This document shows positions 1 through 44,065 of a stretch of DNA of 44,065 bases, piece by piece (the first letter of the stretch is position 1; every line of letters starts with the position of its first letter). The DNA is taken from the NCBI GenBank assembly GCA_022843945.1, contig JALHMR010000041.1, positions 1-44,065 of the forward strand, read 5' to 3'. The stretch is from Rhodospirillaceae bacterium. GTDB taxonomy: Bacteria; Pseudomonadota; Alphaproteobacteria; CACIAM-22H2. A program made the translations under genes and the position numbers. The notes under the pieces were generated by a model. It saw only the letters and a program-made list of their open reading frames with translations, was not told the DNA's origin and did no database searches.

Positions 1-87
1 GCTTGCGGCCCTCGAAGGCGCGCGCCTGGCTGCGCGCGGTGCGCGGACGGTCCTTGGCTTGCGCCGCTTCGCGCCGCCGCGGCCGGC
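1..87. other. Window edge, no gene assigned
   Basis: This is the stretch downstream of dps up to the window edge. The minus strand stays open in one frame with an Arg/Ala/Lys-rich peptide, but it is too short and biased to assign. It could be the start of a basic protein or plain GC-rich spacer. Confidence 0.2.
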
Positions 88-597
88 TCACGGCTTCGAG
101 GCCACGGCTCGCAGCATCCAGGCGTACTGCTCATGCTTGCCGATGCGCCCGGTCAGCATGTCGGCCGTGAACACGTCGTCGAGCTTCTCGGCCTCGTGGA
201 TAGCTTCGCGCAAGGTGCGCGCCACGCATTGATGGTCCCGGGCCAACGCCTCGACCATCTTCACTGCATTAGGCTCGTGACCGGTCTCGTCGATGTCGGA
301 GAGTTCGAGGAAACGGCCAAGCTTGGTGGGCGCGAGATAACCCACGGCTCGGATGCGCTCGGCCAGCTCGTCGATGCTCAGCGCGAGATCCTCGTAGATC
401 TCCTGGGTCATTTTGTGGACGCCATAGAACATCGGTCCGGTAATGTTCCAGTGTACGCCCTGGGTCTTGGTGTAGAGCACATAGGTGTCGGCAAGTGCCT
501 TCTCGAGGAGGGCCGCCAGCTCCTTGCGATCCTCCTGCTCCAAGCCGGTGGACATGGGGATCGTCTCTTTCGACGGCATTACCGCGGCATCGCTCAT
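88..597 (-). CDS. dps: Dps family ferritin-like DNA-protection protein
   Basis: Dps proteins form cytoplasmic dodecamers that oxidise Fe(II) with hydrogen peroxide, store the iron and often bind DNA in starved cells. The 169-residue product has the family hallmark QGVHWNITGP, with the ferroxidase-site His and Trp, followed by the helix SIDELAERIRAVG that carries the Asp/Glu ligands. The C-terminal part (KHEQYAWMLRA) fits the last helix of the fold. The frame is open to an ATG at 699, but the ATG at 597 is chosen because GAAGGAGAA precedes it at good spacing and because a perfect EcfG promoter lies inside the longer version. The start then gives MSDAAVMPSKET, a short polar tail of the usual Dps kind. 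The gene is monocistronic in what can be seen. Confidence 0.93.
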   Translation of the reverse strand: MSDAAVMPSKETIPMSTGLEQEDRKELAALLEKALADTYVLYTKTQGVHWNITGPMFYGVHKMTQEIYEDLALSIDELAERIRAVGYLAPTKLGRFLELSDIDETGHEPNAVKMVEALARDHQCVARTLREAIHEAEKLDDVFTADMLTGRIGKHEQYAWMLRAVASKP

Positions 598-667
598 CGT
601 GTTCTCCTTCGATGTTCTTGATGTAGCTAAGCGTTGCCGTACTTTCGGCGCGCTCTTCACTGGGTCG

Positions 668-692
668 AACGCTGCCTCAGTCCCGCGGTTCC
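668..692 (-). promoter_or_regulatory. EcfG (general stress sigma factor) promoter of dps
   Basis: Read on the minus strand, GGAAC (692-688), 16 bases, then CGTT (671-668) match the alphaproteobacterial EcfG consensus exactly. Transcription would start near 660, leaving a leader of about 60 bases before the dps ATG at 597. dps is a common EcfG target. The site also rules out the longer dps reading. Confidence 0.85.
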
Positions 693-775
693 CATACAAA
701 CGCTGGATGAATCATGCGCTTGGCGCGGAGTTTCTAGCGGGTCCAACTCAGCGCACTAAACACCTCAAGCTTGGC

Positions 776-800
776 GGAACTGCCAGTGAAGCCCCGCGTT
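776..800 (+). promoter_or_regulatory. EcfG promoter, plus strand
   Basis: GGAAC (776-780), a 16-base spacer and CGTT (797-800) match the EcfG consensus exactly and point away from dps. Transcription would start near 807. The first credible start codon lies about 175 bases on at 981, and a strong terminator-like hairpin (912-946) comes first. The transcript could therefore be a small RNA, or a long attenuated leader for the small membrane protein. Confidence 0.75.
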
Positions 801-806
801 GTGGAA

Positions 807-946
807 GCAAGACCCGGCCCGTCGGCCGAGACCTTTGTCTGCCTTGGCAATAACCATGCTCCAACGTCGCGGCAGCCGTCCGCTGATAAAACCAAGGCCG
901 CACGGGTTATGCGGGGGAGGGAGTAACCCTTCCTCCCCCGAATTTT
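807..946 (+). ncRNA. Candidate stress-induced small RNA (about 140 nt)
   Basis: The interval is bounded by a perfect EcfG promoter (776-800) and an intrinsic terminator-like hairpin followed by AATTTTC. No convincing reading frame starts inside it: the ATG at 856 has no clear ribosome binding site and gives a low-complexity peptide. The 3' arm of the hairpin is C-rich (CCTTCCTCCCCC), a type of sequence able to pair with Shine-Dalgarno regions. EcfG-dependent sRNAs with C-rich loops are known, for example GsrN of Caulobacter. No sequence homology to GsrN is claimed. The ends are inferred. Confidence 0.4.
912..946 (+). terminator. Intrinsic terminator-like hairpin
   Basis: CGGGGGAGG (912-920) pairs perfectly with CCTCCCCCG (932-940). 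Three more pairs continue inward to a 5-base loop (924-928). AATTTTC follows. The stem is very stable, but the T tract is short. It could end a transcript from the 776-800 promoter. Confidence 0.55.
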
Positions 947-980
947 CAACGCCGCATTCCTTCGCTTGCCGGGAGAGACC

Positions 981-1163
981 ATGACACCCCTCGTTCCCAT
1001 CGTTCCGCTGGTGCTGGCTGGGCTTGTGGCATGGCGCCTCGTCACGCGCGCCTATGAGCCGGTGAAGCCGGCGAGCCGCACCGTGCGCCGTTCGTCTCCG
1101 GCACGCGCCGGCGTGCGCAACGGCCGTTCGCCACGTTCGCGCAAGAAACGCAACGGCGGTTGA
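981..1163 (+). CDS. Small membrane protein with basic tail
   Basis: This is a 60-residue product. Residues 2-20 (PLVPIVPLVLAGLVAWRLV) form one hydrophobic membrane segment, and the remainder is a strongly basic tail (about a third Arg/Lys) ending KKRNGG. The start at 981 is preceded by GGGAGAG at 5-6 bases, which makes it the best in the frame; an in-frame ATG at 966 lacks this. No family is recognised. The tail would lie in the cytoplasm by the positive-inside rule and could contact nucleic acid or phospholipid. It lies 180 bases downstream of a perfect EcfG promoter, with a terminator-like hairpin in between, so stress control by read-through is possible. It converges on the phosphatase-family gene at 1186. 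Confidence 0.5.
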   Translation: MTPLVPIVPLVLAGLVAWRLVTRAYEPVKPASRTVRRSSPARAGVRNGRSPRSRKKRNGG

Positions 1164-1185
1164 CCTTGCGTCGTCCCGCTCGCGG

Positions 1186-1956
1186 TTAGAACCAGTAGCG
1201 GGGCAGGGCGAGTTCGGGCTTCGTCGGGCTGTTGCCCGTGTCGCGCTCCGCCAGGCTGTCGTTCAGATCGATATCGGCAACGATCGGCAGATGATCGGAT
1301 GCCGCTCTCGATAACGCAGAGCGATGCACATGGATCTTGTGCAGCCGCTGGTTCGGGATCGTCCAGATACGGTCGAGCGACATCAACGGGCGCCGGGACG
1401 GAAACGTGCGCAGCCGCGGCAGGCGTTCCGGCGCTCCGATCCTCCGCAGCGACCGGCGCTCGAGGCCGAATATATTGAAGTCGCCCATCAGCACCGTGAG
1501 CGGGCGCGGCTGCTCCTCGAGCATCTCCAGAAGCCTGCTGATCTGCTGTCGGCGCTCGTGCGGAAAGAGGCCGAGATGCGTGGAGATGATGCGCACTTCC
1601 ACCTGATTGAGCTTGAGCACGCAATCGATCGCCCCGCGCAGTTCGAAGGGATGGACCGTGAGATCGACCAGGCGCGAGTCGAGAATCTCCCCCTTGGTGA
1701 ACAGGGCATTGCCGAATTCGAAGCGGCCCCAGCGCAGATTGCTGGCCGAGATCGAATGCATGCCGAGGTGCTTCTCGAAGAAGCGGAACTGCTCCATCTC
1801 CTCGATCAGCGAGCTGCCGCCGACCTCCTGGAGAGCGATGACATCGGCCTGTATCTCGCGCAGCACGCGCAGCACCCGCTCGGCATTGCACTGGCGATCG
1901 TTGCCGACGCAGGAATGGATGTTGTAGCTGGCAACCCGGAAGGTGGGGGCCGACAT
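1186..1956 (-). CDS. Endonuclease/exonuclease/phosphatase family protein (YbhP-like)
   Basis: This is a 256-residue metal-dependent phosphodiesterase of the EEP fold. The order of motifs is complete: ASYNIHS near the N-terminus (metal Asn), ALQEVGG (catalytic Glu), MGDFNIFG (Asp/Asn) and SDHLPIVADI at the C-terminus (Asp-His). No signal peptide is apparent. The ATG at 1956 has AAGGG eight bases upstream. A longer TTG start at 1977 would overlap the stop of the upstream gene and is less likely. It lies directly downstream of a YbhN-like gene, and the same partnership (ybhP-ybhN beside the cardiolipin synthase clsB) occurs in E. coli. This suggests a role in phospholipid or envelope metabolism rather than DNA repair. 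The substrate is unknown. Confidence 0.85.
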   Translation of the reverse strand: MSAPTFRVASYNIHSCVGNDRQCNAERVLRVLREIQADVIALQEVGGSSLIEEMEQFRFFEKHLGMHSISASNLRWGRFEFGNALFTKGEILDSRLVDLTVHPFELRGAIDCVLKLNQVEVRIISTHLGLFPHERRQQISRLLEMLEEQPRPLTVLMGDFNIFGLERRSLRRIGAPERLPRLRTFPSRRPLMSLDRIWTIPNQRLHKIHVHRSALSRAASDHLPIVADIDLNDSLAERDTGNSPTKPELALPRYWF

Positions 1957-1973
1957 GGCGCTGGCCCTTGATG

Positions 1974-2933
1974 TCAATGGCTGACGCTGGCGGCACCCTT
2001 GCCGGAAACGGCCTTGGGGCGATCGCTCAGCGCATTCGCTGATTCATCCTTCAAAAATATTGCCAAACCGATAATCAGGGGCACCAAGTAGTAAATGGCC
2101 CGGAAGGTTACGACGCCGGCGATCAGGCGTGGCTCGTCAAGGAATTGCAGCATGACATACTCTAGGACACCCCAGCCACCGGGAACATGCCCGATGATGG
2201 CGGCGGCGTCCGCCCCGACGTAGAGGGTCATGACCGACAGGTAACCGGCCGATGTGAATGGCGAGAGGCAGGCATAGAGCGCGCCTCCGATCAAAAGGAC
2301 GTTCAGGGTGCCGGTGCCGACCTGGGCAAGGGCCAACTTCAGGGAGGGAAAACGTATCGCCCGCTTGCGGATGTGAATCGGTTGGCGCACGAGAATGCAG
2401 GCGATGGGATAACCGACCACGAGGAGCGTGAAGACCGCAGCTATCGCGATCAGCGGCGGTGCCGGCATCCCGAGCAATTGGGCGATGACGCTTCCGTTCA
2501 GCGCCAGCAGCACCGTCGAGACCACCATGATCCCCATCGTAACCGTCACGCCTGAGAACAGGATGACTTGGGCCGTGGCGACGAGATCGATGCCGCGCCT
2601 GGAGTACATCCTGTAACGGACCGCTCCGCTGCTCAGCGCAGCCAGCCCGAGGCTGTGGCCGACGCCGAGCGCGGCAACGGTCACCAGGATGGTCTGCGGG
2701 AACGTCAGGCAGCGGCGGGCTGCGTAGCAGATGCCCAGGTACTCAGCGACGGCGAAGCCGAGAAAGGCGGCGACGGAGAGCGCGCCGGCGAGCCACAAAT
2801 TGATCGCCGGAATCTGGGCGAGGGCCGTCGTGATCTCGGCCACCTCGTAACGCTGGAAAACGCGGATGAGCAGAAACACGCCGAACAACGTCGCCAACGC
2901 TCCGAGGATCGGCATAACCAGGCGCCACTTCAT
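1974..2933 (-). CDS. YbhN/UPF0104-type integral membrane protein (LPG synthase TM-domain family)
   Basis: This is a polytopic inner-membrane protein of about 319 residues with roughly eight hydrophobic segments. It matches the lysylphosphatidylglycerol synthase membrane-domain family: SLGLAALSSGAVRYRMY corresponds to the conserved 'T-G-a-v-R-y-r' region, and HVPGGWGVLEYVML with FRAIYYLVPLIIGL forms the C-terminal signature. There is no cytosolic aminoacyl-transferase domain, so it is the short UPF0104/YbhN type rather than MprF. The ATG at 2933 is chosen; a TTG two codons upstream is equally possible, since neither has a strong ribosome binding site. The stop lies 17 bases upstream of the phosphatase-family gene, so the two are very likely one operon. 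The biochemical function of YbhN is not settled. Confidence 0.85.
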   Translation of the reverse strand: MKWRLVMPILGALATLFGVFLLIRVFQRYEVAEITTALAQIPAINLWLAGALSVAAFLGFAVAEYLGICYAARRCLTFPQTILVTVAALGVGHSLGLAALSSGAVRYRMYSRRGIDLVATAQVILFSGVTVTMGIMVVSTVLLALNGSVIAQLLGMPAPPLIAIAAVFTLLVVGYPIACILVRQPIHIRKRAIRFPSLKLALAQVGTGTLNVLLIGGALYACLSPFTSAGYLSVMTLYVGADAAAIIGHVPGGWGVLEYVMLQFLDEPRLIAGVVTFRAIYYLVPLIIGLAIFLKDESANALSDRPKAVSGKGAASVSH

Positions 2934-3056
2934 TGGCAACAGAACGTATCCCGGTGCGAGACGGTTCCGGCGGAAACCCCCTTGGGTACCGCGTTTCCCA
3001 TATGGGCCACCCTCCCCCCTCCATTGCTTCCCGAGCCGTGGCTGTCCTGGTCGGCG

Positions 3057-5012
3057 TCAGCGCGCCTGGGCGGCCTGCGTGATCAGGCCATAGCAATCGC
3101 TGTCCTTGCCGAGGCCGGCCTCGATCAACGGCAGCAGAGCCGCAAGCGGTGTGAGGACGACCCCGAGAGCGACCGACGCCCCGATCCGGGCGGCAAGGGT
3201 CGCTGGATCGGGCAGCACCCGCGGCTTGGCGAACGAGCCGCGGATGAGAATGGGCGCGCGCAAGGTGAGGGGGCTGAAGTCCTTGGGCTGCGGACGGATC
3301 ACGAGATCGAGGCCTTCGTCCTTGAGCGAGATCGAGCCGTCGCCAGTGATGTTGGTGTCGGTCGTATCCAGCACGATCGCGTTCGGGATCAGGACACCCT
3401 GCTTGACCTCGAAATCGGTGACGAAGCAACGGATCGGATGAACCTTCTCCTTGTTGCCGATCAGGAGCGCCACGGCCTCGGCCACGTCGAGGCCGGCGAG
3501 CTCGGCGATCACCAGATTGAGCTGGCCACCGGCCATGAACAGGGAGATGCGGCCATCGGCGTTGCCGAGGACTTCGGCCGTGGAGCGTCCGGCGCCCTTG
3601 AGCCGGACCTGGCCGGCCAGGAGTCCGGCGCTTTCCTTGCCGATGCTCTTCGGAAGAAGCTCACCGAGGCTGATGCGCCGGAGATCGACATCGGTTTCAA
3701 CCACCGGGACCTGGCGCGAACCGTCGAGCCTCAACATCCCTTCGATTTCGCCGAAGGCCAGCGTGAACTTAAGCGGCTTGAGGGTGGCGACGCCGTTCTG
3801 CAGGACGACGTGCGTGGAAAGTTTGTTGATCGGAACCGCCGGCCCGACGATACGCGCCGCCTCGAAGCGCACGTCGGCGTCCATGGCGCGCAGCCGTTCG
3901 AGGTCGATCGGGGCGTCGGGGAGGACGCGGCCGGTATCCTTCTTCTGCTCGCTGTCCGCGCCAACCAGGCCGCCCAGGTCCTTGAAGTTGAGATTCGTCG
4001 AAACCATCCGCCCGGTAAGGCGGGGGCGGATCTTGTCGTCGCCGGTGCGGAACTGCAGCGAGCCCTTGAGATCACTGTTGCCGACCTGGCCGGCAAAGTC
4101 GGTGAAGGACCACAGCGTCTCCTGCCGGGTGAGGCGGCCCTCGATGCTGTAGCGCGGGGTGGGCGGTAGCGCCACGCCCAGCACGGGGAAGAGCTTCGAC
4201 AGGCTGGGTCCCGACAGTTTCAGCGAGGCGTCGAAGCCGGAGAGCTGGATCGGGTCCTGGGCGGTGCCCTCGACCGCAACCCGGGTCTGGCCGGCCTGGA
4301 CGGTTATCGAGAACGGGTAGGGCTCGGATCCCTCGCGCAGGCTGAGGATCGAGCCGCCGACGAGGTCGAGCTTGAAGGGCTCGTTGGCGAGCTGCCCGAC
4401 GCCCTGCAGGCGCAGCGTGTCCTTGCGGCCGGCCTCGCCTACCGCGGTCGAGATGTCCAGATCGACATCGAGGCCCTGCACCTGGTCGACATAGCGCACC
4501 TTGCCCTCGTCGATGCGCAAGGTGCCGATGATAGGAAACTCGCTGCGCTCGTCGGGAGCCGCGGTCTCCGCCGCCGCGACACCGGCCGGGTTCTCGGAAA
4601 AGTCCCAGTTGCTCTTTCCGTCGGCGTTCTTCTCGAGGGCGATCTCGGGTCGGCGCAGGTAAACCTCCGGCAGCACCAGCCGGCCGCGCAAGAGCGGCAT
4701 CAGCTGGATCGACACGTCGGCCTGTTCAAGCTTGCTCAGCGCCTCGGCCTTCGCCCAGGGCGCGTTGGCGATAGTCAATCCTTCGAGCCGGATGTGGGTC
4801 ACCCAGCCCAGGTCGACGTCGATATTGGCAATCTCGATCTTGCGGCCGGCAGCGCCGCTGGCGCGCTCGGAGGCATAGCCCCGCAGGTAGTTCCAGTCCC
4901 AGAGCAGGAAATAGGCGCCGGCCAGCAGGCCGACCAGCACCAGCGGCGCGCCGAGGACGAACCACAGCACACGATGCCGCGACCGCGTTTTGCGAAAGAG
5001 AGAGGGCGTCAT
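3057..5012 (-). CDS. AsmA family protein
   Basis: This is a 651-residue envelope protein. A basic N-terminus (FRKTRSRHR) is followed by one membrane anchor at about residues 15-37, then a long periplasmic region. The AsmA hallmark LEGLTIANAPWAK lies near residue 80, LPEVYLRRPEIALEKNADGKSNW follows it in the usual place, and an AsmA_2-type region near the C-terminus ends in DLVIRPQPKDFSPLTLRAPILIRGSF. AsmA-like proteins form long beta-rich grooves thought to carry phospholipids between membranes; this is family knowledge and not shown here. The gene lies 120 bases upstream of, and on the same strand as, the YbhN/YbhP-like pair, which suits a common theme of membrane lipid handling. The start at 5012 is the only good ATG before the anchor. 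Confidence 0.85.
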   Translation of the reverse strand: MTPSLFRKTRSRHRVLWFVLGAPLVLVGLLAGAYFLLWDWNYLRGYASERASGAAGRKIEIANIDVDLGWVTHIRLEGLTIANAPWAKAEALSKLEQADVSIQLMPLLRGRLVLPEVYLRRPEIALEKNADGKSNWDFSENPAGVAAAETAAPDERSEFPIIGTLRIDEGKVRYVDQVQGLDVDLDISTAVGEAGRKDTLRLQGVGQLANEPFKLDLVGGSILSLREGSEPYPFSITVQAGQTRVAVEGTAQDPIQLSGFDASLKLSGPSLSKLFPVLGVALPPTPRYSIEGRLTRQETLWSFTDFAGQVGNSDLKGSLQFRTGDDKIRPRLTGRMVSTNLNFKDLGGLVGADSEQKKDTGRVLPDAPIDLERLRAMDADVRFEAARIVGPAVPINKLSTHVVLQNGVATLKPLKFTLAFGEIEGMLRLDGSRQVPVVETDVDLRRISLGELLPKSIGKESAGLLAGQVRLKGAGRSTAEVLGNADGRISLFMAGGQLNLVIAELAGLDVAEAVALLIGNKEKVHPIRCFVTDFEVKQGVLIPNAIVLDTTDTNITGDGSISLKDEGLDLVIRPQPKDFSPLTLRAPILIRGSFAKPRVLPDPATLAARIGASVALGVVLTPLAALLPLIEAGLGKDSDCYGLITQAAQAR

Positions 5013-5107
5013 GATGCCCTGACGAAACGAAGCGGTTGGGGATTGGTTTCAGAAGCGGCCGTAGCCCTTTGGTGGGCATAGGCGCTGTCGGGCTGGTCCC
5101 ATCGCCT

Positions 5108-5132
5108 GGAACCATTCCGGTGTCGCGGCATT
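5108..5132 (+). promoter_or_regulatory. Possible EcfG-like promoter of the HPF-like gene
   Basis: GGAAC (5108-5112), a 16-base spacer and CATT (5129-5132) differ from the EcfG consensus only at the second -10 base. It lies 115 bases upstream of the HPF-like gene. Ribosome-protection factors are plausible general-stress targets, but one mismatch in a four-base element makes this tentative. Confidence 0.3.
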
Positions 5133-5247
5133 ACCTCGATAGAGCGGTAACAGGGCCTTTGCGCTGTCACGCCATAAGCTGCGCCACCAGCCCCGGCGCG
5201 GCCCCGCCGCGTTACCGATCAAGGCATCTTGCGCGTGAGGAGGTCGT

Positions 5248-5871
5248 ATGGAGCGCCCCTTAGAGATCTGCTTCCACAACATGGAATCCTCTCAGGCGAT
5301 GGAGGCGGAGATTCGTCGCGCCGTTGAGCAGCTTGATCGGCGCGGTGGGCTCATCGGCTGCCGGGTGACGATCGACGCGCTACATCGCCAGCACGCGATC
5401 GGCAAAGTCTACTCGGTCCATATCGTGCTGTTCGTCAGCGGCACCGAGATTACCGTGACACACGATCCGAACCACGCCCGGGAGAACTACGCCAAGCATG
5501 ATGATCCCTACGGATCGCTGCGCCTCGCTTTCCGGACGGCGGGCCGCCGGCTCGCGGCCTTCAAGTCGAAGCAGCGCCGGGAGGCTGAGCCGCATCGCCG
5601 GCGCCCGACATCGACGCCGGTCATTCCCGCCGAACGCGCCGACGGGGGCGCGGGAGGCCTCGGGGCCATGGAGGCAGACATGCCACCCAAATCGAAGTCC
5701 GTGCGGCCGAAGAGGCCGCGCAAGCCGCCGCCCGAAAACCACGCCGGGGAGGCTGCAGCGCTCGCCAGCCATCCCTTCGAGGGCGGCAAGCGTCCGGACA
5801 AGGCGTCGCCTAAGCTGAAAAAGCGCGGCGAGATGGCGCGCCCCAAGGACAGCGGCCGCTTCGGCGCCTGA
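5248..5871 (+). CDS. HPF/RaiA-like ribosome-associated protein with long basic tail
   Basis: This is a 207-residue protein. Residues 1-110 resemble the S30Ae fold of hibernation-promoting factor and RaiA: a beta-alpha-beta-beta-beta-alpha pattern with VTIDAL, YSVHIVLFVSGTEITV and the final helix SLRLAFRTAGRRLAAFKSKQRR rich in basic residues. Such proteins bind the 30S decoding region in resting cells. From about residue 112 the sequence is Pro/Arg/Lys-rich and probably disordered, unlike the structured dimerisation domain of long HPF. The start has GAGGTCGT upstream. Inside, GGAGG (5670-5674) stands before an in-frame ATG at 5680, so the last 63 residues may also be made alone. It ends 3 bases from the convergent ligD-like gene. 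The ribosome-associated call is from the N-terminal pattern. Confidence 0.75.
   Translation: MERPLEICFHNMESSQAMEAEIRRAVEQLDRRGGLIGCRVTIDALHRQHAIGKVYSVHIVLFVSGTEITVTHDPNHARENYAKHDDPYGSLRLAFRTAGRRLAAFKSKQRREAEPHRRRPTSTPVIPAERADGGAGGLGAMEADMPPKSKSVRPKRPRKPPPENHAGEAAALASHPFEGGKRPDKASPKLKKRGEMARPKDSGRFGA
5670..5682 (+). promoter_or_regulatory. Internal ribosome binding site within the HPF-like gene
   Basis: GGAGG at 5670-5674 stands five bases before an in-frame ATG at 5680. Translation from it would give a separate 63-residue Lys/Pro-rich peptide starting MPPKSKSVRP and ending KDSGRFGA. It could also be chance within a GC-rich tail. Confidence 0.35.
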
Positions 5872-5874
5872 CTT

Positions 5875-7491
5875 CTAAAGACGCAGGCGCTGGCGGATTT
5901 TCAGCAGCTCCGCCCACGGATCGCGGCGCTGACGCTTGACGCGGGCGAGAACGGCGTCGATCGAGAAGGCGGCTGGCTCGAGCTCCGGCGTCACTTCGCT
6001 CCAGGCCAGCGGCACCGAGATCGGCGCGCCTTCACGGGCCCGGGTCGAGTAGGGGGCGATGGCGGTGGCGCCGAAGTCGTTGCGCAGGTAGTCGATGAAG
6101 ATGCGGCCCTTGCGAACCTTCTTGGCCATGTTGGTGGTGTAACGTTCGGGGGCGCGGGTGGCCATCACCTCGGCAAGCTGGCGCGTGAACTCCTTGGCGG
6201 CCGCCCAGTCCGGTCCCGGCTCGATCGGCACCACGACATGCAGCCCCTTGCCGCCGGTCGTCTTGGGAAAGCTCTTGAGTCCGATCTCATCGAGCAGGCC
6301 GCGGACCTCGTGGGCGGCAGCAACCACGCGTTCCCATGGCACCGACGGATCGGGATCGAGATCGAAGATCAACCGGTCGGGGTGATGGATATCCTTGCCG
6401 CGCGACCCCCAGGGATGGATTTCCAGCGTGCCGAACTGCACGAGCTCGACCAGACCCTGCACATCGTCGACGATCAGATAATCCTCTTCGCCAGCCTTGA
6501 CGTGAATGCGGCGGAGGGCGTCGGACATGCCGGCGGCGGCGTGCTTCTGATAGAAGCACTTCTGGCTGGTGCCGCCGGGGCAGCGCACCAGGCTCAGCGG
6601 CCGGTCGGCGATATGCGGCAGCATGTGCGGCGCGATCGCCGCGTAGTAGCCGGCTAGATCCTGCTTGGTGAGGCCCTGGCCCTTGAACAGCACCCGGTCG
6701 GGATGGGTCAATCGGAAAGGCGGCGGCTCAGCCGATACCTTTGGTCCGGGCTTGGCGCGCCGGCTCTCCTTCTTTGGGGTGGGTTTCTTGGCCATGGGCT
6801 CCGCCCGCTTGGACTCCCAGGTCGCATCCGCAGCCGCCGCGATCTTCTCCAACGACCGGTGGGTCAGCACGCTGCGGTCCTTCTCAAGTATGACGTCCCC
6901 GTGGTCGGACGTCGCGTACTCGTCGTTGGCCTTGATCAGCAGCCAGTTCTCCTTGCCGTTCTCCTCGCGCCCGTGCATGCGCACGAGGTGCCAGCGGCCC
7001 TTGAGCTTCTTGCCGTGCAATTCGAATTCGAGATGGCCCTTGGCATAGCCCTTGTGCGGGTCGCCGATCGGCTCCCAGGTCCCGATGTCCCAGACCATGA
7101 CGGTGCCGCCACCGTACTGGCCCCGCGGGATGATGCCCTCGAAACGCGCGTAGTCCATCGGGTGATCTTCGGTATGCACCGACAGCCGCCGGTCCTTCGG
7201 GTCGAGGCTGGGTCCACGCGTCACGGCCCAGCTCTTCAGCGTGCCGTCGAGCGCCAGGCGGAAGTCATAATGCAGGCGTCGGGCGGCATGCTTCTGCACG
7301 ACGAAGAGGTTGTCATCCCTGGCGGCCGTCTGGCCGCCGCGCGGCTCCGGCGTGATGCCGAAGTCACGCTTGCGGTCGTAGAGCCGCAGGGCCGCCGGCC
7401 GATGCGCGGCGGTGCGGCGCTTGGTCTTGCGCGCCTTGGACCGCGACGCGGGTGGGGATGCGGTCTTTCGTTTGGGGGACGAGCGGGCCAT
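5875..7491 (-). CDS. ligD: LigD-like protein with phosphoesterase and polymerase domains, no ligase domain
   Basis: This is a 538-residue protein of bacterial non-homologous end joining. Residues about 35-192 are the 3'-phosphoesterase domain, with H68, H74, D76 and R78 (QKHAARRLHYDFR), H110 and Y114 (EDHPMDY) in the positions of the known metal and phosphate ligands. Residues about 258-538 are the primase-like polymerase domain, with the catalytic pair D377/D379 (FDLDPD), TTGGKGLHV and the third Asp D467 (FIDYLRND). Between them lie only about 65 residues, mostly Lys/Pro-rich. The ATP-dependent ligase domain (KxDG motif) found in full LigD is absent. The start at 7491 avoids an implausible extension to 7587. 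An AGGT lies nearby but the ribosome site is weak. No ku gene is in the window. The protein could trim and fill ends for a ligase encoded elsewhere. Confidence 0.9.
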   Translation of the reverse strand: MARSSPKRKTASPPASRSKARKTKRRTAAHRPAALRLYDRKRDFGITPEPRGGQTAARDDNLFVVQKHAARRLHYDFRLALDGTLKSWAVTRGPSLDPKDRRLSVHTEDHPMDYARFEGIIPRGQYGGGTVMVWDIGTWEPIGDPHKGYAKGHLEFELHGKKLKGRWHLVRMHGREENGKENWLLIKANDEYATSDHGDVILEKDRSVLTHRSLEKIAAAADATWESKRAEPMAKKPTPKKESRRAKPGPKVSAEPPPFRLTHPDRVLFKGQGLTKQDLAGYYAAIAPHMLPHIADRPLSLVRCPGGTSQKCFYQKHAAAGMSDALRRIHVKAGEEDYLIVDDVQGLVELVQFGTLEIHPWGSRGKDIHHPDRLIFDLDPDPSVPWERVVAAAHEVRGLLDEIGLKSFPKTTGGKGLHVVVPIEPGPDWAAAKEFTRQLAEVMATRAPERYTTNMAKKVRKGRIFIDYLRNDFGATAIAPYSTRAREGAPISVPLAWSEVTPELEPAAFSIDAVLARVKRQRRDPWAELLKIRQRLRL

Positions 7492-7506
7492 GGGAATACC
7501 TAAGCT

Positions 7507-7532
7507 AACTCGCGGGCCGGGCGCGGAGTTCC
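7507..7532 (-). promoter_or_regulatory. Weak EcfG-like promoter of the ligD-like gene
   Basis: On the minus strand, GGAAC (7532-7528), a 17-base spacer and AGTT (7510-7507) give one mismatch to the EcfG consensus. The leader would be only about 10 bases. End-joining genes are under this sigma factor in some rhizobia, but the match is weak. Confidence 0.25.
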
Positions 7533-7590
7533 GAGCGGCGGTCACGCTCAAGCAGAAGGCTGATTGCGGGGCGTAATTTGCGGCCACGTT

Positions 7591-7615
7591 GGAACGGGCT
7601 TCGCCCCACTCCGTT
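7591..7615 (+). promoter_or_regulatory. EcfG promoter of the small secreted protein
   Basis: GGAAC (7591-7595), a 16-base spacer and CGTT (7612-7615) match the EcfG consensus exactly. Transcription would begin near 7622, about 36 bases before the ATG at 7658. It is the third perfect site in the first 8 kb. Confidence 0.8.
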
Positions 7616-7657
7616 TGCCCCTCGGTGCGGACGTATCAGAATCTCATGAGGTGAAAA

Positions 7658-8077
7658 ATGTATAAGTCTATGATGACAGTTGCTGCGGCGATGCTGGTCA
7701 GCAGCGTGGCCATGGCGCAGACGACGACCCCGGCGCGGCCGTCGCAGAATCCCGGCCCGACGACACCGCCGGCTGGCTCCCAGCAGCAGACACAGCAGGC
7801 GCCGCAGAACCAGAACTGCCAGCAGATCACCGACGCGGCCAAGCGGACGGCGTGCCTGAACAGCGCACAGACCGGCACGGGTTCGGGCAGCATGTCGACC
7901 GGCAGCCCGCCGAGCGGCAGCTCGCCGAGCGGCACCACGGGCAGCGGCGCGACGGGTTCGGGTTCGGGCAGCTCGGCCCCCTCCGGCTCGATGAATCGCT
8001 CGCCGTCGGGCGGGGCGGGCTCGGGGAGCGGCACCGGATCGGGCACCGGCACCGGCTCGAGCGGCACCACCCGCTAA
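7658..8077 (+). CDS. Small secreted Gly/Ser-rich protein
   Basis: This is a 139-residue product with a Sec signal peptide (residues 1-20, ending SSVAMA before QTTT). The mature part starts Pro/Gln-rich, has a single ordered-looking motif NCQQITDAAKRTACLN with two Cys ten residues apart, and ends in about 70 residues of almost pure Gly/Ser/Thr/Pro. The C-x-x-I-x-D-x3-R-x2-C spacing recalls short motifs in several secreted proteins, but no family is assigned. The ATG at 7658 has GAGGTGAAAA just before it. A perfect EcfG promoter lies upstream and a perfect 12-bp terminator hairpin downstream, so it is a single-gene unit of the general stress response. The low-complexity tail would be flexible and possibly surface-exposed. 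Confidence 0.8.
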   Translation: MYKSMMTVAAAMLVSSVAMAQTTTPARPSQNPGPTTPPAGSQQQTQQAPQNQNCQQITDAAKRTACLNSAQTGTGSGSMSTGSPPSGSSPSGTTGSGATGSGSGSSAPSGSMNRSPSGGAGSGSGTGSGTGTGSSGTTR

Positions 8078-8100
8078 ACAGCTTCCCTTCTCGTCGTGGG

Positions 8101-8130
8101 AACGGCCAGGTCGCTGACCTGGCCGTTTTC
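8101..8130 (+). terminator. Intrinsic terminator after the secreted protein
   Basis: A perfect 12-bp stem (8101-8112 with 8116-8127) around a 3-base loop is followed by TTC, with TTTT at 8126-8129. It stands 23 bases after the stop codon. Confidence 0.85.
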
Positions 8131-8320
8131 ACATGCGCGGGCCGTCCGGCCGGCGCGGAAGCGCGGGGCCGTCGCGGCGGGCCCGATGTGCAAAAAGGCC
8201 GGCGTCAAGCGGTTTTCCGGCGCTGCGGCCGATTGACAGCGGCAGCGGCGCGAGCGAGGAATTACGCGTGAAACTTGGGGCCCCGACTCGGGAGCGTCCA
8301 AAAACCATAATGAGGAACCT

Positions 8321-8599
8321 ATGCCCGTCGTTACCCTGAAGCACCTCGCCGCCGGCATCGCCGAGAAGCAGGAACTTCCGAAGAAGCAAGTCCTGGAGCT
8401 CCTGGACAGCTTCGTCGAGTCACTGACTCGCAACCTGAAGAAGGGTGAAAAGATCCGCATCCCGGGTCTCGGCATCTTCGTCGTCGCCAAGCGCGCCGCG
8501 CGCATGGGCCGTAACCCGGCTACCGGCGAGCCGATCAAGATCAAGGCGAGCAAGAAGGTCCGCTTCCGCCCCGCCAAGGACCTCAAGGAAGCGGTCTGA
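8321..8599 (+). CDS. HU/IHF family nucleoid DNA-binding protein
   Basis: This is a 92-residue histone-like protein. The two N-terminal helices (LKHLAAGIAEKQ, KKQVLELLDSFVESLTRNLKKGEKIRIPGLGIF) are followed by the beta-arm region, where RMGRNPATGEPIKIKASKKVRFRPAKDLKEAV matches the HU signature with the arm Pro in RNPATGE. It would bend DNA as a dimer. The ATG at 8321 has TGAGGAAC upstream. A TTGACA at 8233-8238 could be a -35 element, but no good -10 follows at the usual spacing. It stands alone between two intrinsic terminators or terminator-like hairpins. The small N-terminal differences from canonical HU do not allow a choice between HU and IHF subunits. Confidence 0.93.
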   Translation: MPVVTLKHLAAGIAEKQELPKKQVLELLDSFVESLTRNLKKGEKIRIPGLGIFVVAKRAARMGRNPATGEPIKIKASKKVRFRPAKDLKEAV

Positions 8600-8705
8600 C
8601 CGTCGTCTGGCGGCATTCGCCGCCGCAGGCGATGAGCGGCACTTGCTGGGTCAGGGCAAGTTGACCGACCTCCTCCTGCGGGGAGATGCGAGGCTGGACC
8701 ATGCA

Positions 8706-8884
8706 AAGGCGTGCGCGCTGCCCTTCGGGTCGGTGTGCACGCCCTTCGCTTTCTCAGGCCCCCGGCCTGTCTGCCGGGAAAGCCCGCCCACGGGGGGCGG
8801 GGCTCCAGCCCCGGGCGAGCGCTCCACCCTCGGCTATCCTACCGTTCTGCACCATACAAACAGGCCGCGCCGCACGGCCTGTTT
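8706..8884. ncRNA. Structured intergenic element, possible RNA gene or repeat
   Basis: Consecutive stems are visible: GGCGTGC (8708-8714) with GCACGCC (8737-8743), whose apex holds CCC-TTC-GGG; CCCGGC (8761-8766) with GCCGGG (8773-8778); GCCCGCCC with GGGCGGGGC (8782-8803); and, overlapping the latter, GGGGCT-CC-AGCCCC (8799-8812). A perfect 10-bp hairpin ends it (8858-8867 with 8875-8884). The strand is unclear. It does not show RNase P, SRP or tmRNA signatures. It could equally be a dispersed repeat. Confidence 0.3.
8858..8884. terminator. Terminator-like hairpin
   Basis: AAACAGGCCG (8858-8867) and CGGCCTGTTT (8875-8884) form a perfect 10-bp stem with a 7-base loop. The A and T runs at the stem base let it act on either strand. 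Confidence 0.45.
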
Positions 8885-9109
8885 CGGCGTTTCCGCAGGA
8901 TGTACCCTGCGCATGGATTGTAGTACGGTGCCGGAGACTAAAGGCTGCCAGGCGCATAAAATGGGCTTCAAAGGCCGCAGTTTTGCGCCATGGCCGGCAG
9001 CCCGGCGGAGAGTTTTGGGGGGTTCAATGGGTTGTCGGTCCGGCCGGAAACAGATGTTCCGCTTGCCGCGCCAGCCAGCCGCCCCGATCAACGTGGGTTT
9101 GGTTTGACG

Positions 9110-9766
9110 ATGGCTAGCGTCCGCGTTCTCCTGACTGAAGACCACCGGCTCGTGCGGGCGAGCCTGCGGTCCCTGCTCGATAATTTTGCCGGGGTCGAGG
9201 TCGTTGCCGAAGCTGGCGACGGGCGTGAGGCGCTCGAGCTGATCGCGCAGCACCGCCCCGAAGTCGTGCTCATGGATATCTCGATGCCGGGCCTGAACGG
9301 CCTGGATGCGACGCGGCGTATCGTCAAGGAACACCCCAAGGTTCGCGTCGTGGTCCTCTCCGCCCATACGCGCGACGATTTCGTGCTGCAGGCCCTGCGT
9401 GCCGGGGCGTCCGGATACGTCCTCAAGGGCTCGACTCCGCGCGAGCTGGAGCTGGCCATCGATTCGGTCTCGCGCGGCGAGCTGTTCCTGAGCCCGGCGA
9501 TTTCAAAGCATGTGATCGAAGGCTATCTCAATCGCGGCGACGAGCAGAAGAGCAGCTCCATCGAGCAGCTGACGCCGCGCCAGCGCGAGATTCTCCAGCT
9601 GATCGCCGAGGGCAAGTCGAGCAAGGAGATCGCGCAGCTTCTCGACGCCAGCGTCAAGACCATCGAATCGCACCGCGCCAGCCTGATGGACCGCCTCGAC
9701 ATTCACGATGTCGCCGGCCTGGTCCGCTACGCCATCCGCCACGGGCTCGTCTCCCCGGAGGAGTGA
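9110..9766 (+). CDS. NarL/LuxR family response regulator
   Basis: This is a 218-residue two-component regulator. The receiver domain (residues 4-120) has the acidic pair in LLTEDH, the phospho-acceptor Asp in VLMDISMPG, the switch Ser in VVLSAHT and Lys in YVLKG. The C-terminal GerE helix-turn-helix starts at LTPRQREILQLIAEGKSSKEIAQLL and continues with SVKTIESHRASLMDRL. It would bind DNA as a phosphorylated dimer. The ATG at 9110 is the natural start, since upstream in-frame sequence does not look like coding sequence. No kinase gene is adjacent; the nearest is the hybrid kinase 2.6 kb downstream, and pairing is unproven. A terminator hairpin follows the stop codon. Confidence 0.92.
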   Translation: MASVRVLLTEDHRLVRASLRSLLDNFAGVEVVAEAGDGREALELIAQHRPEVVLMDISMPGLNGLDATRRIVKEHPKVRVVVLSAHTRDDFVLQALRAGASGYVLKGSTPRELELAIDSVSRGELFLSPAISKHVIEGYLNRGDEQKSSSIEQLTPRQREILQLIAEGKSSKEIAQLLDASVKTIESHRASLMDRLDIHDVAGLVRYAIRHGLVSPEE

Positions 9767-9767
9767 T

Positions 9768-9800
9768 CCGTTCGGGTGCCACTGCCCGAAACGGAGTTTT
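9768..9800 (+). terminator. Intrinsic terminator after the response regulator
   Basis: CCGTTCGGG (9768-9776) pairs with CCCGAAACGG (9785-9794) with one bulged A. The loop is 8 bases and AGTTTT follows. Confidence 0.65.
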
Positions 9801-9986
9801 CCACATACCTCTTTCGGCCTAGCGTTTCCCGTTACCGGGAAGCCCCCGGCAACAAATCGATAAATCCCCCCGCCGGACTCAGGCGCAGCCCGATAAGCCT
9901 GCCTTAGTTCTGCCGCTAAGCTGCATCTCACAAATCGGCGCTGCTTTGCGTCATGTGTATGCCGCAGGGCGGAAGGGACGAGGCGG

Positions 9987-11471
9987 ATGTCGGGCAGGCT
10001 GGTAGTCGTTTCGCACCGCTCGCCGGTGCAGGACGGGAGCAGCGCAGCGGGCCTGGCCGCCATGGCCGACATCGCGGTGGCCGAGGGTGATGCCGGGGCG
10101 CCGGTTCTCTGGTTCGGATGGAGCGGCCGGATCTCGCAGGACCCGACGTCAGTCGTATCGATCCGCCGGGACAGAGCCCTGACCTGTGTCGGCGTCGATC
10201 TGAGCGCCAGCCAGTACGAAGGCCACCTCACCGGATTTTCGCACAGTACCCTGTGGCCGGCGTTTCACGACATGCCGGACCGTATCCGTTTCCACGCCGA
10301 TGATCTGGCGCTTTACCGGGCGGTGAACGGCATGCTGGCGGCTCGTCTGGCGCCGCTGCTGCGGGCGGGTGACCGCTTGTGGATCCACGACTATCACCTC
10401 CTACCGATGGGCTGGATGCTCCGGCAATGCGGGGTCGATGCCCCGCTTGGCTTCTATCTGCACGTTCCTTTTCCCTCGATGGATACCCTTCTCGACCTGC
10501 CCTGGCGCCGCAAGCTCGCCGAAGACCTGTCCGCCTACGACTTCGTCGGCCTGCAAACCCGCCGCGACCTGCTCAACTTCCGCGAGTTCATGCGTCGTGC
10601 GCGCTCGGCCATCGCCACGCGTCGCGACGATAATCGCCTGCAGCGCCAGCCCAGGGCGGCGGTCCTTCCCGTCGGCATCGCCACCCGGGCGACCATGGCC
10701 GCGGCGGACTCCGCCGAGACGAAAGAGCAGTCCGTTCGTTTCTCCCGCTGCCTGCGCGATCGCACGGTCATCGTCGGGTCGGAGCGTCTCGATTACACCA
10801 AGGGCCTCCTGGAGCGTCTCCACGGCTATGAGCGCCTGCTGAGCCGCCGCCCGCATCTGCACGAGCAGGTCAGCCTGGTCCAGGTGACGGCGCCGTCGCG
10901 GTCCGTGGTGCCCGGCTATCTCGAATTGCGCGAGGCGCAAAAGACCTACGGGCAGCAGATCAATGATCGCTTCGGCGCCCGCGGCTGGATGCCGCTCTAT
11001 GACATCTACGGCTCGCTCAGTGCCACCTCGCTGGCGGCGCTGTATCGCGGAGCCCGTGTAGGCCTGTTCACGCCGCTGCGCGATGGCGCCAGCCTGATGG
11101 CCAAGAAATACGTGGCGAGCCAGGACCCAAGAGACCCGGGCGTCCTGGTGCTCTCGCGGCATGCCGGGGCGGCGGAGCAGCTGACCGAGGCGCTGCTCGT
11201 CGATCCGTCGGACCCCGACCAGATCGCCGACGCCATTCACCAGGCGCTCGAGTTGCCGCTCGGCGAACGGCAGGACCGCTGGCGGCGCATGATGGTCAAG
11301 CTTCTCCATCACGACGCTCTACAGTGGCACTCCGGCTTCGTCGACGCGCTGTGCCAGGCCCACCGCTTGGCCGGAGCCCGGGACGAGGCGGCGCTCGAGG
11401 CCTTCGCGGTGCCCGGCCTCACCGACCAGCCTGGCCTGCTCAACGCGGCCGTGGCCTTTCCGGTCCCATGA
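9987..11471 (+). CDS. otsA: Trehalose-6-phosphate synthase (GT20)
   Basis: This 494-residue cytoplasmic enzyme makes trehalose-6-phosphate from UDP-glucose and glucose-6-phosphate. Family motifs are WFGWSG, IHDYHLLPMGWMLR, GFYLHVPFPS, SERLDYTKGLLERL and TPLRDGASLMAKKYVASQ, with LVLSRHAGAAEQL near the C-terminus. The N-terminal loop reads VVVSHRSP where typical OtsA has V-S-N-R: the Arg that contacts the sugar phosphate is kept, the Asn is replaced by His, and the following Gly-Gly-Leu is Ala-Gly-Leu. Activity is still likely but not certain. GAGG lies close to the ATG. No otsB is nearby. The stop overlaps the start of a cell-wall hydrolase gene (ATGA), so the two are translationally coupled. 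A 220-base promoter region precedes it, without an EcfG site. Confidence 0.9.
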   Translation: MSGRLVVVSHRSPVQDGSSAAGLAAMADIAVAEGDAGAPVLWFGWSGRISQDPTSVVSIRRDRALTCVGVDLSASQYEGHLTGFSHSTLWPAFHDMPDRIRFHADDLALYRAVNGMLAARLAPLLRAGDRLWIHDYHLLPMGWMLRQCGVDAPLGFYLHVPFPSMDTLLDLPWRRKLAEDLSAYDFVGLQTRRDLLNFREFMRRARSAIATRRDDNRLQRQPRAAVLPVGIATRATMAAADSAETKEQSVRFSRCLRDRTVIVGSERLDYTKGLLERLHGYERLLSRRPHLHEQVSLVQVTAPSRSVVPGYLELREAQKTYGQQINDRFGARGWMPLYDIYGSLSATSLAALYRGARVGLFTPLRDGASLMAKKYVASQDPRDPGVLVLSRHAGAAEQLTEALLVDPSDPDQIADAIHQALELPLGERQDRWRRMMVKLLHHDALQWHSGFVDALCQAHRLAGARDEAALEAFAVPGLTDQPGLLNAAVAFPVP

Positions 11472-12025
11472 TTCGAGCCGGCGCGGCGACGTTGAAAACC
11501 CGGAGCAGCTTCGTGCTTGCCGCGCTGGGTGTCGCTCTGATGCTCGCGGCCGGGCCCGCGGCGGCCAGCTCCGGTGACGAGCGTGACCTGAATTGCCTGG
11601 CTCTCAACGTCTACCATGAGGCCCGTAACCAGCCTCTCGAAGGTCAGCTGGCGGTGGCGCATGTGACGCTGAACCGACTCGACGACCCGTCGTTTCCCTC
11701 GACGATCTGCGATGTGGTGTTTCGGAACCGGCATTTCTCGTGGACCAACGATCCGGCCAAGCGGTCGGAGTATCCGCGTGAAGCGGCTGCCTGGGAAACC
11801 GCCCGGCGTGTGGCGCAGATTGCCTTGGCCGATCGCGACGGCGACCCCGTCCAGGGCAGCACCTATTTTCATCTCGCCGGCATTTCCCCCGATTGGGCAA
11901 CGTCGCTGCAGCGGATCCGGCAGATCGGCGACCATGTTTTTTACGCCCGTGCTAGCCTGCGCAGCCCGCGCCGCATGGCCTCGAAGCGTGACGATGAGCA
12001 GCGGGTCGAGGTGGCGACCGATTGA
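11468..12025 (+). CDS. Secreted SleB-like cell wall hydrolase
   Basis: This is a 185-residue exported protein. Residues 1-34 form a signal peptide (basic start, hydrophobic run FVLAALGVALMLAAG, cleavage after AAA). The mature protein is a Hydrolase_2 (SleB-type) domain: LNCLALNVYHEARNQPLEGQLAVAHVTLNRL carries the catalytic Glu in the 'EAR' motif, followed by STICDVVF and FSWTND, and a conserved YFH near the C-terminus. Family members cleave peptidoglycan glycan strands. The ATG at 11468 overlaps the otsA stop (ATGA), the only sensible start before the signal peptide. Coupling to trehalose synthesis suggests wall remodelling under osmotic or desiccation stress, which is inference. Confidence 0.85.
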   Translation: MIRAGAATLKTRSSFVLAALGVALMLAAGPAAASSGDERDLNCLALNVYHEARNQPLEGQLAVAHVTLNRLDDPSFPSTICDVVFRNRHFSWTNDPAKRSEYPREAAAWETARRVAQIALADRDGDPVQGSTYFHLAGISPDWATSLQRIRQIGDHVFYARASLRSPRRMASKRDDEQRVEVATD

Positions 12026-12169
12026 TCGCCGCTGAGGTGGCTGCTGGCGGCGTTATGCCGTTGGAGTGTGGGTGGTTTCCGGGCTGCCTCTAGGGGTTTC
12101 ACCGGATAAGGCCCCGCTGACGCTCATGGCTAAGATTGCCGACCGGTCGCGGTCGATGGCAATGCGCGG

Positions 12170-12256
12170 TCACGGGGGCGGGTCGGGTTTGCTCCGGTCG
12201 CGCGCGGCGGACGACTCTCCCGGGTATTCGTCCACGATGGGATTCGGTCTGTCCAT
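12170..12256 (-). CDS. Possible 28-residue small protein
   Basis: This is a short frame, MDRPNPIVDEYPG... ending KPDPPP, with a strong ribosome binding site (GGGGAGGA, about 8 bases before the ATG). It is hydrophilic and Pro/Asp-rich with no membrane segment. It lies antisense in the 297-base spacer before the hybrid kinase. The strong ribosome site is the only support, and no family is recognised. Confidence 0.4.
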   Translation of the reverse strand: MDRPNPIVDEYPGESSAARDRSKPDPPP

Positions 12257-12322
12257 GCGCGCATTCCTCCCCGTAATGGTCGGCGATAAAGGCCCACGGC
12301 AGGGTAAGCTGCGGGAACGGGA

Positions 12323-14455
12323 ATGGTGGTAGCGGGGTTTGACCGTGCGGGCATTGAGGGACCAGTGACAGGTGTCGTGGCGGCAGAGATGCCTGAGCTC
12401 AGCATCGTCATCGACGACGATGAGGACGAAGCCGCGATCAAGGCGAGCATCCTGCTGGTTGATGACAAGCCGCAGAACCTGCTCGTCCTGGCGGAGATGC
12501 TGGCAGGGCTGAACCAGAACGTCGTGCAGGCGCGATCCGGTTCGGAAGCGCTCCACTGCCTTCTCCGCGAGGATTTCGCGCTCATCCTGATCGACATCAA
12601 GATGCCGGACATGGACGGTTATGAGCTGGCGGCGCTGATCCGTGACCGGCAGCGCTCCCGTCACGTGCCGATCATCTTCAGCACCGCGGCCCGCCAGGAG
12701 GACGAAGATATCTCGCGCGGCTATGCCCTCGGTGCGGTGGACTATGTGTTCAAGCCCATCGACCCCGTCGTTCTGCGCGCCAAGGTCTTGGTTTTCGTCG
12801 ACCTGTTCAAGAAGACAGAAGCTATCCGGCGAAAGGCCGAGACCCAGCGCAAGTTACAAGTCGAATATCTCCTGGCGCGCGCCGAGAAGCTCGAGGCGGA
12901 GCGGGCCCTGCGCCAGATCGAGGAGCGCCAGGCCCTGATCATCCGGTCGCTGCCCATCGCGCTCTATACCGCCGACCTCAAGGGGCGGTTTTCCGGTCCG
13001 CGTTTCCTGAGCGAGCGCATCGCCGCTTCGGTCGGCTTTGACGCGACGACTTTCATCGACGACCCCGATCTCTGGACGTCGCGCATCCACGCCGACGATC
13101 TGCCTCGTGTGCTCGCCGACCTCGATGTGGTGATCAGCGGCGGCACGCCGGCCACCGAGTACCGCTGGCGCTGCGCCGACGGGTCGGAGCGTGTGTTCCT
13201 CGACCAGGGCGTGCTGCTGCGCGATGCCGATGGCGCCCCCAAGGAGATCCTCGGGACCTGTCTCGACGTCACCGACCGGCGGCGGCTCGAGCAGCAGCTC
13301 CTGCAGTCCCAGAAGATGGAGGCGCTCGGCCAGCTCACCGGTGGCATCGCGCATGACTTCAACAACATGCTCAGCGTCGTGATCTGGAATCTCGACCGCG
13401 TGGCGCAGTCGATTCCCGAGGGCAAGCTGCGCGACCAGGCGCAGCTGGCGATGAGCGGCGCGCTCAACTGCGCCGAGCTGACGCGCCAGCTCCTGACCTT
13501 CGCCCGCCACCAGCCCGACCAGCCGAAGATCCTCCGCCTGCCGGAGCTCGGCGCGCGGGTGGGCAAGCTGCTCGGTCCGGTGATCGGCAAGCACATCAAG
13601 ATCGACATCCGCATGGCCGACTGCATCTGGCCGATCTACGCGGATCCGGCGCGCGTCGAATCGGCGCTGCTCAACCTGGCGATCAACGGCCGCGACGCCA
13701 TGGAGAATGGTGGCACGCTGATCATCGAGGGCGCCAACGTGCCGCGCGGCATGCTCGATGTCGATCCCACCGCCGACTACGTGGCGCTGTGCATCGCCGA
13801 CGACGGGGTCGGCATGAGCCAGGACGTCATCGAGCGGGCCTTCGAGCCGTTCTATACGACGAAGGGACCAGGCGAAGGCACCGGCCTGGGCCTGAGCATG
13901 GTCTACAGCTTCGCCAAGCAGGCGCGCGGCCATGTGAAGATCGAGAGCCAGGTCGGCCTCGGCACCACGGTGCGCATCTATCTGCCGCGCTGCCTCGACG
14001 TGCCGGCGGAAACCGAGGCGGGCGAGGGGGATGCCGATTTGAAGCCCGGCAAGGCGCGCATGGTGCTGGTGGTCGAGGACGACACCGATGTCCGGGGCAT
14101 GACCGTGGCGCGCCTCAACGAGTTCGGCTACCGCGTGCGCGAGGCGGATTGCGGGGCCGCCGCCCTCAGATCGCTCAAGGACGAAGGGCCGGTCGATCTG
14201 CTGTTCACCGACGTGGTCATGCCCGGCGGCATGAGCGGCCTCGACCTGGCGCGCCGTGCGGTCCAGCTGCAGCCGGCGATGAAGGTGATCTTCACCTCGG
14301 GCTACGCCTCATCGTTCCACCGGGCGGACGAGGAGCTCGGCGAGCTGCTGCAGAAGCCCTATTCGGACGAGGATCTGCGGGCCGCGCTGCGGCGGGCCCT
14401 GGTCGGCGCTGCAACCAAGCGGGCCGCGCGCCCGCGTTTCGGACAGAGCGTCTAG
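12323..14455 (+). CDS. Hybrid sensor histidine kinase (REC-PAS-HisKA-HATPase-REC)
   Basis: This is a 710-residue soluble kinase with no membrane segments. An N-terminal receiver (residues about 42-160; ILLVDD, phospho-acceptor D91 in LIDIKMP, VFKPID) leads to a short coiled coil, then a PAS domain (about 205-325, ending in the usual 'GTCLDVTDRRRLEQQL'), the dimerisation domain with phospho-His H344 (GGIAHDFNNML), the ATP-binding domain (NLAINGRDAM, DDGVGM, FYTTKGPGEGTGLGLSMVYSF) and a second receiver (VVEDD, D630 in LFTDVVMPGG, LQKPY). Ribosome sites are weak; the ATG at 12389 is an alternative start. GGAAC-N17-GGTT at 12314-12339 is a poor EcfG-like match that would require the later start. 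No partner regulator is adjacent. Confidence 0.9.
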   Translation: MVVAGFDRAGIEGPVTGVVAAEMPELSIVIDDDEDEAAIKASILLVDDKPQNLLVLAEMLAGLNQNVVQARSGSEALHCLLREDFALILIDIKMPDMDGYELAALIRDRQRSRHVPIIFSTAARQEDEDISRGYALGAVDYVFKPIDPVVLRAKVLVFVDLFKKTEAIRRKAETQRKLQVEYLLARAEKLEAERALRQIEERQALIIRSLPIALYTADLKGRFSGPRFLSERIAASVGFDATTFIDDPDLWTSRIHADDLPRVLADLDVVISGGTPATEYRWRCADGSERVFLDQGVLLRDADGAPKEILGTCLDVTDRRRLEQQLLQSQKMEALGQLTGGIAHDFNNMLSVVIWNLDRVAQSIPEGKLRDQAQLAMSGALNCAELTRQLLTFARHQPDQPKILRLPELGARVGKLLGPVIGKHIKIDIRMADCIWPIYADPARVESALLNLAINGRDAMENGGTLIIEGANVPRGMLDVDPTADYVALCIADDGVGMSQDVIERAFEPFYTTKGPGEGTGLGLSMVYSFAKQARGHVKIESQVGLGTTVRIYLPRCLDVPAETEAGEGDADLKPGKARMVLVVEDDTDVRGMTVARLNEFGYRVREADCGAAALRSLKDEGPVDLLFTDVVMPGGMSGLDLARRAVQLQPAMKVIFTSGYASSFHRADEELGELLQKPYSDEDLRAALRRALVGAATKRAARPRFGQSV

Positions 14456-14522
14456 GACCTTCCTGGACGGGAAGGTTGAGGGGAGCAGTCCGGGCTTCGC
14501 CTTGACGAAATGTCGCGTTAGC

Positions 14523-16070
14523 ATGCCGGTCATGCCGCGTTTCGATCGTCGCGAATTTCTGAGCTCCGTTGCCGCCGGCGCGCTGCTGAGCGCGGCGGCG
14601 CCGAGCTTCGCCAACCCCGCGGCGTCGGCGACCCGGCTGCGCATCCAGTATCGCGAGATCGCGGTGAAGGGCCGCAGCAAGCAGGTCTTCGGCCTGCGGC
14701 AGCCGAACGGCACGCACGGCCTGGTGCTCGGTCCGCGCGACCGCTTCCGCGTCGAGCTGATCAACGCGGTGCGCGATCCGCTGCTGATCCATTGGCATGG
14801 CCAGGAGCCGCCGGCCTCCCAGGACGGTGTGCCGGAGTTGTCGCAGAACCCGCTGCCGCCCGGCACCGCCCAGCTCTACGATTTCGCGCCCCGGCCCGGC
14901 ACGCACTGGATGCATTCGCATCTCGGCTTCCAGGAGCAGGACCTGATGGCCGCGCCGCTGATCGTGCGCACCGCCGAGGACGAGCGCGCCGATCTGCAGG
15001 AGGTCGTGGTCATGCTCCACGACTTCACCTTCGAGAGGCCCGAGGCCATCCTGGCCAGGCTTGGCGGACTGACGGGGAGCGATCCGCATGCCGGCCACCA
15101 TGCGGCCGCCGCGGCGCCCACGCCGGCTCCGATGGCCGGCATGGACCAGAGCGCGCACATGATGCCGGGGATGACGCCGCCGGCGGCACCGCCGCCGCCC
15201 CCTGCCGCCGATCCCCATGCCGGTCACGACATGAGCGGCATGGCGATGGACCTCAACGACGTGAACTTCGATGCCTATCTCGCCAACGACCGCACGCTCG
15301 ACGATCCGGAGATCGTGCGTGTCGAGGCCGGCGGGCGGGTCCGACTGCGCCTGATCAACGCCTCGGCCCAGACCAATTTCTTCATCGACACAGGGACGCT
15401 AGACGGCCGGGCGATCGCCGTCGACGGTAATCCCATCCAGCCGGTTGCCGGCCGGCGCTTCCCGCTGGCCATCGCGCAGCGTCTCGATCTGCTCCTCGAC
15501 CTGCCTTCGGGACAGGGCGCCTGGCCCATCCTGGCCCAGCGCGAAGGCGAGAAGGAGCGGACCGGCATCGTCCTGGCCACGGCGCGTGGATTCGTGGCGC
15601 GCATCACGGATCTGGCGGCGGACTCAGCCGGCCCATTGGCGGCCGACGATTTCGAGACGCGGCTGGTGGCCTCCGCACCCCTGGTCCGGCGTGCCGCCGA
15701 CCGGCGTGTCACGGTGAAGCTGACCGGCACGATGAGCCCCTATGCCTGGAGCCTGAGCGGCCACGCCTCGGGCGAAAACCTGCCGATCGACATCGCCTAT
15801 GGCGAGCGGGTCGAGTTCACCGTGCGCAACGACAGCATGATGGCGCACCCCGTCCACCTGCATGGGCATCACTTCCAGGTCACCGGGCTGGAGCGGGAAG
15901 GACGCCAGGCCGGCTTCCGCGGGGCGCTGCGGGACACGGTCCTGGTCGGCCCCCAGGAAACGGTGACCGTCGAGTTCGATGCGCTGAATCCCGGCCGCTG
16001 GGCCTTCCACTGCCACATGCTCTACCACCAGCTTACCGGCATGATGGGCGAAGTGCGGTACGTGGCCTAA
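14523..16070 (+). CDS. Tat-exported multicopper oxidase (CopA/laccase-like)
   Basis: This is a periplasmic copper enzyme of about 515 residues. A twin-arginine signal (RFDRREFLSS plus hydrophobic run) exports it folded. All copper ligand clusters are present: HWHG, HSH, then HPVHLHGHH and HCHMLYH near the C-terminus, where the Cys and downstream Met fit a type 1 site. Between cupredoxin domains 1 and 2 lies an insertion rich in His, Met and Pro (AGHH, AGMDQSAHMMPGM, AGHDMSGMAMD), as in copper-resistance oxidases, probably binding Cu(I). Candidate starts are a TTG at 14502 and ATGs at 14523 and 14532; the last would bring the twin-Arg motif closest to the N-terminus. The gene stands alone. Copper detoxification or phenol oxidation are both possible. 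Confidence 0.9.
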   Translation: MPVMPRFDRREFLSSVAAGALLSAAAPSFANPAASATRLRIQYREIAVKGRSKQVFGLRQPNGTHGLVLGPRDRFRVELINAVRDPLLIHWHGQEPPASQDGVPELSQNPLPPGTAQLYDFAPRPGTHWMHSHLGFQEQDLMAAPLIVRTAEDERADLQEVVVMLHDFTFERPEAILARLGGLTGSDPHAGHHAAAAAPTPAPMAGMDQSAHMMPGMTPPAAPPPPPAADPHAGHDMSGMAMDLNDVNFDAYLANDRTLDDPEIVRVEAGGRVRLRLINASAQTNFFIDTGTLDGRAIAVDGNPIQPVAGRRFPLAIAQRLDLLLDLPSGQGAWPILAQREGEKERTGIVLATARGFVARITDLAADSAGPLAADDFETRLVASAPLVRRAADRRVTVKLTGTMSPYAWSLSGHASGENLPIDIAYGERVEFTVRNDSMMAHPVHLHGHHFQVTGLEREGRQAGFRGALRDTVLVGPQETVTVEFDALNPGRWAFHCHMLYHQLTGMMGEVRYVA

Positions 16071-16157
16071 GCCGCGGTAATATGTAACCATCCGGCTGCC
16101 AAGCGTCTGTTTAGCCAAATTTTTAACTAATTCATGCTAGCTTGGCCGAGGCTGTCG

Positions 16158-17453
16158 ATGAACGATGAGCCCAGCCCTATGCCGAGCCTCGCACCCGCAC
16201 CTCCGGCGACCAGCCGCCAGCGGCAGCGGCTCAACCACGCCGAAATTCACAAGATCATCAAGTCGCACCGGCTCTTCCTGAAGGGCCGGTCGGGGGGCTC
16301 GCGCGCCTTGCTTGCCTTCGCCGACCTGACCGATCTGGCGATGGCCGGCTGCGATCTCTCGGAAGCGGATCTCAGCGGCGCCTGTCTGCGCGGCGCGCAT
16401 CTCTACGACAGCAAGCTCGACCGGGCGACCCTGTTCGGCGCCGATCTGCGCGAGGCGGATCTGCACGGGGCGTCCATGGTCGGCGCCAACCTGCGCGGCG
16501 CGACCCTGCGCGGCGCCAACCTGACGCGGGCCAACCTGTTCAAGGCGGATCTGCGCTCGGGCGCCATTGCCACCAAGGACCTCAAGGGCAACCTGTTCGA
16601 GATGGCGATCGAGGCCGGTCCGGCCCAGCTCGATGGCGCCCGCCTGGTCAACGCCAACCTGACCGATGCCGATATCAGCGACGTGGTCGCCCGGCACACG
16701 GATTTCACCGACGCGATCCTGCGCGGCGCCCGGCTGCTGCGCGCCAACATGCAGAATGCCCGCTTCGCCGGGGCCGATCTCGAGGGCGCGGACCTCTCGG
16801 CGGCCAACATGCGCAACACCGATCTCGACGGCGCGGTCATGATCGGCACCAAGCTCGACCTCACGGATCTCCACGGGGCGTCGCTCAGGCATGTGCTGAC
16901 CGACAAGCCGGCCGGCAAGACGGTCGACAAGCTCGAGGCTTCGTTCGAGGACGTGCTCAGCCGGCACGAGCGCTGGGTGGTGAGCGACGGCGCCGAGGGC
17001 CAGCCGGCCGATCTCAGCGGCTTCGACCTGCGCGGTGTGACCTTTCCGCCGGCAGCCAACCTTGCGGCGCTGGTGGCCGAGAACGCCGTGTTCTACGGGC
17101 TGGAGCTCGAAGGCGTGAAGCTCCAGGGCGCGCGGCTCAACGGCGCGGATTTCCGGAACTGCCGGCTCAGCAGCGCCGATCTGCGCGGCGTGCAGATGCG
17201 CGGTGCGCTGCTGAACCGCTCCGATCTGCGCGATGCGAATTTCGAGCCGCTGATCACCGAGGCCGGCAAGCACTACCCGGCCAATCTCGAAGGCGCCCAG
17301 ATCCGCTGCGCCGACCTGCGCGCCGCCAAGCTGCGCGAGGCGATTTTGCGCAATGCCGACTTGTCGGAAACGGAAATCGCGCTTGCCGATGCACGCGATG
17401 CGGTAACCGAGGGGATGCGCATGTCCCCCAAGCGTTCTGCCGTAAAAGACTGA
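16158..17453 (+). CDS. Pentapeptide-repeat protein
   Basis: This 431-residue protein consists mainly of A(D/N)Lxx repeats that build a right-handed quadrilateral beta-helix. The repeats come in two blocks (about residues 55-245 and 280-420). Each is introduced by a similar leader: IHKIIKSHRLFLKG plus GGSRA before the first, and LSRHERWVVSDGAEGQPADLSGFDL before the second, both with a His, an aromatic residue and a Gly-x-x-Gly-x-(R/P)-A pattern. The first 25 residues are Pro-rich and probably disordered. There is no signal peptide. Start 16158 has CCGAGG eight bases upstream; an in-frame ATG at 16134 lacks one. It converges on the cyclase-like gene four bases away. Function is unknown: pentapeptide proteins range from gyrase protection to scaffolds, and nothing here decides. 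Confidence 0.85.
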   Translation: MNDEPSPMPSLAPAPPATSRQRQRLNHAEIHKIIKSHRLFLKGRSGGSRALLAFADLTDLAMAGCDLSEADLSGACLRGAHLYDSKLDRATLFGADLREADLHGASMVGANLRGATLRGANLTRANLFKADLRSGAIATKDLKGNLFEMAIEAGPAQLDGARLVNANLTDADISDVVARHTDFTDAILRGARLLRANMQNARFAGADLEGADLSAANMRNTDLDGAVMIGTKLDLTDLHGASLRHVLTDKPAGKTVDKLEASFEDVLSRHERWVVSDGAEGQPADLSGFDLRGVTFPPAANLAALVAENAVFYGLELEGVKLQGARLNGADFRNCRLSSADLRGVQMRGALLNRSDLRDANFEPLITEAGKHYPANLEGAQIRCADLRAAKLREAILRNADLSETEIALADARDAVTEGMRMSPKRSAVKD

Positions 17454-17457
17454 TCCG

Positions 17458-18639
17458 CTAGGCGCTGACGGCTTCGGCCGCGTGTGCCGCTTTGGGCTTG
17501 GCGAAGGGCATGGTGTAGGGGCTGGCCGCCGCCTTGAACTCTGCCACATCGGCCGCGCGCAGCCCGATCTCGATCGCTGTGCCTTCGCCGCCCGCCAGCT
17601 TGGCGCGCAGGTTGAAGGCCTCGTGCCGATACCCGTGCTTGTCCTCGACCGCGTATTTGAGAATGTCGTGGCGCTGGCCGGCGACCGTGCCGCCGGTGAC
17701 CAGCGAGCGGAGCCCGTCGATCGCGTATTCCTCGATCGCCGCGCCGTTCAGCCGGGCGAGCAGTGCCTCGGCACGGGCCACGAACAGGACGGCATCGAGA
17801 GAGGCGGAGCCTTCCGTTTCGCCGGGCCGCTCGAAGTTGCCCAGCAGCACCTGGCCGGACAGCGCCTTGGAGAGCATGCGCGCGAGGGTGATGCTGACCT
17901 GTCCGGTCGCGTACTCGAAGGTGCGCGGCTTGTTGCCTTCGACCTGGTGATAGGAATAGTGCGAGCCGACGGTGAAGCCGGAGCGCAGCCGGGGCACGAT
18001 GCCGCGGCTATCGACCATCATCCGCTGGGCGACCTCGTTGGCCGAGAGGATGAGCAGCAGGGCGGCATAGGCGCGCAGGTCGGCCTGCAGTCCTTCCTTG
18101 CGGTTCCACAGGTAGAGAGCGCCGTCACCGGCCGTCGAGCGGGCGAGCTCCACCGGCATGCCGGCGTTGGCCAGGATCTCGGAGGCGGTGCTGATGCTGT
18201 GCTCGAGCGAGACGAACTGCGCCACCTGCTCGACCGGCGAGGCGCTCGCGAAATCGGCGATCTCGAACAGCATGACCGCGCGATGCGGCGTGCGGACGAT
18301 CGAATAGCGGCGCACGATGCTGTCGATGGCCTCGGGCAGGACGTCGCCGCTCAGCGTGTTGGTGCCGATCTTGAAGGGGACGGGGAGGCGCAGGACCCGG
18401 GCCTGCACCACCTTGCAGGCCCGCGCGAAGGTGCGGCGGTCCATCAGGCGGGGGCCGTGCAGCAGACGCGGGTTTTCGGTGGCATGGCCCAGCATGCGGG
18501 CGCATGAGGCGAAGGCGACGCGAATTTCACCGTCATCGGCCGTCCAGCCAATGACCATGTTCTTGCCGAGATCCCACAGATTGTGGACGGCAATGTCGAT
18601 CTCCAGCAACCCTTCGCGGACCTGGCCCAAGCCGGTCAT
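17458..18639 (-). CDS. Class III nucleotidyl cyclase-like protein, possibly degenerate
   Basis: This is a 393-residue soluble protein. A central region (residues 115-275) follows the class III cyclase order: AVMLFEIADF (124-130) at the first metal site, ARSTAGDGALYLWN with D172 at the second, GFTVGSHYSYHQVEG as the 'GIHxG' strand, and FEYATGQVSITLARM (R254) followed by LSGQVLLG as the 'VNxAAR...GQIL' part. Deviations are E126 in place of the usual first Asp and no Asn four residues before R254. Activity, if any, is unproven. The N-terminal 110 residues are unassigned. It is transcribed divergently from a Crp-family regulator with a TGTGC-N6-GCACA palindrome between them, consistent with a cyclic-nucleotide theme. 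The call rests on pattern order only, so an unrelated fold remains possible. Confidence 0.55.
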   Translation of the reverse strand: MTGLGQVREGLLEIDIAVHNLWDLGKNMVIGWTADDGEIRVAFASCARMLGHATENPRLLHGPRLMDRRTFARACKVVQARVLRLPVPFKIGTNTLSGDVLPEAIDSIVRRYSIVRTPHRAVMLFEIADFASASPVEQVAQFVSLEHSISTASEILANAGMPVELARSTAGDGALYLWNRKEGLQADLRAYAALLLILSANEVAQRMMVDSRGIVPRLRSGFTVGSHYSYHQVEGNKPRTFEYATGQVSITLARMLSKALSGQVLLGNFERPGETEGSASLDAVLFVARAEALLARLNGAAIEEYAIDGLRSLVTGGTVAGQRHDILKYAVEDKHGYRHEAFNLRAKLAGGEGTAIEIGLRAADVAEFKAAASPYTMPFAKPKAAHAAEAVSA

Positions 18640-18765
18640 GGGTAAAAGCCTTCCTCGACAGCCAAGTTCACGTTATCGCTCAACAGTATAACCGGCAATC
18701 GTTACTTGCGGTTGAAAGCGACTCCACGCCTTTGGGGTATTCTCCGGCCGGGGGAATCGACGGTC

Positions 18766-18781
18766 TGTGCGCGTTCGCACA
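18766..18781. promoter_or_regulatory. CRP-like operator TGTGC-N6-GCACA
   Basis: TGTGCG (18766-18771), four bases, then CGCACA (18776-18781) is a perfect inverted repeat. It has the geometry of the CRP site TGTGA-N6-TCACA with the inner pair changed. It lies 69 bases before the Crp-family start and 127 before the cyclase-like start, so it could control both. Confidence 0.5.
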
Positions 18782-18849
18782 AAGGTGACGGGGCCCCCGA
18801 ATTTAGGCACACTTGCCGTGGGTTAAGGGGCTTTAGGCCGGCGGGGGAA

Positions 18850-19551
18850 ATGGCTGCCATCGACCGCCAGGGATCCCTGGCAAAGATCGAGGTTCTTCAG
18901 GGGCTTACGCCTTCTGAATACACCGCCCTCGCGGCCAAGTGCCGTTGGCGCTTCTATCCCAAGGGCCAGCAGATCATCGAGCAGGATAGCGGCAGCGCCG
19001 ATGTCTTCTTCGTCGCCCAGGGCCAGGTCCGGGCGACGATCTACGCGGTCAACGGCCGCGAGGTCACCTTTCGCGACCTGGCCGACGGGACGAGCTTCGG
19101 CGAGCTGGCGGCGGTCGACGGCCGCTCCCGTTCGACCAGCGTCGTCGCCATGGCCGACACCTGGCTCGCCTCGCTCAGCCGCGACCAGTTCAAGCAGACC
19201 CTGCGCGCGCACCCGGTGTTCGTGGACAACGTGCTCAACCGGCTGGTCGGCCTGGTCCGCAACCTGACGGAACGCATCGTCGAGTACAGCACGCTCGGCG
19301 TGCGCAACCGCATCCAGGCGGAGCTGCTGCGCATGGCGCGCGAGAAGGGCGTGAAGGGCAACCGCGCCGTCATCGCGCCCTCGCCCAAGCACGCCGATAT
19401 CGCCAGCCGCGTGAGCACCAACCGCGAGGAGGTGACGCGCGAGTTCGGTCATCTGTCGCGCGAGAAGATCCTCGAGCGCCGGCGCGGTGAGCTGGCGATC
19501 CTCGACGTGCAGCGCCTGGCCGATATGGTCGACAAAGTTCGCGAACAATAG
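18850..19551 (+). CDS. Crp/Fnr family transcription regulator
   Basis: This is a 233-residue regulator. The N-terminal cyclic-nucleotide-binding barrel contains the phosphate-binding cassette FGELAAVDGRSRSTSV, with E85 and R94 in the positions that bind ribose and cyclic phosphate in CRP. No Fnr-type cysteine cluster is seen, so a cAMP or cGMP ligand is more likely than iron-sulfur. A dimerisation helix (LNRLVGLVRNLTERIVEYSTLGVRNRI) leads to the winged helix with recognition region PKHADIASRVSTNREEVTREFGHL. The ATG at 18850 starts the protein at the usual point before the barrel; upstream in-frame sequence does not resemble the family. It is divergent from the cyclase-like gene, with a CRP-like palindrome 69 bases upstream, which suggests autoregulation. 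Confidence 0.9.
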   Translation: MAAIDRQGSLAKIEVLQGLTPSEYTALAAKCRWRFYPKGQQIIEQDSGSADVFFVAQGQVRATIYAVNGREVTFRDLADGTSFGELAAVDGRSRSTSVVAMADTWLASLSRDQFKQTLRAHPVFVDNVLNRLVGLVRNLTERIVEYSTLGVRNRIQAELLRMAREKGVKGNRAVIAPSPKHADIASRVSTNREEVTREFGHLSREKILERRRGELAILDVQRLADMVDKVREQ

Positions 19552-19562
19552 AAAAGACGCTG

Positions 19563-20918
19563 GTGGGAGACCGCTTCGTCGGCATCACCGTGATGCCGGA
19601 ATTCATCCAGACGGAGACCGTCAACGGCCTGCTCGACAATATCGAGCGCCGCACGCGCGCGACGGCGGTCGCCACGTCGCCCTATGTCATGGAGCCGGCC
19701 GGCGAAAGCACCGGCGGCCGCGAGCCGCCGATCGATGCCGGCGCCGGCAGCGTGCGGCTGCTCGACCGGCCGCTCTGGGGAAAGCGCGAGCTCTTCGTGC
19801 GCACCGCGCCCAGCTTCGCGCCGGATCCGGGCCGCTACGCCGGCTTGCGTTACCAGCCCTCGGCGCCCACGGCGCTGACCGCGTCACAGGGACCGCTGGT
19901 GGCGCAGTTCGTCGCCGAGGCCAAGCGGCGCGGCCTCAAGGTCTATTTCCAGGTGCAGGCCGCGATCCCGCCGGGCTACCGCGTGCAGTTCGGCGGGCCG
20001 CAGGACGACGATGCGCCGCGCCTGCCGGACGGCAGCGTGCCGCCGCGCCGGGTCGACAAGAACGGCAGCCTCGCCAGCCCGCATATCCTCGATTACGGCG
20101 CGGCCCTGCTTGGCGATCTTGCCGCCGCCTATCCGCAGATCGACGGCTTTCGCATCGACTGGCCGGAGTATCCGCCCTACACGCTCGATGACTGGTTCCT
20201 CGATTTCTCGTCTCACGCCAAGGCGGTGGCCACGCGCCTGAATATCGACGCCGGGCGTCTGCAGGGCGATGCCCTGGCGCTCCGGCGGCGGCTGCACGAG
20301 GGGGACATCGCGCCGCTCGCGGGCCTGTTCGACAACCCGGTGATGCGCCAGCTTCACACCCTCAAGGCGGCCCTGGTCGAGGCGCTGCTGGCCCGTTATC
20401 GCGCGGCGCTCGACAGCGCCGGCGCGCGCGACAAGGAGCTGATGCCCAATGCCTTCCCGCCGCCCTGGTCGCGCCTCTCGGGCTTCGACTACGGCCGCGC
20501 GGCGGCGCATTCGTCCAGCATCTCGGTGAAGCTCTACACGATGCATTGGCCGATGATGGTGCATTTCGCCGCCGAGGTGATGCGCGGCTCCAAGAATCGC
20601 GCGGCGCAGCAGATGGCCATGCTGCTGGATATCGTCGACAGCGAGCCGCTGGGCACCCTGAAGGACTGGCGCTACCCGGAACCGGATGAGCCGCACCCTG
20701 TCTCTCTCGGGTCGCAGAAGCGCAAGATCGCCACGGCGCGGCGCGAGGCCGGGAACACGCCGGTAAATGCGCTGGCGCACAGCTACGGGCCGGTGGATGA
20801 TTTCCGCCAGCGCCTGAAAGCGGCCTGGGACGCCTCGGACGGGCGCGTCTGGATCAACCGCTACGGTTATCTCAGCGACGCAAAACTGGATGTCATCGGC
20901 GACGTGACCTCCCCATGA
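19563..20918 (+). CDS. Putative TIM-barrel glycoside-hydrolase-like protein
   Basis: This is a 451-residue cytoplasmic protein of no firmly recognised family. Its central part looks like a glycosidase-type barrel: FVAEAKRRGLKVYFQVQAAIPPGY as a beta-alpha unit followed by a strand with acidic residues, IDGFRIDWPEYPPYTLDDW, similar to putative family-10-like glycosyl hydrolases. There is no signal peptide. The GTG at 19563 is taken as start although its ribosome site is poor; it lies 11 bases after the Crp-family stop. Seven bases after its own stop begins a sulfatase, followed by sugar-acid genes, so it is probably the first gene of a catabolic operon, perhaps under the upstream regulator. The carbohydrate role is inference from fold-like pattern and context. 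Confidence 0.6.
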   Translation: MGDRFVGITVMPEFIQTETVNGLLDNIERRTRATAVATSPYVMEPAGESTGGREPPIDAGAGSVRLLDRPLWGKRELFVRTAPSFAPDPGRYAGLRYQPSAPTALTASQGPLVAQFVAEAKRRGLKVYFQVQAAIPPGYRVQFGGPQDDDAPRLPDGSVPPRRVDKNGSLASPHILDYGAALLGDLAAAYPQIDGFRIDWPEYPPYTLDDWFLDFSSHAKAVATRLNIDAGRLQGDALALRRRLHEGDIAPLAGLFDNPVMRQLHTLKAALVEALLARYRAALDSAGARDKELMPNAFPPPWSRLSGFDYGRAAAHSSSISVKLYTMHWPMMVHFAAEVMRGSKNRAAQQMAMLLDIVDSEPLGTLKDWRYPEPDEPHPVSLGSQKRKIATARREAGNTPVNALAHSYGPVDDFRQRLKAAWDASDGRVWINRYGYLSDAKLDVIGDVTSP

Positions 20919-20925
20919 GGATGCC

Positions 20926-22410
20926 ATGAGCGACCGGCCCAACCTGCTTTTCATCTTCTCCGACCAGCATGCGCGGCCTGTCGCGGGGTTCTCGGGCGAC
21001 AGGCTCGGCGTCACGCCCAATCTGGACCGGCTGGCGACCCAGGGCGTGGTCTTCGACAATGCCTACTGCCCGTCGCCGATCTGCGTGCCGTCGCGCATGT
21101 CGATGCTCACCACCCGGCACCCTTACGCCCAGGATTGCTGGACCAACGATGATTTCCTGGCCTCGGACCGGCCGACCATGGCGCACGCCCTGGGCGCCGC
21201 CGGCTATCGGCCCGCGCTGGTCGGCCGGCTGCACGCGCTGGGGCCGGACCAGCTTCACGGCTACGTCGAGCGCGAAGTCGGCGACCACAGCCCCAACTGG
21301 ATCGGTATCCCGCGCCACGATATGGGCGTGCTGACCAACACCAACGAGCCGGAGCGCGTGAGCCTCGATCGCGCCGGGCCGGGCCGCAGCGTCTACGAGC
21401 TCAAGGATCGCGATGTCGGGGCGGCGGCGGTCCAGTGGCTGGAACGCGCGGCGGCGCGGCGGCGGAGCGGCGACACGGCGCCGTTCGCGCTGACGGTCGG
21501 GCTGATGCTGCCGCACGCGCCCTATGTCGCGGCGCCCGCGGACTACGCGCGCTTCGCCGGGCGGGTCGGGCCGGCGCGCGTGAAGCGGCCGGACAAGGAC
21601 CACCCCTGGATCGGCTGGTGGCGCGACAACCGGCGCCTCCTCGACGTGCCGGAAAGCGATGCGATCAGGGCCCGTACGGCCTACTACGCCCTGACCTGGC
21701 GCATGGACGCGCTGATCGGCAGCATCCTGCAGACGCTGGAAGCGACCGGCCTCGACCGCAATACGCTGATCGTCTACGCCTCCGACCACGGCGACCACAT
21801 CGGCGAGCGCGGCCTGTGGTGGAAGCACACCTTCTACGATGAGGCGGTCAAGGTGCCGATGATCCTGTCGTGGCCCGGCCGCCTGCCGCAGGGCGAGCGG
21901 CGGCAGCAGGTCGTCAATCTCGTCGACCTGACCGCGACCATGCTCGAGGCGCTCGGCGCGCCGGCGCTGCCCAACGGGCAGGGACGCAGCTTCCTCGACG
22001 TGGCGCGCAGCCGCTCGGCGCGCTGGGTCGACGAGACCTACGCCGAATACTGCACCGACGAGGTGCCGCCCTGGACCGGCGGCATGGCGGTGCGCCAGCG
22101 TATGATCCGCTGCGGTCGCTGGAAGCTCGTCTACTATCACGGCTATCCGCCGCAGCTTTTCGATCTCGACAGCGATCCCGACGAAAGCCGCGATCTGGCC
22201 GGCGATCCCGCACAGGCAGAGATCCGCGAGACCCTGCTCGGCCGGGTGCTCGCCGACTGGGACCCCGAGGAGATCGACCGGCGCATGCGCCAGCGCCGCC
22301 GGGACAAGGACGTGCTCGGGGCCTGGGCGCGGGCGACGCAGCCGCAGAGCGCCTACCTTTGGCCGGTGCGGGCGGCCGACAACCGGCTGGAAGGCCGGGC
22401 TGCCGAATGA
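20926..22410 (+). CDS. Type I sulfatase
   Basis: This is a 494-residue arylsulfatase-superfamily hydrolase removing sulfate esters. PICVPSRMSMLTTR holds C53 in the C-x-P-S-R motif, the residue converted to formylglycine. Metal ligands are visible in IFSDQ (D13) and YASDHGDHIGERGLWWKHTFYDEAVKVPMI. There is no signal peptide, so it acts in the cytoplasm on an imported substrate. GAGGATGCC precedes the ATG. It overlaps the following enolase-superfamily gene by ATGA, so desulfation and dehydration of the same compound are probably sequential. A truncated second sulfatase is found 8 kb downstream. The substrate cannot be read from the sequence; the C-terminal region (DLDSDPDESRDLAGDP) is the common one. 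Confidence 0.93.
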   Translation: MSDRPNLLFIFSDQHARPVAGFSGDRLGVTPNLDRLATQGVVFDNAYCPSPICVPSRMSMLTTRHPYAQDCWTNDDFLASDRPTMAHALGAAGYRPALVGRLHALGPDQLHGYVEREVGDHSPNWIGIPRHDMGVLTNTNEPERVSLDRAGPGRSVYELKDRDVGAAAVQWLERAAARRRSGDTAPFALTVGLMLPHAPYVAAPADYARFAGRVGPARVKRPDKDHPWIGWWRDNRRLLDVPESDAIRARTAYYALTWRMDALIGSILQTLEATGLDRNTLIVYASDHGDHIGERGLWWKHTFYDEAVKVPMILSWPGRLPQGERRQQVVNLVDLTATMLEALGAPALPNGQGRSFLDVARSRSARWVDETYAEYCTDEVPPWTGGMAVRQRMIRCGRWKLVYYHGYPPQLFDLDSDPDESRDLAGDPAQAEIRETLLGRVLADWDPEEIDRRMRQRRRDKDVLGAWARATQPQSAYLWPVRAADNRLEGRAAE

Positions 22411-23507
22411 AGATCAAGGATATCCGCACGCGGGTCCTGACGAAGGCGCTCGACGGCAGGCAGCGCAACCCGCGCTTTCGCTGGACCGAGAAGAACACGC
22501 TGCTGGTCTTCGTCGAGGGCGAGGATGGGACGCTCGGGGTGGGCGAGGCGTGGTGCGACGGCGGCCCGACCGGTTCACTGGCCTCGTTCATCAATGACGA
22601 TATCAGGCCCGCCCTGGTCGGGCGCGACGCCGACACGATCGAGCGGTTCTGGTCCGAAGCGCTGGGCCGCTCCTTGGTCAGCACAAGGCGGAGCCAGACC
22701 TGGGCGGCGCTGAGCGCCATCGACATCGCGCTCTGGGATCTCAAGGGCAAGCGCGTCGGCCAGCCGATCTGGCGGCTGATGGGCGGCGCCGGCAGACCGG
22801 CGCTGCCCTATGCCAGCGCCGGTCTCTATGTCGACGGCCAGACCCCCGAGGCCTTCGGCGAGGAATACGCCGCCTACACGCGAAAAGGTTTCCGTGCGGT
22901 CAAGATCAAGGTCGGCGGCGCGTCGCTTGGTGTCGACGTTGCCCGGGTCGCGGCGTTGCGCAGGGCGATGGGCCCGGAGCCCAGGCTGATGGTGGACGCC
23001 GTATCGGCCTACACGGTGCCGCAGGCGGTCGCCTTTGCCCGCGCGGCGTTCTCCCATGACCTCTACTGGTTCGAGCAGCCGGTGGATATCGCCGACGTCG
23101 AAGGTCAGGCCAAGGTTCATGCCGAGGGTCGCATCCCGGTGACCGGCAACGAGAACGAGTACAGCCTCGTCACCTACCGGCGTCTCCTGGCGATGGACGC
23201 GGTCCATTTCGTGCAGTTCGACCTCAGCGTTTCTGGCGGCTTCACCTTCGGGCGCAAGATTGCCGCTTTGGCGGAGGCCTATTTCCGGCCGGTCACGCTG
23301 CACCACTCCAACTCGATCGTGCTGATGGCGGCCAACCTGCATTTTGCCGCCACGGTGCCGAATTGCGATTCGATCGAATTCCACGTGCTCCACCAGGGCC
23401 TGTTCGAGCGGGCGCCGAAGGGCTTTCTGGCCCTGGACGAGGATGGCCATATCGCCCCGCCGGAGGGGCCAGGGCTCGGCATCGACCTGTCGGACCTGGC
23501 GCCTTGA
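22407..23507 (+). CDS. Enolase-superfamily sugar-acid dehydratase-like protein (mandelate racemase/MLE family)
   Basis: This is a 366-residue barrel enzyme. Catalytic pieces are complete: VKIKVGG (Lys-x-Lys base), MVDAVSAY (first metal Asp), WFEQPV and TGNENEYS (second and third metal ligands) and TLHHSNS (His acid/base at the barrel end). The N-terminal capping domain starts at residue 1. Such enzymes remove a proton alpha to a carboxylate, most often dehydrating sugar acids. The start ATG overlaps the sulfatase stop (ATGA). With the sulfatase before it and Bug-type binding proteins after, a sulfated or free sugar acid is the likely substrate, but this is inferred. A second family member with a different lysine motif lies at 29045. 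Confidence 0.9.
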   Translation: MKIKDIRTRVLTKALDGRQRNPRFRWTEKNTLLVFVEGEDGTLGVGEAWCDGGPTGSLASFINDDIRPALVGRDADTIERFWSEALGRSLVSTRRSQTWAALSAIDIALWDLKGKRVGQPIWRLMGGAGRPALPYASAGLYVDGQTPEAFGEEYAAYTRKGFRAVKIKVGGASLGVDVARVAALRRAMGPEPRLMVDAVSAYTVPQAVAFARAAFSHDLYWFEQPVDIADVEGQAKVHAEGRIPVTGNENEYSLVTYRRLLAMDAVHFVQFDLSVSGGFTFGRKIAALAEAYFRPVTLHHSNSIVLMAANLHFAATVPNCDSIEFHVLHQGLFERAPKGFLALDEDGHIAPPEGPGLGIDLSDLAP

Positions 23508-23571
23508 GGTGGCGCCGGGGCGCGAAATGACCTACCGTTGCAGGACAAATAAAAAGCTGGGGAGTGACGCC

Positions 23572-24519
23572 ATGATGAAGGGTATTTTCGGCCTTGGAGT
23601 GCTTGCGGTAATGGCGGCGGCGCCGGCCTTCGCGGCCTGGCCCGAGCGTCCCATCCGCGTCGTGGTCCCGTTCGCGGCGGGCGGTACGTCCGACCAGATG
23701 GGCCGGGTCTTCGCCCGCGCCATCGACGAGAACAAGCTGCTCTCCCAGCCCGTCAACGTCTTCAACGTCACCGGCCACTATTCGGTCGGTTCGCGGCAGA
23801 TCAAGGACGCGGCCCCCGACGGCCATAACTTCCTGCTGGTCCATATCGCGTTGATGGGCGGCGAGGCGAGCGGGGTGATGGATTTCGGCTTCCGCGACTT
23901 CAAGGGCGTGGCGGCAACCGGCGACTTCTGCCTGGCGCCAGTGGTCAAGAACGATTCTCCCTACAAGTCCCTCAAGGAGCTGCTCGAGGCCGCCAAGCGC
24001 GCCCCCGACACGATCCAGTTCGGCGTCAACATCGCGGCGATCAACCATCTCGTGGCGCTGCAGATCCAGCAGACGACGCCTGGCGCCTCGTTCCGCTATG
24101 TGCAGGTCGGCGGCGGGGCGGAGAATTTCCGCGCCCTGATCGGCGGCCATACCCAGGCCAGCGTGCTCTCCAGCGCCGAGCTGGTGAATTTCCAGGGCGG
24201 CGGCCAGCTGCGGCCGCTGGGCTATACCGGCCCCAAGCGCCATCCCGGCCTGCCGGATATCCCGACGCTCAAGGAGCTGGGCTACGACGTCGAATTCTGC
24301 GTCGCCAACTGGTGGTTCGCGCCCAAGGCGACACCGCAGCCCGTCGTCGATGCCTTCGCCGACGCTTTGCGCAAGGCGCAGCAGACGGCGTATGTGCAGA
24401 AGGAGCTGGCCGACCGGCTCTTCGCCTCGATCTTCCTGGCTGGCCCCGAGCTCGATCGCAGCCTCGCCGAGACGTGGAAGCGGATCGAGCCGATCGCCAA
24501 GATGGCGACCAAGAAGTAA
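23572..24519 (+). CDS. Bug family (TctC-like) periplasmic binding protein, first copy
   Basis: This is a 315-residue secreted receptor for the tripartite tricarboxylate transporter class. The signal peptide ends PAFA before AWPERPIRVVVPFAAGGTSD, the invariant Bug N-terminus. Later family features are DAAPDGHNFLLVH and LPDIPTLKELGYDVEF. These proteins bind carboxylates with two closed lobes. The first ATG of ATGATG is chosen, with GGGGAG eight bases before it. A related receptor follows 33 bases downstream and the matching membrane genes tctA/tctB lie convergently beyond. The residue between the Bug motifs that decides the ligand cannot be read here. Confidence 0.9.
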   Translation: MMKGIFGLGVLAVMAAAPAFAAWPERPIRVVVPFAAGGTSDQMGRVFARAIDENKLLSQPVNVFNVTGHYSVGSRQIKDAAPDGHNFLLVHIALMGGEASGVMDFGFRDFKGVAATGDFCLAPVVKNDSPYKSLKELLEAAKRAPDTIQFGVNIAAINHLVALQIQQTTPGASFRYVQVGGGAENFRALIGGHTQASVLSSAELVNFQGGGQLRPLGYTGPKRHPGLPDIPTLKELGYDVEFCVANWWFAPKATPQPVVDAFADALRKAQQTAYVQKELADRLFASIFLAGPELDRSLAETWKRIEPIAKMATKK

Positions 24520-24552
24520 TCTTTGCAACGCGCACCAGCACGGAGACGAACC

Positions 24553-25518
24553 ATGCGACGTTCATTCATCGGCGGCGTTCTGGGATTCGCGGTGACCGCG
24601 CTCGCGCTGACACCGGCGCCCGTTTCCGCCTATCCGGAAAAGCCGATCCGCATCATCGTGCCGGTCGCGGCCGGCGGCTCCACCGATCTCGTGGCGCGCA
24701 TCTTCCAGATGACGTTCGACCAGAAGAAGCTGCTGACGCAGCCGCTGGTCATCGTCAACAACGCAGCTGCCGGCGGCACCGTGGGCACGCGCATGATCAA
24801 GGACGCCGAGCCCGACGGCTATACGCTCGGCATCTGGCACATGGGCTTGCTCACCGCCGCGGCCATGGGTGTCACCGACTATGACCACACGGCCTTCGAC
24901 CTGGTCGGGCAGGTGGGCTCGATCGATATCGGCCTGGGCGTCAAATCTGATTCGAAGATCGGATCGCTCAAGGACCTGGTGGCCGAAGCCAAGGCCCGCA
25001 AGGGCGAGGTCTCGGCGGCGACCAATATCGGCCTGCTGCCGCATTTCGTGCCGCTGATGTTCGGCCGCGAGGCCGGCGTCGAGTTCCGCTGGGTGCAGGC
25101 GGGCGGCGGCGCCGTGCGGCTGCGCTCGGTGCTGGGCAATCACACCGAGTTCTCGCTGTTCTCGACGCCCGAGTTCGTCACCTTCGGGCCGCAGGGCATC
25201 CGGCCGCTGACACTGTTCGCCGAACAGCGTCATTCCCGAATCCCCGACGTGCCGACGGCCAAGGAGGCCGGCTACAACTTTACCTTCTCGGAGGCGATCC
25301 TCTGGCTCGCCCCCAAGGGCACGCCGCCGGATCGGATCACCGTCGTCGCCAAGGCGATCGAGGCGGCCATGCAGGACGCGGAATTCAAGAAGCGCTACGA
25401 CGAGCAGGGCATCGACCCGAGCTACATCCCGGGCCCACGGCTGCGCCAGGTGCTGGACCAGCGCATGGCCGGTATCAAGGCGGTCGCGGCCGAGGTGAAG
25501 CCGCCGCAGCCGAAGTAA
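24553..25518 (+). CDS. Bug family (TctC-like) periplasmic binding protein, second copy
   Basis: This is a 321-residue paralogue of the preceding gene. The signal peptide ends PVSA before YPEKPIRIIVPVAAGGSTD; then MIKDAEPDGYTLGIWH and IPDVPTAKEAGYNFTF follow in the same positions. Conserved stretches such as KKLLTQPL/NKLLSQPV show tandem duplication of the two. GGAG lies upstream of the ATG at 24553. The stop ends one base before the stop of tctA on the other strand. Two receptors for one TctAB pair suggest either two related ligands or that one receptor works with another transporter. Confidence 0.9.
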   Translation: MRRSFIGGVLGFAVTALALTPAPVSAYPEKPIRIIVPVAAGGSTDLVARIFQMTFDQKKLLTQPLVIVNNAAAGGTVGTRMIKDAEPDGYTLGIWHMGLLTAAAMGVTDYDHTAFDLVGQVGSIDIGLGVKSDSKIGSLKDLVAEAKARKGEVSAATNIGLLPHFVPLMFGREAGVEFRWVQAGGGAVRLRSVLGNHTEFSLFSTPEFVTFGPQGIRPLTLFAEQRHSRIPDVPTAKEAGYNFTFSEAILWLAPKGTPPDRITVVAKAIEAAMQDAEFKKRYDEQGIDPSYIPGPRLRQVLDQRMAGIKAVAAEVKPPQPK

Positions 25519-25519
25519 G

Positions 25520-27031
25520 CTAGGAAACGGCGGCGTCGGCCTTGGGCCGGCGCCGCCAGTCGCGCCACAGCGGCCAGATGAACATCAGGACCGCGACCAC
25601 CAGGAAGCCCAGCGCGATCGGCCGCTGAACCAGTGGCATCAAGGTGCCGCCGGACGACATCAGGCCGGAACGCAGCTCCTTCTCCGCCAGCGGGGCGAGC
25701 ACCAGGCCGATGACGAAGGGGGCCAGCGGCGCCTTGGCGTATTCGAGGCCGAAGCCGATGGCGCCGAAGGCCAACATCACCCAGACGTCGAAACCGCGGT
25801 TGTTGAGGGCGTAGGCGCCGATCACGCAGAACACCAGCACCGTGGGGAAGATCCAGGCGCGGTGCAGCAGGGCGAGGCGCGCGAAGAGCAGCACGCCCAC
25901 CGACATCAGCACGAACATGACGACATGCGCGGTGAGGTGCGCCGCCATGATGGCGTTCACGATGCCGGGGTTGTTGATGTAGAGCAGCGGCCCGGGCTGC
26001 AGGTTGTGGATGACCAGGGCGCCCAGCAGGATTGAGTCGGCGAGGCCGCCGGGGATGCCCAGTGTCAGCAGTGGGATGAGCGTGCCGCCGGTGGTGGCGT
26101 TGTTGGCGCTCTCGGCGGCGACGATCGCCTCCTCGCTGCCCTTGCCGAACATCTCGGGTGTCTTGGAAAGATTCTTGGCGGTGGTGTAGGCGATGATCGA
26201 GGCGATGGTGGCTCCCACCCCGGGCAGGATGCCGATCCACACCCCGATCACCGAGGAACGCACCATGTTCCAGCCGTGGGTGACGTAGTCGCGCAGCGAG
26301 ATCATGATGCCGCGCATGTTGGCGCGCACGTGCTCCATGTTCTGCTGGCCGATATGCATGGTATCGGCGATCACCTGGCTGAGGGCGAAGACGCCGATGA
26401 TCACCGGGAGCTGATCGAGCCCGCCGTCGAGCTCGTGGAAGCCGAAGTTGAGCCGCAGCATGCCCGAGGTCTCGTCGACGCCGGGCATGGCGATCAGCAT
26501 GCCGAACAGGCCCGCCATCAGCCCCTTGATGAACGAGCCGCCCGACAGCGAGGAGATCAGCACCAGCGCCATGACCACCAGGGCGAAGTTCTCCCACGGC
26601 CCGAGCACCACAGCGATCTTGGCCAGCGGTGGGGCGAGCAGCACCAGCGCCCCCCAGGAAATGGCGCCGCCGACGATCGAGCCGGCATTGCCCAGGCCCA
26701 GCGCCCGGCCCGGCCGGCCGGCCTTGGCCATCGGGTAGCCGTCGAGGCAAGTCATCACGGCGTTGGGCTCGCCCGGGATGCGCATCAGGGTCGCGGTGAC
26801 CAGGCCGCCTGAGACGCCGCCGATGAACAGCGAAACCAGCAGCACCACGGCGTTGGTGCTGGTCATGTAGTAGGTGAAGGGCAGGACGAGGGCGAGCAGC
26901 ATGCCGGCGGTGATGCCGGGCATGACACCGATGGCGATACCGAGCAGCACGCCGCCCACCAGGATCAGGAAATGGCTCGGGACCGAGAGGTAAAGGAACG
27001 CGTCGAACAGGCTCATGGCGGAAGCGCTCAT
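25520..27031 (-). CDS. tctA: Tripartite tricarboxylate transporter large membrane subunit
   Basis: This is a 503-residue inner-membrane protein with about 11-12 hydrophobic segments. TctA signatures are GVMPGITAGMLLALVLPFTYYM near the N-terminus, GGVSGGLVTATLMRIPGEPNAVMTCLDGYPMAKAG, and the second half-motif GILPGVGATIASIIAYTTAK followed by ANNATTGGTLIPLLTLGIPGG. It forms the channel-like permease that works with TctB and a Bug receptor. The start at 27031 overlaps the tctB stop (ATGA); a second ATG five codons on is less likely. The frame is open further upstream, but that reading is a shadow of tctB. The orientation is opposite to the two Bug genes, with the stops one base apart. Confidence 0.93.
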   Translation of the reverse strand: MSASAMSLFDAFLYLSVPSHFLILVGGVLLGIAIGVMPGITAGMLLALVLPFTYYMTSTNAVVLLVSLFIGGVSGGLVTATLMRIPGEPNAVMTCLDGYPMAKAGRPGRALGLGNAGSIVGGAISWGALVLLAPPLAKIAVVLGPWENFALVVMALVLISSLSGGSFIKGLMAGLFGMLIAMPGVDETSGMLRLNFGFHELDGGLDQLPVIIGVFALSQVIADTMHIGQQNMEHVRANMRGIMISLRDYVTHGWNMVRSSVIGVWIGILPGVGATIASIIAYTTAKNLSKTPEMFGKGSEEAIVAAESANNATTGGTLIPLLTLGIPGGLADSILLGALVIHNLQPGPLLYINNPGIVNAIMAAHLTAHVVMFVLMSVGVLLFARLALLHRAWIFPTVLVFCVIGAYALNNRGFDVWVMLAFGAIGFGLEYAKAPLAPFVIGLVLAPLAEKELRSGLMSSGGTLMPLVQRPIALGFLVVAVLMFIWPLWRDWRRRPKADAAVS

Positions 27032-27534
27032 GGCAGGTCGAGCACGAAAATCTTGGTGAACAGATAGGTGATGCCGCTGCCGGCGACCACGGCGATGATT
27101 GCGGCGATCAGCGTGTGGCGGCGCGTGCGCTCCGACATCGCCCAGCCCAGGGCCGCGATATAGGCGATGGTCGTCCACAAGAATCCGGCGCCGGTCAGGG
27201 TCAGGGCCGCGACATATGCCAGGGTGAGCGCCGAGGCCGCGACGGCGAGGCCCGGCCGCAGCGCGTAGTCGCTGGGCGCCTCGTCGCCGATGCCGAGGAT
27301 CAGGCTGGTGTCGGAGCGGCCCAGCGCCCGGCCGCAGAGGACGATGATCACGGCGACGACGGAGAGCAGGCCGAGCGCCGTCGCGATCCACATGGGGAAG
27401 GACTTGGGGCCGAGCGGGTCGAAGGGCGCGGGGGCGAGCTTGCTCGCCTGCCACCAGACGGCGGCGCTGACGACGATCATGGCGATCGCCAGCCACAGAT
27501 CGGCGCGGCGTTCCCGGCTCATGCGCTGCTTCAC
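27028..27534 (-). CDS. tctB: Tripartite tricarboxylate transporter small membrane subunit
   Basis: This is a 168-residue membrane protein with four to five hydrophobic segments and the TctB-typical element FDPLGPKSFPMWIATALGLLS after the first segment. It stabilises or assists TctA. The GTG at 27534 is chosen because GGAGGGG stands four bases before it; an internal ATG (27522) would leave that site too far away. The stop overlaps the tctA start. The gene is divergent from the split UxaA genes with 81 bases between, so one promoter region probably serves both the transporter and the catabolic genes. Confidence 0.85.
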   Translation of the reverse strand: MKQRMSRERRADLWLAIAMIVVSAAVWWQASKLAPAPFDPLGPKSFPMWIATALGLLSVVAVIIVLCGRALGRSDTSLILGIGDEAPSDYALRPGLAVAASALTLAYVAALTLTGAGFLWTTIAYIAALGWAMSERTRRHTLIAAIIAVVAGSGITYLFTKIFVLDLP

Positions 27535-27615
27535 GTCCCCTCCGTCCGTCACTATTTCGGAACCCCGGCGGTGACGCAAGGTGCTACGATCCGCGGGTCT
27601 TACGATCGATGGGCC

Positions 27616-28776
27616 ATGGCTGATTCCTTTCTCGGCTTCCGCCGCGCGGGCGGCAACGTGGGCGTGCGCAACCACGTTCTCGTGCTCGGCATCAACGGCC
27701 TCGCCGGCGCCGCCACGCGGCGCATCGGGAGCGCGGTATGCGGCACGGTGACGGTGGCGACACCCTACGGCCGCGGCCAGGTCGGGCCTGACGCCGAGAT
27801 CCATCGCCGCCAGCTCATCGGCCTGGGCCGCAATCCCAACGTCGGCGCGGCGCTGATCGTCGGCGTCGACCGCAAGGCGCTCGATGCGATCGCCGGCGAG
27901 GTGGCCAAGGGCGGCACCCTGGTGGAGACCGTGGCCCTCGACGACGTGCACGAGGACGCGCTGGCCCTCACCGATATCGGCCTCAAGAAGGCGGCGCAGC
28001 TCGTGCGCCACATCTCCAACCAGCGCCGCGAGGCCTGCCCGGTCTCGGCCTTGCGCGTCGGCGTCGAGTGCGGCCATTCCGACGCCACCTCGGGCCTGGC
28101 CGCCAATCCGCTGGTCGGCAAGGTCGCGGACCGTATCGTCGATGGCGGCGGCACGGTGATCATCGGCGAGACGCTGGAATGGCTGGGCGCCGAGCATCTC
28201 CTGGCCCGGCGCGCAGCGACACCGGCGGTGGCCCGGGCGCTGACCGAGGCGGTGGCAAGGCGCGAGGCCTATCCCGCTTCACTGGGCATCGACCTCCTGG
28301 GCAACAATCCCGGCGAGGAGAACATCCGCGGCGGGTTGTCGACCATCGAGGAGAAGTCGCTGGGCGCGGTGGCCAAGGGCGGCAGCCGCCCGCTGATCGG
28401 CGTGCTCGAGCACGCGCAAGCCCCTACCGGCACCGGGCTCCATGTCATGGACGGGCCGGGCTACTCGCCTGAGTCGATCACCGGCTTCGTCGCGGCGGGC
28501 GCGCAGCTCGTCTTCTTCACCACCGGCCCCGGCAACAGCTACTGCAGCGCCCTCGCGCCGACGATCAAGGTCAGCGCCCATCCGCAGACGCCCGGCCGCC
28601 TGCCGGAGCAGATCGATTTCGACGGCAGTGCCATCCTGACGGGCGGCGAGGCGGCGGACGCCACGGCGGCGCGCCTCTACGCCCAGGCGCTGGCCGTCGC
28701 CTCGGGCACCGCGACCTGGGGCGAGATCCTGGGCGAGGGCGACGAGGTCTTCGTACGCGTGGGGCCTTCTCTATGA
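27616..28776 (+). CDS. UxaA family dehydratase, large subunit
   Basis: This is a 386-residue protein matching the C-terminal catalytic part of altronate/galactarate dehydratases. Marks are the N-terminal GNVGVRNHVLVL, the family block VECGHSDATSGLAANPLVG, PGEENIRGGLSTIEEKSLGA, VMDGPGYSPES and FFTTGPGN. In UxaA and GarD this domain and a small SAF domain are one chain; here the SAF part is the next gene. Split versions include sulfolactate sulfo-lyase SuyB and other hydroxy-acid dehydratases. The ATG at 27616 is the only start fitting the conserved N-terminus. It overlaps the next gene by ATGA. The substrate is probably a hydroxylated carboxylic acid; sulfolactate is a possibility given the sulfatase setting, not a finding. 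Confidence 0.88.
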   Translation: MADSFLGFRRAGGNVGVRNHVLVLGINGLAGAATRRIGSAVCGTVTVATPYGRGQVGPDAEIHRRQLIGLGRNPNVGAALIVGVDRKALDAIAGEVAKGGTLVETVALDDVHEDALALTDIGLKKAAQLVRHISNQRREACPVSALRVGVECGHSDATSGLAANPLVGKVADRIVDGGGTVIIGETLEWLGAEHLLARRAATPAVARALTEAVARREAYPASLGIDLLGNNPGEENIRGGLSTIEEKSLGAVAKGGSRPLIGVLEHAQAPTGTGLHVMDGPGYSPESITGFVAAGAQLVFFTTGPGNSYCSALAPTIKVSAHPQTPGRLPEQIDFDGSAILTGGEAADATAARLYAQALAVASGTATWGEILGEGDEVFVRVGPSL

Positions 28777-29048
28777 GCGCGGACGTCATGCGGCTCCATC
28801 CCGACGACGACGTCGCCGTGGCGCTGCGGCCGCTGGCCAGTGGCGAAACCATCAGCGTCGACGGCCGCGCGCTCACCCTGCGCGCCGCTATCCCGATGGC
28901 GCACAAGTTCGCTCTCCATCCCATCGCCGCCGGCATGCCGGTGCGCAAATACGGTGAAGCCATCGGCGAGGCGCGCACCGCCATCGCCGCTGGCGATCAC
29001 GTGCACGTCCACAACATCGTCAGCCGCCGGGCCCGCAAGTCGGCATGA
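28773..29048 (+). CDS. UxaA family dehydratase, small SAF-domain subunit
   Basis: This is a 91-residue SAF domain. Recognisable elements are MRLHPDDDVAVALRPLASGETI, IPMAHKFALHPIAAGMPVRKYGEAIGEA (the block shared with the N-terminus of UxaA and with SuyA) and the final GDHVHVHNIVS. It would complete the active site of the large subunit. The large-before-small order is the reverse of the domain order in fused UxaA. Both ends overlap neighbours by ATGA, so three genes are tightly coupled. Confidence 0.88.
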   Translation: MSADVMRLHPDDDVAVALRPLASGETISVDGRALTLRAAIPMAHKFALHPIAAGMPVRKYGEAIGEARTAIAAGDHVHVHNIVSRRARKSA

Positions 29049-30169
29049 GCGCCGTCACCATCAAATCCGTGCGCACCGTGCTGGTGCGCCTGCCCCTGCC
29101 GCGGCCGATGAACGGCCCGTTCGGCCGGCTGGAGGCGCGCCACAACTTGGTGGTCATCGTCGAGACCAGCGGTGGGGCGCGCGGCCTCGGCGAGGTCTGG
29201 TCGAACTTCCCGCCCTGGGGCTGCGGCGAGCGCAAGGACATCGTCGATCACCTGCTGGCCGGCGTGCTCACCGGCCAGACTTTAGACGATCCGCGCCGCC
29301 TCTACAGGGAGATGCACCGTCGCGCGCGGCTGCTCAGCCTGCAATGGGGGGCGCCCGGCCCGGCGCACCAGGCGATCGCCGGCACCGACATCGCGGTCTG
29401 GGATGCGCTGGCCCGCGAAGCCGGAAAGCCGCTGCGCCGGCTGCTCGCGGCCCCGGACTATCAGCCGCCCGACAGCGTGCCGGTCTACGCCAGCGGCATC
29501 GGCCCCGACGACACGGTCGAGCGCGTCGAGGCGGCGCGCGCCGCCGGTCACCGCCGCTTCAAGATCCGCATCCCGTTCAGCGTCGAGGTCAACCGCCGCA
29601 TGATCCGCGAGGCCCGCGCCGCCGCCGGCGACGCGCCGCTGATGGCCGACGGCAATCAGGCGCTCACACCCGAGCAGGTCGACGAGCTGATGCCGGATAT
29701 GGAAGCGGCGCGCCTCGGTTGGCTCGAGGAACCGTTCCCGGTGGACGAAGTCCGTGCCTACCACGCGTTCGGCGCGCGTGGCCTCATCCCGCTGGCCTGG
29801 GGCGAGAATGCGCGCGGGGTCGAGGAGGTGCAGGCCTGCATCGAGTCACCCGCCTTGGTCATCCAGCCCGACATCACCAAGACGCTGGGCCTCAGCGAAG
29901 GGCTGGAGGTCGGCAAGCGTGTGGTCGCCGCCGGCAAGCGGCTGTGTTTCCACATGTATGGCGGGCCTTTAGGCGTCTACGCCAGCGCCGAGCTGGCGGC
30001 GGCGATCCCCGGTTCGGACTGGGTGGAGACCGACGCCAACCCCAATCCGCTCTACGACCGGCTGGTCACCCGGCCGCCCGAGGTGCGCGACGGCGCGCTG
30101 ATCCTGAGCGACCGGCCCGGCCTGGGCGTGGACCTAGCGGCGGAATTCGATCAGCGCCAGTCCGACTAG
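29045..30169 (+). CDS. Second enolase-superfamily dehydratase-like protein (mandelate racemase/MLE family)
   Basis: This is a 374-residue barrel enzyme. Motifs are FKIRIPF (Lys-x-Arg rather than the Lys-x-Lys of the first copy), LMADGNQ (metal Asp with Asn), WLEEPFP and WGENARG (metal Glu residues) and CFHMYGG (His). The Lys-x-Arg and the different His context place it in another subgroup from the 22407 gene, so the two are not redundant. The ATG overlaps the SAF-subunit stop (ATGA). Its stop overlaps the convergent truncated sulfatase by four bases. It probably acts on an acid in the same pathway as the UxaA pair. Confidence 0.88.
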   Translation: MSAVTIKSVRTVLVRLPLPRPMNGPFGRLEARHNLVVIVETSGGARGLGEVWSNFPPWGCGERKDIVDHLLAGVLTGQTLDDPRRLYREMHRRARLLSLQWGAPGPAHQAIAGTDIAVWDALAREAGKPLRRLLAAPDYQPPDSVPVYASGIGPDDTVERVEAARAAGHRRFKIRIPFSVEVNRRMIREARAAAGDAPLMADGNQALTPEQVDELMPDMEAARLGWLEEPFPVDEVRAYHAFGARGLIPLAWGENARGVEEVQACIESPALVIQPDITKTLGLSEGLEVGKRVVAAGKRLCFHMYGGPLGVYASAELAAAIPGSDWVETDANPNPLYDRLVTRPPEVRDGALILSDRPGLGVDLAAEFDQRQSD

Positions 30170-30765
30170 CGATAAACGGGTTCTTCGCCGGGGATCGGTG
30201 AGCGGCCGAAGGTGCCCCGCTTCATCACCGCGTCGCGCCCGCCATGGGTGGCGATCTTGCTCGCCTGGTCCTTGAGGGCGCGGGCCGTGACGGCTTCCGG
30301 ATCGACGACCGAGCGCAGCGCCTTTTCGCAGGCGGCCACGTCGGCGGCGTGCTTGGGATCGCGGCCGAGATCGCGCCGCTCCTCGGGATCGGCGACAAAG
30401 TCGAACAGCATCGGCGGCAGGCCGACATAGTGGATGTATTTCCACTTGCCGGTGCGGATCATGAACGAGCCGGTGACGGCGCCCACCGCGTGATATTCAC
30501 TGAGCACCACGCGCTCCCCGATATCGCCGCGCGCGATGTCGAGCAGCGAGGCGCCGGGTCGCGTCTTGTCGCCGGCATCCGGTTTCAGCCCGGTGGCCTG
30601 CAGGATGGTCGGATGGCAGTCCACCAGGGAGACGGGCCTGTCGCAGGTGGCGCCGGCGGCGATATCCGGCCCGGCCATGATCAGCGGCACGCCGACCGAT
30701 TCCTTGTACATCGTCGACTTGCCCCACAGGCCGCGCGTGCCCAGGTTGTCGCCGTGGTCGGAGCC
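30166..30765 (-). pseudogene. Sulfatase, N-terminal part deleted
   Basis: About 200 C-terminal residues of a type I sulfatase remain. Family sequence begins abruptly at SDHGDNLGTRGLWGKSTMYKESVGVPLIM, the metal-binding block that lies about 60 percent along a normal sulfatase (compare SDHGDHIGERGLWWKH in the intact gene at 20926). The formylglycine motif and first metal ligands are gone. Upstream of 30765 the frame continues into non-sulfatase residues. Directly beyond, on the other strand, a flavoprotein also begins in mid-sequence. With no catalytic Cys it cannot be an active sulfatase. The rest of the frame is intact, so the loss looks recent. Confidence 0.85.
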
Positions 30766-30790
30766 TGAGCCGCGGCGATCTCGGCCTGTC
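30762..30790. other. Deletion junction between two truncated genes
   Basis: Within about 30 bases the sequence switches from the middle of a minus-strand sulfatase to the middle of a plus-strand flavoprotein. Both lack their 5' halves and any promoter, as expected if one deletion removed the centre of a divergent gene pair. No insertion sequence or target repeat is visible at the joint. Confidence 0.75.
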
Positions 30791-31603
30791 GGCGACGGCA
30801 TCCGCCTCGCGCAGTCCGTCGGCGCGGGGCTCTGGCACATGTGGCACTACCACGGCTCCTACGGCTTCAGGCACACCGACCCCAAGTACCCTTTCGGCAT
30901 TCGCACCAAGCGTCTGCCCGACTGGCTGCCGGGGACCGGCCCGCGCGGCGACGTGCGCATGCCCTGGATCCTGCTCGATCGTCGCGGCCGGCGCTTCGCC
31001 AACGAGTACGATCCTTACCTGCAGGACACCGGCGCGCGCACCCTCGGCCGCTACGATCCGCTGGTCCAGGACTACGCCGCCCTGCCGGCCTGGCTGATCG
31101 CCGATTCAGAGGGCACGAAGCTTTATTCCTTCGGCCGGCCGACCTCCAACGAGCGCGGCATCGCTTACGAGTGGAGTGCCGACAACGAGACCGAGATCGC
31201 CAGTGGCATCCTGCAGCGCGCCAGCTCGATCGAAGCGCTGGCCCAGGCCATCGGCGTGCCCGGCCACAAGCTGGCCGCCACCGTCGAGGACTGGAACGCC
31301 GCCTGCGCCGCGCAGCGCGACGACGACTGGGGCCGCCCGCCGTCGAGCATGATGCCGATCGTCAAACCGCCCTTCACCTATGCAGCCGTCTGGCCCATCG
31401 TCTCGAACACGCAAGGCGGGCCGGTGCACGATTCCCGCCAGCGCGTGCTCAACGCCGACGGCAAGCCGATCCCCGGCCTCTATTCGGCGGGCGAGCTCGG
31501 CTCGGTGTTCGGTCACCTGTATCTGTCGGGCGGCAACATCGCCGAATGCTTCGTCGGCGGGCGCATCGCCGGACGCGAGGCGGCGCTACGCGGACGCGGC
31601 TGA
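30785..31603 (+). pseudogene. FAD-dependent oxidoreductase (fumarate reductase/ketosteroid dehydrogenase type), N-terminal part deleted
   Basis: About 270 C-terminal residues remain. The family sequence starts at VGDGIRLAQSVGAGLWHM, normally well inside an FAD_binding_2 protein, and ends with PGLYSAGELGSVFGHLYLSGGNIAECFVGGRIAG, the second FAD contact. The N-terminal GxGxxG dinucleotide fold is missing. The frame stays open further upstream to 30536, but that stretch is antisense to the sulfatase fragment. It overlaps the convergent acyl-CoA synthetase end by 18 bases. It is unlikely to bind FAD as it stands. Confidence 0.82.
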
Positions 31604-33085
31604 GCGCGCGTAGTCTCGGGCGCGTTCCTTGAGCGCCTTGATGTCCACCTTGTTGGTACCGGCCAGCGGCAACTCGGCCAGCACGACGACGCGGCGCGGA
31701 TGCTGGTGCGCCGGTCCGTTGGCCAGGGTGAATTCCTTGAGCGCGGCCTCATCGGCCGTGGCACCCGGCTTCAGCACCACGAAGGCGATCGGGATCTGGT
31801 CCTTGAGCGCATCGGCCACCGGCACGACGGCCGCCTGCAGCACATCCGCATGGCGCTCCAGCAGGCTCTCGACCTCGGTGGGGAAGACGCTCTCGCCACC
31901 GCACTTGAACATGTCGTCGGCGCGGCCGACGAAATAGTAGAAGCCCTCGGCATCGCGCCGCAGGATGTCCTGGGTATCGAACCAGCCGTCGTTGAGGCGA
32001 CGCGCGGTTTCATCCGGAAGATTGTGATAGCCGATCAGCACGCCGGGATTGCGCACGTGCAGGACGCCTTCATCCGGCGAGGCGCCGACCAGCCGGCAGT
32101 CGGAGCCGGGCAGGGGATAGCCGATCGAGCCGTTGGGCCGCGCCTTGCCCTGCGGATGGATGCCGAACGGCACAGGCCCGCCTTCGGTCAGGCCGTAATT
32201 GCCGGTGACGCCGGCACCGGGAAACGCTTTGCGCAAGCCTTCCAGCAGTGCTGGCGACGCCGGCCCCGACCCTACCGATATGGCTTTGACTGACGAGAGA
32301 TCGGTGCGCTGGAGCAGCGTGGTTTCCGCCAAGATCAGCTGGTACATCGTCGACACGCCGGAGAGCGAGGTGACCTTGTGCCGGCCGATCGCCTCGATGT
32401 AACGCCGCGTCTCGAAGCGCGGCAGCAGCACCGCCTTGCCGCCAGCGGTGGCCGCGATCTTGGCCGCGATCAGCGCGTTCTTGTGATAGAGGGGTGCGGC
32501 GATCAGCATGGTCGAGGAGCGCTGGAGCTGGCGCGAGCGCGACAGCACCTGCGCGTTCCACACCTGGCCGGCATGGCCGAGCAGCACGCCCTTGGGCCGG
32601 CCGGTGGAACCGGAGGTGTAGATCTGCAAGGCCGGATCGCTGTCACCGGGCACGACGCTGGCGAACGCGCCAGGATCGAGGAACTCGCGCCAGGCGGCCG
32701 GCTCGTCAAAGCGGATTGCTCGCAGCGAACTCGGCAATAACGCCGCGCTCGGCCCATCGCTGAAGGCCAGCTTTGCGCCGCAGTCGGACAGGATATAGGC
32801 GACCGTCTCGCGCGGCAGCTTGATGTTCACCGGCGCGGGAACGAGGCCGGCGCGCGGCGCCCCGAACAGCACGACGAGGTATTCATAGCGATTGAGTCCG
32901 AGGATGGCGACGCGGTCGCCTTTCTTCAGGCCGGTGCGCAGCAGGCCGCGGGCCAGTGCCTCGCAGTCGCGGTTGAGCTGGCCGTAATCGATCAGCCGTT
33001 CGACATTGTCGCTCTCACCCATGTCGGCGACCGCGTTCCCGCTTTCCCAGGCCCGCGTCAGGTCGCCGAAATTGGCCGAGCTCAC
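31586..33085 (-). CDS. AMP-forming acyl-CoA synthetase
   Basis: This is a 499-residue member of the adenylate-forming (ANL) superfamily that activates a carboxylic acid to its CoA thioester. Core motifs are YTSGSTGRPKGV (phosphate loop), NYGLTEG, GWFDTQD, YFVGRADDMFKCGGESVFPTEVE (hinge and C-domain) and the catalytic Lys in AGTNKVDIKAL. No acyl specificity can be assigned. The only in-frame start is GTG at 33085, without a good ribosome site. Removing a 28-base tandem duplication would place the upstream ATG (33113), which overlaps the preceding gene's stop, in frame as MSSANFGDLT. So the gene probably lost its original start; see the repeat entry. It is the last gene of a three-gene operon with an oxidoreductase and a thioesterase. 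Confidence 0.9.
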   Translation of the reverse strand: MSSANFGDLTRAWESGNAVADMGESDNVERLIDYGQLNRDCEALARGLLRTGLKKGDRVAILGLNRYEYLVVLFGAPRAGLVPAPVNIKLPRETVAYILSDCGAKLAFSDGPSAALLPSSLRAIRFDEPAAWREFLDPGAFASVVPGDSDPALQIYTSGSTGRPKGVLLGHAGQVWNAQVLSRSRQLQRSSTMLIAAPLYHKNALIAAKIAATAGGKAVLLPRFETRRYIEAIGRHKVTSLSGVSTMYQLILAETTLLQRTDLSSVKAISVGSGPASPALLEGLRKAFPGAGVTGNYGLTEGGPVPFGIHPQGKARPNGSIGYPLPGSDCRLVGASPDEGVLHVRNPGVLIGYHNLPDETARRLNDGWFDTQDILRRDAEGFYYFVGRADDMFKCGGESVFPTEVESLLERHADVLQAAVVPVADALKDQIPIAFVVLKPGATADEAALKEFTLANGPAHQHPRRVVVLAELPLAGTNKVDIKALKERARDYARSAASA

Positions 33086-33107
33086 GGAAGGGTGCTCACG
33101 GAAGGGC
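33080..33107. repeat. 14-bp tandem duplication over the synthetase start codon
   Basis: Two copies of GCTCACGGAAGGG(T/C) (33080-33093, 33094-33107) are followed by a partial third (33108-33112). On the minus strand each brings a GTGAGC. The ATG at 33113 now reads only five codons to a stop. With both copies removed, ATGAGC joins TCGGCC in the gene's frame. Confidence 0.85.
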
Positions 33108-33109
33108 GC

Positions 33110-34090
33110 TCATGGCGTGACGATGACCTTGCCCAGGATCTGGCGGTCTTCGAGGGCGCGCATGGCATCGGCCGCCTGGTCGAGGGGGAAGACGCGGTCG
33201 ACGCAGGTGTCGAAGCGCTTCTCCGAGGTCGCGGTCAGCAGCCACTCGATATCCTCGCGCCGCCAGCCATTGGAGCCGTGGATGGTGATCTCGCGTACCC
33301 AGATGTAACGCAGGTCTTCCTTGGGGTCGTAGCCGGCCGTGGCGCCGCAGGTCAGGATGCGTCCCTGCGGCCGCAGGGTGCGGATCGAGGGCACCCAGGT
33401 GTCCCCGCCGGTGAAGTTGATGCAGACGTCGACACCCTTCTTGCCGGAGATGCGCCACGCCGCCTTGGAGAAATCCTCCTTCGAATAGTCGATGAGATGC
33501 GTGGCGCCCAGCCGGCGCAGCCGCTCCAGCTTGTCGGCCGAGCTGGCGCAGGCGATCACCGCGGCGCCGATGTCACGCAGCACCTGCACGCAGCCCACAC
33601 CCACGCCGCCCGAGGCGCCGAGCACCAGAACCAGCTCGCCTTTCTGCACCTGGCCGCGGGTCATGACCATGCGCCGGGCAGTGCCGAAGGCGATGGGGAT
33701 AGCCGCCGCCTGCTCGAAGCTCACGTTGTCGGGGATGGCGATCAGGTTCTCGCCCTCGACGGCGATCTTCTCGCACAGGCCACCATTGGCATGCTCGCCC
33801 AGCGCGCCATACGGCTTGATATGCGGATCGACCAGCACGCGCTTGCCGATCCAGCTCCGGTCCACGCCGTCGCCCACGCTCTCGACGATGCCGGCGATGT
33901 CGCCGCCGGGGATGCGCGGCAGCTCGATGGGCAGGCCGGGCATGCCGCGCCGCACGAAGATGTCGAGATAGTTGAGGCCGCAGGCTTTGACCCGCACCAC
34001 GGCCTGGCCCGGCCCGGCCTTGGGCTCCGGCCAGTCCTGCAGCTTCAGGTTCTCGATGCCGCCATGGGCGACGATGCAGGCAACGCGCAT
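33110..34090 (-). CDS. Zinc-type alcohol dehydrogenase-like quinone oxidoreductase
   Basis: This is a 326-residue medium-chain dehydrogenase/reductase. An N-terminal GroES-like half (VVRVKACGLNYLDIFVRRG, PRIPGGDIAGIVESVG) precedes a Rossmann half with GASGGVGVGCVQV for NADPH and RRLGATHLIDY. The catalytic zinc ligand Cys is absent: the usual CG-x-C/H start reads CGLNYLD, as in quinone oxidoreductases, though some further features resemble zinc forms. It probably reduces a quinone or enoyl compound. The ATG lies four bases after the thioesterase stop. Its own stop overlaps the ATG at 33113 that the synthetase gene seems to have used originally. Confidence 0.87.
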   Translation of the reverse strand: MRVACIVAHGGIENLKLQDWPEPKAGPGQAVVRVKACGLNYLDIFVRRGMPGLPIELPRIPGGDIAGIVESVGDGVDRSWIGKRVLVDPHIKPYGALGEHANGGLCEKIAVEGENLIAIPDNVSFEQAAAIPIAFGTARRMVMTRGQVQKGELVLVLGASGGVGVGCVQVLRDIGAAVIACASSADKLERLRRLGATHLIDYSKEDFSKAAWRISGKKGVDVCINFTGGDTWVPSIRTLRPQGRILTCGATAGYDPKEDLRYIWVREITIHGSNGWRREDIEWLLTATSEKRFDTCVDRVFPLDQAADAMRALEDRQILGKVIVTP

Positions 34091-34094
34091 GGCT

Positions 34095-34520
34095 TCAGTC
34101 CTGATTCTGCTCGGCGACGTAGAACACGCCGCGGCCGCTGGCGCAGAGCTCGCCGGCCTCGTTGTAGACGAAGGCCTCGGCGCTGGCGAAGGTGCGCCCC
34201 AGCTTCAGCACCTTGGCTTTGACCCGCAGCTCGCCCTTGAGGGCCACGCGGTGATAGTCGCAGCGCATGTCGACCGTCGGGATGCCGCGGCCGATCTTGG
34301 CGGCCACGGCGCAATCGGCGCCGAGATCGACCAGAGCGGCAAGGATGCCGCCATGGGTGTAGCCCCGGTCGGTGTTGACCACGATCTCCGGCCGCCAGGG
34401 CATGGCGATCTCGATCCCGTCCTCGTCGAGGGCGGCCAGCCGCAGCCCCAGCCATTGATGAAAAGGCGGTTTCCTGAGCGTCCGGTCCAGCGTTTCGAAA
34501 TCGATGACGTTCTTCGGCAT
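34095..34520 (-). CDS. PaaI-family hotdog thioesterase
   Basis: This is a 141-residue hotdog-fold protein. The motif YTHGGILAALVDLGADCAVAA carries the His-Gly-Gly and Asp/Glu helix of the PaaI type; the strands VDMRCDYHRVALKGELRVKAKV and FASAEAFVYNEAGELCASGRGVF complete the fold. These tetrameric enzymes hydrolyse acyl- or aryl-CoA. The ATG at 34520 is chosen over the one at 34550 because GGTGGGGG stands just before it. It is the first gene of the operon with quinone oxidoreductase and acyl-CoA synthetase, so the three probably act on one CoA-linked compound. It is divergent from the VOC gene with 108 bases between. Confidence 0.87.
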   Translation of the reverse strand: MPKNVIDFETLDRTLRKPPFHQWLGLRLAALDEDGIEIAMPWRPEIVVNTDRGYTHGGILAALVDLGADCAVAAKIGRGIPTVDMRCDYHRVALKGELRVKAKVLKLGRTFASAEAFVYNEAGELCASGRGVFYVAEQNQD

Positions 34521-34628
34521 ACCCCCACCCGGCGAGACGTGAGGGCGCATTTGAGCCTACCGGCCGCGCGGAGACAACAGCCGTGCGATGCCGCTATGAT
34601 TGCCCCTCGTATCGATCAAGGGAATGTG

Positions 34629-35264
34629 ATGATGGCCAATCCGCTCGATCATTTCATGTGGGCCGCGTCCGATCTCGAGGCCGGCGTCGCGGCCTTCGAG
34701 CGGCTGTCGGGCGTGCGCGCCGGTATCGGCGGCGTCCATCCGGGGCGGGGGACACGAAATGCACTCGCCTCGCTGGGGCCCGCGGTCTATCTCGAGCTCA
34801 TCGCGCCGGATCCGGCCCAGACGCTGGACGGCACGCCCGGGGCCGAGCTGCGCAGCATAACCATGCCGCGTATCAACGCGCTGGTCGCCGCCAGCCGCGA
34901 TCTCGAAACGGTACAGAAGGCCTATGCGACGGGCGGCATCGCCAGCGATATCCTGGATGGCGGCCGCAACACCCCGGCGGGCGACTTCATCCGTTGGCGC
35001 ATCCTGATTCCGCGGCGCAACGATCTCGGCCCCTTCGCGCCGCTGTTCATCGACTGGCTGGATTCGGTTCATCCCGGAAAGACCTCGACGCCCGGCTGTA
35101 TCCTGGCCCGTTTCGAGGCGGGGCATCCCGATGCCGACAGCCTGGCCGGCTTGTGGCGGTCGCTGGGGTTGGAGATCGCCCTGGCCAAAGCGGACCGCCC
35201 CTGCTTCCTGGCCGATCTCATGACCCCGGCCGGCCCTCTTCGTCTGACCGGAATGGGAGCCTGA
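34629..35264 (+). CDS. VOC-family (glyoxalase-like) protein
   Basis: This 211-residue protein begins with a glyoxalase-like half, LDHFMWAASDLEAGVAAFERLSGVRAGIGGVHPGRGTRNALASLGPAVYLELIAP, which has the first metal His and the Glu of the vicinal-oxygen-chelate fold. The second half, including FIRWRILIPRRND, is less conserved. The layout fits the glyoxalase_3/‘glyoxalase-like domain’ group of unknown substrate. AAGGGA five bases upstream supports the first ATG; a further ATG follows at once. It is transcribed alone. Dioxygenase, isomerase or lyase activity cannot be told apart. Confidence 0.82.
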   Translation: MMANPLDHFMWAASDLEAGVAAFERLSGVRAGIGGVHPGRGTRNALASLGPAVYLELIAPDPAQTLDGTPGAELRSITMPRINALVAASRDLETVQKAYATGGIASDILDGGRNTPAGDFIRWRILIPRRNDLGPFAPLFIDWLDSVHPGKTSTPGCILARFEAGHPDADSLAGLWRSLGLEIALAKADRPCFLADLMTPAGPLRLTGMGA

Positions 35265-35418
35265 GGGCAATTGTGGGTAGCGCGGCCGTGAAACGGCCGT
35301 GTCACGAAAAAGAAGCTTCAAGGTAAGGGGGGTCGCCTCGATACTGCGGCAGCGATGGGCGTAGGTTGGACAGGCCTGCGCCCGTTCATCGCCACGTTGC
35401 AGCGAATGGCACCTCACC

Positions 35419-36522
35419 TTGCAGACCGACGCGCCGGCGAGCCCATCTGAAATAGGTAATCCGCCCGGGATAGAACCCGTGCCGAAAGGGGTACGTCGTC
35501 CCTTCTGGTCGGTGATGATCCCCGTCTACAACCCGGGTGACTACCTGAAGGACACGCTGCTCAGCGTTCTCGCCCAGGCGCCGGGTCCCGAGGAGATGGA
35601 GATCGAGGTCGTCGACAACTGCTCGACGCGCGACGATCCCGAGGCCCTGGTGCGCGCCGTCGGCGGCGACCGGGTGCGCTTTCACCGCCATCCGCGAAAT
35701 ATTGGCGCCATCGAAAATTTCAACTCCTGCATCGAGCGCGCGCACGGCGAATGGGTGCATATCCTCCACGGCGACGACACGGTACGCCCCGGCTTCTATG
35801 CCCAGGCGCGCGAGGCCGCGCGCGCGCATCCCGATCTTGCCGCGATCGCCTGCCGCGTCATCTACATCGATGCCGACGGCGTGTGGATGGGGCTGTCGGA
35901 GCTCGAGGCGCGCAAGGCCACCGTGGTGGACGATGATTTCGTGCGGCGCCAGCTGCTCGAGCAGCGGATCCAGTTCGCCGGCATGGTGATCAAGCGTTCG
36001 GCCTACGAGGAGTTCGGGGGCTTCCGTCCCGAGCTGAGGCACTGCGCCGACTGGGACATGTGGAACCGCATCATCGTGCGGCATCCCGTCTACTACACGC
36101 CGGAGGCGCTGGCCTGCTATCGCCTGCACGAGGCGGCGGACAGCGCCCAGCAGGTCCGCACCGGCGCGAACGTCGTGGACGAGCGTCGGGCGATCCGCCT
36201 GGCCTGCAGCTACGTGCGGCCCGAATACGCCAAGCGCCTGCACCGCGAGGCGATGCGCGCGGCGGCCATCCGGGGTTTGCGCCGCGTGCGCACCCATATG
36301 GCCCTGGGGCAGCGCGATGTGGCCCTGCGGCAGCTTCAGGAGGCGTTCCGCTGCAGCGCTGCGCCCGGTGTCATGGCGCGCCTGCTCTACGTGCTGGCCG
36401 CCCTGATCGAGAAGCGTGGCGAAGCGGAGCCACTGGTGCCCCGGCTTTTTCCACAGGACGTTCCGAAGCCGACCTCGGGGCCGCTCTCGGTCACAGGCGG
36501 GCCACAGGCGCGACCGCTCTAA
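35419..36522 (+). CDS. GT2 family glycosyltransferase
   Basis: This is a 367-residue protein. The GT-A core runs from about residue 28: FWSVMIPVYNPGDYLKDTLLSVLAQ (nucleotide-binding Asp-containing strand), VVDNCSTRDD, NIGAIENFNSCIERAHGEWVHILHGDDTV (metal-binding Asp-Asp) and later EEFGGFRPELRHCADWDMWNRI, which includes the conserved 'D-W-D-x-W' acceptor site. About 90 C-terminal residues are helical and there is no membrane segment. The frame starts at TTG 35419; GTG 35479 is an alternative just before the fold, and no strong ribosome site supports either. It begins a cluster of sugar genes and probably transfers a sugar onto a surface polysaccharide or lipid. Confidence 0.82.
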   Translation: MQTDAPASPSEIGNPPGIEPVPKGVRRPFWSVMIPVYNPGDYLKDTLLSVLAQAPGPEEMEIEVVDNCSTRDDPEALVRAVGGDRVRFHRHPRNIGAIENFNSCIERAHGEWVHILHGDDTVRPGFYAQAREAARAHPDLAAIACRVIYIDADGVWMGLSELEARKATVVDDDFVRRQLLEQRIQFAGMVIKRSAYEEFGGFRPELRHCADWDMWNRIIVRHPVYYTPEALACYRLHEAADSAQQVRTGANVVDERRAIRLACSYVRPEYAKRLHREAMRAAAIRGLRRVRTHMALGQRDVALRQLQEAFRCSAAPGVMARLLYVLAALIEKRGEAEPLVPRLFPQDVPKPTSGPLSVTGGPQARPL

Positions 36523-36706
36523 CCCCAACACTCGGCTGAGCGGTATCCGGTCAGCGCAGCCTGCCGTCAAGCTTGTGCGGTAGCGGAAGCCCGCCCCGCC
36601 GGGTGCCGTGCCACGAAAGAGTAAGTACCGCGGCCCGTTTGATCACTCCTTCCTCAGCGCCACCGTTGTTAAATCTTTGCAGGTGCACAACAAGGGCGAC
36701 CGTTTC

Positions 36707-36760
36707 ATGACTATGACAAAGGGTATGCCATTGCGCCGCCCGGGGCTGGGCGGACGATGA
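36707..36760 (+). CDS. Possible 17-residue leader peptide before rfbF
   Basis: An ATG at 36707 with AAGGG upstream opens a frame of 17 codons (MTMTKGMPLRRPGLGGR) whose stop TGA overlaps the rfbF start (ATGA). This arrangement couples translation of rfbF to the leader. The peptide itself shows no function. The alternative is chance. Confidence 0.35.
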   Translation: MTMTKGMPLRRPGLGGR

Positions 36761-37530
36761 AGGTCGTTATCCTTGCCGGCGGATTCGGCACCCGGATCAG
36801 CGAGGAGAGCGCCATTCGGCCGAAACCGCTGGTTGAGATCGGCGGCAAGCCGATCATCTGGCACATCATGAAGATGTATTCGTTCCACGGCCTCAACGAC
36901 TTCGTGGTCTGCGGCGGCTACAAGTGCAACCTGATCAAGGCGTATTTCCACGAATACATGCAGTCGTGCTCGAGCGTGACGTTCGACATGCGCAATGATC
37001 GCATCGACATCCATCATCGCGACATCGAGCCGTGGTCCGTGACGCTCGTCGACACGGGCGAGAAGACGATGACCGGCGGGCGCGTCAAGCGCATCCGGCC
37101 CTATCTCGACGACGACACGTTCTGCCTGACCTACGGCGACGGCGTGAGCGATCTCAACATCGGCTCGCTGATCGACTTTCATAAGCGTACCGGCGTTCTC
37201 GCCACCGTCACCGCGGTCTCGCCGCCCGGCCGCTTCGGCGTGCTGAATATCGACGCCGAGACCTCGCGCGTCGAGGCGTTCCGCGAGAAATCCAACAAGG
37301 ACGTGGGCTTCATCAACGGCGGCTTCTTCGTGCTCGAGCCGGAGATCCACGACTACATCGACGGCGACGACACCATCTGGGAGCAGGAGCCGCTGGGCAC
37401 GCTGGTGCGCGAGAGCCAGGTCGCCGCGTACCGGCACACCGGCTACTGGCAGAACATGGATACGCTTCGGGACAAGCACGTTCTCGAAGAGCTTTGGCAA
37501 TCAGGAGAGGCACCATGGAAGGTTTGGTGA
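36757..37530 (+). CDS. rfbF: Glucose-1-phosphate cytidylyltransferase
   Basis: This is a 257-residue nucleotidyltransferase that makes CDP-glucose from CTP and glucose-1-phosphate, the entry step to CDP-3,6-dideoxyhexoses and branched CDP-sugars. The signature ILAGGFGTRISEESAIRPKPLVEIGGKPIIWHIMK is complete, with catalytic Arg and Lys. Next come LTYGDGVSD (metal Asp) and the family-specific EKTMTGGRVKRI and GYWQNMDTLRDK. GGGCGG lies before the ATG. The epimerase gene overlaps its end by 16 bases. The next enzyme of the pathway, CDP-glucose 4,6-dehydratase, is not in this window. Confidence 0.92.
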   Translation: MKVVILAGGFGTRISEESAIRPKPLVEIGGKPIIWHIMKMYSFHGLNDFVVCGGYKCNLIKAYFHEYMQSCSSVTFDMRNDRIDIHHRDIEPWSVTLVDTGEKTMTGGRVKRIRPYLDDDTFCLTYGDGVSDLNIGSLIDFHKRTGVLATVTAVSPPGRFGVLNIDAETSRVEAFREKSNKDVGFINGGFFVLEPEIHDYIDGDDTIWEQEPLGTLVRESQVAAYRHTGYWQNMDTLRDKHVLEELWQSGEAPWKVW

Positions 37531-38585
37531 AACCGGCTTCCGCCGCGAATGGCGACCGGCGCGTGCTGGTCACCGGGGCCGAGGGCTATATCGGCTGCAT
37601 CCTGACGGCGCGCCTGGTCGAGGCGGGATTCGCCGTCGACGGGCTCGATACCGGCTTCTATCAGAACGGCTGGCTGTTCCATGACGGCCGCGACCGTCCC
37701 GGCGTGCGCTGCCGCGATACGCGGCGCGTCAGCGTCGACGACCTGGCCGGTTACGACACCGTAGTCCATCTCGCGGAGCTGTCGAACGACCCGCTTTGCG
37801 AGCTCAACGAGGACCTGTCCTTCGACGTCAACCATCGGGGCTCGGTGGCGCTGGCGCGCAAGGCCAAGGAGGCCGGGGTCAAGCGCTTCGTCTACGCCTC
37901 GTCGTGCAGCGTCTACGGCGCCGCCGGCGCCGAGGAGAAGACGGAGGAGTCTGAGCCCAACCCCCAGACCGCCTATGCCCGCTGCAAGGTGCTGAGCGAA
38001 CGCGACATCACCGAACTCGCCGACGACAAGTTCTCGCCGGTGTTCCTGCGCAACGCCACGGCCTTTGGCGCGAGTCCGCGCATGCGTTTCGATATCGTGC
38101 TCAACAACCTCGCCGGCATCGCCTGGACGATGAAGTGCATCAAGATGACCAGCGACGGTACGCCCTGGCGCCCGCTGGTCCATGTCGAGGATATCTCCAC
38201 CGCGGTGATCTGCGCCATCGAAGCGCCGACCGAAGCGATCCACGGCCAGATCTTCAACGTCGGCAGCGACGAGCAGAACTACCGCATCCGCGAGATAGCC
38301 GAAACGGTGGGCGAGACCTTCCCGGGCTGCTCGGTCGAGATCGGCAGCAGCGTCGGCGACAACCGCAGCTACCGGGTGTCCTTCGCCAAGATCCGCGACA
38401 AGCTGCCGGGCTTCGCCTGCCGCTGGAACGTGCGGGCGGGCGCCGAGCAGCTGCGCCGCGTGTTCGAATCGATCGGCATGACGGACGCGGTCTTCAACGC
38501 GGCGCCGTTCACCCGGCTGAAGCAGCTGCGCCACCTCGTGCAGACGCAGCAGGTCGACAACAGCCTCTTCTGGCGTACGGCATGA
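37515..38585 (+). CDS. NAD-dependent epimerase/dehydratase (extended SDR)
   Basis: This is a 356-residue sugar-nucleotide enzyme. The Rossmann start VLVTGAEGYIGCILTARL gives the G-x-x-G-x-x-G NAD site. YASSCSVYGA and the catalytic pair in TAYARCKVLSE (Tyr-x3-Lys) follow, and PLVHVEDISTAVICAIEAP and IFNVGSDEQNYRIREIAE are the usual substrate-domain marks. The ATG at 37515 is chosen for its strong site AGGAGAGG; the frame is open to 37494, which lacks one. It probably modifies the CDP-sugar made via RfbF, but reductase and epimerase roles cannot be separated by sequence alone. Confidence 0.87.
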   Translation: MEGLVKPASAANGDRRVLVTGAEGYIGCILTARLVEAGFAVDGLDTGFYQNGWLFHDGRDRPGVRCRDTRRVSVDDLAGYDTVVHLAELSNDPLCELNEDLSFDVNHRGSVALARKAKEAGVKRFVYASSCSVYGAAGAEEKTEESEPNPQTAYARCKVLSERDITELADDKFSPVFLRNATAFGASPRMRFDIVLNNLAGIAWTMKCIKMTSDGTPWRPLVHVEDISTAVICAIEAPTEAIHGQIFNVGSDEQNYRIREIAETVGETFPGCSVEIGSSVGDNRSYRVSFAKIRDKLPGFACRWNVRAGAEQLRRVFESIGMTDAVFNAAPFTRLKQLRHLVQTQQVDNSLFWRTA

Positions 38586-38638
38586 TCGTCGGCGAGACAG
38601 GTCCCGAGGCCCGCATCCACGATCCCCTGCCGAAGTGA
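38582..38638 (+). CDS. 18-codon mini-ORF or gene remnant
   Basis: The ATG overlaps the epimerase stop (ATGA) and the frame MIVGETGPEARIHDPLPK closes at 38638. It lies between two sugar genes. The sequence looks like the first residues of a larger protein, so it could be a remnant of a deleted gene or a coupling leader for the methyltransferase 11 bases on. Confidence 0.3.
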   Translation: MIVGETGPEARIHDPLPK

Positions 38639-38649
38639 CGAGGTAGAGA

Positions 38650-39927
38650 ATGACATCGACGGCGACCGTTTCCGATCCTTCCCCGCTGGCCACGGTGGTG
38701 CGCCGCTGCCGCTCCTGCGGCGCCGAGCTGCAGAATACGTTCATCGATCTCGGCATGTCGCCGCTGGCCAATTCGAATATCGATCCGGCAAAGGCGGACC
38801 GCATGGAGCCGTTCTATCCGCTGCATGCATATGTCTGCCATGAGTGCTTCCTGGTTCAGCTCGAGGAGTTCGAGACGCCCGAAGCCATCTTCAGCGACTA
38901 CGTCTACCTGTCGTCCTTCTCGCAGTCCTGGGTCGAGCACGCGCGGCGCTACGTCGAGATGATCACGGCGCGTTTCGACCTCAACGAGCACAGCCAGGTC
39001 GTCGAGATCGCCAGCAACGACGGCTACCTGCTGCAGCACTTCATCAAAAAGAAGATCAGGGCGCTGGGTATCGAGCCGGCCGCCAATATCGCGCGCATCG
39101 CCCAGGGCAACGGCATTCCCACGCACGTCGCCTTCTTCGGCGCGGCCACGGCGCGCGCCCTGGCCGCCAACGGCACGCGGGCCGATCTCATCGTCGCCAA
39201 CAACGTGCTGGCCCACGTGCCGGGGCTCAACGACTTCATCGAGGGGCTGAGCATCATGCTCAAGCCTGGCGGAGTGGTGACCTGCGAGTTCCCGCATCTC
39301 CTGCGGCTCATGGAAGAAAGCCAGTTCGACACGATCTACCATGAGCACTTCTCGTACTTCTCGCTGCTCGCCGTCAGCAAGGCCTTCGCCCGCCACCGCC
39401 TGTCGGTGATTGATGTCGAGGAGCTTCCCACGCATGGCGGCTCGCTGCGCATCTACGTGGCCCATGCCGATGACCGCACGCTGACCGTCGGTCCGCGCGT
39501 GGCCGACCTGCTGCGCCGCGAGCGCGAGAAGGGCCTGGCGACGCTCGAACCCTACAGGGCCTTTGCCGGCAAGGCGGCGGCCACCAAGCGCAAGCTGCTG
39601 CGCTTCCTGATCGAGGCCAAGAGCCAGGGCAAGACGATCGTCGGCTACGGCGCGCCGGCCAAGGGCAACACGCTGCTCAACTACTGCGGTGTCCGCTCGG
39701 ACTTCATCGACTACGTGGTCGACCTCAATCCCCTGAAGCAGGGCCGCTACCTGCCGGGCACCCGCATTCCGATCTTCAGCCCCGACAGGATCCGCGAGAC
39801 CCAGCCGGATTACGTGCTGCTGCTGCCGTGGAACCTGCGCGGCGAGATCATGGGCCAGATGGCCTATATCCGCGACTGGGGCGGGCGGTTCGTGACACCG
39901 CTGCCCGAGGTCGCTGTTCACTCCTAG
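38650..39927 (+). CDS. C-methyltransferase for sugar nucleotides (TylCIII type)
   Basis: This 425-residue protein has the three-part layout of deoxysugar C-methyltransferases. Residues 19-70 form a zinc-binding domain with two Cys pairs (CRSCGAEL, CHECF). The SAM-binding core follows (VVEIASNDGYLLQHF, then IVANNVLAHV and the loop YHEHFSYFS with the catalytic His). The C-terminal domain contains VGYGAPAKGNTLLNYCGV and FIDYVVDLNPLKQGRYLPGTRIPI. GAGGTAGAGA directly precedes the ATG. With RfbF and an epimerase in front it suggests a branched-chain methylated sugar for surface polysaccharide. Confidence 0.9.
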   Translation: MTSTATVSDPSPLATVVRRCRSCGAELQNTFIDLGMSPLANSNIDPAKADRMEPFYPLHAYVCHECFLVQLEEFETPEAIFSDYVYLSSFSQSWVEHARRYVEMITARFDLNEHSQVVEIASNDGYLLQHFIKKKIRALGIEPAANIARIAQGNGIPTHVAFFGAATARALAANGTRADLIVANNVLAHVPGLNDFIEGLSIMLKPGGVVTCEFPHLLRLMEESQFDTIYHEHFSYFSLLAVSKAFARHRLSVIDVEELPTHGGSLRIYVAHADDRTLTVGPRVADLLRREREKGLATLEPYRAFAGKAAATKRKLLRFLIEAKSQGKTIVGYGAPAKGNTLLNYCGVRSDFIDYVVDLNPLKQGRYLPGTRIPIFSPDRIRETQPDYVLLLPWNLRGEIMGQMAYIRDWGGRFVTPLPEVAVHS

Positions 39928-39933
39928 GTCGGC

Positions 39934-40323
39934 TTAGGCCGGATAGCAGGACCGCGCCGAGAGCGTCAGGGCCGGCAGCGGCACCAGCGGGATATCCAGC
40001 GCAAAGGGAAACGAGGCCAGCACCTGGTTGCCGCAGGCAACGGTGCTGGCGGTGAAGGCCGCGTCCGGGATTGTCAGACCGTAGGCCTGGGTCACGGCAT
40101 AAGCGCGGATCTGGGCCGCACTGCCGCAGGTGGCGGCGTTGATGCTGGCACAGCGCGCCGCCATCTCGACCGCGTGCTGCAGGGCCGACTGCGTCCACAT
40201 CACCTGGCCGAACTGCATCAGGCCGATGACCAGGCTGAGAAAGAGCGGCAGCAGCATCGCGAATTCGAGCGCGCTGACGCCCCGGCGATCCTCAAGCACC
40301 GCGCGGAGAGAGCGGCGGGCCAT
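39934..40323 (-). CDS. TadE-like minor pseudopilin
   Basis: This is a 129-residue protein with the TadE prepilin form. A basic leader (RRSLRAVLEDRRG) is followed by VSALEFAMLLPLFLSLVIGLMQFGQ, a type IV-like hydrophobic segment with conserved Glu at position 5 after the Gly and a 'P-L-F' bend. The rest is periplasmic with Cys pairs (CASINAATC, CGNQV, CYPA). Prepilin peptidase would cut after the Gly. It begins two bases after the next pseudopilin gene's stop, so they form one unit. Confidence 0.85.
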   Translation of the reverse strand: MARRSLRAVLEDRRGVSALEFAMLLPLFLSLVIGLMQFGQVMWTQSALQHAVEMAARCASINAATCGSAAQIRAYAVTQAYGLTIPDAAFTASTVACGNQVLASFPFALDIPLVPLPALTLSARSCYPA

Positions 40324-40325
40324 GG

Positions 40326-40778
40326 CTAGCGCGTCCGGCTCATCGCCGTGGCGGTGAAGGTGAAGCTGCTGGGGATGCCGGGATAGGGCACGATGGTCGT
40401 GTAGCTGCCCTGGGCCGAGACGTTGATGTAGGTGCCGGCGGTGAATCCGCTGGCACAGGCGGTGCCGCAGATCGCCACCGTGACCGTGCTGCCCGAGGCG
40501 CAGCCGCAGGTCTCCGCCGGCGCCGGCGTGGCGGTGATGTCGCCGCCCGCGGCATTGGTCACGGCGTTGCCGATCTGCACGATGTCGAAGGTATTGCGCA
40601 TGGCGAAATCGGCGCCGGCCTGGGCGGCGTGCTGGACCTGCATGCGGCGATAGGTGGCGGCCGCGTAGTCGGCCATGCCGACGATCATGAGGATCAGCAG
40701 CGGCGCCACCAGTGCCATCTCGATGGCGGCGTTGGCGGCGATCTGATCGCGGAGCTTCCGGTAAAGCCGCTTTGGCAT
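40326..40778 (-). CDS. TadE/TadG-like minor pseudopilin
   Basis: This is a 150-residue protein. The basic start KRLYRKLRDQIAAN is followed by AAIEMALVAPLLILMIVGMADYAAATYRRMQVQHAAQAGADFAM, a TadE-like hydrophobic segment with Glu at the expected site. The C-terminal half is periplasmic, Gly/Thr-rich with three to four Cys (CGCAS, CGTAC). It is probably processed like its downstream partner. Both belong to the Tad adhesive pilus system. The cleavage site is less clear than in the partner, since the usual Gly is replaced by Asn-Ala. Confidence 0.82.
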   Translation of the reverse strand: MPKRLYRKLRDQIAANAAIEMALVAPLLILMIVGMADYAAATYRRMQVQHAAQAGADFAMRNTFDIVQIGNAVTNAAGGDITATPAPAETCGCASGSTVTVAICGTACASGFTAGTYINVSAQGSYTTIVPYPGIPSSFTFTATAMSRTR

Positions 40779-40831
40779 GGGTAAAGCCTAGAGCGGCGCG
40801 GCCGGGCCTTCTGTGCGTTAGCGCACCTGGA

Positions 40832-41311
40832 TTACGGGGCCTTGGTCGGCGCCGGGGCAGGGGCGGCGGCACCGCCGCTCAGGGTCACGCAGCGCGGGTC
40901 GCAGGAATACTGCGAGGCCTGGGTGTCACGCACGATGGTCACGGTCCGCTCGCCGTTGGGCACCACCACGATCTCGCGCTCCAGCATCGGCTTGCCGGCG
41001 GCGCTGTAGACGAACAGCCGCGTCTCGCCCGGGCGCTTGCCGAGCACGAAGAGCAGGTTGTTGCGCTCCAGCACGACGTCGGCGATGGCCGGGTTGGCGA
41101 CCAGCACGACCGAGGCCTGGCCACCCAGCGCCACGACCTCCGCCTTGTCGACCGAAACGCGCAAGGTACGGCCGCTCTCGGCGGCGGCGGGCAGGGCGAG
41201 GGCCAGCACCAGGGCAACGCCGGTGCCGATGGCGATCCACAGGACCGAGCGGCGGGTTTCGTCTCGGGGGAGGCGCGGGCGCGATCCGGGGATGGAAGAT
41301 AGGGTATTCAT
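40832..41311 (-). CDS. Secreted pilus-assembly protein, CpaC N-domain-like
   Basis: This is a 159-residue exported protein. After an N-terminal basic region, a membrane/signal segment (VLWIAIGTGVALVLALALPAAAES) ends near residue 45. The rest matches the N-terminal pilus-formation domain of secretins of the CpaC/RcpA type: LRVSVDKAEVVALGGQASVVLVANPAIADVVLERNNLLFVLGKRPGETRLFVY. No secretin pore domain follows, so it is a free-standing copy of that domain. The C-terminus is Ala/Pro-rich. It is divergent from tadD with a CtrA box in the spacer. Confidence 0.85.
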   Translation of the reverse strand: MNTLSSIPGSRPRLPRDETRRSVLWIAIGTGVALVLALALPAAAESGRTLRVSVDKAEVVALGGQASVVLVANPAIADVVLERNNLLFVLGKRPGETRLFVYSAAGKPMLEREIVVVPNGERTVTIVRDTQASQYSCDPRCVTLSGGAAAPAPAPTKAP

Positions 41312-41372
41312 GACAACCTGCCTTTCCGGCCGCCTTCTGCGGCCTCGATGAATCGGGTACTGGTGAGTTTGG

Positions 41373-41388
41373 TTAAAGCGTCGTTAAC
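41373..41388. promoter_or_regulatory. CtrA-type binding site
   Basis: TTAA (41373-41376), seven bases, then TTAAC (41384-41388) match the CtrA consensus TTAA-N7-TTAA(C) exactly. It lies 25 bases before the tadD start and 62 before the start of the CpaC-N-like gene. CtrA controls pilus genes at a cell-cycle stage in Caulobacter. Confidence 0.65.
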
Positions 41389-41412
41389 GAATCTCGGCGT
41401 AGGATCGGACCC

Positions 41413-42192
41413 GTGCGAAACCAACGGCTTCCTCTTGTCCTGGGGCTCGGTGCCTGCCTGTTGACGGGCTGCGCCACCGATCCCAATGCGCGGCCGGGCA
41501 GCGGGTCTGGCCTCGACCGGCCGGAAGTGGCGCGCTCCCTGCTCGATGCGGCGACCATGGCCGCGGCGCAGGGCGACCACGCGACGGCCGCTACCTACTA
41601 CCGCAACGTCTATCTGCGCGATCCCGGCAACAGCCGCGCCGCACTCGGCCTGATGCGCTCTTTGCGCGAGGCCGGCGATCTCGACCAGGCACGCCAGGTG
41701 GCCGATGCCGTGCAACTCGCCAAGCCCAACGATGCCCCCATCCTCGCCGAGGTCGGCAAGGTGCGCCTGGCCAGCGGCCAGCTGCAGCCAGCCGTCCTTA
41801 CGCTGCAGCGCGCCGCGGAGCTCGATCCCGCCGACTGGCGCACGCTCTCCGCGCTGGGCGTCGCCCATGACCGGCTCGGCGACCGGCCGAAAGCCGAGGC
41901 GAATTACCGCGCTGCGCTGGCGCTCTCGCCCGACAATCCGCTGATCCTCAACAACCTCGCCCTGTCGCGAGCCATGGCCAACGACCTGGCGGGCGCGCGC
42001 GAGCTGCTGCAGCGCGCCGTGGCCGCCGGCCGCGCCGATCTGCGCGTGCGCCAGAACCTGGCGCTGGTCTACGCGCTGAGCGGCAACATGGCCCAGGCCG
42101 AGGCGCTGACCCTGCAGGACCTGCCGCCCGAAATGGCCCGCGAGACGCTGGCCTACTACCGCGAGCTGGCCAACCAGGCCCAGCCGCGCTGA
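41413..42192 (+). CDS. tadD: TPR lipoprotein of Tad pilus assembly
   Basis: This is a 259-residue lipoprotein. The N-terminal signal ends in the lipobox LLTGC (Cys about residue 20), followed by about five to six tetratricopeptide repeats (for example AEVGKVRLASGQLQPAVLTLQRAAELDPAD, LGVAHDRLGDRPKAEANYRAALALSPDN, LNNLALSRAMANDLAGARELLQRAVAAG). TadD is an outer-membrane-associated assembly factor of Tad pili. It starts at GTG 41413 with AGGATCGGA upstream. It is on the strand opposite to tadB/tadC and the pseudopilins, and a CtrA box lies 25 bases before its start. Confidence 0.85.
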   Translation: MRNQRLPLVLGLGACLLTGCATDPNARPGSGSGLDRPEVARSLLDAATMAAAQGDHATAATYYRNVYLRDPGNSRAALGLMRSLREAGDLDQARQVADAVQLAKPNDAPILAEVGKVRLASGQLQPAVLTLQRAAELDPADWRTLSALGVAHDRLGDRPKAEANYRAALALSPDNPLILNNLALSRAMANDLAGARELLQRAVAAGRADLRVRQNLALVYALSGNMAQAEALTLQDLPPEMARETLAYYRELANQAQPR

Positions 42193-42215
42193 CGCTGGGA
42201 AGGGGCGCGCGGCGC

Positions 42216-43181
42216 TCATTTCGAGAAGGTCCGGATCACCTGGATGATCGTCGGGCCGATCAGCACCATGAACAGCACCGGCAGGAAGAAGGTCACCATC
42301 GGCACGGTGAGCTTGGCCGGCAATGACGCCGCCTTCTCTTCGGCGCGGGCCATGCGCGTGTCGCGACTTTCCTGCGAGACCACGCGCAGCGCCTGGCCGA
42401 GCGGCGTGCCGTAGCGCTCCGACTGGATCAGCGAGGTGACCAGTGACTTCACCGGCGCAATACCCGTGCGCTCGGCGAGGTTCTCCAGCGCCTGGCGGCG
42501 GTCGCTGAGATAGGCTAATTCGGCGGTGGTCAGCCCGATTTCCTCGGCGATGGCCTTGGCGTCGCCGTGCAGCTCGTCGGCCACCCGGCCGAATGCCGCC
42601 TCGAGCGACAGCCCGGCCTCGACCGAGATGACCATCAGGTCCAGCGCGTCGGGGAAGGCCTTGGTCAGCTCCTGCTGCCGGCGCTTGACCGCGTTGGCCA
42701 GGATGATCGCCGGCAGGTAATAGCCGACCAGCACGCCGCCGAAGCCGAAGCCGCCGATCAGCAGCGGCGTCACCGCCACCTTGGCCGAACTGAAGAGGAA
42801 GAGAAGGGCCAGCCCGCCGCCGGCCAGCGGCAGGGCGATGCGCAGAAAGATGAAGGTGACCAGCGGCGCCTGGCCGCGCCAGCCGGCCTGGATCAGCTTC
42901 TTGCGCAGCTCCGGCTGCTCGGCGAGATCGCGGATGTTGAGCCGCTCCAGGGCGGCGCGCATCAGGCCGACGGAGAGCGGGGCGCGGCGCCGGCCGGGGC
43001 GCTGCTCCAGCCCGGCGCGGCGCTGCTGGCTGAGTTCGGCCCGGCGCTGGCGGATGACCTTGAGACGTGTGGCGAAGAGGTCGGGCTGCAGCCAGGGCAT
43101 GGCCAGGCCGATCACCGTGATGAAGGCGAGGGCGCTGAAGATCAGCGGCACGACGGTATGGGGATCGAGGAAGAGTTCCAT
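42216..43181 (-). CDS. tadC: Tad pilus inner-membrane platform protein TadC
   Basis: This is a 321-residue type II secretion F-family protein. An N-terminal membrane segment (VPLIFSALAFITVIGLAMPW) and basic loop precede two central segments and the T2SSF domain FPDALDLMVISVEAGLSLEAAFGRVADEL, with GTPLGQALRVVSQESRDTRMARAEEKAASLPAKLTVPMVTFFLPVLFMVLIGPT at the end. It forms the assembly platform with TadB under the TadA ATPase. It begins three bases after the tadB stop. Confidence 0.92.
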   Translation of the reverse strand: MELFLDPHTVVPLIFSALAFITVIGLAMPWLQPDLFATRLKVIRQRRAELSQQRRAGLEQRPGRRRAPLSVGLMRAALERLNIRDLAEQPELRKKLIQAGWRGQAPLVTFIFLRIALPLAGGGLALLFLFSSAKVAVTPLLIGGFGFGGVLVGYYLPAIILANAVKRRQQELTKAFPDALDLMVISVEAGLSLEAAFGRVADELHGDAKAIAEEIGLTTAELAYLSDRRQALENLAERTGIAPVKSLVTSLIQSERYGTPLGQALRVVSQESRDTRMARAEEKAASLPAKLTVPMVTFFLPVLFMVLIGPTIIQVIRTFSK

Positions 43182-43184
43182 GGC

Positions 43185-44065
43185 TCAGACCTCGAAGGAG
43201 ACCATCTGCTTCATGATGAGGATGCCGATCGTCATCCAGATCAGGCCGCCATAGAGGATCACGTTGCCCATCGGGTCGGTCCATAGCAGCATGATGTAGT
43301 TGGGATTGATGGCGTAGATCACCAGCGACAGCAGGAAGGGCAGGCAGCCGATGATGCTGGCGGTCATCCGCGCCTCCGACGACATGGTGCGGATCTTGTC
43401 GGCCAGCTTCTTGCGGCCGCGCAGCACCGCCGACAGGCCGGACAGCGTCTCGGCCAAGTTGCCGCCGGTCTGCTGCTGCAGGTTCAGCACCACGGCAAAG
43501 AACTTCATGTCAGTGGTCGGCATGCGCCGGCAGGCGCGTTCCAGCGCCTGCTTGAGGGTCATGCCTAGGCGCTGGCTCTCGATTAGCAGGCGGAACTCGG
43601 TGGCCACCGGCTCCGGGCTCTCGCGGGCGATGATGCCCAGGCACTCGGAGACCGGCAGGCCGGAGCGGATACCGCGCACGATGACGTCGATGGCATCAGC
43701 AAAGTGTCTGGTGAACTGCTTCTGCCGACGCTTGGCCAAGTGGCTGAGCACGGCGCGCGGCAGGCCGATGCCGAACACTGCGAACACCGCCGGGCTGAAG
43801 AGCAGGGCGTAGCCGAGCAGCAGATAGATGCCTGCGCCGACCAGCCCGGAGAGCAGGCTGGCGATATAGAAGCTGCGCAGCGGCATATCCAGCCCCGCGC
43901 GGTCGACGCGCTGCCGCAAGGCGACGCTGCGGTCCGCCCGCGCCCCCTCGGCGTGGCCGGTCTCCTTGAGCTTGGTCTTGATCTGGCGGGCACGGTCGGA
44001 ATGCGGGCGCGCGCCTTCGGTGCGCGCCGCACCGCGGCCGCCGATCGCGGCGAGGCGGCCGCGCA
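43185..44065 (-). CDS. tadB: Tad pilus inner-membrane platform protein TadB (5' end beyond window)
   Basis: This is a partial gene with at least 292 codons seen. The T2SSF domain (ADAIDVIVRGIRSGLPVSECLGIIARESPEP, GMTLKQALERACRRMPTTDMKFFAVVLNLQQQTGGNLAETLSGLSAVLRGRKKLADKIRTMSSEARMTA) and four hydrophobic segments are complete at the 3' end. The apparent start at 43919 is a TTG within the coding frame. Upstream, the frame stays open to the window edge with Arg/Lys-rich residues (such as KTKLKETGHAEGARADRSVALRQRV), as in the cytoplasmic loop of TadB. So the real start lies outside. Confidence 0.9.
   Translation of the reverse strand, partial: RGRLAAIGGRGAARTEGARPHSDRARQIKTKLKETGHAEGARADRSVALRQRVDRAGLDMPLRSFYIASLLSGLVGAGIYLLLGYALLFSPAVFAVFGIGLPRAVLSHLAKRRQKQFTRHFADAIDVIVRGIRSGLPVSECLGIIARESPEPVATEFRLLIESQRLGMTLKQALERACRRMPTTDMKFFAVVLNLQQQTGGNLAETLSGLSAVLRGRKKLADKIRTMSSEARMTASIIGCLPFLLSLVIYAINPNYIMLLWTDPMGNVILYGGLIWMTIGILIMKQMVSFEV

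Follow-up and report, generated by a model that had tools for sequence, protein, structure and literature searches.

The genome studied here encodes a LigD-derived protein in which a phosphoesterase (PE) domain is joined directly to a primase-polymerase (POL) domain, while a LigD-type ligase (LIG) domain of the same lineage has a gene of its own, located next to ku on a different contig. We consider it likely that a LigD has been split into two genes, PE-POL in the window (the whole stretch of DNA analysed, which is an entire contig of 44,065 bases) and LIG beside ku, whose products would work in trans under shared stress control. Decay of the PE-POL gene, fusion of separate genes and an assembly error were ranked below this explanation.

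The PE-POL gene and its protein

The PE-POL gene is located on the minus strand at positions 5875 to 7491 of the window (ATG at 7491, stop at 5875-5877) and specifies a protein of 538 aa. Using Pfam, LigD_N was identified at residues 66-171 (E 3.9e-44) and LigD_Prim-Pol, overlapped by DNA_primase_S, at residues 275-526 (E 1.3e-98), and the NCBIfam models LigD_PE_dom (TIGR02777; residues 35-191) and ligD_pol (residues 260-501) both scored above their cut-offs. Together with the key residues, these matches delimit a PE domain of aa 35-191 (6919-7389, minus strand) and a POL domain of aa 260-526 (5914-6714, minus strand). No ligase domain was detected in the protein by Pfam at E-values up to 0.001, with which the NCBIfam domain models agree; the initial annotation had described PE joined to POL without a ligase, and the linker, where it had considered that a profile search might uncover a ligase domain, contains none. 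The protein is LigD-derived and is not a ligase, and names may mislead in such a case, as the NCBI 'DNA ligase D' model TIGR02776 is passed (378.9 bits versus a cut-off of 373.2) by a protein that lacks the ligase domain.

All nine residues that had been singled out in the two domains are present at the positions given for them, namely H68, H74, D76, R78, H110 and Y114 in PE and D377, D379 and D467 in POL. We take these to be the catalytic residues, and the stretches that contain them align to the solved PE and POL chains 2lj6, 3n9b and 2fao, which are presumably those of P. aeruginosa. The junction between the domains (aa 212-258; 6718-6858, minus strand) corresponds to the place at which full LigDs carry their LIG domain. 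It begins with the end of the PE-to-LIG linker of full LigDs, RSLEKIA from aa 212 and TWES from aa 224, as had been recognised from the RSLEKIA...W-x-S pattern, and runs into a Lys/Pro-rich linker before POL. The earlier figure of about 65 Lys/Pro-rich residues corresponds to the interval between the PE model, which ends at 191, and the POL model, which starts at 260, but the rich stretch itself comprises only some 30 residues (229-258), at 21 of which Lys, Pro, Arg or Ala is found. A search of the viral collection gave no relative, and the 622 plasmid records that match it do so, every one, at below 60% identity.

The neighbouring gene on the plus strand (5248-5871), which converges on PE-POL and stops 3 nt from it, encodes a Ribosomal_S30AE (hibernation factor-like) domain with a long charged tail. 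This neighbour was sought in nine family genomes in order to find an empty site; it was matched weakly (35-36% identity) in two of the nine, and thus no empty site was defined.

The ku-associated ligase gene and the lineage of the parts

The genome (5.38 Mb, 82 contigs, 96.7% complete) contains one match each to LigD_N, LigD_Prim-Pol, the PF01068 ATP-ligase domain and Ku. The initial annotation had proposed a search for further ligD, ligC and ku genes, and a profile search of the genome's contigs returned no second PE or POL match beside this one ligase and one Ku; a full LigD may lie in the approximately 3% of the genome that is possibly missing. When three full LigDs were compared to the genome by tblastn, LIG was matched at the contig 17 locus only and PE and POL in the window only, the three further pieces being short or weak (E 0.023, 0.11 and 0.81).

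The separate ligase that the initial annotation had postulated does exist, as a 336-aa gene on contig 17 (locus L103) that has start and stop codons of its own. The ku stop codon ends at L103:9627 and the LIG ATG is at L103:9636, leaving an 8 nt gap between two genes on the same strand. The stand-alone LIG comprises two ligase domains (residues 37-204 and 224-316), and its residues 23-324 align to residues 9-310 (of 310) of the Mycobacterium tuberculosis LigD ligase chain 1vs0. It contains KFDG, DGEIV, YVVFD, EGLISK and WLKSK, which we take to be ligase motifs. No PE or POL remnant was found in the 19 kb around the ku-LIG pair, and PhyR is encoded nearby (L103:12416-13264).

For phylogenetic analysis PE, LIG, POL and Ku were excised from the fetched loci and trees were constructed by IQ-TREE, supports being given as ultrafast bootstrap/SH-aLRT. 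Loci L006, L008, L009, L011-L013, L015 and L017-L019, which belong to other phyla and are in many cases incomplete, were omitted from the LIG, POL, PE, Ku, concatenated and quick trees, hits spanning too little of a model were removed by length, and the long rows L119_2 and L129 were taken out of the POL and PE trees, respectively; the concatenated tree was also built without L010, L014, L129 and L137.

In the LIG tree (56 rows, the stand-alone LigD-type ligases of other genomes included) the contig 17 LIG grouped with the LigDs of genomes G109, G312 and G144 (100/99), and the window PE grouped with the same three (98/87; 45 rows). These LigDs are of the PE-LIG-POL type, that of G312 being truncated after LIG by the end of its contig. 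The concatenated PE+LIG+POL tree (36 rows), from which G312 is absent as its contig holds no POL, again placed the set with G109 and G144 (100/99). The window POL fell into a weak group of 15 rows (82/86; 48 rows) without resolution of its placement, and in a smaller, hand-picked tree of 28 rows it joined G109 and G144 (93/90). The earlier quick trees had recovered the identical LIG group (100) and had placed PE (83) and POL (83) weakly with G109 and G144. Topology tests, for which the groups were picked after the trees had been viewed, rejected neither a POL clade with G109 and G144 (p-AU 0.427) nor one with G117 (p-AU 0.279); for LIG, a clade with G117 was likewise not rejected (p-AU 0.104), while a p-AU of 0.041 was obtained with G004 of the organism's own family and of 0.029 with the stand-alone LIGs of G088, the sole stand-alone LIGs so compared. 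Ku grouped with G312 and G389 (100/100; 38 rows), and in G312 ku divergently adjoins the LigD that is cut by the contig end. The other family members that possess LigD and Ku, G004 and G015, occupy different places in the LIG, PE and Ku trees.

Because LIG and PE have the same three PE-LIG-POL LigDs as companions in their trees, PE-POL and ku-LIG appear to be the two parts of a single split LigD, which supports the proposal of the initial annotation that the ligase domain was lost in frame from a LigD. The PE, LIG and Ku of the set would so have a common source with the G109/G312/G144 lineage, with which POL is compatible. Under this explanation the central LIG domain would have been removed in frame from an ancestor of the PE-LIG-POL type, a LigD resembling those of G109, G312 and G144, to yield PE-POL, and the LIG domain of the same lineage would have survived as the 336-aa stand-alone ligase, co-directional with ku on the other contig. 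The split may have originated either by one excision event or by duplication followed by complementary losses, and the set may have been acquired either by horizontal transfer or through differential loss, the alternatives of each pair being indistinguishable here.

Promoter-like sites upstream of PE-POL and ku

A study that reports ku-ligD among the genes of the Sphingopyxis granuli EcfG regulon gives the EcfG consensus of the general stress response as GGAAC-N16-CGTT (PMC7083833). EcfG is reported to occur in Alphaproteobacteria alone (PMC3892343), and with PhyR encoded near ku-LIG the organism most likely belongs to that class. Upstream of PE-POL an EcfG-type promoter-like site, GGAAC-N18-GTT (equivalent to GGAAC-N17-AGTT), was identified at 7507-7532 on the minus strand, ending 15 nt before the ATG; its spacing is of the right class and its -10 part is one letter off the consensus (the C of CGTT is missing). 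The site before ku (L103:8589-8613), which ends 72 nt before the ku ATG, matches the consensus GGAAC-N16-CGTT exactly. A second GGAAC-N17-GTT site is present in the window at 7591-7615 (plus strand), in the opposite orientation, upstream of an ORF (7658-8077, plus strand) for a small Gly/Ser-rich and possibly exported protein.

GGAAC followed by GTT with spacers of 15-18 occurs six times in the window against a mean of 2.05 in shuffled sequences (six were reached by 2 of 100 shuffles), and six times in L103 against 1.11 (0 of 200 shuffles). Upstream regions of NHEJ genes, 102 in total, were drawn from loci L103-L142 and L162-L181 and from the window, which contributed two. With spacers of 16-18 the motif was present in 41 of these regions, while 89 letter-permuted motifs applied to the same regions reached 12 at best and 1.5 on average, and the opposite strand yielded 14, which is partly to be expected where neighbouring genes are divergent. 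Spacers before GTT were of 17 (25 cases) or 18 nt (16 cases), with none at 16 or 19. By gene, the motif preceded 21 of 36 Ku genes, 13 of 31 PE-LIG-POL genes, 2 of 15 lone LIG genes and 0 of 8 lone POL genes, suggesting that general-stress control of NHEJ may be widespread in the class.

Judging from its domains, the residues it has kept and the promoter-like sites shared by the two loci, PE-POL would clean and fill ends for the separate ligase, as the initial annotation had proposed. Ku would bind the broken ends, PE-POL would remove 3' blocks or ribonucleotides and fill gaps, and the ku-linked LIG would seal in trans, the general stress response turning on both loci together via the EcfG-type promoters. 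In M. tuberculosis, Ku is reported to interact directly with POL and weakly with LIG (PMC8656161), and by this precedent Ku may recruit the two pieces separately, or PE-POL may assist in the recruitment.

Occurrence, competing explanations and related systems

Of the 385 sampled genomes of the class, 66, the organism's own among them, were matched by the full-length protein, and none of these but its own showed PE and POL sharing a frame that lacks LIG. Domain mapping covered 38 of the 66, nine more had domain hits and 19 were judged by matches and frame lengths, several of the 66 showing PE only, POL only or cuts by contig ends such that a PE-POL case may be hidden among them. Three of the four genomes in the family of G109 matched, and a PE-POL form was visible in none (G312 being cut by its contig end). 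The POL family query matched 22 of 116 genomes, again including its own; among the 22 other genomes of its family POL was matched only in G004, G008 (a fragment) and G015 and Ku only in G004 and G015, and same-genus G001 had neither a POL nor a Ku match. A single genome of the class thus displayed the PE-POL form, which leaves no relative in which to show the conservation that the initial annotation had asked for. Among the loci inspected, G207 carries a 1081-aa LigD frame (L119:4189-7431) with two POL domains, the second of which is divergent, while L137 (G340) and L014 (Bacteroidetes) display PE, LIG and POL as three neighbouring genes.

This rarity, both of the PE-POL form in the class sample and of Ku in the family, would fit if PE-POL were the remnant of a broken LigD that has dropped out of end joining, leaving ku-LIG to repair alone. 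The long end branch of PE (0.77 against a median of 0.29), which could reflect relaxed constraint, points in the same direction. We nevertheless regard such decay as unlikely, given that the frame is full-length, that the nine key residues have been kept, that the junction is in frame and that PE-POL has an EcfG-type promoter-like site of its own, while the end branches of POL (0.40 versus 0.35) and of the stand-alone LIG (0.44 versus 0.38) are near their medians.

An origin by fusion, in which neighbouring PE and POL genes merged and LIG was never in the middle, is very improbable. The class does include LIG-less loci at which a PE and a POL frame lie side by side and overlap (L134, L135 and L136, of G050, G079 and G159, respectively), but strongly supported branches separate their PE (100/97) and POL (100/99) from those of the window, the protein of which moreover retains the PE-to-LIG linker end of full LigDs. 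The genomes G050, G079 and G159 gave no Ku match and have no LigD-type ligase, weak ligase matches being confined to a 677-aa and a 532-aa frame in G050 and G079 with none listed for G159, and their PE and POL may serve something besides Ku-dependent end joining.

Loss of the LIG part of an ordinary LigD in the course of assembly is the least credible explanation, for although the genome is a draft in 82 contigs, no second genome of the class has the PE-POL form and a full LigD is indeed found in relatives (G004 and G015), as the initial annotation had cautioned, the junction lies well within its contig, LIG-less POL-PE proteins occur in Verrucomicrobiota (in G446 on a 3.76-Mb contig), and LIG is present once and intact in a ku-LIG gene pair elsewhere, with its own start and stop and no PE or POL remnant around it, a pair that an assembly error would not also create. 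We retain the split of a LigD into two genes as the preferred explanation.

A comparable arrangement was encountered in Verrucomicrobiota, where a protein search of the class of G404 matched 39 of 188 genomes. Eight loci were mapped, seven of them with a single gapless match across both domains (G404, G429, G446, G464, G512, G526 and G546) and G405 in addition. POL-PE proteins without LIG are encoded by G404, G405, G429, G446 and G512 and POL-PE-LIG proteins by G464, G526 and G546; in G429 a stop falls within the search match, yet POL and PE share one 617-aa frame. As in the present case, two processing domains are fused without LIG, and the POL-PE genes of G404 and G446 have ku and an intact stand-alone LIG as neighbours, everything being at one locus; the domain order, however, is opposite to that of the window protein, and the proteins are kin to POL-PE-LIG proteins. 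No ku or LIG was found within the 10.5-11 kb around POL-PE in G429 and G512, and G405 has, beside an intact POL-PE, a 122-aa frame (L227:9376-9741; L016:6521-6889) in which the beginning of Ku continues directly into the end of LIG, representing either a ku-LIG pair collapsed by deletion or an assembly fault. In trees of a hand-picked subset of the earlier rows plus the new loci (26 LIG, 28 POL and 29 PE rows), the eight Verrucomicrobiota POL domains grouped together (100/100) and the stand-alone LIGs of G404 and G446 grouped with the LIGs of POL-PE-LIG proteins (99/93, five rows). LIG may have left a POL-PE-LIG protein or may have joined POL-PE, the trees not fixing which.

It is tempting, if rather speculative, to regard separation of the ligase from LigD as a recurrent state, reached in two phyla with opposite domain orders, in which a fused processing enzyme and a ku-side ligase would achieve two-speed end joining; we hold this to be doubtful as yet. 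If it were true, Ku-LIG would seal clean ends immediately, with the processing enzyme joining only where ends are damaged, a division of labour resembling that of eukaryotic NHEJ.

In the usual description, bacterial NHEJ consists of Ku and a single multi-domain ligase. The PE-POL protein shares with the three-domain PE-LIG-POL LigD of the Pseudomonas aeruginosa type the PE and POL domains and the order in which they come, the linker ends, the key residues and the lineage seen in the trees, and differs from it in that LIG is outside the protein and has its own gene, next to ku on a different contig. Split NHEJ genes are already known as a class under the term 'nonconventional NHEJ' (Sharda et al. 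2020; PMC7719229), in which we met no PE-POL fusion without LIG, and rhizobial LigD domains are reported in different organisations (PMC5124664, citing Kobayashi 2008). In Streptomyces and Archaeoglobus, ligase, polymerase and nuclease are reported to reside on separate proteins (PMC1378119, PMC5124664); ku is kept with the ligase in Archaeoglobus, as here, but the domains of both systems are described as stand-alone with no fused PE-POL. The PE of Methanocella paludicola, encoded in an operon with polymerase and ligase, is reported to be a functional part of archaeal NHEJ (PMC4797286), and its separate proteins provide a precedent for working in trans, although these are single-domain proteins of one operon whereas here a fused PE-POL lies away from ku-LIG. 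The open-access text that we met contains no description of PE-POL or POL-PE without LIG (figure 1 or the supplement of PMC7719229 and Kobayashi 2008 might list such proteins), and it is this rare-looking fusion that appears to be new here.

The coordination of the domains within LigD has been described as an open question (PMC8656161). The lineage studied here appears to have split its own LigD with all parts kept and a stress-promoter signal at both loci, and a LigD so divided offers a natural experiment on whether one chain must hold both the processing and the sealing activity.
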